Part shown: positions 1-64,000 of the stretch, one piece after another
Layout: the number at the start of each line of letters is the position of its first letter
Numbering within the stretch: position 1 is the first letter of the stretch
Origin: Nannochloris sp. 'desiccata'
Lineage: Eukaryota; Chlorophyta; Trebouxiophyceae; Chlorellales; Chlorellaceae
DNA length: 64,000 bases
Assembly (NCBI GenBank): GCA_019044685.2
Contig: JAGTXX020000006.1
Location: 2,721,255 to 2,785,254 of the forward strand
Direction: 5' to 3'
Notes under the pieces: generated by a model
Databases searched by the model: none
Told to the model about the DNA's origin: nothing
Seen by the model: the letters and a program-made list of their open reading frames with translations, nothing else
Program-made: the position numbers and the translations under genes

Positions 1-276
1 AGAGGCACAATGGATGAGATCAAGGCCTGAGAAAATGTCTGAAAACGTTGTAATGCTTTTCCCTTGAAATGAGGGTGGCTGTGATCACATCTCATGAGGG
101 CTCACTTCTGATGTAGTTCTGATGCATCTCGTCGTATGTGAACAAAAACCATGGCCTGGTTGGCTACTACAATTATCACTGGAATCATTACTTTTTATTA
201 CTCTTTAAGATCACTTCTTCAGTTTCAGGAGTGTCGCACTCAGTGTGTGCTTGTAAATATTTTCAGATAAAAGCCA
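1..276. other. Upstream region of SBP gene
   Basis: No gene could be supported here. It is the 5' flank of the SBP-box gene. A pyrimidine-rich stretch ending in TTTTCAG lies about 10 bases before the chosen ATG, so an intron in the 5' untranslated region is possible. Confidence 0.4.
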
Positions 277-3200
277 ATGTTAGATGTAGAAAAACAGAGC
301 GATAGTCCACCGGTAGACGAAGAGTCCCATATACTCCGAGATAACCCCAGGAAGACACAATGTCAGGTAGGCAACGGCATTAGTTGATTTAGCCAGCGCA
401 GCGCAGGGGTTCTTTCAATCTAGGAGTATGACGATGGCATACATTTGTTTTTCCTCTTTTGTCCTTCCCATACCACCGATGCAGTGTGTCTCCTTGATAT
501 TGAGCTTCTATAATGCGCATACATGCGCTGTGAAGTTCTACTCTCGGTTTCAAGGATAGTTTTTATTTTTGATTTTACAAGCATACTCAACTTTTCACAA
601 CTGCAGGTGGAGGGGTGCCGCATCGCTCTTCCAAAACGCAGAGCTTATCACAAGGTATGTACTTTCAGAAAATGACACTGAGTCCTTTCAGCCGGCCTAG
701 TATTCTCCCAAAGTAAATATGTCTATCCTACAGAGATATACCGCCCAGCATCATTGTTATTCTTACCACAGGTTATGCTGTTTTTACCAACCTTTCAACC
801 CATGAATTTATTTGCAGAGATACCGTATCTGCAACTATCATGCTACCCTCAGCCAAATGGTGTTAGAAGGTCGCCACATGCGGTTCTGTCAGCAGTGCGG
901 ACGTTTCCAGCTTCTTTCAGAATTTGAGGGTGACAAGAGATCATGCCGAGCAAAGCTCGATCTCCATAATGCTCGTAGAAAACAAGCTCGTGAAGCTGCG
1001 TCACGCCCGCGTTACCTTGATGATGCAAACTCGTCTTCTCCTAGAAAATTACAAAACTCTAAAAACATGCCGACTGGACTCCAAATGACCTCAGTGACAC
1101 ACCGTTCAACAGACTGTCTGCATCCTTCATGGAAATTTGTACCTTCTTTCGACGAAAATGATGGCGAAGATGAGGGAGGGGGGACATCAGTTCCTAGGCC
1201 AACTGGCCAACGCAATGCCGGTGGTGCTGGTGGTTGGGGAGCCATCAGACCCGAGCATGACCTTGATAAGCTTCTTAAAGATCTTGCTGCAGATGGTGTA
1301 TTACACCCTTCTAATGGACACCCCACGGAGAAATATATTACTCACGGTAATATTAATGAGGATGCACAGGCGACTACTGTTGATGAACTCTTAGGACAGG
1401 TATACAATGCACCTATATTGCCATCTAACCTGCCAGGACCTTCAAGCGCAGCAGAAATAGATGATTCTATGATGCATTACCATCATACTCTTGATGATGT
1501 ACAATTTACAGCAGTACCAGCACCCCGACAAGTCCATCTTGCGCATGCTCCAAGACCACAACAACCGCCCCTTGTTCACCCACAGCAACAACACCATCTC
1601 AATTCGTACCAAATTGCAGAAGAATTGTTATCTAACCACGATCAAACCAATCCTGCAGTTAACTACGAAGCTTCCTATGATCTTGCACGCGTTAGCTTTA
1701 AATTATTCAACGTTCACCCGTCTGAGCTTCCAGCAGGCATGTCCGCTGAGCTGCAAAACATCCTCCAAAACTCAAGTTATTTAACTTACAATGCACGTAT
1801 TGGATGCACGCATCTAAGCGTAGAAACGCTATTATCACGTCGTGAAATCACAGCACTTGAATCTGGAGGTTCTCTTGGCTTATTAGAAAATGCAATTTCT
1901 CAAAGTCATTCTTTCTTCCCTAGACACACTTTTGAAGGCCCTGATGGCAAAGTAGTAGCTCAAATCGGTTCAGACGTGTCTTTAAAAGCTGGTGCCCGTG
2001 ATATAGTGACTTTACGTATCATTGCTGGATCTTCTACTGCCTTGTGTGTCAAACAAGTGATGCCGGTGGCTGTGGTTACGGGCAAGGCTGCTAAATTTAG
2101 GCTCTACGGCTCGAATATCTCTGGTACTCAGGATATGGTGGTATGTAGACAAGGGCCTAATTTACCTGATTTAGAAGTGATTGGTGCTGTGAACAAACAT
2201 GCTTTTGAATTTAACAACTCCGAGGTGGTTGAATTTGTACTGCCCCATCCTGCTGAGGGGTTGCACTTTGTTGAAGTACAGCGAGGATCCTTGTTGAGCT
2301 CAACTGCGGTTCCATTCTTAGTTATTGATAACGAGGATGTAGTGAAAGAGCTTCGACAGCTTGAATACGATACTGCTGGTGTGGGGGATGCGCATGCTGT
2401 AGCTGCCTTTGTAAAAAATGTTGGCGTGGTGCTGGACTGGACCAAGGCTTCCCCTGCTGCTGCTGCTGCTGCCCCCTCTTCGTCTACTAGCCTTACTACT
2501 ACCGATAATAATAAAGATGGCGAAGACCGCATTGCAGAGGTAGCGCAACGTGTTGTTGCTACCTGTATTGTCCGCGGCTGGCCTGCGCTCTTAGGTCTTA
2601 TCCTCCCCGCCATGGTACCTCCCGGCACCGACCCCGCCACTGTGATTGAAAACTTCAAATCATATTCAAAACAAGGGCTGTCTATGCTTCATTTGGCCGT
2701 ATTATCCCGCTGTGCTGCAGTAGTACAAGTCATTGCTGACTGGTCGTCAGATAGTCGTCGTCGTTGGATTTGTGAGCCTGCTCCCGCAGCTGGCGGGTTG
2801 ACTCCATTACACCTTGCGTGTTTAATCAACGACGAGGGGGCCATGGCATCCGCACTTACTTCTTTATATCCTGAAGGAATTAAATTATGGACTCGATCCT
2901 TTACATATGATCAAGCTCGGCCTCTTGATTTTGCCATCTCTGCAAATAACACTCCTATCTTAATTTGGTTGAAAAAGCAAGGAGTGATACCTCAACGAGC
3001 AAGAAGGAATGACGATGAGGGCGAAGACTCTGGTAGTAGTGGCAGCGGATCTCCTACACGATGGAACAAGTATGGTCCCAAGAAGGAGGTAGAGATCATG
3101 GAGGCGAGCAGTGCAAAGAACGGGGATGCTACTGCGGTGCTGGCTGGTACTAATGACGTCGGTAATAACAGTAAAGACGTAATAGACGTAGGGACTGAAG

Positions 3201-3478
3201 TCAAGGGACGAGGTGGCAGCAGGAGACGCTCAGAGCAAGAAAGATTGCGTTTAGAAAGAAAGAATAGGTATTTAGATACTGTGTGTCAAGCAATGCAGCT
3301 GGTTGACGACGAATTGAGAGCACTATCTCGCTCTACAACAACTGGACAAGGTAGGGGTAATGATGGAGGTGAAGAAGAAAAGAATGTTTTATTGTCGCTG
3401 GTACCGAGAGGGGCACTGGTGGTGGCAGCTGCTGGTACAGCAGCGCTTGTCGCCTATTTAAGAACAATGCAACTGTAG
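277..3478 (+). CDS. SBP-box transcription factor with ankyrin repeats and C-terminal membrane anchor
   Basis: Three exons, 277-366, 607-654 and 818-3478, give 932 residues. The splice sites CAG/gtaggc, tgcag/GTG, AAG/gtatgt and tttgcag/AGA are all phase 0 and rebuild one SBP DNA-binding domain at residues 29-101. Finger 1 is complete (C29, C34, C51, H54). Finger 2 has C70, C73 and C89, but the His expected after the RF pair is Gln77. A basic KRSC...RRK nuclear-localisation segment follows. Residues around 680-770 hold two ankyrin-like repeats (MLHLAV, LTPLHLAC). The last 25 residues are a hydrophobic helix ending LVAYLRTMQL. This order matches the large plant SPL1/SPL12 class and Chlamydomonas CRR1, which controls copper and hypoxia responses. 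That this protein has the same role is inference. The ATG at 277 is the first in frame after a stop at 268. Confidence 0.9.
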
Positions 3479-3836
3479 CTAAAATTACTGCGCCTACTAC
3501 ATAATTAAGGGCAAGTTAATTTATTAAAATGTGTATTCACGTGATTTTTGTCATTATAGCTTACCAGTTAACCAGTATAATATCGGTGTGACCCGGTTTT
3601 ACTCTTGCCTATGGAGAAACACAGTGTAAGCGTCTTTCTTCCTTCAAAATTTGCAGCATTGTACAAACTCAGACCCACTGGGAGGCTGCTGCTGTCAAAC
3701 TTGGGATTTTTTTTACACGGGTGGGTAAAGGGTATTCTACTGTTTGAAATGAAATACTAAATGAAATACTAAATAAAGTACTAAAAAATGTACTATGTAC
3801 TATACTTATCTAACCCTGTCTATTTCTCTACGACTA
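3479..3836. other. Convergent 3' intergenic region
   Basis: This lies between the 3' ends of the SBP gene (+) and the glycosidase-like gene (-). It is AT-rich, with a short direct repeat (aaatgaaatactaaa, near 3749-3772). No gene is seen. Confidence 0.4.
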
Positions 3837-5511
3837 CTAGACACTATTGCATTTTTCATCATCCACTTCTTTCCCCTGGGCAACAGCGTTGTGACAGTTG
3901 ATAATATCAACTACTACAGGATCTGTCCAACTGCCTTCTTCACTGCGGTCTCCAGGGTATATAGCCAACACATCCCAACTTCCAGTGCCCCAAATATACG
4001 CTCTCTTAACGCCCTGATACTCACAACCACCCTGTTTAAAATATTCACTTGATTTTTGATAGAAATATCTCCTGTAATCTCGTACTTCATTCGGTTGTTC
4101 AGTTGAACACATCTGGAAAGGGTCTTTTGCACAGGTATATTGTCCACCCATGCCGAAGAATGGCGTATACGCAGCTTCTCGTGCGGTCCTTGCAGGTACA
4201 TCCCCGTTTTGAGAAGTACCGCCACCAACGCCAAATTCGCCAAAATGGACCTCAGTTCCTGCATCTGTAATTTCTTTCAAACTCATATCATAAAATCCTA
4301 ACTCTATATCCATACGTTCAAGGAGCCCTTCAAAATCACATGTTTTAAATTGGGGGGTGGGCATAGGGGTGTAGGCGCTAATGCCGATGAAGTCGGCAGT
4401 TTTGTAGAGTTGCTTCACGGCAGGCAAATCTGGGTATTTTGAGGCATCAAAAGTTGCATTCAATGCATCAAGATATTTATATGCATCCACTATGCCCACG
4501 TACTCGCAGCCACATGCTTTTAAATTGTTAGCACCAAGGCCAACAAGCACAGGCCCTGCTCGACTGTCTGTAGCTCTACTGGACACAATTCGACTTCGAA
4601 TCCTGTTGACAACATCGATCCATTGATTTGGGTAGGAAAATACAGTAGCACCCATTTCACCTTGTAAAGTAAATTCAACTTGAGAGCCTGCTGTGGCTGC
4701 CTCGCTCAGCATGTCGGCAAGCGGGTTTAAAATGATTTCTTCATAAGAATAATTCCCATATTTTTGGGTGGGATCAAATTTCAGAGTATTTCTCCACCCA
4801 CCTAACGCCTTTCCATCATCTACTCGTGCATTTACAGCTAAATTAAGTCCCTTTGAAGCTGCATACTTCATACAACTACCTACGTTGTCTATAAAACTTT
4901 TTAACTGCGACTCAGATATCTCAGGACAGGAACCGTCTTCTCTCACAAAACACCAATGATCCACTTCAGTAGCATTAAAGCGACTGTAACAGTAGTAGGT
5001 ACTCAAATCAGCTCCTCTACAAGAAGGGTCAAAGCCTTCAGGGTATGGCTGCAAGGGGCCAGTATCCACCCAATACAAGGTTGGGATAAACTGTACATAG
5101 AGGATGTTTTCATAAGACACTACACGATCAACCATGTCAAGACAACGAGATGTACCAGTAGATTGGTCAATTTCGTAGTCCCAGGGACCTCCCAGGAAGA
5201 TACTGGCGCCAAATTGGGCTATTTTTAGAGGCTGTGAAGATGAGGCGTCGGTGGCTTGAGGTCCAGAAGCTTGCAATAATACCCTACTGGATGGAGCTGC
5301 AAGGCAAAAGAAATGTTGGAATGATTTATTGAGTTGAAAATTTGACAAATCACGTGCCTTTTACACGAACTACATCTCTCCATTGCTAGAAACAAAATAT
5401 CTTACCTCTCGCCTGAATGCCCAGGAACTGCATGCCCACAAAAAGAGCCACCGAGACCCATGCGACGACTTTAATATCCTGAAAACTGCTCTTAGCACTC
5501 GCATGCACCAT
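3837..5511 (-). CDS. Secreted glycoside hydrolase-like TIM-barrel protein
   Basis: Two exons (minus strand: 5511-5406, then 5296-3837) encode 521 residues. Exon 1 supplies a signal peptide or signal anchor (hydrophobic VVAWVSVALFVGMQFLGI, about residues 15-32). The junction AGAG/gtaag to ttgcag/CTCC is phase 1. The mature part has many Cys residues and N-glycosylation sites (NAT, NYS), typical of an extracellular protein. Two acidic loops, LQGEMG near the middle and HFGEFGVGGG near three quarters, resemble the acid/base and nucleophile Glu at the ends of strands 4 and 7 in clan GH-A barrels. The substrate is unknown and the precise family could not be assigned. A cell-wall or matrix polysaccharide is a reasonable guess. 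Confidence 0.7.
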
Positions 5512-5831
5512 CTCTGATGTCTTTATGGCGAATTAAATTCAAAAATAAAGTTGACAGGAACTTTGGAGCCCTTCAAGTTGGCTTAAGTTGAGAAAATGCG
5601 CCTTAAAAAGGCTTTTTAAGAATGCATGCACCTGTTTACGAATACTAATATAGATAAACTACCAAAGACTATCTTAAAAATAATGAAAATGTGTAACGAA
5701 ATGCGCTCTTGACTGCAAAAACGGGCCCGCGGGGCGGCAACGCGCTTCATGCTTCAAGGTTGAGGCGGTCCTTTCTTGGCCGAATCAAAATTTTACAACT
5801 TGCATGTTGGAATTTAAATCTAATACCGTTA
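5512..5831. other. Intergenic region between two minus-strand genes
   Basis: This is the presumed promoter of the glycosidase-like gene and the 3' flank of ABA4. Nothing recognisable is seen beyond a GC-rich patch near 5725-5745. Confidence 0.35.
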
Positions 5832-6644
5832 TCAAGCTGAAAATGCATTCTGCTGCTCACTTGATCTACGTCTCTTCCAGATGACTATAGCCTTTGTACA
5901 CAAATGCGACAACAGCCCTAATGGACCTACCATGAAACATAACACTGCAGAGTGACCTATTGGTACATTGTGGCGCTGTCCATCTGCATAAACCCACCTG
6001 TAGAGAGAATTTAGTTGAACATTTGAGTCTCAAATACCTCTGAATGACCTATGTAGATATAATTCTACATTAAGATAACTTTGACCATCACAAATAACGC
6101 AAAATTCTAAACATATTAAAGCGTACCGTGCTTGAAAGAGGTCTATGGTGACTAAATGAAGCCACGCCAGGGTCGTAGCTTCAGCAGAATTAAATGCAGT
6201 AGCAAAAACAGCCATATCTGGTAGTTGTAAAGCTAAATTACTGCCCATTGTAGCAGCTTTAGTTATTCCCCAGAAATTTCCTAGAGGGTGCCACAAAAAT
6301 AAAAAAACGAGGTAGAAAGCGGCAGCACAATAAAAAGGAACTTTTGAGGTCAGGAGTTTACGTGTAAAAGGTTTCTGCGGTGCGGCAATGATTAATCCGT
6401 AGAATGGCATGACAGCCAAGGTTGCCACATTGAAGACTGTCTCTGGCGACAGAAGAGCAGTGCAGCTTAGGGAGGAACGGGCATGGGGTGGTGGTGTGCG
6501 GTGTCTTGCAAGACGTAGAGGAAGCGCATTTAATCTATATTGTCTTGAAATTAATGCTTGATGTATTGAAAAACCATTATTTTTCGCGCAGGACTTGGCG
6601 CGGTTAAGAATCTGAGACATTTGAAATTCGCAATGCTTGATCAA
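5832..6644 (-). CDS. ABA4: ABA4-like plastid carotenoid (neoxanthin) biosynthesis protein
   Basis: Exons 6644-6127 and 5997-5832 (minus strand) encode 227 residues. The junction CACG/gtacgc to ctacag/GTGG rebuilds the conserved sequence DLFQARWVYADG and continues to a PLGLL-containing last helix. Plant ABA4 (DUF4281 family) is a plastid envelope or thylakoid membrane protein needed for neoxanthin formation from violaxanthin. Here a basic, Ser/Arg-rich N-terminus of about 60 residues looks like a transit peptide. Four hydrophobic segments follow, starting FNVATLAVMPFYGLIIA. An alternative start at Met9 (6620) is possible. The gene is divergent from RPL35. Confidence 0.85.
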
Positions 6645-7552
6645 AATATTCAGAATTTGAATTCCAAGTGAGCGACAGGAAACGAAGGCCTTTACTGAGT
6701 ATGGAGATCAAATTTATGATTCCTATTTCAAGAATGTTTGCAACAATGGGGCATTGAAGTGTTTGCAAACTATAGAGATAGAAAATGGGGCAGAGGGCCC
6801 GGGCGGGTTTCAAAGAATTCAAGAGAGCTCCACCATCCTGACAGGAATTATCTATTGCCACAAGGGGGGATGAACAAGCAGCAAACAACTATATGAGAAC
6901 ACAGAGGAATTAAATATCAGAAGGAAAAATAATGAATTTTTAAAAGTAACGTTTCAGAGAAAGAATACAGGGCGGGGCGTTGGGCGGGCAAATTTTAAAA
7001 ATTCAACTTGGCGGCGAGAATTTCTTGTGTGGTTCCCCTTTCATGTCAATATCATGAGAACAGCAGTACAATGCGGTTCTCAATCTGTTATCTCGCTTTG
7101 TGTGCAGGTGGCTACCGCTCTCAAACGAATTAAGCTCAAATGATCTCCCTTGAAAACGTTTACAATCACGGGATCGCACGTCAAGAGCTTCATATTCATC
7201 TCATGTTTTCATACTATTTGGTATCAAGCGATGCAGCTCATTAAGGTAGAATGGCAGTTTCGACTCCAAACGAGAGATCAAATTCAAGGTTGTAGACTCA
7301 AACCCACAATAAGGAAAAAAACTGGCGCACGCTAGAAGGACCCAAAACAATATAGCACTCGACTAAACAGTTAAGCAGCATATGTCTGCGTATATAAAGT
7401 GCATTTAGGGCAAATGTTGAGAGGGTCAGGTTAGTCAACAGCAAAAATTTTGGCTGTCAAATCACAATCGACCCCGGAATTCCTCAAGACTGCCAAGTTA
7501 TTTTCTTTGGGCTTCCAACCATGATATGTCCTCTTTCCTTTAGATAAACACA
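6645..7552. promoter_or_regulatory. Divergent promoter region ABA4 / RPL35
   Basis: About 0.9 kb lies between two head-to-head genes. TatatAAAG at 7391-7398 is a plausible TATA element for RPL35. A pyrimidine-rich stretch precedes the RPL35 ATG. No reading frame here looks coding. Confidence 0.45.
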
Positions 7553-8258
7553 ATGGGTAAGCACAGATCACATTGGTAGACTTGTATGGTGCCTGCGACC
7601 ATCCGCAGACTCTGCATCATTCAGTAATTTAGCTTGCGGCATGGCTTTTGAGCTAAATGACAGCAATATAGATATTTACTAACTGATCATTTGATTTCTA
7701 AATTTGCAGTTAAGGTCAGGGCACACGAAATTAGAGCCAAGTCCAAGGGCGAGCTCCTCGGCCAGGTATGTAAATTGGAGTGGAATTTAGATGCGGCCAG
7801 CTACAAGGCTTTAACGCGGCTCTTGTTATTTGAACCTTCTAACTGCAAATACATCACTTAATGGGGCGCCGCCGGAAAATTAATTCTGTAGATCTTGAAT
7901 TCAAGTGATTAGCTTCTAATGATTTGCTTTTTTTATTTTTTTGCAGCTCAAGGAGCTCAAGCAGGAGCTTGCTGGCCTCCGCGTAGCCAAGGTGACTGGA
8001 GGTGCACCCAACAAACTTTCTAAGATCAAGGTAGTCCGCAAGTCTGTTGCTCGCGTCCTTACCGTCGTCAACCAAAACCAGCGTGCTGCTCTTAAAGAGG
8101 CTTATGCCAAGAAGAAGTATGTTCCTATTGATCTCCGTGCCAAGAAGACTCGTGCAATGCGCAAGAGACTCACAAAGCACCAGGCCGGTGCCAAGACTGA
8201 GAAGCAGCAGAAGAAGGAGCGGGCATTCCCTGCTAGGAAGTTTGCCGTCAAGGCATAA
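7553..8258 (+). CDS. RPL35: 60S ribosomal protein L35 (uL29)
   Basis: Three exons (7553-7556, 7710-7765, 7947-8258) give 123 residues, the same length as human RPL35. The first coding exon holds only ATGG before gtaagc, an arrangement common in ribosomal protein genes. The protein begins [14 protein letters not shown]. It contains the family signature [23 protein letters not shown] and ends KFAVKA, almost as in animals and plants. uL29 binds 25S/28S rRNA near the exit tunnel of the large subunit and docks factors acting on nascent chains. A TGTAA poly(A)-type signal follows at about 8336. Confidence 0.97.
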
Positions 8259-8435
8259 AAATTTCCTATTCTAAAAATAAAATTCTCTCCTGTACTCTTA
8301 GGTTCTTAGCAGACGTTCTGATAAAGTAAAAACTATGTAACTCATATCTAGATAAAACAAGTTTACAATTGGCTGTGTGGTACAACGAAATCAAATATTA
8401 CTAAAATAATACCAACAAAAGAGTAATATCAAACT

Positions 8436-8935
8436 TTACATTCCCGCTTCTTCAGGAGTTTGAGTGACCATAGCGTCAACAGCATGGACAGTCTCTTGAA
8501 GCTCTTCCCAAATAGCCTGCAAATAGATTAAAAAGAGCAAATGGCTAGTTAGCTGCGCTGAATTTAAAGTAGAAGCAGTAGCTATTTACAGCAAAATCAC
8601 CGCCAATTTCTAATATTTTCATAATACGGTACCTTGTAAACCATGCGCTGCCTGTTGACAGCACTCTTTCCTTCGAATTCTTTAGCTACGACTACAATCT
8701 CGACATGTCTGCCATCTCCTGCCATATCAGCGACCTCTACTCTTTGAGCTTGGAGGGCCTCTTGAATCTTCGTCTGCATGCGCTGGACAAGCTCACTGGT
8801 AATCTGACCACCATCTGAGCTCATTCCTCTGATCACTAGGCTAGGACGCATGATTCGAGGTCTAGATGCTGCAAGGGCAGGTTGCAGAGGACGAAGCTGC
8901 CTTGCTGCTTGAGTGAAAAATCGAGCTGCTGCCAT
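8436..8935 (-). CDS. BolA-family protein, probably organellar
   Basis: Exons 8935-8633 and 8516-8436 (minus strand) encode 127 residues. The phase-0 junction ACAAG/gtaccg to ttgcag/GCTATT joins MVYK to AIWEEL, giving the BolA core [20 protein letters not shown] followed by VHAVDAM. The first 40 residues are basic with few acidic residues, like a mitochondrial or plastid presequence. BolA proteins partner with monothiol glutaredoxins in iron-sulfur cluster handling. The usual core His near the end is present in the VHAV motif. The gene is divergent from CPSF160. Confidence 0.9.
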
Positions 8936-9287
8936 TTTGAGATTCGAGTAAAGAGGGAGCGTTTGGCAATGATGCGTAGCTGAATGTTGAGTTACTCAAT
9001 TTGATTAAATGCCGAGATTCGAAGCAAATATTTAATATAACCTCTCACAGGGCTGAACATTTTCTTCCCATTTGAAGTGATGATGTGCAAAACAGCATAA
9101 TTTTAATTGTACTCATAAATGGAATAACAGTGTATAATCAGATCGATACATCTAGCAACTCTAGACCCTCCATTGAGTATCATCACCAGACTTAATTTAA
9201 CCGGATCACTCGGATTTTAAAAGTTTTTCAATAAAATAATAATACAACGAGCCACTATAATTGATCTAGCGGTGATACACAATTAAA
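8936..9287. promoter_or_regulatory. Divergent promoter region BolA / CPSF160
   Basis: This 352-bp AT-rich spacer lies between two start codons on opposite strands. No other gene fits, so both promoters must lie here or in untranslated leaders. Confidence 0.45.
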
Positions 9288-12200
9288 ATGACACCTCACT
9301 CTGCATTGCACATGCAGGTATGAATTGTGGAATATATAAGGGGAATTCTATATTTAATCAAAACATTTTTCATTTTTCATGTTTATTGTGTTTTCTGCGT
9401 TCTAAACACGCGCTTCTGGATTCTACCAACGCTCTTTGCAGTTACATGTCCCTACTGGGGTCACACATTCAGTTTCAGCATTTCTCTCAGTCTCAGCTCC
9501 TGCTCCAGGCACGCCAGCAGATGCATCCCCGCTCCCAAACCTGGTCACTGTCAGAAGCACCTCTTTAGAAGTCTATGCAGCGAATAGATTACAAGAAGGA
9601 TCATTAACTTCAGCTATTAAGCTTGAACTACTTGCCCAACAGCGGTTGTTTGGTGTTGTAGAGTCGCTAGCAGTGCTTTCAGGCAGGTCTGGTCGCTCTG
9701 GCCGTGATGCCATCCTCCTTACTTTCAGAGACGCAAAACTATCAGTATTGCAATGGGATCCGTTTACATCGGATATGGTTCCCAGTAGTTTACATTATTT
9801 TGAAGGTGATGAGTCGTTAAAAGCTGGTAGACAAGCTTTCCCTCGACCTCCAATAGCGGTGACTGACCCTGCTGGCCGGTGCGCCGCAGTAGTGATGCTA
9901 CGCCATCAATTGGCTGTTCTTCCCGCTACCGAATCTGAATCTGCTGCTTTGGGTATGGGGGATGATCCTTACGCTCTTGGTGCTAATTTTGGGACTGGTA
10001 GTGCAGCAGCAGCAGCGGGGGAGATGGTGGCTGCTGCACTGGGAAATTCGTATGTCGATAATTTAAGTAAGATGAACATTAGAGAAATTAGAGATGCAGT
10101 CTTTCTTCACGGTGCTGCAGAACCTACGCTGTTGATTTTACATGAAGCGGAACCCACATGGGCAGGAAATCTAAGATTAAAGAAAGATTCTTGCGCCTTG
10201 ACCGCTCTGTCTTTAAATTTATCAGCAAAAAGACATCCAAAGATCTGGGGGGCACAGAGCGTGCCGTATGATGCATATAAACTCCTCGCTGTACCATCTG
10301 GAGGTGCTCTTGTCTTCTGTACAGCGTGTGTTTTATATTATGCTCAAGGGCAGCAAGCAGGTGTGGTCCTTCACTCTGCTGCTATTCCAGCACCTCAGCC
10401 TCCACCACCTTTAGCCTTTGATCTAACAAAAGAAGCTCCTGGTATAGCAGCTGCGAAATATGCTCGTGAACATGCTACTGAGCTTCACCCCTTGGCTGCA
10501 TCTGCTGCGTTGACTTTTTGTGATGCATCGACAGCTGGATGGAATTTAGAGTGCGATGCTGCGCATGCTATATGGCTCTCCAGATCCACTGCTATGGTAG
10601 GCCTGAAAACAGGTCAGATTTTATTAGTGGAAGTTGTGCGTTTAGGTGGTGGCACGGTGAAAATTCGAGTCGCAAAGGCCGGGGCTGCACCAGTCGCCTC
10701 TGCAATGACGGTACTTTCTCCTTCAGTAGCATTTATTGGTAGCTGTGCGGGTGATTCGTTGCTGGTTGGATTCACATTGTCAACATCATCAGCAGTAGGT
10801 ACTGCAGCAGCAAATAAATCTACAACAAATCAAAGCGAAGCTGCTGGCGCTGGAGGTGAAGAAGGCGAAGGTGAAGCTCAAGATGCCAAACGGCGAAGAC
10901 TAGAAAGTGCCGATGCGGACCACGTGAAAAAGGCTACAGAAGAGGCTGCAAATAAAGACGATAGTGGTAATGAAGGCAAGGCAGTAAAAGAAGACGAGAG
11001 TGAAGATGAAGAGGCTCTCCTTCTGTACGGGGCGGAAGGAGGCGATACAAATGACAGTACCTCTGGTGCATCCTCTATTCGGTGCTATCTTCGTGTCTTG
11101 GACAGCTTTATTGGAATTGGACCAGTCCGTTCTCTCGTCTCGTCTACCTCTGGTGCGTCAGGTACTGAAGCACCCTACTTAGTTGCATGCTGTGGAAAAG
11201 ATAAAGGTGGCTCTTTGGCTGTTATTCGACGCAGTGTAGCACCTGATGTGATGACTGAAGTGCCATTGCCACACGTGTTAGGTGCATGGGCAGTGGGTAG
11301 TACGAGTATGAGTAATGATAGAGAGGGACATCATTCATATTTATTATTGAGTTACTCGGATAAAACGACTGTCCTCTCTACTGGAGGTGAAGAGCTCGAA
11401 GACGTTAGTACTACTGTGGAATTTGCTGGAGATACACCTACGCTCGGTGCAGGAACAATTGCACAGGGTAAACGAATTGTGCAAGCATTTTCTCAAGGTT
11501 TAAGAATTTTGGATCAGAATGGTCAACAACAACAAGAACTCTGGACAGCGTCAGATGTGTTCAAAAGTAAATTTATAGAAGAAAGTAAGAAAAGCAGTAG
11601 TAATGACGGTGATGATACTATTTATATAGCGTCAATGGATGTTCTAGATCCATATGTACTGCTTCACATGACAAATGGTACTGCTGTGGTATTAGAAGTA
11701 GATGACCAGACAGATTCACTAGTACAGAGTACATCAATTAGTTTTCAAAATGAATCAGATGATGGTATTGCTAGTGCCCAACCGTATGTGACTGCATGTT
11801 GTCTATATAAAGATACATGCGGATGGTTGCAACGCCACTTCCTTAAAGAAGAGGGTAGTACGGAACTCTATATGTGTGTTGTTTGCTTTTCTGATGGGTC
11901 GTTTTCGATGTGGAGATTGTCAAGCAAAACATCTCGTAATCGTAATTTAGCTAGTACAAAGCCATTGTGGAGGTGTGGATCCTTAAGTGAAGGGCCTGTC
12001 GTGCTTATTGGGGGCACTGTTGCCAGAGGAGCGGGGACCGCAGCAGGATGCATTGCTTCACTCACGAATCACGATGCTCCTGGTGCAGCTCGTGGTGGTG
12101 GAGGGTCTCCTGTAGTAGAAATACGATTAGAAAGCTTTGATTCTCTCATGGCCGCTAGACCTGATCTTAATTCCTTGACAGCAGCACCCGCTGCAGCTGC

Positions 12201-14306
12201 TCCTATTCTTGTCGCCCTCTCTGCTGACAATACCATCGTCGCGTACAAGGCATTTACGTGCGGTGCCCCTACTGCTCCTGCGTCTGCGTCTACTAATATA
12301 GAAGATGCCGCACCAATGGAAGATAGTCTACGGTTTAAACGACTCTATCTAGACATACCTGCCATCGTACCTCCTGCTAGCAATACTAGTTCTCCTACTT
12401 CTACAAGAACGACCCCTAACCAAGACCACTCCCAACAGCAACAGCAGCGTCTCTTCTCCTTTGTTGGTCTAGGTGAACAAATACCGCATAGTGGGTTTTT
12501 TATATCTGGAGCATCGCCTATTTGGCTAATTGCATCACGTGGGACATTATTTGCACATCCATTGTATTTATTTAATAGCAGTAATAACGCCAACACCTCT
12601 CCGAGAGCCGTTTCTGGATTCACGAGTTTTAATACTCTCAATTCACCTCATGGTTTTATCACCGTGCATAGTAAGTGTTTAACAAACACCACATCACAGC
12701 AGCTAGTTATATTGGAATTAATTTATATTTCTATCGTTTAAACCTTTTCCTCTTCTTTATCCTTTCTCCTTCTCTCTTTGTAGGTGGTGAAAATAACGGC
12801 CAGTCTACCAGTTGTATTCAAATCGCTGGTCTCCCACCTCGCCAACGTCTTGACGCTCCCTGGCCTCGCCAGAAGATTGCGATCAAAGCGACTCCACATA
12901 AGATTTGCCTCTACCCAGAAGCACATTTATTCGCTGTAGCTGCATCCCGTACAGCGAAGTACCGTCCTTTCTTACCAGAAGAAGACGGAGGAGAGCCACA
13001 AGCAAGTTATTCGTATGCTCTCGCTGACGCTGCAGCTGCTGCGCTTGGAGGCGTTCAATCCCAACAACATGAAATACGATTAGTACAACCAGGCACATGG
13101 GCTACATTATGGCAATATGCACTATTACCAGGTGAAATTGCATTGTCACTGGACACAGTGCATTTGCGTGATGCTACCACTGGCTCTACGTTTCCGTTGC
13201 TTGCTTTAGGTGTTGGCTTCAATGCTGGGGAAGATTATCCTTGTAGCGGAAGAGTGTTACTATTTGAAGTACATCGTCGTAGTAATAATATCACAACAGA
13301 TAATAACAAGTATACAAAATCGAGTAGTGGCTGGACAGCGGAACTGATCTATGCTCGTGAATTCAAAGGACCAGTTACTGGGGTAGCTACCATGGAAGGT
13401 AATTTATTAATATCTACAGGGCACAGATTAGAGATATGTACATTAAGTACAACCTCACGTGCACTAGAAGGCGGGGACACTGTTGATACTACAAAAATAA
13501 AAACCATTTACAAGCTAACTCGAAGTGCATTTTACGATGGGCCCTCCCTTATAACCAATCTTTGTGTGGTGAAAACGTTTGCATTAGCCAGTGATGCTGC
13601 ATTCAGTGTACAGTTTGTACGTTATCGCGAAGAAGGACGCCAATTGGCCTTATTAGGTAAAGATTTTGGCCGGGCATGTGTTCGTGCTGCTCAATTTTTA
13701 ATTTCTGGCTCGTCTCTTCACTTGGTCATGGCAGATGCTGCTGGTGCTATACAAACATTTACGTACGCACCCAACGATCCTACTACATGGAAGGGTACAA
13801 AGCTACTACCATGGGGTGTCATGCATATTGGCGAAGGCATAGGTGCAATGACACGACTCAAAATGCCTCAACCAAATACGGACGATACAACGATTAGACA
13901 AGCGGTACTGTACGGATCAGATACTGGTGCATTGGGAGCCATCATGCCACTACCTGTCGGCGAACATTTAATGAAATCAAATTTACCTACTCTACCGACG
14001 TTAAGTTCAACTTTAAAGGCGCTACAAAGAGAATTAGCGTCCAGTATGTCTCACGGGGCGGGTCTGAATCCATTTGCTTTTAGAAGGCGTCATGGGAAGA
14101 TTCCCCCTGGATTGGAAGGAAGTACACCATATGGTGGCGCAGCGCTACCATTAGAGAAACAAGGTTTACTAGATGGTGATTTATTAATGCGGTTTGTGTG
14201 GTTGCCCAGATCGTTGCAGACCAGGGTTGCTGGACGAGTTGGAACGACCAGAATGGACGTGTTGGAAGTGCTTGCTGCGATTAACAGAACCAGTTGTTTG
14301 GTTTAG
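9288..14306 (+). CDS. CPSF160: Cleavage and polyadenylation specificity factor 160 kDa subunit
   Basis: Three exons (9288-9317, 9442-12670, 12784-14306) encode 1,593 residues. The first exon (MTPHSALHMQ) joins LHVPTGVTHSVSAF at ttgcag/TTA. The second junction, CATA/gtaagt to ttgtag/GTGG, is phase 1. Family landmarks in order: DAILLTFRDAKLSVLQWD, SLHYFEGDESL, DPAGRCAAV, EPTLLILHE, then LDAPWPRQKI and the C-terminal LLMRFVWLPRS...VGTTRMDVLEVL. CPSF160 is a triple-propeller scaffold of the nuclear pre-mRNA 3'-end processing complex, binding WDR33 and CPSF30 for poly(A)-signal recognition. It is longer than the human protein (1,443) because of Ala/Gly/Glu-rich insertions, notably an acidic block near residues 460-530 containing a KRRR nuclear signal. 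Confidence 0.95.
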
Positions 14307-14426
14307 AAATCGACAAGGTATAGAGATGTAATTATATAATGTTGTATTACACGCTTCTTTGTAAAAGAAAAATAACAGTGAGAAGTTGGACAAAGAAAAT
14401 TCCAGACTGGTATCTATTTATTTTCT

Positions 14427-15766
14427 CTAGGCAGCTGTCTTCATTCTTTGCCCTAATGGAACATCATCATCGCTATCTGTCCCATCCATGCCACCATCAG
14501 TAAATGCCACATCTCTCTTCGTCTTCTTTTCAGCAGTAATAGTAGTAGGTGGGGCAGTGCTCCGCTGCTTTGGTTGAGAAATACCCTCCACACCATCGTT
14601 GTTATCACTGCTGCCGGTATCTTCACCATCATTTTCTTTTTTAGTTTTCTTTGCAGAAGGGTTCTTTGCAGCAGAAGGAGCAACCGCAGCAGCAGATTTA
14701 GGTTTAGAAAAAGATGGTTTAGCTTTCTTTGCGCTTTTGAAATCTTCTTCTTCATCACTGCTGCTGCTACTACTACTGTCATTGCCATGGCCATTCTCAG
14801 CCGTCGCCTTTGTAGATGATTTTTTCTTTTTCGTTGGGGCGGGTGCCTTGCGTTTAGGAGCTGTTGCCGATGCATTACTTTTCTTTTTAGGTACAGATTT
14901 CATAGGTGATGATTTCCCACTTAATTTCTTCTTTGTTTGTTCAGCAACCCAATTTTCAGCTTCATTTCTGGGTAATAAGCCAGTCATTGCGCACCACCTC
15001 CGTGCCATCTCACTGTCGGGGTCTTGTTCAAGTAGAGTGGTGTAGAAACGCCGTAATGGGTCCTCCTGTATGTAGCAGAGGAAAAGTAAATGTAAACTGG
15101 CAAGTATGCTATAATTAATAAGAAGGGAAGGAAAAAAGGAAAGAGATGCAAAATTTGTCGAAAGAACTGAAATTTGTTTTCTCACCTCTCCAGGTGTGTC
15201 CCTTGTTTGGCCAGGCATGTCAAAAACCCTCTTAACACGTTCAGTAGATCTTCCAGAAGCAGCTGAGCTTGGCCTTGCCTTGGCTGCAGCAGCAGGCTTC
15301 TTAGGCGGGGGCTTCTTCTCTCCTCCCGACTGCAAAGTCAAAAAGTTGCCGCCAAGATGAAAATTAAGATGTGCTGGGTAGGGAAGTATGTATATGCGAA
15401 GAAGCGATAATCGTCCTACCTTCTTAGCTTCAGGTTTGCCTCCACTCGATGTTGCCTTCGCCTTGGGCTTTTCTGCTTTCTTGGACTTCTCTACTTTTTC
15501 TGCAAAGAGAGAGGAGTGATCAGAAATGATTGGTGGGGAAATTAGGTAGGATGTAATTAACACCCAACCAGCTTGGATGCATAAAAACGATCAATGCGTT
15601 GCAACTTACTTGGCTGCGGTTGGCGCGCGGCTATGGGCTTGTCGTCATCGCTATCACTGCTATCATTTTTCACAACCTTGGGCTTAGATACAGGAGGAGC
15701 AGCCATTACCTCTTTTGGTGCCAATAACCTCTGGCCAAGAGGGACATCATCATCGCTATCAGACAT
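14427..15766 (-). CDS. Lys/Ser-rich nuclear protein with repeated DSDDDVPLGQR ends
   Basis: Four exons (minus strand: 15766-15610, 15499-15420, 15329-15186, 15065-14427) encode 339 residues. All junctions have GT-AG and keep frame. The N-terminus MSDSDDDVPLGQR and the C-terminus DSDDDVPLGQRMKTAA carry the same motif. The only folded-looking part is the middle, MPGQTRDTPGEEDPLRRFYTTLLEQDPDSEMARRWCAMTGLLP (about residues 115-157). I recall similar DPLR-FY-LL-SEMA-WC segments in plant nuclear proteins but cannot name them. The rest is Lys/Pro/Ala- and Ser/Asp-rich, disordered, with many candidate phosphorylation runs. A nuclear location is inferred from the KKKK and KRK clusters. Function unknown. 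Confidence 0.8.
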
Positions 15767-16120
15767 ACTGAGATCTTGTCAACTATTCAAATACAAAAGA
15801 ATTTTAAATTAAACTAGGTGGTGACCCGCGCTTTGCTGCGGTTCTTGAGGGCACCCCAGATTATTCTATCGATAATGAGTATTCGTGTATGCTATCTTTA
15901 AAACAGTAAAGATAAGAGAATACCACCGTTTGATAATTTAAGAATTTTTACCAATTCAAGGTGCAGGCGGCAGGTGAAGGAAACTTTTGTATCTAATTAT
16001 TTCATAGTGGTTGCTTTCGATTTTTCTTACAGCTGGTGTTCTGTCTTACAACAAAGCTTCTTTGTATACAACATTAGCAGTGTAAATGGCTCCATCTTCC
16101 TCTTTCACAGCTCCTGGCAC
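15767..16120. other. Intergenic, possible transposon-derived flank
   Basis: This is the promoter side of the preceding minus-strand gene, then sequence running into the helicase remnant. No intact gene is visible. Confidence 0.3.
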
Positions 16121-16129
16121 CAAAGCCCT

Positions 16130-16600
16130 CTTGCAAGCACATTTAATTTAAATTTGTGAGGCGGGACACCAGACATTTCCAAGCTATTCAAAGATTCCAA
16201 GGGGAAGATTGCTTCCTGCTCCGCCATGTCACTGAGTCAGAGGTAAGATAGGTTTTTCTCACGGTAGCTGCCTCTCCAGGTACAGTCAAGGTGGACTGTA
16301 CCTCAAGTCAATTGCACTGTCAAGGGTGTCGTTGATCAAGTCCACGTTTTCATTCCTTGGAGTCAAGATGGCTCCCTCAATAATAAACCTCTTGCGGGAC
16401 TCCTCGTCTTGCCGCGCAGCCACGTCCAAAATAGATTTTATTAATCAAATCTTGGAGGGTATCTCATGGACACATTATGCGTGGCGGCACCCTCACATAC
16501 TCTTCACCACCCCTACCTAACTCAGCCTCAGCAGCGGTGGCAGGGTCCCCATGGTTACGCACAAAGCCAGCAGCTGCTGTGTAAGCGTCATATTCAGCTT
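16130..16600 (-). pseudogene. Pif1/Helitron-type helicase remnant
   Basis: Broken reading frames on the minus strand match consecutive segments of the C-terminal half of Pif1-like helicases of Helitrons. In order: FVRNHGDPATAA (about 16560-16530); EEYVRVPPRIMCP and DTLQDLINKIY (about 16500-16440); GAILTPRNENVDLINDTLDSA (about 16385-16310); and AIFPLESLNSLEMSGVPPHKFKL (about 16220-16145). The known family order is RVRNxGDP, then a DLI segment, then ILTPxNxxVDxIN, then FLNSLxxSGxPPHxLxLK, so both order and spacing agree. Stop codons and frame changes between segments show it is not expressed as one protein, although introns could hide some breaks. No Rep/HUH domain or Helitron ends were found nearby. 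Confidence 0.7.
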
Positions 16601-16737
16601 CTGTAGCGTCTTTCTCTGCTTGACGGCGCTGCACATGATTCACTGCGGTGAGGAGAGTCGTCAAGATCCAAGAGCTCTTGCCACCAGCACTTCAGCACAT
16701 TCTCTTCTTCTCCTGGGAGAAGCCACCCTTCTTCCAC

Positions 16738-17210
16738 CTACTCTCGCATCTGTTCTATGCTGCTGTTGACGACGACGATTCTGTACACGGGAGCGAGTGG
16801 CAGGAGAATCTTGCTTCCAGTCTGGGAGGACTGCTCATGTGATGGGCGGGTGTGCTGGCCATGGCCATCATCTTCAGGTGGAGTGCCAAGTTCCATATCA
16901 ACCTCCATGACGTAGTTTGCATACCTGGTGTTTTCCTTGCGACGGCGAGAGCTACGGCGAGCGCCTGTAGTAACAGCAGCCATGGCAGTGCTGCTGAGGC
17001 CGCAAAGCAGAAGAATGACATCTTTGACCGCAAAGGAGTGATTAATGCCGTTGATAAATATTGGGATATTGATGTTCATGCGTACATACGCTCCATGTGG
17101 TATATCGGCTGCAAGCGTAGAAGAAGTAGTGAGAAACGGGGCCGGGTAATTGAATCACAGTTTGAAATTACGTTGCAAACAGTTGGGTAAAAAAGCTTAC
17201 CAGGAGCCAT
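16738..17210 (-). CDS. Doubtful small gene, function unknown
   Basis: A possible two-exon gene: ATGGCTCCTG at 17210-17201, donor gtaagc, acceptor cttgcag, then 17108 down to a stop near 16738. It would encode about 126 residues starting MAPADIPHGAYVRMNINIPIFINGIN, with a basic SSRRRKENTR run. The splice sites are good and frame is kept. The C-terminal half is low in character, and an internal donor (ACCAG/gtatgc) suggests a different 3' structure. It abuts the Helitron-like remnant and may be part of a dead element. I do not recognise it. Confidence 0.3.
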
Positions 17211-17985
17211 TGTAGCGGATACCATAAATCAAATAGAATATATCAATTGTAAATGTGTGGTCTTTAGAGGCTGGATTCGTCTTGGAGTGTCAGGTTTCGC
17301 CTTTGTCCGGCTCCGGAGAGACCACTGAAGGCGCCGAAAAAGCTCGATTTTGAGGGGATCTGGAGGCTATGGTAGATTAATGCTGCTTTTACAGGGGTGC
17401 CCAAGAGTAGAATATAACACCCAAAGTTCGCGGGTACGCGCTTAATGCATGCAGGTAAGAATCAAACATCCGCCCATCTCAATTTTGGCTGCAACTTTTT
17501 TGAGGGCCCTGAAGTCTACACAGGGGCCCCCGTGTTCTTAGTAAAATGGGCCAATGCTTGCTTTAAAGCCATTTTGAGTGCAAAAAGCTCTTTATTCGCA
17601 AATTATGTCACATTACCTCTTATTTTTTTAGTATATAGGATTCGGACTGAATTTATACTGTAAACACGATTTCAAACAATGGTTTCTATAAACATTCTAG
17701 AATAAATTGTTTGTGGCAGTGGTATGCATCTGCAGTTGTAAATAGACCAAAAAAAATCCAACAAAGAAGTTCAACTTCAAGTTGATCAAGTTGTTCGGCC
17801 CAACAACAAAACTGAGGACGCCTTCAAAGCTTCAAACGTGTCTCTGCTGGCTTGCTCCTAGCATTCCCATTCTAACGTATCAGAAATTACCCAAAATGTA
17901 TTGTCGCGGATAGTCGTTGCTTGCAATACTTGCTGTATACCCTTGAAGGCAATCAAATACTCGAAATTATTGAACACGGTGCAAA
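17211..17985. other. Upstream region of subtilase gene
   Basis: 775 bases without a supported gene. A good donor, GCATGCAG/gtaaga, at about 17455 could belong to a non-coding leader exon. It is otherwise AT-rich with no repeat structure seen. Confidence 0.3.
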
Positions 17986-20900
17986 ATGAATTGTCGAAAA
18001 AGTAACTCGCGCAGGCTACTAAGAAGCTCATATGCATTCTTTGCGCTCTCAGCGATAGTAATATTGGGCTACATTCGACCTTGCGCTGCCTTGGACAGCG
18101 AATGGCCAGTAGTTCACCTAAGAACTGGAGCAATCCATACAAGATTTGCAGCAAAAGGGTGCGTCTTGCATGTTAATTTCAACCATATGTCCTTATACTG
18201 ATGCATTAATGGGATAAGCACAATATTGTGGCTCCGCATGCACTGTTTTTGTCCTCAACAGCTTGGCAGTTGAGAGGATGCAACTTGATACCGGGTCGTC
18301 ATAAAATAAAATACATTTTATTTGAAAAGCCTATTAACTGCTTTCCTTTCTCACGTATGTATCTTTTTGTCCCTATCTGCAGATTGGACGCATCGAATAT
18401 ACGGCGTCGTTTACTTCACCATGACTGCCACACTGACCACCCGTCCTGGGGCATTTTGCGTGGCGCTCGACAAGCTCTCGTATCTCATCCACATGGATTA
18501 GATCACACCCAACGACACCAGCTATTAGATCATATAGAGAGCAGTGGTGCACGTGTGATGGGGTATTTACCTGAAAACACATGGGCTGTAGTTGGTTCAC
18601 CTGAATCTTTATCCGCCGCTGCCAATCATAGTTTGGTCATGTGGTCTGGATATCACGAGCCTGCTCATAAAATAGCACCTGAATGGCAGGAATTAATAGG
18701 CCAAATAGAAGCAGCAATGCCTAGTCGTACATCAACTAGTACTGGAGGCTTTACAATTAAAATCACTGGTGCTGGTGTTGTGAATGCAACCGTAGAGGCA
18801 CAGGCCCTGGCTGCATCTGTGCTGGCTGAACTGCCTGTTCAAGTACGACACCTACCAGGACAATGGCCTCAAATTGGTATTCGTGTGCAATTCCCTTCTG
18901 CACACAACCCCCAGCCGTTGCCTAGCTACCACCCCGAAGCAGCAGCTCACTCTCTCCGAATCCGACGAGTCTTGAAAGAGCAAGAAAGCTACACAGCAGG
19001 CACAGCAGCTGTATCAGATTGGGCTCCTCTTTTGAAGAGTAGTTTTGGAAATACAATAGAAGTACTCAATGCTGGACCAAATTCCGTAGTTGTGTTTGCA
19101 CCACCATCTCAGGTGCAGGACGTTATTGAGTGGTTGGCAGAGCGACCAGCTGTTCGATGGGTGTCCCCTCTACCCCGTATTTACTTGAAGAATAGACAAG
19201 CATCTGTGATTATACAATCTGCCCGCCCCGCACTCACATCTGGTCGTGGTAGTAATGGCTTAGACCCTTCTCTCCACCCAATTTGGGCAGCTGGCATTCA
19301 AGGACAAAATCAAGTCGTCGGCCAAGGAGATTCAGGACTAGATTTCCAACACTGTTTCTTTGTAGATCCTACTGTTGACTGGGCATCAAGCATCTCCATT
19401 GTCAGTCGTGCTCGTACTTTCCAATCTGAAACGCATCGTAAAATTAGATTATATAGAGCCTTTGCTGATTTTACAGACGCCAATGGACATGGAACGCACA
19501 CTGCTGGTACAATCGCTGGTATACCCTACGGAACTACCCTTGAAGAAAATGGTGCTGGGTTAGGTGCGGGTATGGCACCTGCTGCGAAAATCGCCTTTAT
19601 AGATTTATCTTCTGCTGCGGATGGAGATGCCATCTTAACTCCCTACGATCTCGTGAATGATTATTTCCCTTATACTACAGCTGTAGGTGCAAGAGTGCAC
19701 TCAGATTCATGGGGATCTACGTCAATTATGTATGATAATGAAGCAGCACAAGTAGATTCGTATTGCTGGAAGAATCCCACCTTTCTGCCGGTCTTTCCCG
19801 CTGGCAATGATGGCGATAAAAGTACTCAGGTTGGTCTAAGAGGAGACACTACTGTGAACTCTCCCGCAACCAGTAAGAATTGTCTCGCTGCAGGTGCGAC
19901 TCAGACATCAGCGGAATCTGCTGTTAAAGGCGATTATGTGGGTAAAGTTTGGGCAGCAAAGGCAGCTCTTGGCCCCAACTTTGCTTTAAATTTCCGTGTG
20001 TTGCAATCTGATTTTAGCAACAGTTTTAGCACGTTTGGGAACCAAGTATTCAAGTTAGTAGTAACAAGTCCAATGTCAGCATGTAGTCCGCTTACTAACG
20101 CTGCAGCTCTGGCAGGTGGTATTGCTCTGATGGAACGTGGTAATTGTACTTTTGTAGAAAAAGCACAAGCGGCACAAGCTGCTGGTGCTGCTGGCGCTTT
20201 GGTCTTTGATGATCAAGCAGCTGCATATTTCGTAGCTACAGGTGGTGGTGGTGCTTCTGGTAGTGTCAGTGGTCTTATACCCACAGCCACTATGCCTCGC
20301 CGCCTAGGTCAAAAGTTATTGGCGGTGTTGAGCACGGGCCGCGGCATTGACATTTCATTTAGTGATGCAATAGAACCAGATTTTGGCTTTGAAAACTTGG
20401 CATCGTTCTCTTCTCAAGGTCCTGTAGGCCGTGATAAACGTATTAAACCAGATATAGTCGCTCCTGGCACTATTACCTCTGCTTCTGCCAATTCCGCTGA
20501 CAAATGCGATGTGTCTACGTATGGAGGTACTTCCATGGCAACTCCGGTAGTAGCTGGAGCTGCAGTACTCATTCGTCAGTACTTTTTAGATGGATTCTTC
20601 CCATCTGGTGCTGCAAACCCAGCAGACAAGTTTGATCCTACATCAGCTCTAGTAAAAGCGGTCATGATCAGTGGCGCTGCACAGTTGGATGGCTATGAAG
20701 CAGATACCGGGCTGCCAATAGACCCTACGCCATCATTTAGACAAGGTTTTGGTCGTGTATTCTTAGGAAATTCACTATTTTTACAAAATAATCCTTATTC
20801 CCCTAAAAAATTAGCTTTATTGGACAGCGTTCCGATTAATACTGGAGACGTTCATCAGTACTGCATTACTGCTAATGGTGGGCCATTGACTGTTACTTTA

Positions 20901-23900
20901 GTATGGACTGATTACCCTGGAGAACCAAGTGCTGCAGTGTCTTTAGTGAATGATTTGGATTTAGTGGTTCGCGCTGAGGGATTAAATGGACAGCCATTGT
21001 TGGGTAATGGCGGTGGTGTGGAAGATTCAAAGGTTGCTGATAGGGCAAATAATATCGAACAAGTGACGATACCTGCTGTGCCTGCTGGCCGTGTATCTGT
21101 AGAAGTACGTGGGTCATCTATTCAAGCATTTTCAGGTTCTCAGCCGTACGCTTTAGTGGTTAATGGTGATTTTGCGGGTGTGCTCACACCGCCAAGTGCT
21201 GCAGGCAATGCAGGAGCAGAGTGTGCCGTTGTTGTAGCCACGATCACATCTGGCCCTACAGGTGTGACAAATGCCAAGAGAGTGTCGTTTGATCTCGGTA
21301 CGACATCAGGTGGTAGTACAGGTGTTGCGTACGAATGTAAATTAGCTGATGGGACCGGTGGCATTGGTGCGCCTGGCACAGCTGACTGGGCTGCTTGTAC
21401 TTCCCCTGCTATCTATGATAACCTCCCTGATGGAACGTACGCATTTAGTGTACGCGCATCTGGTGAGAAGATTGATTCTTCGGTTGTCTTCACTAAAGAT
21501 ACAGTACCACCTGTTGTGTCTCTCCAAGGAGATGTTCCCGCAACGACCTCTGCTGCTACTGCGAAAATGACCTTTGGTGCAAATGACACCACACCTGTAT
21601 CATATACATGTCGTGTGAGTGTTCAGGGTGCTTCTTCACAACAAGGGGATCTCGTTTCAGGTACCTCTGTAGCCATTCCAGTAGAGCCGGATGTACTTTA
21701 CAACTGTACGTCTCCACAGACACTGGCGTGGTTGCTGCCTGGGCAGTGGACCTTTGCAGTAGAAGCGACAGACGCAGCTGGAAACAAAGCCCAACCCGTC
21801 GGTGCTTCTTGGAATGTAGAAAATTATGCCGCAGGACCTTCTGTCCGTGTCACGAGTGGTCCAATTCTCAGAATACCACAGAGAGATGTTGAATTTTCTT
21901 TAGTGACGCTCGGTGGTGGTGGTGCTGCTACAGAATGTTCTTTAGTAGAAATTGGAGCTGGTGGCGCTGCTGGAACTATCCCATCAGAATGGTCATCGTG
22001 CTCTACTTCTGTATCGTATGGCCAGCCGAGTGATGGTGATTACTTATTTGCAGCACGAGTCGTTGGCGATGCATCTGCTCCTCAACAACTTGGAGGTGTC
22101 TTGCCGAGTACCTGGGCGGTCTCTACTTTCAATGTAGATTCTACACCACCTACAGTGAATTTAACTAATGGACCATCTGGTGGCCGTGCTGTCAGCGATA
22201 CCACAGTCACTTTTGAATTTTCTCTGAGTGAAGAAGGTTCAACGGCAATATGCAACCTCGATGCAAGAGACGTTCCGTCTGATTCAATCCCATTCACACC
22301 CTGTGCAAGCCCTGTACAGCTGACAAATTTGACTGGGGGACACTATAATTTCTCAGTGACTCCATCAGATGCAGTGGGTAATGTAGGCTCTCCCTTTATT
22401 GCTGCATTTATAGTTGACGTGACCCCCCCTAATGTCACCGCCAATGCCGTGGTCACTCAGGATAACAAGGCTGTGAGAATTACCTTTGCTGCCAGTGATG
22501 GTATAGCTGGTTCAGGCATTAAAAATGTCACGTGTCGTGTCCGTCCTGCTGTTTTAGCTTCTTCATTTCAAGATAAAATTGATCCAAATGACCCCAGATT
22601 TACTTGGCAGGCGTGTACTTCTCCATTTATTTTTAATGGACTAGTCGAGGGGTATTGGATAGCAAGTGTCATAGCATATGATAATGCAGATCAAGCTTCT
22701 AAACCCAGTGAGATGGATGTGTGGGTCGATACTGTGGCTCCTATTACAGCTATTTCAAACGCCCCCAAAGCCGGGGTCATTACGCCAGGTGGTCGAATTG
22801 TATTTTCACTTAGTGACACCACTGAAAAGAACAACCCTGGCGCAGGGTCACCTGTTCAGTGGCAAGGCTTATTGAAACCTCTCTCTGACGATGAGTTTAC
22901 TAGTTTATCACCCACTTCTGACAGTTCACAAGGTGTTGCCACCAGTGGGGGTGCGGTACAGGCGATTATCAGAATGAAGAATACCATAATGGCAACACCT
23001 CGTTCCAACGACGATACTGTCGAGCTTGGCCGTGGTGATTTGAATGAATGGACGAATTGCACTTCCGAGTGTACGTATAATGGTCTTGGTTCTGGTGCGT
23101 ATGTATTCCAGGCTCGAGGTGTTGATGCTTCTGGTAACCTCGGGGATCCTACCACACCACCAATTGCGTTTAAAATGGAAGGTGTTTCGAGTGGGCTACC
23201 TACTTGGGCATTAAATGCTATTATCGTTGGAAGTGTGGTAATCGGTATTGCATTGTTGGCTATGTTATGGAGCTGTTGCTGCTCTAAAAAGTATCAAAAT
23301 AAAAACAATTCTCTGCCGAATGGCGTGATCGCTAGTAGCAATGGAGATGGGGGGTATCCAGGGCGGTATCCAGGGGGTTATCCAGTAGCTAATGGTACGA
23401 ATGGCCATGCTAATGGTTGGAATAGCTATGGATCTGCGCCTCCCCCTGTGTATATGAACGGTACTAGCTATCAAAATGGCTACTTAAATGGTCATTCTAA
23501 TGGCAATGGAAGGACTAGTAGTACTACCTCTAATGGTCATATCCAAATCCCTGATGACCCAATTGAAGCACAAGAACTCGCTCTTGCTCTTGCTGCATCC
23601 AATGCTCAACACCAACAACACCACGTTGCTTCTTATCAAGGTTCAGTTCCTATTCCCACAGACAGGAGTACGAATGAAGACGCTGAGCTCACAGCAGCGA
23701 TGGAAGCGTCGTTAGCTGAAGAGCAGAGAAGACGTAGTAGCGGTGCTGTTGCTTCACAAGAAATGAGTAGTGATGATGCTGAGTTGAATGCAGCTATACA
23801 AGCATCTCTTGAAGAGCAGAGACGGCAGCAACTACAGTATACGGCTTCAGGATGGGAGTCAATGGCAACCGCTCCTCCCGCGTCTGCTCCACCTAGTAGC

Positions 23901-23933
23901 AATCCATTTGCAGAGTGGCCACCGAGAAGTTAA
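17986..23933 (+). CDS. Membrane-anchored subtilisin-like protease (S8) with Ig-like modules and UIM tail
   Basis: Exons 17986-18158 and 18383-23933 (AAAGG/gtgcgt to ctgcag/ATTG) encode 1,907 residues. Exon 1 gives a signal sequence (SYAFFALSAIVILGYI) then WPVVHLRTGAI. The catalytic triad is visible: D374 in GQGDSGLDF, H427 in NGHGTHTAG and S775 in YGGTSMATPV. The oxyanion Asn lies in FPAGNDGD. A protease-associated domain (GNCTFVEKAQAAQAAGA) is inserted between His and Ser. After the protease come about six repeated modules with a W-x-x-C-T-S-P ... L-x-x-G-x-Y-x-F-x-V-x-A pattern (about 1060-1650). A transmembrane helix (about 1665-1688) with a CCC motif follows, then a cytosolic tail rich in Asn/Gly/Tyr. 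The tail ends in three ubiquitin-interacting-motif-like helices near 1784, 1823 and 1856. Extracellular proteolysis is expected; the tail suggests ubiquitin-dependent endocytic sorting (inference). Confidence 0.9.
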
Positions 23934-24308
23934 TTAATAAATAAATATTGACGATGATAATATAAATGTATATGTGTTCTTAGCATAACGCTTTTTGACT
24001 AGCAAACAGCCGATAAGTGCTGGTGATACTGATCAGTCGCTTTATGACGGTACTAATTCTTAGGGTATTCTTTTCCAGTAAATTACCACGATTTCTTCGT
24101 TTCATTTCAAGCTCAGTGTGTGTCGTATATCCAACTTCGTTCTTAGTTCTTGTAACATGTTTTTATATTGAATTAACGTGGCAGGTACAGCCTAAATGTC
24201 TGGCGTGGGGGCGTCACGGTAGCTGGTCAGAAAGAAGGAAGAAGCTTTTTGATTTAAACGAGCGATTGCGATTGCGATCGAATGTTTAAAATTGCAATTT
24301 AATTTGAT
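23934..24308. other. Intergenic between subtilase and hydrolase genes
   Basis: This holds the 3' flank of the subtilase gene and the promoter of the alpha/beta hydrolase gene. No additional gene is supported. Confidence 0.3.
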
Positions 24309-25915
24309 ATGCACGCGTTGTCTACTGCTGGTGTTGGAGGCAGGAGTGCGATCACTTTGAAACTGACATCTGTGGAATCAAGTAGACTCTGTAAACTCAC
24401 AGTAGGGCATTTTAAGCGAGCAAAACTTCGTGAAATGAATCTTTCATCCCGTGCTGGGCCTCGAGTGTATTTTACTGTTGGCACGGTCGCGGCAGTTGCA
24501 GCTGCAGGCACTGCAGCAGCAATGTTCAAAAAAGTAATGAAGCCACGAGTAGTAGCTCAGCCTAATACATGGAATGATGCATTGCTAGCATTGTGCCCTT
24601 ACTTTACAAAATCCTACGAGCTCCCTGCTATCCTAAACAACGGCCATGTCGAAACCATTTTCGCCGCCCTTTTCCGCCGCCGCCCCCACATTCTCTACAA
24701 CCGAGAGCTTGTCCACATGCCCGATGGCGGTGTTGTTGCCTTAGACAGTGAAGATTTAACATCGTCGCAACAATTACCAGCCGACGCTCCTGTTTTAATT
24801 CTTCTCCCTGGCTTGACAGGTGGCTCTGAAGACTCTTATGTCCAGCACGCTGTTGTCCATGCTAGGGAAGCAGGCATCCGTGCAGTTGTATTTAATTCAC
24901 GTGGAACTAGTGCATCACCAGTAACTACTCCTCAGTTTTACAGCGCTTCATATACTGGGGATTTGCGGTGTGTTGTCGCTCATGTAGCGTCACAACTGCC
25001 ACCAGGCGCACCCCTCTATGCTGCTGGGTGGTCTCTCGGTGCGAATATTTTAACAAAATATTTGGGAGAAGAAGGTGCAGCAACGCCTATAAAGGCAGCA
25101 GTGACAATGTGCAACCCCTTCAATCTGGTAAGTAACTATTATACCTTCTTAAGTTATTAATTTTTACCTACCACTGTTCTTTTCGGCTAGATCCCCGCTT
25201 TTTTATTGTTATTTCTCTTCTGCTTCTTTCCTCTGCAGCCTCTTTCTGATGCTAATTTCAAAAAAGGATTTAATAGAATCTACGATTGGAATTTAGCACG
25301 TGCCCTTCGTCGCATTTATAGCAAACACCACTCATTATTCGAAGAAGCAGCAACAGATGGCGGTGGTAAACCATTCAACCCCTCTCTTGCGCTCAATTCA
25401 AAGACTATTCGTGATTTTGATGAAGCTATTACAGCTGTATCATTTGACTGGCCATCAGTAGATGACTATTATGCAGGAAGTAGTTCATCTTTGTCAATAC
25501 CAAATGTAGCTATCCCGTTGCTCGTGGTGCAGGTGAATATTGAAAGAGTGCTCAATTTTTGTTCGTTCAGATATTTTTGCAAAGTTTAGTAAAACTCATT
25601 ATAATTCTAGTTTATTCATCATCACTTATGCAGGCTGAAGATGATCCCATTGCGCCCAGAAATGCCATTCCCTTTGATGCTATTAAACACAACCCCAACT
25701 GCACTCTCGTCTTAACACCCACTGGCGGTCACTTGGGTTGGTGCAGCAGTAGTGGTGAGCAAGGTATTCTGGGCGCACCATGGACAGATAGAGCTGTAAT
25801 TGAATATTTTAATGCTGTGAGGAAACTGCAAATTGAACCTGAAGTTGCTAAAGAAGCTGTAGTAGAGGCTGCTGGTGTTTATACTATGGGTTCTACTACT
25901 CACCAAGCACCATAG
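24309..25915 (+). CDS. Alpha/beta hydrolase, ABHD1/3 (YheT) family
   Basis: Three exons (24309-25127, 25239-25532, 25634-25915), all phase 0, encode 464 residues. The core matches the YheT/ABHD1/ABHD3 family: NNGHVETIFAALFRRRP, LLPGLTGGSEDSYV, VVFNSRGTSASP, the nucleophile elbow AAGWSLGANIL (Ser in GWSLG), the acid in AEDDPIAP and the His in TPTGGHLGW. The third exon begins exactly before the acidic motif. ABHD1/3-type enzymes are membrane-tethered lipases or esterases. Here the hydrophobic helix VYFTVGTVAAVAAAGTAAAMF near residues 53-73 is the likely anchor. The natural substrate is unknown, with phospholipids or acyl esters likely. An internal start at 24435 is possible. Confidence 0.9.
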
Positions 25916-26727
25916 CTACGTCTTTGAGGAGCCTAGTATTTCAAGAGACGGTACTTTTCATGCAATATGCTGAAATATGCTGTAGTTTTGTTTAAACAAC
26001 AATATTTACATAGTAAAGAAATTAGTTCGTATCAACAATTGGTACCAAGGAGTTTAATTGTAACAACCTACCTACTAGGACCTCCTTGTAGGGTATTTTG
26101 CAAAATGCACTATCTATTATGAAAACTTGCCGATGAAAGAAAAAGATTAGTAGTGCAAAGATAAAGACAGAGGTTAAGAAAAAGGCTTGTGTGTTCCTTA
26201 ACACGTAGATGTAGCAATATCTGGGGGAAAGGTAATTGGAAAGAAAGGAGAGTAGCTGATAGAAAGCATCAGTAGAGGAAAAACTGCTCGATTACCGCTT
26301 TTGCCCTTGGCTTTCAACGACAATGAAATTCCAAGAAGAGAAGTTGTAGAGACATTAAGAAAGTTTAAGAAAATGAAAGACGCGCATTATTCTCAAAGTA
26401 GAATTGAGTAAGCGCCCAAAACGATACCTTCGAAATATTTTACCAAGAGTAGGAAAGATGAGTAGCTATAGCATTAATGCAGACATAAAAAGAGGGATTC
26501 TCAAAAGGAAGACTTTGGGTTTTAGAATGGCTAGAAATCCAGATACTATACTTTAGCGCAGACTCCTCTAAAACAAGAGTAGATGTTCGAAATAAAGAGA
26601 TAGGACACAAAAAAGAAAGAGGGGCGATAGTTATCATAGTGGCTGGCTCGTGAAGTTGTCTTGCGGGCGAGCCGTTTACCACACCAACACACTAGTAAAT
26701 GCTTTACCCAAAGCATTCATCGCTAAC
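25916..26727. other. Intergenic, convergent 3' ends
   Basis: About 0.8 kb between the 3' ends of the hydrolase (+) and the first aquaporin (-). AT-rich and purine-rich on the plus strand. I see no gene, RNA or repeat here. Confidence 0.35.
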
Positions 26728-27842
26728 TTAAACCTCATCGACAGGACCTGTCAACTTGATGTCAGGAGTAATATCGACAGGTGCGGAGCCACGAGGGGCA
26801 AGGGGGGTCACAGCATTCTCCCTATCCCAACCCTTTGAGGTTAACAGCCAGACAAAGACGCCCAAGAAGGAACCGATGAAAGGGCCGACAATGAACACCC
26901 AAAAGCTTGACCAAGTGCCAGAGATGATAGCAGGTCCGAGAGAACGGGCGGGGTTGATAGAACAACCATCGACAGGGATCAGCACAGCGTGCCCAAGGAA
27001 GACAGCAAAGCCAATAGCCAAGGGACCCATGGGAGAGATTGTGGTGTTTGTGGGGTCAGCGCAGCACATGTGAACGACATAGCAAAGGAATCCGGTCATG
27101 ACAACTTCACCAAGGAGGGCCTCGCCAGAGGAGAAACCAGGGGAGACAGCGTTAGATCCGAGGGAACTCTCGCTGGAGTTGGGAACCATGCCGTAGAGGA
27201 AAGAGGCGCCAAGGATAGAACCAACAACTTGGGCACAAACGTTGGCGACGCCTTGGATGAAGTTGCAGTGTCCAGATAAGAAGAGGGAGAGAGTAACAGC
27301 GGGGTTCAAGTGGCATCCAGAGACGTGGCCAATAGAGTAGGCGAGAACCATGATGGCCATACCGAAAGCGAAGGCAGTGTTGACACCGAAACTGGAGTTG
27401 GTGACAATGACGTCAGACAACTCTTTGATTAAGGTATTCGTATCTGGGGTAACAGCATCATTGGCGTCTTCAGCAAAAGCATTGGAGCGCAGTGAACTGA
27501 AGCCAACCGCGGTCCCGCAACCAATGAACACAAAGAACATCATGCCTGGAAAGTTTTTGAAGGAAGAATGAGATTTAAGAATAACAATTTGTACGTGTTT
27601 GTGTTTTAGTTATTTTATTATTGGCATGCGCTGGGGAGGCAGATGATTTTTGCTGAACAGCAATGCTTCCAGTTACAGCTTGCAGGCAGCGGTGCTGCTG
27701 GCCTGCAAGACACAACCAGAAAGTGCCGAAACTCACCGAAAAATTCAGCCATGACCATGCGGAGGTTTAGCTTCCTCTCAGTGTACTTAGGAATAGCTTC
27801 CTTAGCCCATGTGCTAAAAACAGAGGTATCGAACTGACTCAT
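26728..27842 (-). CDS. Aquaporin (MIP family), copy 1
   Basis: Exons 27842-27737 and 27545-26728 (minus strand; TTCG/gtgagt to ttccag/GCATG) encode 307 residues. Both half-helix motifs are intact: HLNPAVTL (Asn about 116) and SINPARSLGP (Asn about 233), with the selectivity-filter Arg after the second NPA. Six membrane segments are evident. The loop after the first helix is long and acidic (AEDANDAVTPDTNT). Major intrinsic proteins conduct water or small neutral solutes. The cellular membrane and the solute cannot be told from sequence alone. This is the downstream member of a tandem pair with the copy at 29019-30133, with the intron at the same position. Confidence 0.95.
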
Positions 27843-29018
27843 CTTGATTTAGAGTGGATTCTGCATGGCAAGCACAATAACAAATTTGCAATTAAAAATA
27901 CAAGATCGTGATAGTTTTCACGGAGCACAAATTATCAGCAAAGAATTTGGGACGCCCATCAAGGTAATTAGGTGGATATTTCCACAAAACAAGAGCCGGC
28001 AGGCAGAGAATCAATGCCATGGCCAGGAGTACAGCAGCCATTTAATTACCCACAAACGCACTATTTCGAATCGCAAGTACATTTAAACAATGTTGGGGTC
28101 ACCTGGTGCGGATTTACCTTGTGTTATAGGTGAACGTGGACAAATAATGTGTTTAGAATGCAATTTGGCACTACTGAGCAGACGAATTCTAGAGTTAGTG
28201 GAGGCTGGAAATGAAAAAGTACAACATGTATAAAGGTTTTCATGTGGTTGCAGGGGCAGCATACCATAGTTTTATGGATGTAGAACACCCCACTTCAAAA
28301 GTCGAGTTTTCTTCCCACCCAGTGACTTGTTCCCACTCTTTCTTCTATTAACTTACCCTCACATTCTTTTGACTTCGACAAAAAGTTTATTTATGCGTGC
28401 AATCGCGATATTTAAATTCTAGTACACTACACCTCAAGTGTTTGCTGCCTTTTTCACGTTAACGAATGCTGGTAATACAATGATGTAAACATCCTAAACT
28501 TATTGCAAGTCCAGCAGGTTCAATGTTGACGTCAAGACCGTGGGCGGTGCCAGTAGTTAACCATGTGTTTAACAATGTTGCAGCGGGAACGACACACAAT
28601 GACCAGCAATATCACAAAGAATACGACGGAACAAAAAGCTTTTTACAAATAGGGATTGATGGCTTAAGACTTCATTATTAAAAAACTTACTTGGATAAGG
28701 CGCCCCAAAATTAAAACGCTTCTTCCCGCGGGCGGATATTAATAAATGGAGGGAAGACCAACATCAAGTATTCAGAAGCAATATAGTAAAAATATCGATA
28801 TCGCTGAAATCTTACGGGTATTTTTGGTCAGCGTAAACAGAAAAAGAAAGACTGTCATATTTTGAGTTTAAGGCTTAAGATTTGGGATTTCTGGCGAGTC
28901 TATTTTTGACAAAAGGTGAGAAAGGCGCCGTATATAATGTATGTCATAGTTACTGCCACTCGATCCCTTGAGTCACCTTATTGGGTTTATTTGTTTGATC
29001 AGAAAAATTTGATTATTT
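27843..29018. other. Intergenic between tandem aquaporins
   Basis: 1.18 kb containing the promoter of aquaporin copy 1 and the 3' flank of copy 2. No coding sequence is supported. A TATATAATG-like element near 28932 reads on the plus strand and has no gene to serve. Confidence 0.35.
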
Positions 29019-30133
29019 TCACAAGACGCCGTCGACAGAGATGCCCACAGGCTTTACGTCAGGGGTGACGATGGGAGTCTGAGCGCGAGGGGGTAAGGGA
29101 GTCACAGCGTTCTCCTTGTCCCAGGCAAACGAGACCAAGGTCCAGAAAAAGACGCCGAAGAAGGAACCGACGAAAGGACCGGCAATAAATATCCAGAAGC
29201 CTGACCAGCTACCAGAGACAATAGCAGGCCCGAGAGAACGGGCGGGGTTGATAGAACAACCATCGACAGGGATCAACACAGTGTGCCCAAGGAAGACAGC
29301 AAAGCCAATAGCCAAGGGAGCCATAGGGGCGATTCCAGTATTGTTAGACTCCTTAGCGACACACATGTGCACAACAAAGCAAAGGAATCCAGTCATGACA
29401 ACTTCACCCAGGAGGGCCTCGCCAGAGGAGAAACCAGGGGAGACAGCGTTAGATCCGAGGGAACTCTCGCTGGAGTTGGGAACCATGCCGTAGAGGAAAG
29501 AGGCGCCAAGGATAGAACCAACAACTTGGGCACAAACGTTGGCGACGCCTTGGATGAAGTTGCAGTGTCCAGATAAGAAGAGGGAGAGAGTAACAGCGGG
29601 GTTCAAGTGGCATCCAGAGACGTGGCCAATAGAGTAGGCGAGAACCATGATGGCCATACCGAAAGCGAAGGCAGTGTTGACACCGAAACTGGAGTTGATG
29701 ACAATGACGTCAGACAACTCGGAAGTCTGCCTGCTAATGGCAGTGTTAGTATCGTTGGTGACTTGGTCGGCAGCACCATCAGCGTACGCACTGGGACGGA
29801 GGGAAGAAAAACCTACGGCGGTGCCGCAACCAATGAACACAAAGAACATCATGCCTGGAAAGTTTTTGAAGGAAAAATTAGACAATATAATTCATTGCAA
29901 TTTACTCAGAGGTTAATCGCCATGCCATTGCAGAGGCAGAAGGCTGGAGCCAACTGGCCTCCCTGCACTCTCGCCCCCCTAGCCAACCCAATTATCAAAA
30001 GAGTAGCAATAAAGTGTCGAAACTCACCGACAAACTCGGCCATGACCATACGGAGGTTCAACTTCCTCTCGGTATACTTAGGAGTGGTCGCCTTGGCCCA
30101 GTTGGTGAATACTGAGGTATCGAACTGAGTCAT
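29019..30133 (-). CDS. Aquaporin (MIP family), copy 2
   Basis: Exons 30133-30028 and 29854-29019 (minus strand) encode 313 residues. It has the same architecture as copy 1, with both NPA motifs and the NPAR filter Arg. It differs mainly in the first extracellular loop (ADGAADQVTNDTNTAISRQ, six residues longer) and in the C-terminal tail. The middle of the protein, from about FGVNTAFAF to VVMTGFLC, is identical to copy 1. The intron position and phase are conserved, but its sequence and length differ. The role is probably overlapping; distinct loops and tails suggest different gating or trafficking (inference). Confidence 0.95.
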
Positions 30134-30731
30134 CTTTCTTGATGTTACTGCAGGTGAGTAGGATTAACAAAAGTTGAGGCGAATTACAAAGGATGACCCA
30201 TCTGATGCGAACCTAAGTATGTTAAAAGACGAAAGCGATACAACACGGCGGAGGTACGTCATTGAATGTGCAAGCAGGGAACCTAATCCCATAGTTCCCC
30301 CTGATGACAATGAAACCCGTAGTATTTCGCAAGTAAAACAAGAAACTGGCGCAACGTATCAATTTGAACGAACCGTATAGGCAACTTTACGGGGTTACGG
30401 TGAAGAATTGGACCTACAATTGGAAGGTAATATGTTTATTCAATTCTGAACCAAATCCAGCAGTACGCTAGTGGTCAAGGAGAGAGGGATTGGAGGTCGC
30501 TACTTAACCTTTTTAGAGTCTTAAAAGTAATTGAACTTTGGTTCCGATACTAAACGACGCGCTATTGGGGCCGAGGTGAGTAGTGGAGAGAAGACCCCTG
30601 CAAGATATGTATTTAAAAGAAAAAGGTTGAAAAAAAAAACAAAGCACAGCATGTCAAAATTAAGGCAGGCCCAGTTACTCGTTACTTACTTTCATCGGTC
30701 CAAATCACAAAGAATCGTTTAACCTCGTATA
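30134..30731. promoter_or_regulatory. Divergent promoter region aquaporin copy 2 / scramblase
   Basis: 598 bp between head-to-head start codons. It includes a poly-A run near 30632. No gene is seen. Confidence 0.35.
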
Positions 30732-32195
30732 ATGAGGCGGTTGGGCAGATTGGCCGGGCATTTGCGGCCACTCTTGGAACAGCAATTAGAACGAAATTTG
30801 ATAACAAGATCAGAGTCGGTGCCTTCATTCAACCGTGCTTTGCATGTTAATAGCTCTGATTTTAATCTCAAATCTTCCTATCCACCCACCGCAACCTTGT
30901 GCAATTTCTCTAGTGAATATCAGCGGCATCTCTACCGCTCCTACGCAACAACCAACAAGCGGACCGCTGTCAAACGCCTTAGCAGAGCTTCCCAGAGAAT
31001 CGTCCCTACACCACGAGAATCTGAAGTAGTGCAAGTCTCTCCTCAGGGAACAAGATCAGACGTTGCTGAAGTCTCAGATGTGGTAGATCACTCTGCTCTT
31101 GTCATTACTCGAGGAATCGAATGGGGAACCGTTTTGCTTGGATTTGAGCAAGCAAATCGATACACTGTGTATAATGGATCTGGTGATGTAGTAGCGCACT
31201 TACTAGAGGAAGAAGGGTCTATAGGTAAAGCTATTGGTAGACAGCTATTACGCACTCGCCGCCCTTTTACCGCCACTGTTCTGAACCCCTCTGGTGATCA
31301 AATTATTTTCAGATTACGACGTCCAGCCTACCTTATTTCATCGACAATCTACATTGAAGATGGAGAAGGCAACCGTCTAGGAGAAGTGCAGCAATCATGG
31401 CATTTATGGAGACGTAGGTATGATTTATTTCTCAACCAAAAACAATTCGCTGCTGTCGATGCCCCATTGCTGGGATGGGAGTTTGAATTAAAAGATTCAC
31501 ATGGAGACACTTTGGCTTTAATAGATCGAAATTTCTCAGGATTTGGAAAGGAAATATTTACAGACGCAGGTCGGTATGTACTACACTTTGGAGGCAGCCC
31601 CCAAGAGGCAGCAGAGCAGATTCACACAGCAGTTGAAGCTGCACACCCAAATCGCCCTGCTCCGCCTGTGACCGCTCTTGCGGGTCTCCGAACAGATGCA
31701 GTTGTAATTCCTACAACAATTGGGAATCAGCTTGCTGTTTCACGTCCTCTGCAACTAGATGAGCGTATGGTTGCTTTAGCTTTGGCGGTTTCTATTGATT
31801 ATGATTTCTTTTCACGGCATAGTTATGGAGGTGGGGCGTTGAGTCCATTTGTCCACCCACCTATTATTCCATTCCCTATGGGAGGAATGGGAGGTGGAGA
31901 TGGTGCTGAAGATAATGGTGAAGAAGATAGTGGAGAGGGAGAACATAGTGGTGAACAGGTTAGAGCAGCTGGTGTTGGCAGCGGTGGTGGTGACGCAATG
32001 CCACCATCCGGAGGTACTGGTAATGGTGCTGACCCTTTAGAAAGAAATTTAGGTGGAGATGAATGGGGAGAGCAACCATCAGAAGAGTCTAGCGGTGGTG
32101 ATTGGGGCTGGGGTGATGATAATGATAATGATGGTGATGGGGGTGGTACGTTATCAGATGTCCTCGGCAGTTTTGGATGGGGTGACGATGATTAG
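30732..32195 (+). CDS. Mitochondrial phospholipid-scramblase-like (AIM25/LOR) protein
   Basis: Intronless, 487 residues. The region from about 125 to 300 (LVITRGIEWGTVLLGFEQANRYTVY..., RRPFTATVLNPSGDQIIFRLRRPAYLISSTIYI, GEVQQSWHLWRRRYDLFL, FSGFGKEIFTDAGRYVLHFG) is the tubby-like scramblase/LURP-one fold as in yeast AIM25. The N-terminus is Arg-rich and nearly free of acids for about 40 residues, typical of a mitochondrial presequence. The last 110 residues are Gly/Glu/Asp/Trp-rich (GDWGWGDD, SFGWGDDD) and probably disordered. A hydrophobic segment near MVALALAVSI is the likely membrane contact. A TGTAA signal follows the stop. Scrambling activity is inferred from the family only. Confidence 0.85.
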   Translation: MRRLGRLAGHLRPLLEQQLERNLITRSESVPSFNRALHVNSSDFNLKSSYPPTATLCNFSSEYQRHLYRSYATTNKRTAVKRLSRASQRIVPTPRESEVVQVSPQGTRSDVAEVSDVVDHSALVITRGIEWGTVLLGFEQANRYTVYNGSGDVVAHLLEEEGSIGKAIGRQLLRTRRPFTATVLNPSGDQIIFRLRRPAYLISSTIYIEDGEGNRLGEVQQSWHLWRRRYDLFLNQKQFAAVDAPLLGWEFELKDSHGDTLALIDRNFSGFGKEIFTDAGRYVLHFGGSPQEAAEQIHTAVEAAHPNRPAPPVTALAGLRTDAVVIPTTIGNQLAVSRPLQLDERMVALALAVSIDYDFFSRHSYGGGALSPFVHPPIIPFPMGGMGGGDGAEDNGEEDSGEGEHSGEQVRAAGVGSGGGDAMPPSGGTGNGADPLERNLGGDEWGEQPSEESSGGDWGWGDDNDNDGDGGGTLSDVLGSFGWGDDD

Positions 32196-32331
32196 TAAGT
32201 TTGTTAATTGATTGTAAGTAAATAGAGTATGTACTCATAATAATTTATAGGTAAAAAGTGCATGATCATGTCAAAAGTTAAGAAATAACGGTACTATCGA
32301 TAATAACAAACATAATAAATAAAAAATTTAA

Positions 32332-33607
32332 TTAAGCTTGCATCGGTTTATCTAGGGAGCTTGCCGTCATAATCTTTAATGGGATCATTTCTTCATTCCC
32401 TGATGCTGCTGCTGCTGCCGCTGCAGATGAAGGCGACGATGGCGGCGGTCCTGCTGCCTTTGCTGCTTGTAATTTTTGATAGTTGTACCAGCACACTGCC
32501 AAAAATGCTATGAAGTAGCCGAATAAATTTAAACCTGAGACAGCAGAATGGAACAACCACACCGACAAACCAATCAACATCCAATCTTTAGCTACACCAG
32601 CAATATTCATAGTTAACGCAGAAGTCTTGCCAATCAGCATGAATACAGCCATATTCAAACAAAAGGCCGCAGTGGCATTGGCAATCATGTGGAAAGGGTT
32701 GACCACTAGCTCAGCGTCATTAGTTATTTTACTAAATTCCAAAGCGAAAAAGGGGAGGAGTAAAAACCCAAAGCAACACGGCGCTACGTAATATAAAGTG
32801 GTAATGGGATTCAGCTTCAAGCCACGAGATTGTAATAAAATTTGAACAAGGACAAGGCGGATAGATTCGGTAACGATTGAAGAAAGTTGGAACAAGACAC
32901 CAGTCATATTGAAATTCAATTCACCGAAAGAGGCTACAGCGACACCAATGGTAACTAATATCATGTTTAAGAAAGTGGGCCAGTTGAACCGCTCAGTGCC
33001 AAAGACACAGCCGACAGAGAAAACAGCAACGGGCATCAAAGCTTTGAGCATTTGGATGAATGACACTGACAAGTACAAGTATGCAGCGTTGCCTACCCAT
33101 AATGTACCAGCATAGCATGCTCCGATAGGAACGATCGCTCTGCAAATTTGGAGAAGCAACAGCGTGAGTCAGTGAACATGTGGTTTTGCAAGGTTTAGGG
33201 AACTACCGCCTTCCAACTCCGGCTTACAACAAAATCAAAGGTATGCTTACTTCATGAACGTTTCCTGCTCCATATTGATTGACTGAACTTTACCAGACTT
33301 CACTAGTCCAAATGCTAAAGATGAACAAAAGAACATGTGCCTGCATAGTGAGATAAAAAGCAAAGCAAAAGATTTAAGCCAACGGCCGCAAGTAAGTTTA
33401 GGATATTCAAGCAGTTCAACTGTCTCAAGCGCCACAGTATTTTACTTACCACATGGTGAGAGATATAGGGTAGTGGAAACCGCTATATGCGAGGAGATAC
33501 TTGTTATAAAGTATAACTGCTCCACTTAAAAAGATCCAAATTCCTACTGCAGTGTAGGCGGCGATGATCTTTTTCATCAGCGTCTGTCTATCTGCAGCTT
33601 CTCCCAT
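32332..33607 (-). CDS. Sugar-phosphate/phosphate translocator-like carrier (TPT family), copy 1
   Basis: Exons 33607-33450, 33340-33251 and 33139-32332 (minus strand) encode 351 residues. Both introns are phase 2, interrupting the Trp of LTMW and the Lys of TFMK. The protein matches plant KT-group TPT carriers (At3g17430/At1g48230 type): NKYLLAYSGF, AYLYLSVSFIQMLKALMPVAVF, LLQSRGLKLNPITTLYYVAPC, and the Lys of VAKDWMLIG near the last helices. About ten membrane helices are present. The start at MGEAADR was chosen by alignment with copy 2; an upstream in-frame Met lies at 33631. Plant relatives are Golgi or endomembrane proteins of unknown substrate. The tail is Ala/Pro/Ser-rich. Confidence 0.92.
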
Positions 33608-34087
33608 TTTCTTTGGTTCTATTCTATTCAACAGTGTTCGAAATGTGAAGAAATACGTGATAATAAAAATGTGCTATTTTCAAATCCTAGCTTAAACTTT
33701 TAAGCTATCTTACAAATTAGTCAGTTTTTAAGCTCAAAGCTTCAGATTTAGCTTTATACATTATCAGAAATAAAGACTGTTTATGATTTTGCTGCTATGT
33801 TTTAAGTCAATAAATTACTGCTCTTCCCTCCTGCTCAGTTTCCCCGGCAGCTCAGCAGGCTGCGCCTCCTAGTAGCAATTCAGGATTACAGTTTCGAACA
33901 AAACAAAAACATGTAAGCTCATATGAGAAAAGTCAAATCTCGAAGTAATTAGCGTACTAAAATCATGCAATGGGGGTTTCTTACTTTATAAAAGGGATAA
34001 TTATATACTTTCCGGCAACCACCACCTCCCACTTTCAACCCTCCATTTTAGTATCAATATGAAGGGATTGACAGTGTGCTAAGGATT
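33608..34087. other. Intergenic between tandem carrier genes
   Basis: The promoter of copy 1 and the 3' flank of copy 2. Nothing else is recognised. Confidence 0.3.
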
Positions 34088-35429
34088 TCAGACCTTCTGC
34101 TCTTTATCCACATTGATAACGATTAAGGGTGTCTTCTCATCAGGTGTGCTAGTTGCAGAAGTAAGACGAGTCGCAGCGCCTGTTGGCCGAGTCGGGGAAC
34201 CACCACCCTTCATCTGCAACACGGAATACATTGAAGGGAAATGATAGTAAGAAAGTGTTGCATGGATATTATCTACAGCAGAATTTCAATGCAAATTGTC
34301 TTCTCTCAAAGACCAGATAAATTTCTAAAATATTAAAAAAAAAACTTACCCCTTGTAATTTCTGATAATTGTACCAGCAGACTGCCAAAAATGCAATCAA
34401 GTAGCCAAAGAGATTCAAACTTGACACAGCCGAATGGAACAACCATACCGACAAGCCAATCAACATCCAATCTTTCACTACACCAGCAATATTCATAGTT
34501 AATGCAGACGTTTTTCCAATCAATAAAAACACTGCCATGTTGAGTCCAAATGCAGCTGTAGCGTTCCCAAGGAAATTCAGAGGGTTGATAGAAAGTGCAT
34601 TATCAGCTGCAATTTGGTGATACTCGATAGCAAAGAATGGGAGCAGTAGAAACATAAAGCAGCATGGTGCTACGTAATATAAAGTGGTAATGGGATTCAG
34701 CTTCAAGCCACGAGATTGTAATAAAATTTGAACAAGGACAAGACGGATAGATTCCATTGTAATAGACGACAGCTGGAACAATACACCAGTAAGGTTGAAA
34801 TTCAATTCACCAAAGGAAGCAATGGCAACTCCAATAGTAACCAATATCATGTTTAAAAACGTCTGCATGTTGAACCGCTCAGTGCCAAAAACACATCCAA
34901 CAGAAAAGACAGCCACGGGCATCAATGCTTTCAGCATTTGGATGAATGACACTGACAAGTACAAGTATGCAGCGTTGCCCACCCATAATGTACCAGCATA
35001 GCATGCCCCAATCGGTACAATAGCCTTCATATACGTTGCTCTGTCCATGTTGATTGATTGCACTTTGCCTGTTTTTATGAGGAGAACAGCCAGGAAGGAG
35101 CAGAAAAACATATGCCACATAGTAAGCGTCACTGGATAAGGGAATCCTGAGTAGGCAAGGATGTTCTTATTCCACATAATCACCTGCAAAATAGAAAGAG
35201 AGAAAGTTGTAGTGCGCGGTCGGAAAAGGGGGAAACAAACAAGAGAGCAAAATGTTGTTGGCAGCAGAAGCACCAAGCTTCCGCATGGTCCTCGTTTGCT
35301 CATCTTAGTCTAAGCATTATAAGCACTTCTTACCGTTCCACTGAGCCCTATCCAAATGGCTACATATGTATATGCTCTAATAACTCGAGCGGCAACAGAC
35401 TGGTGTGCGGGCGATGAAGGGTCACCCAT
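34088..35429 (-). CDS. Sugar-phosphate/phosphate translocator-like carrier (TPT family), copy 2
   Basis: Exons 35429-35334, 35183-34350 and 34213-34088 (minus strand) encode 351 residues, the same length as copy 1. Both introns are phase 0: one after GLSGT, before VIMWNKN, and one after QKLQG, before MKGGGSP. Neither position is used in copy 1, and the two copy-1 introns are absent here. The core from AIVPIGACYAGTLW to WYNYQKLQ is nearly the same as copy 1. The third exon gives a distinct tail ending DEKTPLIVINVDKEQKV. Family role as for copy 1; the differing tails suggest different sorting (inference). Confidence 0.92.
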
Positions 35430-35903
35430 TGTGCCTCGGATGCCTTGGATTATTGAATATTTAATATCTATATTGTATAAAGCACAGTTTAATTGCGAGG
35501 CGGACAAGTTCTAGGTATTGAAATTTGCGAAGAAGCAGTCCGAGTGGGCCGCAAGGCAAGGTCTTAAGCACGCTCTGAGCTGCAGAAAAGTGAACCTTGA
35601 GCGTATTTAATTGCAGTGGATAGGTATAATGCTAGTGCATTAATATATCAGAGACTGTATACATCAAAGTTTTAAGCAGAGAAACTTGCGTCCACCAACG
35701 AGCCCACTCATGCATTAATTTGCCGATATCTGGGAGGACTCGAACCTGATTTACACATCTAGCAAAGTTTTTAACACCTTTTTTCCAAACTAATTTTCAT
35801 ATTCCTCGCCTAGAAGATTGTAATGGAATCATACTTACGCTGTGATTAGCGCCAATTACATATAATGAGGGTGGAAATACTGTGATCAACTTAATTGGCA
35901 CTG
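35430..35903. other. Divergent intergenic region carrier copy 2 / interrupted gene
   Basis: 474 bp between start codons. It includes a tRNA T-arm-like string near 35728-35745 on the minus strand that does not fold into a tRNA. No gene is seen. Confidence 0.3.
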
Positions 35904-37142
35904 ATGTTTGTGTTCCGCAACGTGCGTTCGCACAGCCTTCCGGCGGTTCCCGCTCCTTTAAAAAACTCCGAAATACTACAGAGAATCGCTCGAAGGCAAA
36001 TCGTTCGAAGACCTTCTTTAATTTCAAGTGCCAAGGGCCAACATGCCGACGACAAAGAGGAGCGGTAAGTTTAATATATCTCTAATTTACGAGAAAGATC
36101 AACAGATAAGCTGAGATACAATAGTGCTACCACATACTCTGCAGAAAGCAAAATATTCTACGTCGCGTTGCTGCTCTTAAAGAAGAGCAAGAAGCCCTGG
36201 CAGCTGAATTTGCAGCAGCGGTGGCAGACGGAGACGACGAGCAGCAGGAAGAAATACTACAAATACTCAAAGAAGAAGGCTTAGATGACATATTTAAAGA
36301 CCAAAATCCCCTATCTCAATTATACAACCCAACAGCCGGTGAGATTCCTGAAGGCATTTTGAGATTTGAATTGGAACGCCTTCTCGGTTTACGACCAGCA
36401 GATGATTTAGACGACCCTCTAGCCCAGGGGTTAGATTTTGAAGCAGTAGAAGAGTTTTCTAAATTGATTGAACAAGGTAATGGCTCATTACAACCCCCAG
36501 CATCATTTTGGGATGCAGAGCCTGAGCCTGGTGATCAATTTTTGGATTGTTTAAATAAAAGCGTTGAAAATTTTGAAGAAATGTTGCTTAGTAAGAAAGA
36601 ACAAGCTAAGCTACGGCGAGAGCGTAAAGCTGCTGGTGAAATAGACGATCCAGAGGATAGTGAAGATGCATTTAGATCATTATTAAATGATATTCCGATG
36701 TTTCCAGAAGATTATATTAAAAATATCCCTGCCCCTGATATCCCTGAAAAGGCGGTAACACAATTTGAACGTGCGGAACGAGTTTTGCTAGTACTTCGAC
36801 GTGCACTGCTAGAAGATGGATTTGTACCTAGCGCAGGGGTAGATGCTCTGGTTACTCAAGACCTTGTTTCTTCTTCTTCTTCAGAAAAATTCTTTTTTGA
36901 AGATCCCTGGATGGCGGTGGACAATTTTGAAGATGCTCTTCAATATTTAAAGAAGATGGAGCTCTATGCTGGTATTCATTTGGATGTAGATACTATGTTT
37001 TCAAGTTATTACGAATATAAACCTGAAGTGAAATGTCGTATTGTAGTGCACACACTAATGCATGTACCTCTCCCAGCCTGGTATGCATCGTATTTGGAGC
37101 TGCATGGGCAACCAGCACCACCAGCAGATTCGGGAACAAAAC

Positions 37143-37150
37143 ATCGCCGG
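37143..37150. repeat. Target-site duplication, left copy
   Basis: ATCGCCGG directly before the element, repeated at 37911-37918. Eight bases is the hAT superfamily duplication length. Confidence 0.88.
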
Positions 37151-37910
37151 CAGTGCTTCGTTTAGCCGGCATATATGCCGAAAATGCCGGAAAATGCCAA
37201 TTTTCCGGCATTTTCAGGCGCAGGAACAGGAAAAAATGCCGTGCAAAAAGTGCCGGAGCGGAGCTCCGGCGGGCCAGAAATGCCGGGGGAAAATGCCGTT
37301 TTTTTCGAAAATTTTGAAAAAATGCCGGAGATTTAGGCCAGTTTTAGAGTACTAAATTAACAAAAGTTCATTTGTAAGAGGTTATTCTCTCATTATCACT
37401 ATGGATACCACTCGGCAGACCAATGATCAGGACTTAGTCCGAACTTTGGTTGCCCAGATCTTTGATCGAGTCATGGCTGTCCAGCACTTGCAACAACCCA
37501 TTGATTTGACTTCTTCTCCGTTCAAAGAACCTGCTTTGAAGGTATGTGATGTCATCTGTATGCTTAATTTCTTAAAATAAGCCACCCAAATTCAAATCTG
37601 AATTTTCTTCCTTGTTGCAGAAGAGGAAAAAAGGTATGGAAGGCGAAGAAAAAGCGTCGTGGAGCGCATTTGTAGTTCCTTGTTTTGCTTTTTTAAAGAT
37701 GTAATCTAAAGAAATTCCAGCCATGTTTCAATAAGGCGCATCTGCGCTGCTCAGAAATAGTGCCTGATGCTGTCAAGAAAAAAAATGGAAAAAATGCCGG
37801 GGCAGAATCCAAATATGGAAAAAATGCCGGGGCAGAATGCCGAAAAACAGGCCAGGGACGAAAAAATGCCGGGAAAAAATGCCAGGCCAAAATCCTTAAA
37901 CGAAGCACTG
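37151..37910 (+). mobile_element. Non-autonomous hAT-type DNA transposon, 760 bp
   Basis: Terminal inverted repeats CAGTGCTTCGTTTA at 37151-37164 and its exact reverse complement at 37897-37910, flanked by identical 8-bp duplications ATCGCCGG. CA-G termini and an 8-bp duplication are defining features of hAT elements. Both subterminal zones are packed with the motif AAAATGCCGG (at least eight copies at 37165-37335 and five at 37780-37890), like the short transposase-binding repeats inside Ac/Ds-type ends. No transposase domain is present. The interior holds one short spliced reading frame, listed separately. Perfect repeats and duplications imply a recent insertion. Confidence 0.9.
37401..37704 (+). 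CDS. Small spliced reading frame inside hAT element
   Basis: ATG at 37401, exon to 37541 (TTGAAG/gtatgt), acceptor cttgttgcag, exon 37621-37704 ending TAA: 74 residues beginning MDTTRQTNDQDLVRTLVAQIF and containing KKRKKG. Splice sites and frame are good. It could be the leftover N-terminus of a transposase gene or a captured host exon. No domain is recognised. Confidence 0.35.
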
Positions 37911-37918
37911 ATCGCCGG
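37911..37918. repeat. Target-site duplication, right copy
   Basis: ATCGCCGG directly after the element, identical to 37143-37150. Confidence 0.88.
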
Positions 37919-38867
37919 CAAGCCGGAGAAGCAATAAAAATTAATTTGCTTAAAAATGGAGATGATGAAATTAAACCATTAACACCTGGAGTGCTGTTCC
38001 CTAGAGAACTGAAAGAAGGAGAAAAACCTAACCAAAGAGCATTTGCGAGATGGCTAAGAAAGCCTGTTCCTGTAGCAGCACAAAGACAAGTTTTGGTACC
38101 CAACCCTACGTGGAAAAGGAGTAATGAAAAGTGTGATTTTGAAGTGATTGGCAATAATGAACATTTTCCCCCTCAAACATCGAAGAAGTTTCCCAACTAC
38201 TCTCTCCTCACGCCTGCTGCAGCTCTTTTAACAAACCAAGGCTCTGTTGGCTGGTATGCTCCGCAAACACTAGAAAATTCTTCACGACAACTCCCGCCAC
38301 TACCTAGGCCAGAGCAAATACAACCAGAAGATCTTGATTTTGACCCACTAACCCCTGATGAAGCAGAACAGCTCCTTCGAGAACTTCTTGGGAATAAATT
38401 TGACGACATAGCAGCACAGCTACCGACAAAAGCACAAGGTGCATTCGTTTCAGCTGAGCAGTTTAACGAATTGCAAATAGGTGTTACATGGTCCTATGAA
38501 ATAGATCCTAGGAGTGGGAAGGTGTCTTCTATTTTTATGCAGTGGAATTGGGTTGGTGGTCCCATTGCAGATATCACTCATGCCTATGATATTTATTTAG
38601 CAGAGTGCGGGTTAGTTTAAAAACTACTTTGAATAAAACATGCCTTTAATTAGCAGTAATATGCATATCTGTAATTGATCTACTTACTCAATTAAAAAAC
38701 GATACGAGCACAAAAACAGAAAAAAATACGTGTCTTTTCACAATGAAATTTTGAGGATTTTCAAAAACTAATTTTTTATTACTCGAGTTAAAACGCAGTG
38801 ATGATATGGGCCCTTTGCTTGCTCTGCTTCTTAAAGCCCAGGTATGATGGCGGGGAATTCAAGCTCT

Positions 38868-40158
38868 TTAAGCTGCTGCTTCAAGAGTGGTCATGTCAAT
38901 AACGAAGCGATAACGAACATCTGCTTTGACCAACCTCTCCATTGCCGTATTGACATAAGACATGGGAATGACCTCGACGTCTGAAGTGATGTTTTTTTCA
39001 GCGCAGATATCCAACATTTCTTGAGTTTCCTTGATGCCACCAATCAAAGAACCGCCAACAAGGATTCTACGCATCAGCAAAGCAAAAGCATGAATCTGGT
39101 AAGGTTCGGGTGGTGCACCAACACAGACGTACTTTCCAGAAGCACGCAGCAAAGCAACGTACGCCTGCAAGTCATGCATTGCAGACACAGTGTCAATAAT
39201 GCCATCAAGAGAACCAGCAGCAGCTTCCATTTCTTCAGCATTCTTAGAAACAATGAAATGATCAGCACCTAAGCGCCCACATGCTTCTTCCTTCTTGCCA
39301 ATAGAGGTGGAGATAACAGTGACCTCCATGCCAAAGGCCTTGGCAAATTTAACAGCCATATGGCCGAGTCCTCCGAGACCAACGATACCGATGTGCTGTC
39401 CAGACTTATCAAGGCCATAGTACTTCATAGGGGAGTAAACAGTGATGCCAGCACAAAGAAGGGGGGCACCCGCTTGCATATCGAGCGTCTCAGGAAATTT
39501 AAGAACAAATTTGCGGGGAGCAACAATAAAGGCAGAGTATCCACCCTGGGTAGGGGCCCCGGTATCGTCGACGCCGTTGTAAGTGAAAACGCACTTGGGG
39601 CAGAATTGTTCAGTGTCAGCTTTGCACTCCCGGCAAGTTCCGCAAGACCCCACCATGCAACCAATAGCTCCACGCTGGCCTGCTGCCATGTCAGTGACGT
39701 TGGAGCCAACTTCGACAATTTCACCAACAATTTCGTGGCCAGGGACCATAGGGAAAGTAGAGTTACCCCACTCGCCCTTGATCTGGTGATAATCAGAGTG
39801 GCAAATTCCACTGGCCATAATCTTGATCTTGACATCATCGGGGCCGACTGCAAAAAATTAAAGGCGCGATTGCGTCAGATATACCATGTATGTATGCATG
39901 GCGAAAGAGAATTTGCGAACCAATTCTTCATCACTGCTTTTTGGGGAACTGCCCATCTGCTTCATCTTGGATGACGTCACTTTCAGTAACCCCTCCACTT
40001 CCCTTCCCTGCCTCAATTTTCACTCCAAACACACTCTACATTATTATACCAGACTATAGCGTACCTTCACGGCGATCAAAACGCCAGGGCTCTAATTTTC
40101 CAGATGCATCTTGTGCAGCATAGCCAACACAATTGCCAACACCACTCGCTTGGCACAT
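38868..40158 (-). CDS. Zinc-dependent alcohol dehydrogenase (cinnamyl-alcohol dehydrogenase/YahK type)
   Basis: Exons 40158-40065 and 39847-38868 (minus strand; GAAG/gtacgc to ttgcag/TCGG, phase 1) encode 357 residues. Landmarks: catalytic zinc ligands in GICHSD and GHE, the structural zinc site in GSCGTCRECKADTEQFC (four Cys), the Rossmann motif GLGGLGHMAVKFAKAFG, and TLDMQAGAPLLCAGITVYSPMK. The class reduces aldehydes with NADPH. Plant members act on cinnamaldehydes, and microbial ones have broad aldehyde range. The alga probably uses it in general aldehyde detoxification or fermentation (inference). The N-terminus MCQASGVGNCVGYAAQDASG has no clear transit peptide, so a cytosolic location is likely. 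Confidence 0.95.
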
Positions 40159-40287
40159 TGCTTTTGATATTCGGTTACACAAGCTTGAGATGATGACAAA
40201 TAGTAATAAGTAAAATTGAATTAATTGGAGTCTTACTGGGCATATAAATTAGTGGAGCTCCTGCTGCATGCTGTGGCCGCTGGGTTT

Positions 40288-43200
40288 CTATTCTCCTGCA
40301 GGCTGTACAACATGTTCTTCTTCTACTGGAGGCTCCTCTGGCTGTTGCTGATCAGCATGCGGCGCTCCTACTAAAGGGTCTGGCGTAATATCAAGCCAGT
40401 CTGTTTTCTTCCCAGCCAACAATTTAAGAATCAGCTGCACCACTGGCGCCGGCAACGCCGTCAACCCATCGTCTCCACCACCTCTGCCTCGTCTTGCAGC
40501 ACATTGCAACAAGGTTTGCGCACTTTCACGGAATCTCACTGGCCAATCCTTCATCGTTTCAGGCACCCATTCATTAGCAGGTAAATATCTATACATAACA
40601 CCCTGCTTTGTACTTACTAATACATCACCTTGAGCAGTTGTCGCCATGCCTGTGATTCTCCGACGGCCTCCCTTTGGCCGCCGAGGATCTGCTGGGACTC
40701 GAATCAATTGAGACATATGACCGGGCTCAGCCAAGTCTTCTCTTGCATTGAAATCGACAGTGCCCATACCTTCAGGTTCTACCATACGAACATGCATCAT
40801 CTTTGTTTCTTCACCAAATATAATAACTCGATCATTCCATGGTGCAAACATCACAGGTAACACTGTCCTCACAAAACCTTCTACCCTCATTACTAATTGC
40901 CCTGATGGAATAGAAAACACAAAAACCGCGTGAAGAGCATCTGAAGTGACTGCTAATAGACTCGAACTAGCATTCCAACAACAATATTGCGATCCAACTT
41001 CACTATTATCTGGGTCTAGGAAATCGTAGTCAAAGCGCTTGGGTTCAAAAGAAAGTTCTTTAGTAACTTTGAAATTGTCAGCTTGGTCTAGCACAATTAC
41101 TTTCTGTTGATCGCCTACTAATGCAATCCATTTACCATCCGGAGACGCAGCAGCTAGATTTAAAGGGACGCCAAATGGACCTAGGGTAGCTGTATGCAAA
41201 ATTCGAGCTCGGCGTTGTAAACTCGCCCCCAAGGCATTTGGCCATGCGGCAAAGACAACCACTGGCATCATTTTTACTTTTTCTGAAGAAGATGGCCCTG
41301 TTATCGGTCTTTTTATCTGAACGAGATCATTGCACATCATTGATTCTACTGCTTCGCATAAGGGACAGGCATCAGGTGGAATTTCAAATATGTACACCCT
41401 GCCAGATTGATCTGCAGCTAGCACGCGTTCTTTACCACCTACAAGACCAAAACGGACACCGTTGACCATTCCATCTGGATTCATTGTGTTCTCCTGAGCT
41501 TCCTCTTCACTGTTGTAGCCTAGAACAATGCTGCCACCAAGAACAAGAGCGCCTTTTTGAGCTTGATTGCGTGCGATTCTCTGCTTCCTATGTGCTTGCT
41601 CCTCTCCTTGTATATCTGTATTCTCCTCTTCTTCTTCATCTTCTTCTACTTTCCAATCAAACTTCTCTTTCCCGCCAAGCATATCAGCAAATTCATTGAA
41701 TTGATGCTCTAATCCTCGGTACTGATCACCTACTGCTGCAGCAAAAAACACATCTCTTGGCACCCACCCTAGTGACGATCTTTTCATTATTTCAGCACCA
41801 ATTGGTCGTTCTACTGGCGGTGGTCCATTTACTATATGCGCATTTTGAGATGTTAGAAACGCTGCATCTCTAAAACCCAGCACATTCAAAAATACAGCAT
41901 CATTCTTCGTTCTAGGGTAGCTGTGATGCACAATGCCTTGAGCATGCCCCATCTCTTCAGTTTCTGGTGCTGACAGCAGCTCGTGTACTTCTCTCGCTAC
42001 ATAATCTGGTCTATTTCCAGTCACCCAATCACTTTCTGGAGGAATTATAGGTAAATAAAAGAAAGGCTGTTCCTCTGACATGTCATCGACTACATGGCGA
42101 GGTACAGGTGGGCGCTGTGGTGCTCTAGAGTCAACAGCAAAAATTTCAAGGGAGCCCTCATCCCCACCAGCAAGTAAATACCGACCAGAGGGTGACATTT
42201 CCATAGTATATGCGGATAACGAAGGTGATTCAAACCCTCCTAAAAACTGCATTGCTTGAGGCGGACCTCCAATGTGTGTCATTTCACCCGCTGCAGTCAG
42301 TCTAAATAGCAGCACTCCATCTGAATCCATTGTAGCTACAAGTGACGCACCAAGGACAAATGGATCTGCGCATACTGCCACTGCATCAGCAGATTGGAAA
42401 TGAAATGTTGAAGAAGGCAGCATATATCCATTCGGTGGGTGGAGTAAATAACGATCTTTTGTTACTCGTGCTGCCAAATCACATGCATCAGCTTCTTCTT
42501 GAGGTTCTAGTGTTGACGCTTCCGAGATGTCGTCATCAAAACCATCATTGAAACCATCATCATCATCATCATCATCATCGTGATCTTCCCAAAATGCAGC
42601 ATCGTCATCGTCTTCATCCCCACCAATCCAAACATCCTCCTCTTCGTCATCCCACCATTCTAGATCCTCAAGATTTTCTTCTTCATCAACTTCATTGTGG
42701 AACATACCCAAGTGACCAAAAGGAGGGCCCTGTGCCCACCACTCATCGTCTTCATATTCACCGTCAAAGCCATCATGATCTTGGTCTTCTAAGTCTTCTT
42801 CATTTAAAGCGTCGTCACTATGATTGGGGCCATGACCAGACGACGGAGGGCTGTTAGGAGCTTCTTCGTCATTATCATCATTTGACGGGGGTTCCTCATC
42901 TTCATTATCACTATTACGCATTAATTCAACCTCCGCATCGTCATTGGACTCTGGGAACTCGGGCTCTTGGTGGTCACTGCTATTGTCGTCATCAATGGTC
43001 CGGCCCTGATCAGATGACGTCCTGCTAGGGAGGCTATTATCATCATTTCCCTCGCTATTAGTCATTGAGAGAGGTTGATCATCCTCGCCGTTGCTCATTG
43101 GTTCAGGTTCTTCATCATCGTCATTTGAGCTAGGTAACTCTGGTTCGTTGTCGGTGGCAGAATTGGGGGTGTCATCACCTTCAGACCCTGCAATAGAAGG

Positions 43201-43318
43201 AATAAAACCACGGGTTTGAGACTGTGAACTCAGACTGAATTTAGTAAACCCGTTAAAGAATAAAATGAACCGATGCACCCAGCAGCTTACAATTATTTCC
43301 ATCTCCCGGAAAAACCAT
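40288..43318 (-). CDS. WD40/beta-propeller-like protein with acidic N-terminus
   Basis: Short exon 43318-43291 (MVFPGDGNN), donor gtaagc, acceptor attgcag, then 43187-40288 (minus strand): 975 residues. The first 260 residues are dominated by Asp/Glu/Ser, including an Asp run from an ATC microsatellite near 42555-42580. After them come beta-propeller-like blades: FVLGASLVATMDSDGVLLFRL, SAYTMEMSPSGRYLLAGGDEGSLEIFAV, LAAASPDGKWIALVGDQQKVIVLD, CCWNASSSLLAVTSDALHAVFVFSI. Plants have a similar transducin/WD40 protein without assigned function, possibly an adaptor. A further upstream coding exon is possible because an acceptor-like agcag precedes the frame. The gene is divergent from the DnaJ gene. 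Confidence 0.8.
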
Positions 43319-43655
43319 CAGTGTCCCAACATAATCGGGGACAAAGTGCTTTGCCACTCTGCTCGAGGACTAGAAAACTTTCAACTTTTATTGCATTGGC
43401 AATGCAGCGAATAGGCTTTCTATATAGCAGGTTCGGTCAGATGCGTGTCTGTCTGTTCAGCGATTCCGCGAAGAAAAGCCCTAAGAACGCGTGAGCATGG
43501 ACATTACCGCATAAAACTAAAATTTCTATAGCGTTGACTCGTGTATCCATTATTAATAAGCTCCGCAAAAGGCTTGTTCCCTCCTGTTCAAAGACATTAT
43601 TTCCGCTAATTGATCTGAGAAAAAAACATGAAGAGCTTATAACGCCACCTCGAGG
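43319..43655. promoter_or_regulatory. Divergent promoter region WD40 / DnaJ genes
   Basis: 337 bp between opposite start codons. It may contain an untranslated or short coding exon of the minus-strand gene. Confidence 0.4.
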
Positions 43656-45341
43656 ATGACGAGCAACAGAGCAACCGAGAAAGGGCCTTTTAGGCATGAA
43701 GGAGAGGAAGCTATAGATTTAAACACGATATTTTCTCTACGAAAGCCGCAGCATGCTGGCTCAGGATTAGTTTCTGGTGCAAAATCAGTAGCCAAGGGTG
43801 TACTTGCTGGGGCTGTAGGTTTGATAGCAGCGCCTGCAGTGGGTGCATCTCAAGAAGGTTTCAAAGGATTTGCCAAAGGCGCTGCAGCTGGCATCGCAGG
43901 CGCAGTTCTCTTGCCTGCAACTGGTGTCGCAGTCGGTGCAGTGCAAGTCGTTCGTGGATTTGCCAACACTCCTGAAGCTATCAAAGAAAACAGGAGAGGC
44001 AACCATTGGGACAAAGATACCCGAGCTTGGGTTGAAGACCCTGGAACTGCATTAATTATTGATGATGGTACCACGCATGCTCACCTCCGACCTATCCCTG
44101 GCCCCTCGTCAGATGATTACTATGGCTTACTAGGTGTCTCTAGAGATGCTTCAGCAGAAGAAATTAAACGTGCATATTATCTTTTAGCTCGTAGACTTCA
44201 CCCGGATAAAAACCCTGATGACCCTGCTGCACACGAGCGTTTTCAAGCTCTCGCCCAAGCGTATCAAGTCCTAGGAAATGAAGAGCTTCGTAAAAGATAT
44301 GATGCTCATGGCACTCAAGGATTGGATGTAAACTTTGTAGATGGTGCAGAATTCTTTGCTGCACTTTTTGGCAGCGATAAATTTGATCATTTAATTGGTG
44401 AACTCATGTTAGCAGCTGCTGCGCGTGCTGGGCCGGATCTCACGCCAGAGAAAATGAAGGGATTGCAAGTGGCAAGAGAACAGAAACTAGTAACGTTATT
44501 AGACGCTTTGTTGAAAAGATATGTAGAAGGGGACGAAAACGGGTTTAGGCAATCAATGGCGGCTGAAGCGCAGGAATTGGTCGTGCTTTCCTACGGTGAG
44601 CACATGTTGAAAGCAATTGGCAAAGCCTATGAAACACAAGCGTTGATTGAGCTGGGTGGCATGTTTGAAGGTGGGTTAGTAGCACTACGCGCACAAGGAC
44701 GTAACATAAAATCACAATTCAAAGCCGCAAAGTTGGCTGTGAAAGTGATGCAAGCTCAGCAGAATATAGGAAGGTTGGAAGTAGAGGCAGAGCGGGCTCA
44801 GCGGGCTGCTGAAGAAATGAGAGAGAGGCAAGCTCTTGCTGCTATTAATGGTGACGATGTTGACGGAGATAAGTATTTGTCTAGAGGTACTCAACAACAT
44901 CAAGATATATATGCGATATTACAACAACAGGATACACATAATCTAGAAGCTGCGTATCTAGACCCTCAACAGCTTGCAGCGGCAGCGACTGCAGCAGCTA
45001 CGGCAGCTCATGCAGAGCGAGTTAAAGCTGAAGAAGACACCTTACCGCTTATGCTGGATGCCATGTGGGCAGCAAATGTTCTAGATATCGAGTCAACGCT
45101 GCGTAAAGTGTGCAAATCAGTTCTAAAAAAACCAGCTTTGAGTAAAGCACATACAAGACGACTGGCAGAAGCACTTTTGGAATTAGGGCAGATATTTAGA
45201 GCTGCGACAAACCCTTCATCGACAGGAACGTCCTCTTCAGTTGGAAGTACCGGTGCTGGAAGTTCTCACTGTGCAAAAAATCGTGTCGAGGAAGCAATGA
45301 TGCGTGTATTAGAAAAGAAAATGGAGCAGCATCACACGTGA
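43656..45341 (+). CDS. DnaJ protein with C-terminal X domain
   Basis: Intronless, 561 residues. The Gly/Ala-rich N-terminal region (about 30-105: [39 protein letters not shown]) resembles membrane-associated hairpin segments. The J domain spans about residues 152-215 ([33 protein letters not shown] with the essential [18 protein letters not shown]). Then comes the DnaJ-X region ([20 protein letters not shown] and later [28 protein letters not shown]). Plant and fungal J-X proteins are ER or peroxisome-associated Hsp70 co-chaperones. The Gly/Phe and zinc-finger regions of type I DnaJ are absent, so it is type III. Confidence 0.92.
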
Positions 45342-45503
45342 TACTATCAATGACTGATAGCAAAATTTATTTAGTTTTTTTGCAACTACTCTGGTTTTTG
45401 TTCGATTCTATTACAAAGAAATAAATCAATTATTATTTTGTTTACATTTTACTACATCTTTTTTACACTACTTCAAGTCATTTTCTAGAGTTTAACTCAA
45501 TCG

Positions 45504-46664
45504 TTAGTACTCCAAATGCGTCCCAGACGATATAAGCATCCACCATGGAAAGGTAACAGCTGCAGCAGGCAAGGCAAACATGAACATTTCCCATTTTGAA
45601 GGGAATATTGCGTTAGAATAGGCAGAATCTCCACGGCGAGATCGTAAAAATGACTTGCGTGCCTGTACTTCTCTACCATAAGCGATCCAACAGGGAATCC
45701 AGAGCCCAAAAATAAGTTGAAGCGCTGCTTGGCTCCCAATGCACCGTTCGACTGAGAGCTCAGTAGGAGGGGTGGTAGAATCAGTCTTACTGTGTAGGGC
45801 TGTAGATGATGCTATTACCTTAGCTGCACTATATAGACTGGTAGTAGAAGCTGAGGGCCAGAAGTTCCGTGTCAGGGTTGAAAAGAAAGGGTTGACCAAT
45901 TGACCATGAATCCAGTTATATGCGCCCCTTAACGCCGGACCTCTCAAACATATATTGCGATTACTCACGATGAATATTAAGGAGTAAATACACTGCGTAA
46001 GAAACATCCATTTAAACGTGAGGCTGCCCATAAATACTGTCATTACTAAGAGCATAGCGCCATTGCTAGAGAACAGAGCTGTCAGTGCCTTTGCACGAGG
46101 CACCAAGGCTTCATCGCAGCCACTTCCTGTGCATGGATACAGATGGTCATAATATTTGCAAAATTGTAAGAACTGTACAATCTTTGCCGAGGCAACCCAG
46201 AACGGTCTAAAAGTGCTAATGTAGTGTTTGTAGCTGAGCAACATGCCAAAAACTGGCAGCAAGCCTGAAGACACGCAGGTAAATAGAAAAACAATTGAGG
46301 TCTGAGTGTTTCCGCGCAAGTGAGCTTTTAGAGCCATTCCAATCCATCCCAATGTGCGAATACCCAATGCCAAAAGAAGCTGCATTTGAAAATTTGAGGA
46401 AAGTATTGAGAATTATTTAAACTGTGATAGATATGAAGAGGCGGAGCGGGAAATATTGGGAGTACAACCTCAAAAATGAATGAAAGAGGACACGCTTACG
46501 TCGTAAAACACTTGGGATCTATTATGTTGCTTTATAAACTCATTCTCCAACGCTTGATCTGTGAAGGCTAAATCAAGTCCTAAAACGATTGGATTTGAAG
46601 ATGAGCAGTTCAGGGTCCGAGCCTTGTCAGCTAGCTCTGATTCTTTAGGCTGTGATGTAGACAT
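45504..46664 (-). CDS. Unknown multi-pass membrane protein, tandem copy 1
   Basis: Exons 46664-46500 and 46379-45504 (minus strand; TACGAC/gtaagc to aatgcag/CTTC, phase 0) encode 346 residues. About six hydrophobic segments are seen (for example IVFLFTCVSSGLLPVFGML, ALQLIFGLWIPCWIAYG, FALPAAAVTFPWWMLI). Conserved points between the copies include NPIVLGLDLAFTDQALE near the N-terminus, CTGSGCDEALVPRAKALTALFSSNGAM, and WIPCWIAYGREVQARKSFLRSRRGD near the C-terminus. I recognise no family. A TGTAA signal on the minus strand lies near 45441. Confidence 0.8.
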
Positions 46665-46875
46665 TTGTGTTAAATACTTGAAACAAAACAGTTTAAATCG
46701 CTTGCTATAATGTGACGTTGGTTATTATTTATTATTCAAAATAAAAAACAGTGCAGCGTCACGGTGACCGTTTCAGCGTCCTCTTTTCTTTTACGTTGTT
46801 AGCAGAATTACCTTCCTTACATCTCCCCCACGCTAATTGATGTAAAAGGTTTTGTTGGTTCAAGTTTACTTATTT

Positions 46876-48036
46876 TTAATACTCCAAATGCGTCCCAGAC
46901 AATATAAACATACACCAGGGGAATGCCACAGCGGGCAAACATGCACACATGAACATTTCCCATTTTGAAGGGAATATTGCGTTAGAATAGGCAGAATCTC
47001 CACGGCGAGATCGTAAAAATGACTTGCGTGCCTGTACTTCTCTACCATAAGCGATCCAACAGGGAATCCAGAGCCCAAAAATAAGTTGAAACGCTGCTTG
47101 GCTCCCAATGCACCGTTCGACTGAGAGCTCAGTAGGAGGGGTGGTAGAATCAGTCTTACTGTGTAGGGCTGTAGATGATGCTATTACCTTAGCTGCACTA
47201 TATAGACTGGTAGTAGAAGCTGAGGGCCAGAAGTTCCCTGTCAGGGTTGAAAAGAAAGGGTTGACCAGTTGACCATGAATCCAGTTATATGCACCCCTTA
47301 ACGCCGGACCTCTCAAACATATATTGCGATTACTGACAATCAATACTAAGCAATAGATACACTGAGTGATAAACATCCATTTAAACGCTAGATTTCCCAT
47401 GAAAGCCGTCATTACTAAGAACATAGCGCCATTGCTAGAGAACAGAGCTGTCAGTGCCTTTGCACGAGGCACCAAAGCTTCATCGCAGCCACTTCCTGTG
47501 CATGGATACAGATGGCCGTAGAATCTACCAACCTGTAAGAATTGTATTAGGTTTGCTGCAGTAACCCAGAACGGTCTGAAAGTGCTAATATAGTGTTTGT
47601 AGCTGAGCAACATGCCAAAAGCCGGTAGCAAGCCTGAAGGCATGCAAGAGCAAAGGAAATAAATTGCTGTCTGAGTGTTCCCACGTAGATAAGTTTTTAG
47701 TGCAGTTCCAATCCACCCCACAGCACGAATGCCCACTGCCAATACGAGCTGCATATGTAATTCGGAAGATGAAGAAGAAATAAATACAAAATAAGCAAGG
47801 GGCGGGGGCCAAAAATTGAGAGAGAAGGAAATGTGACGAACTAAAAATCACCATTGGACCACTCTTACGTCGTAAAAAACTTGTGATCTATTATGTGATT
47901 CTATAAATTCCTTTTCCAGTGCTTGATCTGTGAAGGCTAGATCAAGCCCCAGAACGATTGGATTTGATGTTAATTGTGACGACAGCGTCCTAGGCTCGTC
48001 AGATAGAAATGAATCTGGTGGCTCTGGTGCAGGCAT
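46876..48036 (-). CDS. Unknown multi-pass membrane protein, tandem copy 2
   Basis: Exons 48036-47869 and 47748-46876 (minus strand) encode 346 residues, with the intron at the same place as copy 1 (FYD/L). The second half (NRNICLRGPALRGAYNWIHG to YSNAIFPSKWEMFM) is almost identical to copy 1 at DNA level. The first half and the N-terminus (MPAPEPPDSFLSDEP) are more diverged. Same unknown family; head-to-tail duplication with copy 1. Confidence 0.8.
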
Positions 48037-48196
48037 CTTTAATAAATATTTTAGATAGCAATATTCGAATTTGTCCTGCAGCAGCGAGCTACTGGCATTT
48101 AATAAATATTTGAAAATTGGGCAGTATACTGTACTGTTACAGCTTTAAACGCTGCGCTGATTTTGTAAACAATTTACATTCTACAAGAAGCACAGA

Positions 48197-49049
48197 TCAC
48201 ATCAATTTCAATGTCCCACTATCTATAAGCGTATTCAACTCTTTAGAAAGACGGTGTAAAGGCAGCCCCACCACATTAAAATAACAGCCGTTAATTGACT
48301 GAACAAACGGTGCTGCCTTTCCTTGAATACCATAACTACCTGCTTTACCGAAAGGCTCTCCACTTGCTACATATGCATCAATCTCGCCACTTGACAGATT
48401 ATCAAACGTGACTGTTGTCGTCTCTACAAAACTATGCACTGCCCATTCTATAGCACCGTCTTCACTGCTTGTTACTGGAGTTGCTAAAGCTACACCTGTG
48501 TGAACTTGGTGGCTGCTCCCATTGAGCATATCTAACATTCTCTTGGCATCAGCAGAATCGGCAGGTTTCTCAAGAATATGTCCTTGGCATTCTACTACTG
48601 TGTCGGCGCTAATTATGAGGTATGCAGGTTCTTTCATGTTTTGAGCGACATCGAGAGCTTTGTGGGTAGCAGTTAATTCAGCATATGCACTACCAGTCAC
48701 CGTGTCTTTGGGGAGATCCTCTTCAAAACTGCTCACAATTACCTGTAACGAGCATAAAATTCAAGAGAAATATGTCAGCGGTAGCTTTCTATTCTCATGT
48801 TCTTACAGACAGGATATTTGGGGGAAGGCGGTGGCAGTGGCAGTAAATTGTCATTAATATTTGCTGTTCTTTGAAAAGCGCTAGTTAACAAATTTCAAAT
48901 CAATTTCAACGTCCCAGTACCTCATATTTCAGCCCGATTTGTTTCAGGAGTTCTTGGCGCCGCGGAGAAGCACTGGCAAGTATGATCCGCCGATGGACCA
49001 ATTGCGGAACTTTTTCAAGGATCATCGCTCGAACAGGCGATTGCCGCAT
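48197..49049 (-). CDS. Maf/ASMTL-type nucleoside triphosphate pyrophosphatase
   Basis: Exons 49049-48921 and 48742-48197 (minus strand; TATGAG/gtactg to gttacag/GTAA, phase 0) encode 224 residues. Maf signatures are all present: IILASASPRRQELLKQIGLKYE, then VSSFEEDLP, ISADTVVECQGHILEKPADSADAKRML, and FGKAGSYGIQGKAAPFVQSINGCYFNVVGLPLHRL. Maf enzymes hydrolyse non-canonical nucleotides (dTTP/UTP or modified UTP/CTP) to monophosphates, preventing their incorporation. The short N-terminal extension has no strong targeting signal. The gene is divergent from the GRIP golgin, 280 bp between start codons. A minus-strand TGTAA lies downstream near 48173. Confidence 0.95.
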
Positions 49050-49329
49050 TACCAGAGCTAGTTAACAAGTTCTTAATTCCGCTCAAACTGTTTCAACAGT
49101 TAATGAATGCCTCAGATTGAGTATGAGTTCAGTAAAGAGGGCCTCTTCCTCCACGTTCCAACCAGTGGTTGAACCACACAGCTGCTAGGCTAGAGGGAAA
49201 ACCATGACTGCCCTTTTTGAAGCGATAAAGGCGATTCCTGCAGTATTTCTTTCGCAGCGTTTGCATACAAATGATTCAATCTAAATCCGACATTGATGGC
49301 TTCTGACGAATGCAATTAAACTTGAAAAT

Positions 49330-51644
49330 ATGCAGAATCAATTTAAAACTTTTCAAACTAAACTTCAAAGCACAGTAAAGGATCTCAACGCAAACATCAC
49401 CGATGGCGCGACACGGTAAGAAAGAAGGAGGCAGCTATCATCATTGTTAGGGCTGGCTTATTGCAAGTTGACTATATTTTTCGATCAGTCTATATCTTCC
49501 CCGCTGGTGGTGATCAACTTGTTTAATTCTCATTTCAACCCATATAAATGACTTGCAGTCTCAAGCAGCAAATAGTAGAGAATGTCGCAGCTCAAGCTGG
49601 GTCATCCCAGGGCACCACCAGCCTTGAACCCTCCCCTTCAAAACAAGGAGGAAGTGACGGGTATTTGCGTCTGCCTGTTGAGAGTGCTAAAAAACTCAGA
49701 TGGTATGATCAGCATGATATGAAGATGATTATCCAGCTACATCTTCGAGAAAAACATGAACTGATTCAGGCAAATAGCTTATTGAGAGAGGCACTACAAA
49801 AGATGGGAGGTGCTTCTCACCCAGAAGTGGCGGCAGTGAATGCTGCTATTGATAAAATTAAAGTTGATGATGATGCGTTGAATGATGTATTAGTATTAGC
49901 AGCACAGTCGGAAATAGATAGACTGCAAGAACAAGTGGGAAATCTGTCCACTGAGCTACGATCATTGCAGCAACAACAACAGCAGGCAGCGGTGGCGTCT
50001 GCAAGCTTAGCAGAGAAAAATGAGGAAGAAGCAGGTGCGACTGATACGGAAGGTGCAAGATATGACGATGGTATTGCTACTGACAAGAAATCGTCTACAT
50101 CTAGTTGTTCCCACTGCTCTGCTCTACGGCAACAAACTGCTCGATTAACTTCAGCTCTGGCCGAAGCCTCCGCTGCCAAGGATGTGGCTGAAGAACAGCT
50201 AGCAAAATATAAAGAGAAGCACAATGAAATGCAATCTGCTCAACTAGAAGTGGTTAGACTATCACAGGATGAGAGATTACAAGCTGAAGCTAGGTGCGAA
50301 GAGGCTGAGATCAAAGCAACAAAAGAGGCAAAGCGTGCCGAGCAGCTTTTAATTGAATTAAAGAGCTTCAAAGAACGAGCCCAGAAAGCTGAAGCGTCGC
50401 TGCAAGACGAGCGTTCTAAACATGCTGTCAAAACAGTTGCTACAGAAGCAAATCAACGAGCCAGAGCAGCAGAGCTAGAAATGACTACAGCGTCTTTATC
50501 TCACCAACTAGCCTCATCTCAAGCACAGGTTACGGCATTAGAAAATAAATTATCAGCAACTGAAGCTGAAGCTGCACGGGCTGCAGCTGATGCGAGAGAT
50601 TTAGAATCAGCTGCATCTGAGCGTGATGATTTATACGCTCGGTTGGCAGCAGCAGAAGCACGGCTAGAAGAAGGTAGAGCAGTACAACTTTCTTCTGGTG
50701 CTCTTCGAGATATGTTTGAACAAAGTGAGTCAAAGAGGGTAGTAGCTGAGGAAGAGTTAGTAGCTACAGCGAAATTAGCAGCTGAGCTTGAAGAACGGCT
50801 GGCTCAAGCCACCGTTAGCGCAGAGGACGCTTTGCTAGAAGCACAGCAGGCAGGTGTAAAAGCTTCAGCAGTCTGGGAAGCAATAGATGCAGCAGTGGAA
50901 GAGAGATGGAGTCAAGCTGGTAATGATAGGTCGAAATGGCCTGCGTGTGCACAAGAAGAAATCGAAGCTGTAGAGGCACGGCTGTCAGCTCTGAATGCAG
51001 CACATAAATCACTACAAGAAAAGTTACAGTTAGCTGAATCTGCTCAGAAAAAAGCTGAAGAAGTGTCAGTAGCTGCAGAACAGAAGGCATTAACTGCCGA
51101 GGCTGGATTAGAGCGTTTAGCGCGATCTTCTGAACAAAGAGAGCGAAGGCTTGAAGCAGCAGCATTGGCTGCAACACGACAAGTTGATGAATTTAGAGCT
51201 GCATTAGGTCGATTAGAACGTGAAAAAGATCAGTTAGTTGAAGATAGAAATAGCTTGGAAGAGGCAGCACGTGAAGCATCTACTGCAATGGCCGGAGCAA
51301 GGATGCATGCTGGCAGTGGAAGTATTAGTGAGGGTGGTGGTGTTTATAATAGCAGCAGCACGATTAATGAAGAAAAATCATTGTATCTAACACCTTTGCC
51401 ACGCCGCCCTGGAAGCAGTGATAATAGTAATGGTGACACTGCCCATCTCATGGATCCTACTGATTTAATGTACCTCAGAAATGTGCTGCTCAAGTTTCTA
51501 GGAGCTCATCTAGAAAACAGAGTTCAAGAATGCGAAGTGCTTCTGCCTGCATTGGCTGCAGTGCTTCGAGCATCACCTGTCGAGTACCATAAATTAAAAG
51601 AGATGCATACCAAGTCACATGCTCTATTAGGTGGGTGGATTTAA
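49330..51644 (+). CDS. GRIP-domain golgin (coiled-coil Golgi tether)
   Basis: Exons 49330-49415 and 49559-51644 (ACACG/gtaaga to cttgcag/TCTC, phase 2) encode 723 residues. Nearly the whole protein is Ala/Glu/Lys/Gln-rich coiled coil, preceded by LRWYDQHDMKMIIQLHLREKHELIQANSLLRE. The C-terminus LMYLRNVLLKFLGAHLENRVQECEVLLPALAAVLRASPVEYHKLKEM is a GRIP domain, with the conserved Tyr of MYLRN that docks Arl1-GTP at the trans-Golgi. By known function it tethers vesicles at the trans-Golgi; plant AtGRIP is the closest named relative. A TGTAA follows near 51688. Confidence 0.92.
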
Positions 51645-51713
51645 AAATATTAAAAATATTTATTTAGAGTCGTAAAAATGCAAATTGTGTAAAAACGAAT
51701 GAATTTATTGATT

Positions 51714-54700
51714 TTATTTTCTTTGCTGCCGACGATTGTTGCCAACATTACTTCTATTATCACGACCTCCTCCGTCACGTTCTCTCTGACGATCACGAGG
51801 CCGTCCGCGATCTCTTTCGCCTCTATCGCTATCTCTTTTACTACTCAGGCGTCTTTCTTCTCTTCTTGGCTCATCACCACCACCACCACTGCCGCCACGT
51901 TTGGTGTTGTCATCTTTTCTGTCTTGTTGCTGCTCTACTCTATCAGCAGTGAGATGGCTGTTACCTCCTAAGCGACCACGAAGACGCGATGGTGCTGCAT
52001 TATCTCTATCAGATTTTGCACTACCATCAGCAACAACAACAGGGGCTCTTTCTTTGCTACTACCCCCGTCCCTGCCACGTCGTTGCTTTTTATCGCCCCC
52101 CCGTTTTTGCCTTTTTCCACGCCTGCCTTCATCATCGCTGCCATTAATAAATGCATCACGACCATCATTGCGACCAAATATCTCTTCCTTTGCTCCTCTC
52201 TCAGGTGCTGCAGGACGGGTGCTTTCTTTCTTCTTTCTGTCATCCCTCTTGTCCCGGCGGTCTCTCTCCTCAGCGCCACCTTCTCGTGGAGAACGAGGCT
52301 GATCACGATCTCTATCTCTAGTATCACGGCCACCACTGCGATCTCTATCACCACGCCCACCGCGATCACGATCAGATTTAGAAGCATCCATGCCACTACC
52401 ACCACCAGTGCTAGGGCCCTGCTGGCGGTCTGCCTGTGCAGCTCGGGCGATGGCTCTAGCAGACTCTAAATCAAGCCGTTCCTGGTCACTGCGACGACGA
52501 GGCTCACGCTCGCGAGCAGAAGCATCTGATTTGCCATCAACGTCACGTTTACGTTTACCAGCGCTATCACGCTCGGATCTCTCTCCTCCTCTGCGAGAAG
52601 AAGGAGGGGGAGGAGGAGGAGGATGCAGTGGCTGCAGTTGATCTCTGTCATCTCTCCGTGCTCGTTTAGATGAAGGTTCAGCAAGAGCAGGGCGAGGACG
52701 ACGGCCGCTATCTTTACCACCACTAGGAACAAACTCAGGAGCATCCACACGTAAAATACCTCGTCGATCTTCACCACGACCACGAGGACCATCTTTTCCT
52801 TTTTCTTTTTCTCTGCCACTACCTCCACCTCCACCACCATTACGCTGTTGCTGGTCTGCCAGCTCTTCTCTGTGGCTGTCTCTCCTCTTTTCAGATTCAT
52901 CACCATCAATGTGTTTATCTCTATCTTTATGTCCAGTCTGCGGATCATTTTCTACCTTTTCTTTCTCTCCTTTATCTTCGGCAGCAGCAGCTGTAGATGA
53001 TTTTGGCGCTTTCTTCCTTAGAGGCGGTGGCAATCCAGCATACTCTTGCCTGGTAGCAACCACAGCTCGCTTTTTATCACGCTGAGCCATTTCCAAAGCT
53101 GTACAATACATTCTAGCCAACGTTTTTAGATCTTCACGAGGATCACTGTCCCTAATAGGGCCCAGCATGCGCAGCAGCTCTTGAATATCTTCCTTTGTAG
53201 CAGGATAGATACGCACCATTCTATTAAGGACCAGCAAAGCATTCTTCATTTGCATATAATCAGCAGAAGACAAGCATGTGCAAAACACATCTAAAGTGAA
53301 TTTACGGTGCCAGTTGGCAGACAGTCTCACAAATTCTGAGTGAGAAGCTTGTGATAAAACCCCAGATTTATAGGTGCGGAAGGCCTCTGAAGTAGCACAT
53401 TCACGAGCATAATGACTGGCAGAGCGCCAACGAGTTACCATAGCCATTAGATCAGCAAAGAAGATACCGAGATTAGTAGCTTCACGGGAAGTGCAGCAAC
53501 GAACAAGGAAACCAAGCTCTTTGAAAAGCTGCAATGATGAAAGAAATTGAAGACCGCAGCGTGAGAAAAGAATACCAGCTGAGGAAAACACAGCTAATTG
53601 TCGACCTATATCTTAATAGGGTTATCTTACCCTGTCTACTATAGCCAGCAATCTAAATCCAGGTGGACCTAAAGCATGTGCTTTGCGTAGAAAGCGAGCA
53701 CAGTACAAAGCATCGGCGGGAGAATTAAGAACACGTGGCAGAATACAGAACTGAACAAATTCACGTGCAGCAGCAGCCTGAGATTCAGCAGTATCCATAA
53801 GAACCCTGTAAAAGTAGATTTGAGAAGAGAATATGCAATAGTTAGAATGAAATATTTGTATCTTTAATTAATTGCGATTCATAAAAAAACTTACCAAGCT
53901 CCTCTAGTTAATTTTAATCGAGCATCGACAGCAGCTGCATTGGCTTCTTGCTCCTTGAGATCTACAGGAAGCTTTGCAGCAATAGCTTCAAGGCGTTCTA
54001 CTTCTCTAGCAAGCCCTTCCATGTCGGCTGCCTGCTGCTGTGGTGCAGGGTATCCACCATGATGCCCCCCACCACCTTGTCTCATGTTGCCACCACCATA
54101 GCTAGGTCTCTGTGCATCACGACGAGTCGCTTCTAGGTCATCACGAGCTGCACGTGCTGCACTGCGTGTCTGTGTAAGAGTAGCACTGTACCTGGCAGCA
54201 GGCACATCAAGATCGTAGAGTGCCAGCGCCCAAAAGGTAACGAAAAGAGTTTGGGACATGCCACGGAAGCCACCTTCAGGAGCTAGAGAAGAGGTTTGTT
54301 CTATTAATTGATCCCAACTCATGAGTGGAAGGTCGCTTGCTGCACCAGGAAGAGCAGCTGCAGCAGCAGTCAATACGGCGGCGACGGCGGTATTGGGACC
54401 ACCACCACCAGGAACTTCTCCATCCTCTGCATCTATCGCAGAAGTATCTCCATTTCCACCATTTATTTCACCTTCTTCATCATCATCTACAGCTCCTCCT
54501 GGCGCAGGAGACACAGCAGTAGCAGCAGCAGCTTCACCTTCCTCTGCTTCTTCTTCTACAGGAGCAGGAGGTGGCATAATGCCATGAATCAACGGTCTAT
54601 GCAACTCAAATATAATCTCTGGATCGAGGCTATATTCAATAGCAAGATCTTTGATACTAGGTAAACGGGCAGCATAGTCTGCAACAGGGAGGGCCTTGCG

Positions 54701-57275
54701 AAGGAACTCCGCATACTGAACAGTGACCTCTTGACAACGATCATAGAGCTCAGCTACTAGTTTAAGATGCGAGACTTGAGATTGTAGCGTAATAAGCTTG
54801 CGTTGTTGTGCCAAGAGAATCAGCAGTGGCATTGCTAGCTGATCGTTTTCAGGTCCGATGCAGAGCGCTCGGAGGAGCCGCTGCCTTCCACGTTCTGCAG
54901 CTCTTTCATTTCCAGATTTACTCTGTTCACCAAGCTGAGCTACTATTATTTGACCTATTAAAGTCTCGCTGCCAGAGAGAGCATCCAGTTGTCCATCACT
55001 CACTTCAAATACTGGCGCCACACCAGTCATGGTAGCAATCAATTCCCAAAGTACTAGAATATCTAAAGATTCACATCCTTTAAGCTGATTTGCAATGTAC
55101 TGAGCTAAGGCAGTGACTTCAACGGATTCATGCTTACGTGCTAAAACACCAGTAAATGCAGCAAGCCATTGAAACCACTCTTCAAGATTGATGCCGTCAT
55201 CTTTAAGCTTGCGCCGACGGGAGGCTAGCTGGCATAGTACAGCAAAGGTAGCAACATCAAATGCAAGTGGAGTCAAGTATTTAAGGGCTTCAGATATAGA
55301 TGCTACCATTCCTGGCATACCCATTACCTGTCGCAGCAGCTGTTCAGCGACTGCCAGCGGATTTGCATGAGTAATCTTAGCAAGCATTCGACCCAGGGGA
55401 CGCATAGTAAGTTTGGCTTCACGACGATTTGCAGGAGCAGTAACTCGTCGTAAAATACGACGTACTTCAGTCTCTGCGAGCTTGGCAGAAGCTCTTAAAA
55501 GTGGTGACTTTGCAGCAGCATCTCTCACCTCCCCATAAAGACAGAAACGCTTTGTATAAGGAAGCTTTGAGAGAGCAGCCCACACTTCTAAAGATAATGC
55601 TACATTACCAGGAATCAATGCAGCAGCAGGCATCACATAACTACCCAGAATCTCTACTGCCCGAGCATCAGTATTATTAGATGACAACACAGCTCCAGCC
55701 AGTCGTGTAAGCCTTGTTAAAGTAGCTACATCATGGTAGAGATGATGTCCAACGAGACGAAGTAGTTCAATAGCATAATTGGAAATTGCGTAATCTACTT
55801 CGGCAGATGTAACATTAGTACCAGCCACAAGCTCTTGAGCTTTTCCGCCAGGGTAAAGATGCTCGTACTGTGGAGCAATTTCAGCAGCTAAGAGAGCACA
55901 GAGAGCTTCACCAACCTCAGGAAACACAGCTACGTCATGCAAACCAAGAGCAGCAAGCCATTTCATAAGTTGCACAGCATGCTCCCAGGCTCCAGGTACA
56001 CGCAGCAACGCAGCCAGCAGTGACGTCCTCTGCTGCAGAGCACCTTGTCCAGCAATAATTACATTGGTAGCTAGTGGTTTAGGATCTAGATCTAAAGCAG
56101 CAGCACTCTGCCCTGCGCGTCTCCTTTGCTGCTCTTGCTGTTCATCTCCAGCACCGGCACCTTCAGTTCCAGAGGTGAGTGAAATAACACCAATACGTTT
56201 CACGGCAGTTTCTAAATCAGCTTCACATTGCTTCCATGCAGCAGCTACTTCTTCATCATTACTAGGAGATAAATGACCCAGTAATGCTTTTAATTCAACA
56301 ACATCAGCATTTACTAGCTTGGCAGCAGCAGTATATAATCCAGGTGGAAGCACTTGAAGTACTTTTGATCCAGATTTTTCTTCTGTTTCTCCCGCCGCAA
56401 CCAAAACGACACTACGAGCAGAAAACTGAAATCCAAGTAGCTGTGTGACAGCATCAGCACTAAACAACTTCATAATTAATTCTAAAAATGCATCATTATG
56501 TGACTGTACGGTAAATGCATCCAGTACCAAGCTACATGTACGATTTGGATCCAGAGCAAAATATCCAATTAAAGATTTGATTTCATCCACAGCAGCATCA
56601 ACACAAGGACCAGGAGTGAGAGCACCAGCACCAACTTGATTCAGCAAAGTAACTAGTTTGGAATATCCTTCACTTTCTTCACGCAATAGGTTGAATTTGC
56701 GTTGGGTGTAGACATGGCGAGTGTTTGATCGAATTTCTTTCTTTCGGAAACCGTCTCTGTAATTTACTATTAAACCAGCCCATTCTAAGAAATCGCCTTC
56801 ACTAACTTCCATAAGAATACGTTTACTAAGCCATCCAGTGTTAATCAATACTTTAGCACAGTCTGCAACCCTTGATTTAAGAGGTTCACTGCCAGAGTCG
56901 TTCATGTTGTTGCTGCTACATTCGAGCCAGGTAAACCAAAGAGCATCCGCGAGGGCAGTTTCTAGGGATGGAGATGGTTCAGAAATCCCTGCTAACCTCA
57001 AAGCATCTCCAACTTTTGTCGCGTTCAGTTTCCTAGAGCGCACAGCTCTTGTTAATTCTAGCAAAAGGGCCTCGTCCTCCACTGGTCGAGAAGAAGCAGA
57101 TGGAGGAGTGACCTGCAAGTAGATGGATTTTATAAAAACAGCGGGGTTGGCGTTTCTGGTCTACATGCCGTTTATCTCAATTACCAATTAGACAAGGAAA
57201 TTGGCCTACCTCTTTGCCGTCATTTAACGCTGAGCAGATTTCTGATGAGAAGAATTCGAACTCTTGAGAACCCAT
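51714..57275 (-). CDS. THO2: THO complex subunit 2
   Basis: Four exons (minus strand: 57275-57210, 57112-53895, 53805-53631, 53528-51714) encode 1,757 residues, close to Arabidopsis THO2. THO2 landmarks include LLGFQFSARSVVL, IVAQLGEQSKSGNERAAERGRQRLLRALCIGPENDQLAMPLLILLAQQRK, SFVTFWALALYDLDVPAARY-like text near residue 1005, and the C-terminal domain FVQFCILPRVLNSPADALYCARFLRKAHALGPPGFR followed by LGIFFADLMAMVTRWRSASHYARECATS. The final 400 residues are RS/RD/RE-rich with GRGD repeats, typical of THO2 tails that bind RNA. THO2 is the scaffold of the THO/TREX complex coupling transcription to mRNA export. A second mRNA-processing scaffold (CPSF160) lies in the same window. Confidence 0.94.
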
Positions 57276-57844
57276 TAAAGCAGATGCTAATTAATTATTG
57301 ATGATATGTTAATAGTATTTTCACCCTCTCTGCCGATGCTTTATGGCGTTTATAGTAGAAGTCCAAAGTTAAGTGATCAAAAATATTTAAATTATTGTGC
57401 CCGTCTCTGTGAAACACAATGAAATACATTCGTGGCGTTTTAAGCACATTATCGCTAACTCAGATAGCATTGAATTTCTTAGTATGCAATGAAAATGCAA
57501 GCAGCAGTGTTTCTTTCTTATATAAGGACTTCAAAGTTTGGCCTGCTGGGAGATGGTGGCCCAGTGGGAGCAGGCAACCCAAACAGAATTAGAAGAAATA
57601 TTTATCCCAGAAATATAGGTATCCCACAAATATAGGTAGCAATACAATCTGTTTTCACTGAAATAGCTGATATTTAACTTTAAAGCGATCCAGTTCTGAT
57701 CAGCAAGTTCATCACAGTCTGTTTCTTGAGATACTTAACACTTCTTATCTGCATGTGCGTTGACATGTGTATTTTGTTGACATGTAACAGGCTTCATCAT
57801 TTTTTATACTTCTAGCAGTTTTTTGAATCCAGCCTCCAGCATGA
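57276..57844. other. Upstream region of THO2, no gene
   Basis: AT-rich, with no supported gene. CAGTGTTTCTTT at 57504 resembles the 59091 hAT-like terminus but is not supported by a target duplication. Confidence 0.3.
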
Positions 57845-58746
57845 TCAGCTCTCGCAAGCCAAATGGCAGCAGCTCCCCCCAGCTGCAAGCTTCTGGGAGA
57901 ACGGATGAAATGCAAAATACGCAATGTCGCTCAAGAGATAATCAGCCCATTTGCAGACACGAGGCTCCAGGCTCTTCAGCCTTACCATAGCACACCACCG
58001 GCCAGGTTTTCGTCGCTTGCCAATGGGTATCCAGGATGTTCTCAGGTCCAGCTTGGAAACTTTTGTTCTCCCTTTCATAGTGCTCTGCAACTTTTGCACG
58101 CATGTTGTGTTGACAACCCCTTGCAGCGCCTCAGTGAATGTGGGAATACTGATGCCTGCTCCCCCGCCAAGTAACCGCTCCTTGGCGTCGAACTCCTCCA
58201 AGACCCCCTGCAGAGCTTGAATGCCGTCCTGCAGGCTGCCTTCTCCTGAACAAACCTCGCAATAACCCTCGCGACCGCTTCCAGCCTGCCCTTCTGAATC
58301 GTGAGACTGCGCGCCTGCTTGCAGAAAGTTGCCTCCTCCTCCTCCTCCTCCTCCTCCTCCTCCTCCTCCTCCTCCTCCTCCTCCTCCTCCTCCTCCTCCT
58401 CCTGCTGCTGCGCAGGCTGGACCTCAGCAACTCGCTTCGCAGGGCGTCCTCTCTTCTTTTTCCGAGACCTGGCAGGATCGATAACGGCGTAGTCCGCGAA
58501 AGAAGTAGGGGTTTTATCACCCCCGCGAGGTCTTGCCACCCCTGCAGCAACACCGACAAGGTCAGCTAAAAAGTAGTACAAAACATCGACAAGTGAGAAT
58601 CTAAACGCACTTGTGCGTTCACTAGAAGTCGCCAGTGCTTGAGACTGCTCTCCAACAGGAACTGAGGGCTCTGGCGGGGATTCTGTTGCTGTGGGCAAGA
58701 CCCTGGGCTGGGCTTCAAAATCAACGGTGGCTGCTGCAGGCTCCAT
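57845..58746 (-). pseudogene. Acidic AT-hook-like protein, frame broken
   Basis: The upstream frame starts at 58746 (MEPAAATVDFEAQPRVLP) and encodes KKKRGRPAKR, an AT-hook-like RGRP core, then a poly-Glu run from a GAG microsatellite, then QKGRLEAVARVIARFVQE. After about 58255 sensible protein (LQDGIQALQGVLEEFDAKERLLGGGAGISIPTFTEALQGVVNTT...) continues in another frame to 57845, so a one-base shift lies near 58250. The GC content and third-base use are higher than in neighbouring genes. It lies beside a hAT-like terminus and may be element cargo or a decaying host gene. No family is recognised; the AT-hook suggests DNA binding. Confidence 0.4.
58332..58403 (+). repeat. (CTC)n microsatellite
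   Basis: About 24 uninterrupted CTC/TCC units, encoding poly-Glu on the minus strand of the AT-hook-like frame. Confidence 0.95.
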
Positions 58747-59040
58747 GTTGCTCCGGGAGAATGCTACTGTGCTTCAAAATAAAAGTTCTTTGATTCAGCA
58801 TGATAAATTGAACCTAGGCTGTAGAATACACTACCTGCATGGGGCGTGTGGCAGCTTCTTGAAGGTTGGAAGCTGTTGCAGTACCAGTCAAGAAAGGTGG
58901 AAGGATTGCTTGCCTTGCAGAATCTATAGGATATAAAGACAGTTCGGCTATCTATTTCAACATTTTCCCCTCGTCCTTTAGATTACAGTCTGGCCTGACG
59001 CGGCACTTTTTTCACCTGCAGCGCGTGATACTGCCGAATT

Positions 59041-59091
59041 TGCCTCGATTGTCGGCATTTTTGGCATATATGCCGGTTTAAAGAGACACTG
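59041..59091 (-). mobile_element. Terminus related to the 37-kb hAT element
   Basis: The reverse complement from 59091 reads CAGTGTCTCTTTAAACCGGC and then ATATATGCC and AAAATGCCG. It matches the left end of the 37151 element at about 33 of the first 40 positions, including the CAGTG terminus and the internal CCGGCATATATGCC palindrome. The other end could not be located. Confidence 0.6.
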
Positions 59092-59393
59092 AACCTGAAA
59101 CTGTTACATTAAAGTGATCTCTAGCAACAAAATATCGCGTCATCACTCAGGGTCCAGTAGAGCATCCTCTCAACGTCTAATAGGAGGTATACGAGCCCCA
59201 TGGCTTCATAAAAACAAAAAGAAAAACTGAAGCTAAAAGGAGGCGGGACTCGTTCCGGTAAAATGAACCCCTAGGAGCTTCCATCCAGCTCCCTTAATAA
59301 AAATCATTATCAACTTAACAAACATACAAATAACATTTGTACATTACGTATCATCCACCATTGGGTAATGGGATCAGATAGAAAAAGATAAAT
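59092..59393. other. Intergenic between hAT terminus and LINE fragment
   Basis: No gene. It may include the 3' untranslated tail of the LINE fragment, which reads leftwards. Confidence 0.3.
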
Positions 59394-59880
59394 TCATGAA
59401 GACCGACGTAGGCGTCGACGCCGTGGTAGCGGGTTAAGTTCTTGGTGCCGCTGTTCACACTTATTAGCAAAACTGGCAACTTGTGTGTCTGGTTGCTGTA
59501 AGAACTCGTATAAATTATTTGTTGCATAGTCTAAACAAGAAAAATCTCCTCTAAAACTATCGTTATTAGGGCAGTGGAAAATCATATGTTCTACCGTCTC
59601 ACAATTTTTTCTCTCATTTTTAAGCATTGTTTGCAAAATCTCTCTTCTTTTTTGATCTGACCCCATCTACCTGTTTCTTCCATCAGCCAATGAGATCCTG
59701 TTCTCAGCTGCAATAACCTTTGCATGCACCGGAATCCAGGGAGTTCGAGGCAGGAAGCAGCACAGAATTCTTTTTCAGGCAACCCATTTCTGATTTCATG
59801 AACATATTTGTAAATTTTAGTCCTAGATTCGTCAACATTTTGGATCCCGCTGAGATATCATTGTTTCCATCTTCTACACA
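59394..59880 (-). mobile_element. LINE (non-LTR retrotransposon) C-terminal fragment
   Basis: The minus strand encodes NVDESRTKIYKYVHEIRNGLP, then LLQLRTGSHWLMEETGRWG and an FCKQC pair. After a one-base frame change near 59620-59640 it continues NCETVEHMIFHCP to a stop at 59394. The order LRTGSHWL, C-x2-C, E-H-x4-C is that of the zinc-binding domain (zf-RVT) after the reverse transcriptase in plant and algal LINEs. The reverse transcriptase itself is missing, as expected from 5' truncation or decay. Its position 4 kb from the telomere recalls Zepp-type LINEs of trebouxiophyte algae, but identity is not established. Confidence 0.75.
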
Positions 59881-60199
59881 TTTGATTCACATGTCTTTTG
59901 GTAAGCAGGTCTGCACTGGTAAGCAGGTCTGCAAAAATATTTTATGCACAGTCGGGAGCATCACTGATACCTTTGGCAAAGGTACAAAAATATACCAATT
60001 GTGGCTCAAACCGCATTTAAATCGTGGTCTTGACACTCAGTTACAAAACTGCAAATATTGAGATAGCTAATTGATTTCATACAGTTTGAGAACTTTGTTG
60101 TTTTTCTTGCAATTGAATTGAATTGAATTTATCTTTGATTTAACTGTCAAGCACCTTTTCTCTATAAACTGTCTTAAACTCCGCGTCGTGCCTAGTTGT
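59881..60199. other. Upstream region of PAQR gene
   Basis: This holds a short tandem duplication (gtaagcaggtctgca, twice, 59900-59932) and a GAATT run at 60113-60127. No gene. Confidence 0.4.
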
Positions 60200-60895
60200 A
60201 TGCCAGCCATCAAGAAAGTCTCCCACTGGACTGACATTTATGATGGGAAGAGTGGTCGTCTTTTGCAGTGCCGCCCTGTTGGCAGCGTCGCTGGATCTTT
60301 TCCACATACACCCTGGTGGCACTGCGTTTTCCATGATCCCTACGAGAGAATTAACTTCTGGAGCCATGCTATACCTGGGGCTGCATTCATTTCGATATCG
60401 ATTGCACACTTTTGCCTCCAAACTACAATACCTTGTCCCGTCGCTTTGTTTGCCATTTTTGCTGCTGTCACTCATGGCTTCTCAGCTTTGACGCATATCT
60501 ATCCCGACGACCATGCAATAGAGAAGTTGGATCACATCGGGATAACCGCTACTATTATTGGAACCCCAGTTACTGCACTTATGGCAAAGGAGCATCACTT
60601 ACCGCCCCCCATCCTGTGGATTAGTGTGTGGCTGTTATTTTCTGCTTTTCTCAGACCATTACCTAGAGTCGTAGGATTTATGTCTGGTGGTGCAGTATTG
60701 GTGTATTATTTTGGCCCGATGGTCCTTGATGAACTTTTTTTGGTGGAATTGCTTTTGTATGTCTCGGGCGGTTTATTCTTTCTCCGCAATGATGGTTACA
60801 GCCGAGGCGTTGGCCTCGCAGATCACCATTTATTACATTATTTCTCAACTCTGGCGTCCGTTATCCACATAAGATATCTTTTCAATTTGAACTGA
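60200..60895 (+). CDS. PAQR / hemolysin III-family membrane protein
   Basis: Intronless, 231 residues from the ATG at 60200. Seven hydrophobic segments follow HDPYERINFWSHAIPGAAF. The metal-site motifs of the PAQR/HlyIII (CREST) superfamily are recognisable: the Ser-x3-His of SALTH in segment 2-3, LDHIGITATIIG after it, and the final HHLLHYFSTLASVIHIRYL. Family members are Zn-dependent membrane hydrolases or receptors (ceramidase-like in adiponectin receptors). The alga's substrate is unknown. The initial Met is uncertain because in-frame codons continue upstream without an ATG. It is the last recognisable gene before the telomere. Confidence 0.75.
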   Translation: MPAIKKVSHWTDIYDGKSGRLLQCRPVGSVAGSFPHTPWWHCVFHDPYERINFWSHAIPGAAFISISIAHFCLQTTIPCPVALFAIFAAVTHGFSALTHIYPDDHAIEKLDHIGITATIIGTPVTALMAKEHHLPPPILWISVWLLFSAFLRPLPRVVGFMSGGAVLVYYFGPMVLDELFLVELLLYVSGGLFFLRNDGYSRGVGLADHHLLHYFSTLASVIHIRYLFNLN

Positions 60896-63780
60896 GTGAG
60901 GTAAACGTAGTCTAGCAGCTCGTCGCCAATTTCAAATTGTTTTGTCGCCAGCTTAATCATCAGTGCGTGTGTATTAAAATACTAGTAAGCGTGTATGACC
61001 GTGTGTATTATTTAAATAAGTTTAATATCTTTATAATCTATAGCACAGGCTCTTAGAAGGTTTAGGTTAGAAATGGAGCTTGGAAAGGTATGGCGGCAGC
61101 CGTAGCTGCTGCAGCGGCCAGTGCGTGGCGGTTGTCTTGGGGAAATAGACTTAAATACTTCTGTTGCTGGAGCCTTGCTTTCATTAGTGTCGAGTAGGTG
61201 CTTTTCCATCAATGCCCGCTTTCTTTCCAGCCATGGAATTGTTTTGGCTGCTAGCTCTAGAGGTACGTATGCTCCTCTCATTAGCAGGGTCGTAGAATCT
61301 CAGCTTGACATTAAGCGTTGTGAGTTCTATTTCTGGCACCTTGCTCCCGTTGCTGTCTGAATGGTGGCATGAATATGATTGTCATTTTTGCTAAAGCAAT
61401 TGAATTGCTACTGACTGAGGTTCAAGATGCAGAGCGGCATCTCCGCTGCATTTAAAAATGTAAGCTTTGAGAAATCCGAACACTTGAGCAGACTTGCTCA
61501 ATTTGGTGGCTTCTTATAGTATCCTAGAGATGCTGGGAGAGCTTTCTTGTAGTCATGTGTGCGATGTTCTTTTGAAAAAGCAGCAGTGCCCAGTTTGAAA
61601 TTTAGATGCCAATAAACCTATTTGTGTCGACGTGAGAGGGTATTTATCTTATTTGATATATTTAAGAATGTCTTAAATTGACATTCACTGCGCTGGCATG
61701 AGCTCTAGATGCATTTTCAAGCCTATATCAGGTTTAAATTATATTCAATCACAGCAGTCTGATACCTTCTTCAGCACAGCGCTATAGATTATGCAGATGC
61801 AATTTCTGCATTGTTAGGTATTTATATATTTATATTAGAATTGGCGGAGTTTCAGAGTGATATCTGTATTGAAGTGATAATTAGTTCATCTAATTAAATT
61901 ATCGCAGGCTCCAGCATCGAACTCTTATGGAGGTTCTGATGGTCTCTTAAGTTAGCAGCTATACAAGTGATATTTGTGGGCTAGAAAGAAGCGGAGAAGG
62001 AAGCTAAAATACTCCCAAAAATATATTTAGCTGACAATGTGTGCCGCTGTGGCCGAGCATTTTCTCGCTGGTGGCTATTTTGGCTGGTTCAGTGGAATAG
62101 AAGAGCTGCTATTACTTGTCACGTTATGAGCGTAGCCATTATTGACGCTGGAGTACTTGAAACTGTTGTCGCTGTACGAGAAATAGCCCCTAATGCAGTT
62201 TGCAGAGCGGTAATGATCAGATTGAGGATTTGCTGGCTATTTTAGTGAATTAAGGTTGTAATATGGCTGGGCAGCTATTAATGCAGTGGAAAAGAAGGTA
62301 GTGAGTAAAGGTATGCAAAAAAAAAACGTGCTGCAAAATGCTTGCTGGGTACAAACTGATGGCATTGTTTGTGATGGAAAACTTGCATTGTTTCCCGTCA
62401 ATTTTTTGAGGGTGCTTGAGAAGGTTGAGATGGTCTTCCAGAGTTCATTATCGTTTGCTCGCTCTTGTATGGGTTTACATGGAGTAGGATGAGAGCTTCT
62501 GCGTTGAAATAATGGTACTGAAAGGTCTCAAATGGTAGTTACTCGAGCTTGTATGGTGGCGACGGCGACTTACAGCTGCAGTTTGCGATGGTTGTTTTGG
62601 GGCGAGTATTTGGTGTTGTCCAGGGTGTTTCGAAGATGAATTTGTTTCAGAGAGAAGTAGAGTGTTGATTTTAATGGCAGGGCGGAGCTAGTGGATAGTG
62701 GTAGCTGATAGCGATCAGCAACGGAAAAGGAGGGTGAGCGACACAGCACAGCAAACCGTTCGGTCTTAAATGGTTATTTTTGCAATGATCCGTCTTCCTT
62801 CTATTGCAGACCCAAAAGGTAACATGCCTTCGGGTGGCATTATCCGCCACTACATGGGTCTTTTTCCCAAGGGGCTACGAACCCCATCTGCAACACCTTC
62901 GAGCATCTTTTTACAATGCATTTTTGTTTCGTAGCAAGGTAGTTTGTTATGTTATCTAGCAGATAATAGTATTGATAGAATTATCTTGGGAAGTATAGAA
63001 TGAAGAGCCTCTTGGTAGGATAAAGACAGCTTAAAAGCAGGCTTCAAGTTGTGAGAAATTGCAGGGGTAGAGATCAAACTTGAAAAGAGTCATTTAAAAT
63101 AGCTACAGACCTTCTTTTTAGGTTCTGTTTGATTTATTGAATTCTTAAGAAAATTCTCTTCAATATGATATAAGTTGATAAGGTCTAAAGGCAGTAGAGT
63201 GAATTTTTGGCACGCGATCAGATGATGCATGCGATCGCTGGCATTGGCGGTAAAATGTTTTTGTAAGGCGTGGTGTGGTATAATATAAAGGTATTACTGT
63301 ATTTTGATTAATTTGATGTGGTAAGAGACGGCGAAAGGCAGCCTATGTGGAAGCAGCAGGCTGATGTGTGTGATCTGCGTTTTGATGTGATCAGGTGGCC
63401 TGGTGTGCAGCAGTGACTGTTTTCTCCCTTGTTCTTAGATTAACTGAACTTCGTATGCATTGTTGATTATATTCAGGTAGGGCACTGTTGAGAATATCGC
63501 TTGTAGCCGTTGTTCAAAGACCCTTTATAAATGTTTTCGCGAAGACCTTTTGTTCATATTATTTCGTGAGCAACCCTATTTTGCTCTTGTTCAGAGTCTG
63601 GAGTGATTCGAAAATTATTTTCAGAATTATGTTGTGGTATAATTCGCTCGCATATATATGTTTTGATAGATTTTTATTTAATTTCTTGAAGAAACCCTAA
63701 AAAACCCTGTGCGACTTTTACGTTTTTGCCCCCCTTTTTTTGCAGTTTCCGAAATTTTTATAGTTTGGGTTTTTTTCTTA
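60896..63780. other. Subtelomeric region without recognisable genes
   Basis: About 2.9 kb. No reading frame here looks convincingly coding and no repeat array was seen. Two weak points are a hairpin-rich block at 62815-62935 and inverted telomere-like AAACCCT motifs at about 63690-63706. A minus-strand frame at 61012-61281 is noted under rejected items. Confidence 0.4.
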
Positions 63781-64000
63781 TTTAGGGTTTAGGGTTTAGG
63801 GACTCTTAGGGTTTTTTAGGGTTAGGTTTTAGGGTTTAGGGTTTAGGGTTTAGGGTTAGGGTTTAGGGTTTAGGGTTTAGGGTTTAGGGTTTAGGGTTTA
63901 GGGTTTAGGGTTTAGGGTTTAGGGTTTAGGGTTTAGGGTTTAGGGTTTAGGGTTTAGGGTTTAGGGTTTAGGGTTTAGGGTTTAGGGTTTAGGGTTTAGG
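63781..64000 (+). repeat. Telomere, (TTTAGGG)n
   Basis: The first 70 bases contain variant units (GACTCTTAGGG, TTTTTTAGGG, TTAGGG), then TTTAGGG repeats perfectly to the last base, with the G-rich strand running 5' to 3' outward. This is the plant-type telomere at a right chromosome end. The variant units are at the proximal side, as in real telomere junctions. Confidence 0.99.

Follow-up and report, generated by a model that had tools for sequence, protein, structure and literature searches.

The insertion and its host gene

We analyzed a stretch of 64,000 nucleotides of contig JAGTXX020000006.1 (C6) of Nannochloris sp. 'desiccata', which is referred to below as the window. A non-autonomous hAT element of 760 bp lies on its + strand (37151 to 37910). 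The first 14 bases of the element form the left terminal inverted repeat, CAGTGCTTCGTTTA (37151 to 37164, + strand), and are the reverse complement of the last 14, the right repeat (37897 to 37910, − strand); each form occurs once on the + strand of the window. The target site duplication ATCGCCGG lies on the left at 37143 to 37150 and is matched exactly on the right at 37911 to 37918. The sequence-only reading of the locus, which had described an element of 760 bp whose 14-bp inverted repeats and 8-bp duplication are both perfect, was exact to the base. The motif ATGCCGG is found eight times in the element, near both of its ends, as opposed to three times in the remainder of the window.

Between its ends, the element retains part of a transposase gene on the + strand. 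Exon 1 (37401 to 37541, 47 codons) is as in a full-length copy on contig C10, and intron 1 (37542 to 37620, GTATGT...TTGCAG) has boundaries that were taken from that copy. At 37621 to 37704, an internal deletion fuses the start of exon 2 with the end of exon 3 out of frame, and the fusion closes a remnant frame of 74 codons. The deletion junction maps to approximately 37633 to 37640, where GGTAT-GA is common to both sides in the full-length element.

The host gene is also on the + strand. It consists of exon 1 (35904 to 36064, where the gene model and the protein P0001 agree), an intron of 80 nt, exon 2 (36145 to 37150, through one target duplication) and the segment after the element, which runs to the stop codon (37919 to 38620). 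It had been claimed that removal of the element plus one duplication leaves 623 in-frame codons, and we reproduced this by joining the exons: 622 amino acids and a stop, the only stop being the last codon. With the element present, the host frame stops at 37163 to 37165, inside the element, so that the interrupted copy most likely yields a truncated protein consisting of the host sequence through KHRR, four element-encoded residues, and a stop.

The closest protein, P0001, is Ndes2526A_g03564 of Nannochloris sp. 'desiccata' (96% identity over the entire query). Two further relatives, P0002 (84%) and P0004 (72%), read through the insertion site uninterrupted; the insertion is therefore not common to all relatives. 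All seven relatives of the host gene are unnamed or annotated as hypothetical. Pfam searches at an E value of 0.01 returned nothing for either half of the host gene or for P0001, and the best values for the joined 622-residue protein were only 0.084 and 0.95. P0002 matched DUF5691 at an E value of 0.0013 with 18.8 bits, under the cutoff of 27. The idea that the gene encodes a mitochondrial ribosomal protein was dropped, as no match supports it.

A family of near-identical copies

The genome searched comprised 21,550,525 bases in 18 contigs. At least 27 matches to the element were found at 99 to 100% identity (40 of 42 candidate places were scored), after which there was a gap, the next matches being partial relatives of 95% identity or less. 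The ends were searched as exact 14-mers, and the perfect ends of these copies are thus given by construction, whereas their perfect duplications are not. All 27 pairs of duplications flanking exact-ended copies (26 short insertions and the full-length copy) were perfect; the exception is the inner unit of dimer L017, which has no right duplication of its own. The predicted recurrence of the same ends elsewhere was thus borne out by near-identical copies with differing 8-bp duplications, and a chance origin of the structure is excluded for the same reason.

Twenty-seven short copies, including the two cut outer units of nested pairs, were compared, and seven of the others are letter-identical with the element at 37151 to 37910. 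No private substitution was found in any of them. The copies fall into six types, distinguished only by one C/T change, two T-run lengths, a deletion of 6 bp and, in one copy alone, an added A. Zero private substitutions in approximately 20,368 bases places the mean divergence below about 1.5 × 10^-4 per site, provided that the assembly did not homogenise the repeats; the claim that the insertion is very young is supported by this result. The five positions that define the classes are all in the full-length state in one copy, L022 (C15:27733), from which two derived groups, of 13 copies each, are distinct.

Two of the insertions are nested. In L006 (755 to 2277), a short element lies within the inverted repeat of another, with the duplication GGCTAAAC. 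The pair in L017 (268 to 1775) has the same junction as L006, but its outer unit lacks the last 17 bases and it has a duplication of its own, CCCCAATG. The L017 pair looks as if it had moved as one unit by way of the end of the inner element.

A full-length copy with a candidate transposase

One full-length copy was found in the genome, a 3,245-bp element on contig C10 with a three-exon gene for an 854-residue transposase. When 37150 to 37910 was used as the query, its positions 1 to 491 and 484 to 761 matched the two ends of this copy, at 99% and 100% identity, respectively. The ends and the single deletion junction are directly observed in common with the full-length copy. Judged by these alignments, the 760-bp form is an internal-deletion derivative of the full-length element, resembling the Ds-del class of maize. 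Four short copies compared with the C10 copy showed two base differences, both in intron 1, and another, unsampled full-length copy may therefore be the direct source.

Membership in the hAT superfamily, as claimed from the sequence alone, is supported by several features: the 8-bp duplications, the short inverted ends (14 bp and perfect), the C-terminal dimerisation domain and a predicted fold similar to that of Hermes. Exon 3 of the full-length copy scored 24.5 bits against the hAT dimerisation domain PF05699 (cutoff, 21.4 bits), and P0008, P0009 and P0010 also exceeded the cutoff, with 23.3, 22.2 and 24.8 bits, respectively. The transposase is predicted to adopt an RNase H-like fold of the Hermes type with a Hermes-like C-terminal dimerisation region; the N-terminal part was modeled with low confidence. 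The likeness to Hermes lies in this predicted catalytic fold and in C-terminal dimerisation, whereas sequence identity in the structural alignments is only 12 to 14%. A profile of five sequences searched against solved structures led to Hermes, and P0008 alone gave no match among solved structures at an E value of 10. Residue D347, a candidate for one of the catalytic Asp-Asp-Glu residues, is invariant across five aligned sequences, two of them partial. The N-terminal zinc finger zf-C17orf113 scored 19.2 and 22.0 bits, against a cutoff of 29.5.

Target-site preference was too weak a basis for naming the hAT group. Among the 27 duplications, read on both strands, T was found in 25 of 54 cases at positions 2 and 3, and A in 25 of 54 cases at positions 6 and 7.

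An empty copy of the site on contig C13

A second copy of the host gene, on contig C13, is uninterrupted and contains exactly one ATCGCCGG. It differs from the window copy at 8 of 1,949 bases and at two amino acids. With the element excluded, C13 and the window region differ by 72 substitutions and four gaps of one to three bases in 30,143 aligned columns (99.74% identity over 30 kb), and no larger difference other than the element occurs there. The joined site of 120 bases has no exact match on C13, since one base of the right flank differs; the alignment shows that the site itself is exact. P0001 carries the C6-type residue at both of the amino acid differences, and the insertion in the 2526A assembly is therefore on the same haplotype as the C6 copy. 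The suggestion that the insertion is polymorphic thus holds within the assembly, with the reservation that C13 is rearranged and that allele and duplicate are not fully separated.

The arrangement of C13 (456,607 bases) was examined with 13 probes along its length. Nine of them, between 60 and 280 kb, match C6-end sequence; the other four, between 320 and 430 kb, match C10. Each has one partner outside C13, at 93 to 100% identity, collinear on either side. The right part of C13 matches C10:812-676 kb, and its last 10 kb likewise match C10. C13 is not a plain haplotig of C6, since its right part belongs to C10. What does fit the data is a contig of the alternate haplotype that spans a heterozygous translocation.

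The junction of C6-end with C10 sequence is also what makes a different origin of the empty site conceivable. The C6 end and C13 could be a recent duplication, which would look alike, or C13 could be partly an assembly chimera, and the empty site would then be a paralogue. We regard this as unlikely, though deserving of serious consideration, given that the single, collinear partner of each probe is what an alternate-haplotype contig or a heterozygous translocation would produce, and given that diploidy is stated for Nannochloris species in PMC12636532. The youth of the insertion is independent of whether C13 is an allele or a duplicate.

We consider it very probable that the element is a recent hAT insertion that disrupts a gene in a chromosome end of which there are two near-identical copies, one interrupted and one not. 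Internal deletion of an autonomous element of about 3.2 kb would have produced a short hAT transposon; moved in trans by the transposase of the full-length element, presumably that of the C10 copy, it would have inserted into the coding exon, with duplication of 8 bp. The event would be recent and limited to one of the two chromosome-end copies, and the C13 copy presumably carries the function. C13 and C6 would be allelic here, and the interrupted copy would have lost its function. Such a loss is not certain, because in the gene model of 2526A the element is removed by splicing.

Empty partners and reading frames at other insertions

Twenty-four further sites were tested in one genome search, with 40 of 42 candidates scored. 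An exact second site without the element was found for two insertions on C15 (on the same contig) and for one on C13 (on C10), and the 480 flanking bases at each of these three sites showed zero substitutions relative to the empty partner. A nested pair on C7 lies inside a repeat, three other copies of which are empty, at 98 to 99% identity. Four sites had weaker second matches (80 to 92%), and the remaining sites matched only their own flanks. Among the matches listed for the 24 further sites, there was no filled second site. An older sister element, with the ends CAGTGTTTCG and the duplication CCAAAGAG, is found at its C15 site in each of the two copies, L012 and L013. Thus, where a young insertion has a near-exact second site (four cases), one copy is filled and the other is not; the single older insertion that was checked occurs in both copies.

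When the flanks (up to 260 bases) were joined, only 1 of 26 sites, that of the insertion at 37151 to 37910, was crossed by 150 or more codons without a stop. Such long frames occurred at 49 to 51% of random positions in the window and at 43% in four other loci; these controls represent the window and four loci rather than the whole genome, and three of the loci were chosen for their transposase genes, which raises the share. It seems that the elements avoid reading frames as targets or that selection removes the insertions that land in them. The insertion at 37151 to 37910 may survive because C13 has an intact copy of the gene.

Possible removal of the element as an intron

The 2526A gene model implies an intron on the + strand from 37081 to 37905 (825 nt), a prediction with the donor GTATGC in the host exon and the acceptor AAG in the right inverted repeat. 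Removing 37081 to 37905 in silico gives P0001 letter for letter (603 amino acids). The 2526A assembly therefore contains the insertion, which the model treats as an intron. Should 2526A represent a different strain or assembly, more than one culture would carry the insertion.

This exact, in-frame agreement raises the question of whether the element is in fact spliced out as a new intron, from the host donor at 37081 to the AG at 37904 to 37905 in the right inverted repeat. The 603-residue product would lose 24 host residues and gain five (CTDRR) from the end of the element and the second duplication. The acceptor looks weak beside the introns at hand: the implied intron ends in ...TTAAACGAAG, and T accounts for 14% of the 21 bases upstream, whereas three introns measured in the same way are 79 to 115 nt long, have GCAG ends and contain 29 to 67% T. 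A fourth, in P0009, was judged by eye and also ends in GCAG, although four introns are a small yardstick. Furthermore, a gene predictor may pick any in-frame splice. Introners insert into genes, according to PMC9860276, whereas here a long frame holds just 1 of the 26 insertions, and the frequent interruption of coding sequence expected of introners was not seen at these sites. We therefore think it improbable that the element is spliced out.

It is somewhat less probable still that we are observing a transposon turning into an intron, in which the inverted repeat provides the 3' splice site and the host exon the donor, removal is in frame, and an intact second copy shelters the trial. If true, the two copies would be the before and after of one intron-gain event, at 99.7% identity in one alga.

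Possible excision or misassembly

The empty site could also have arisen if the C13 copy had formerly been filled and had lost the element by clean excision. hAT elements do excise, but they usually leave a footprint behind. Each of the four empty sites that were examined shows exactly one duplication and no footprint, and P0002 and P0004 are also without the insertion. We consider clean excision very improbable, and the description of the insertion as reversible in frame is a matter of arithmetic only. Misassembly, in which a repeat copy was put in the wrong gene, is even more remote, for although multi-copy repeats can cause such errors and the assembly contains other doubtful arrangements, misassembly would not be expected to create a perfect 8-bp duplication specific to the locus, and the 2526A gene model, on a contig of another length (2,784,370 versus 2,785,254), has the same right junction.

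Comparison with known transposon systems

The family and its full-length copy are probably an Ac/Ds-like two-part transposon system, recently active, in a small marine green alga. As in the Ds-del class of maize Ac/Ds, for which PMC3260210 offers a definition, the short form is an internal-deletion derivative that shares the ends of the autonomous element, is flanked by 8-bp duplications and has a short motif, here ATGCCGG, repeated near both ends. Unlike maize Ds-del, it has other end sequences and another host, and it consists of 27 near-identical short copies with one common deletion. Mobilization in the alga and binding of the transposase to ATGCCGG are putative, in contrast to maize Ac/Ds.

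In Auxenochlorella, a diploid trebouxiophyte alga, transposon families including hAT are described in PMC12636532, with many insertions segregating between two haplotypes. The hAT insertions there are similar in being polymorphic between haplotypes and differ in being from another genus.

Maize Ds1 is spliced from exons. Introners with mixed sources of splice sites are among those described in PMC9860276. The 2526A model, with its acceptor in the inverted repeat and a host donor, resembles both, but here splicing is predicted, and none of the family's other sampled insertions falls in a long frame.

Among the matches listed in a literature search, there was no paper on a Nannochloris hAT family. 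The genome paper is reportedly that of Sanders et al. 2022.

As an event the insertion is of an ordinary kind, but it can be seen with unusual clarity, since the likely source, the sibling copies and an empty site occur together. In one genome there are a single candidate autonomous copy, a set of copies that arose in a burst from one deletion derivative, and filled and empty versions of a gene. With the filled and empty versions side by side, transposon activity, excision and splicing can each be tested directly, and the elements could be developed for gene tagging. The case also cautions that a newly inserted transposon can be concealed as an intron in public gene models.

Other features of the window and the assembly

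C13 carries a further insert of 1,378 bp (18481 to 19858, L055) with a 10-bp duplication, ATTAGTGGAG, which is absent from the window at 40248 to 40257; no clear inverted ends were seen by eye. The first approximately 1.26 Mb of C15 contains symmetric matching places (27733/1236598, 313818/943527 and 323286/934986; L012, L013, L085 and L086), as if two haplotypes had been joined as a fold-back, and a similar symmetry was found on C17 near 203 kb and 456 kb. Positions 26792 to 35015 and 45504 to 48051 of the window also match C13 out of register, at 81 to 86% identity, which points to tandem gene duplicates. The window closes at the end of the contig with a telomere-type (TTTAGGG)n repeat (63781 to 64000).
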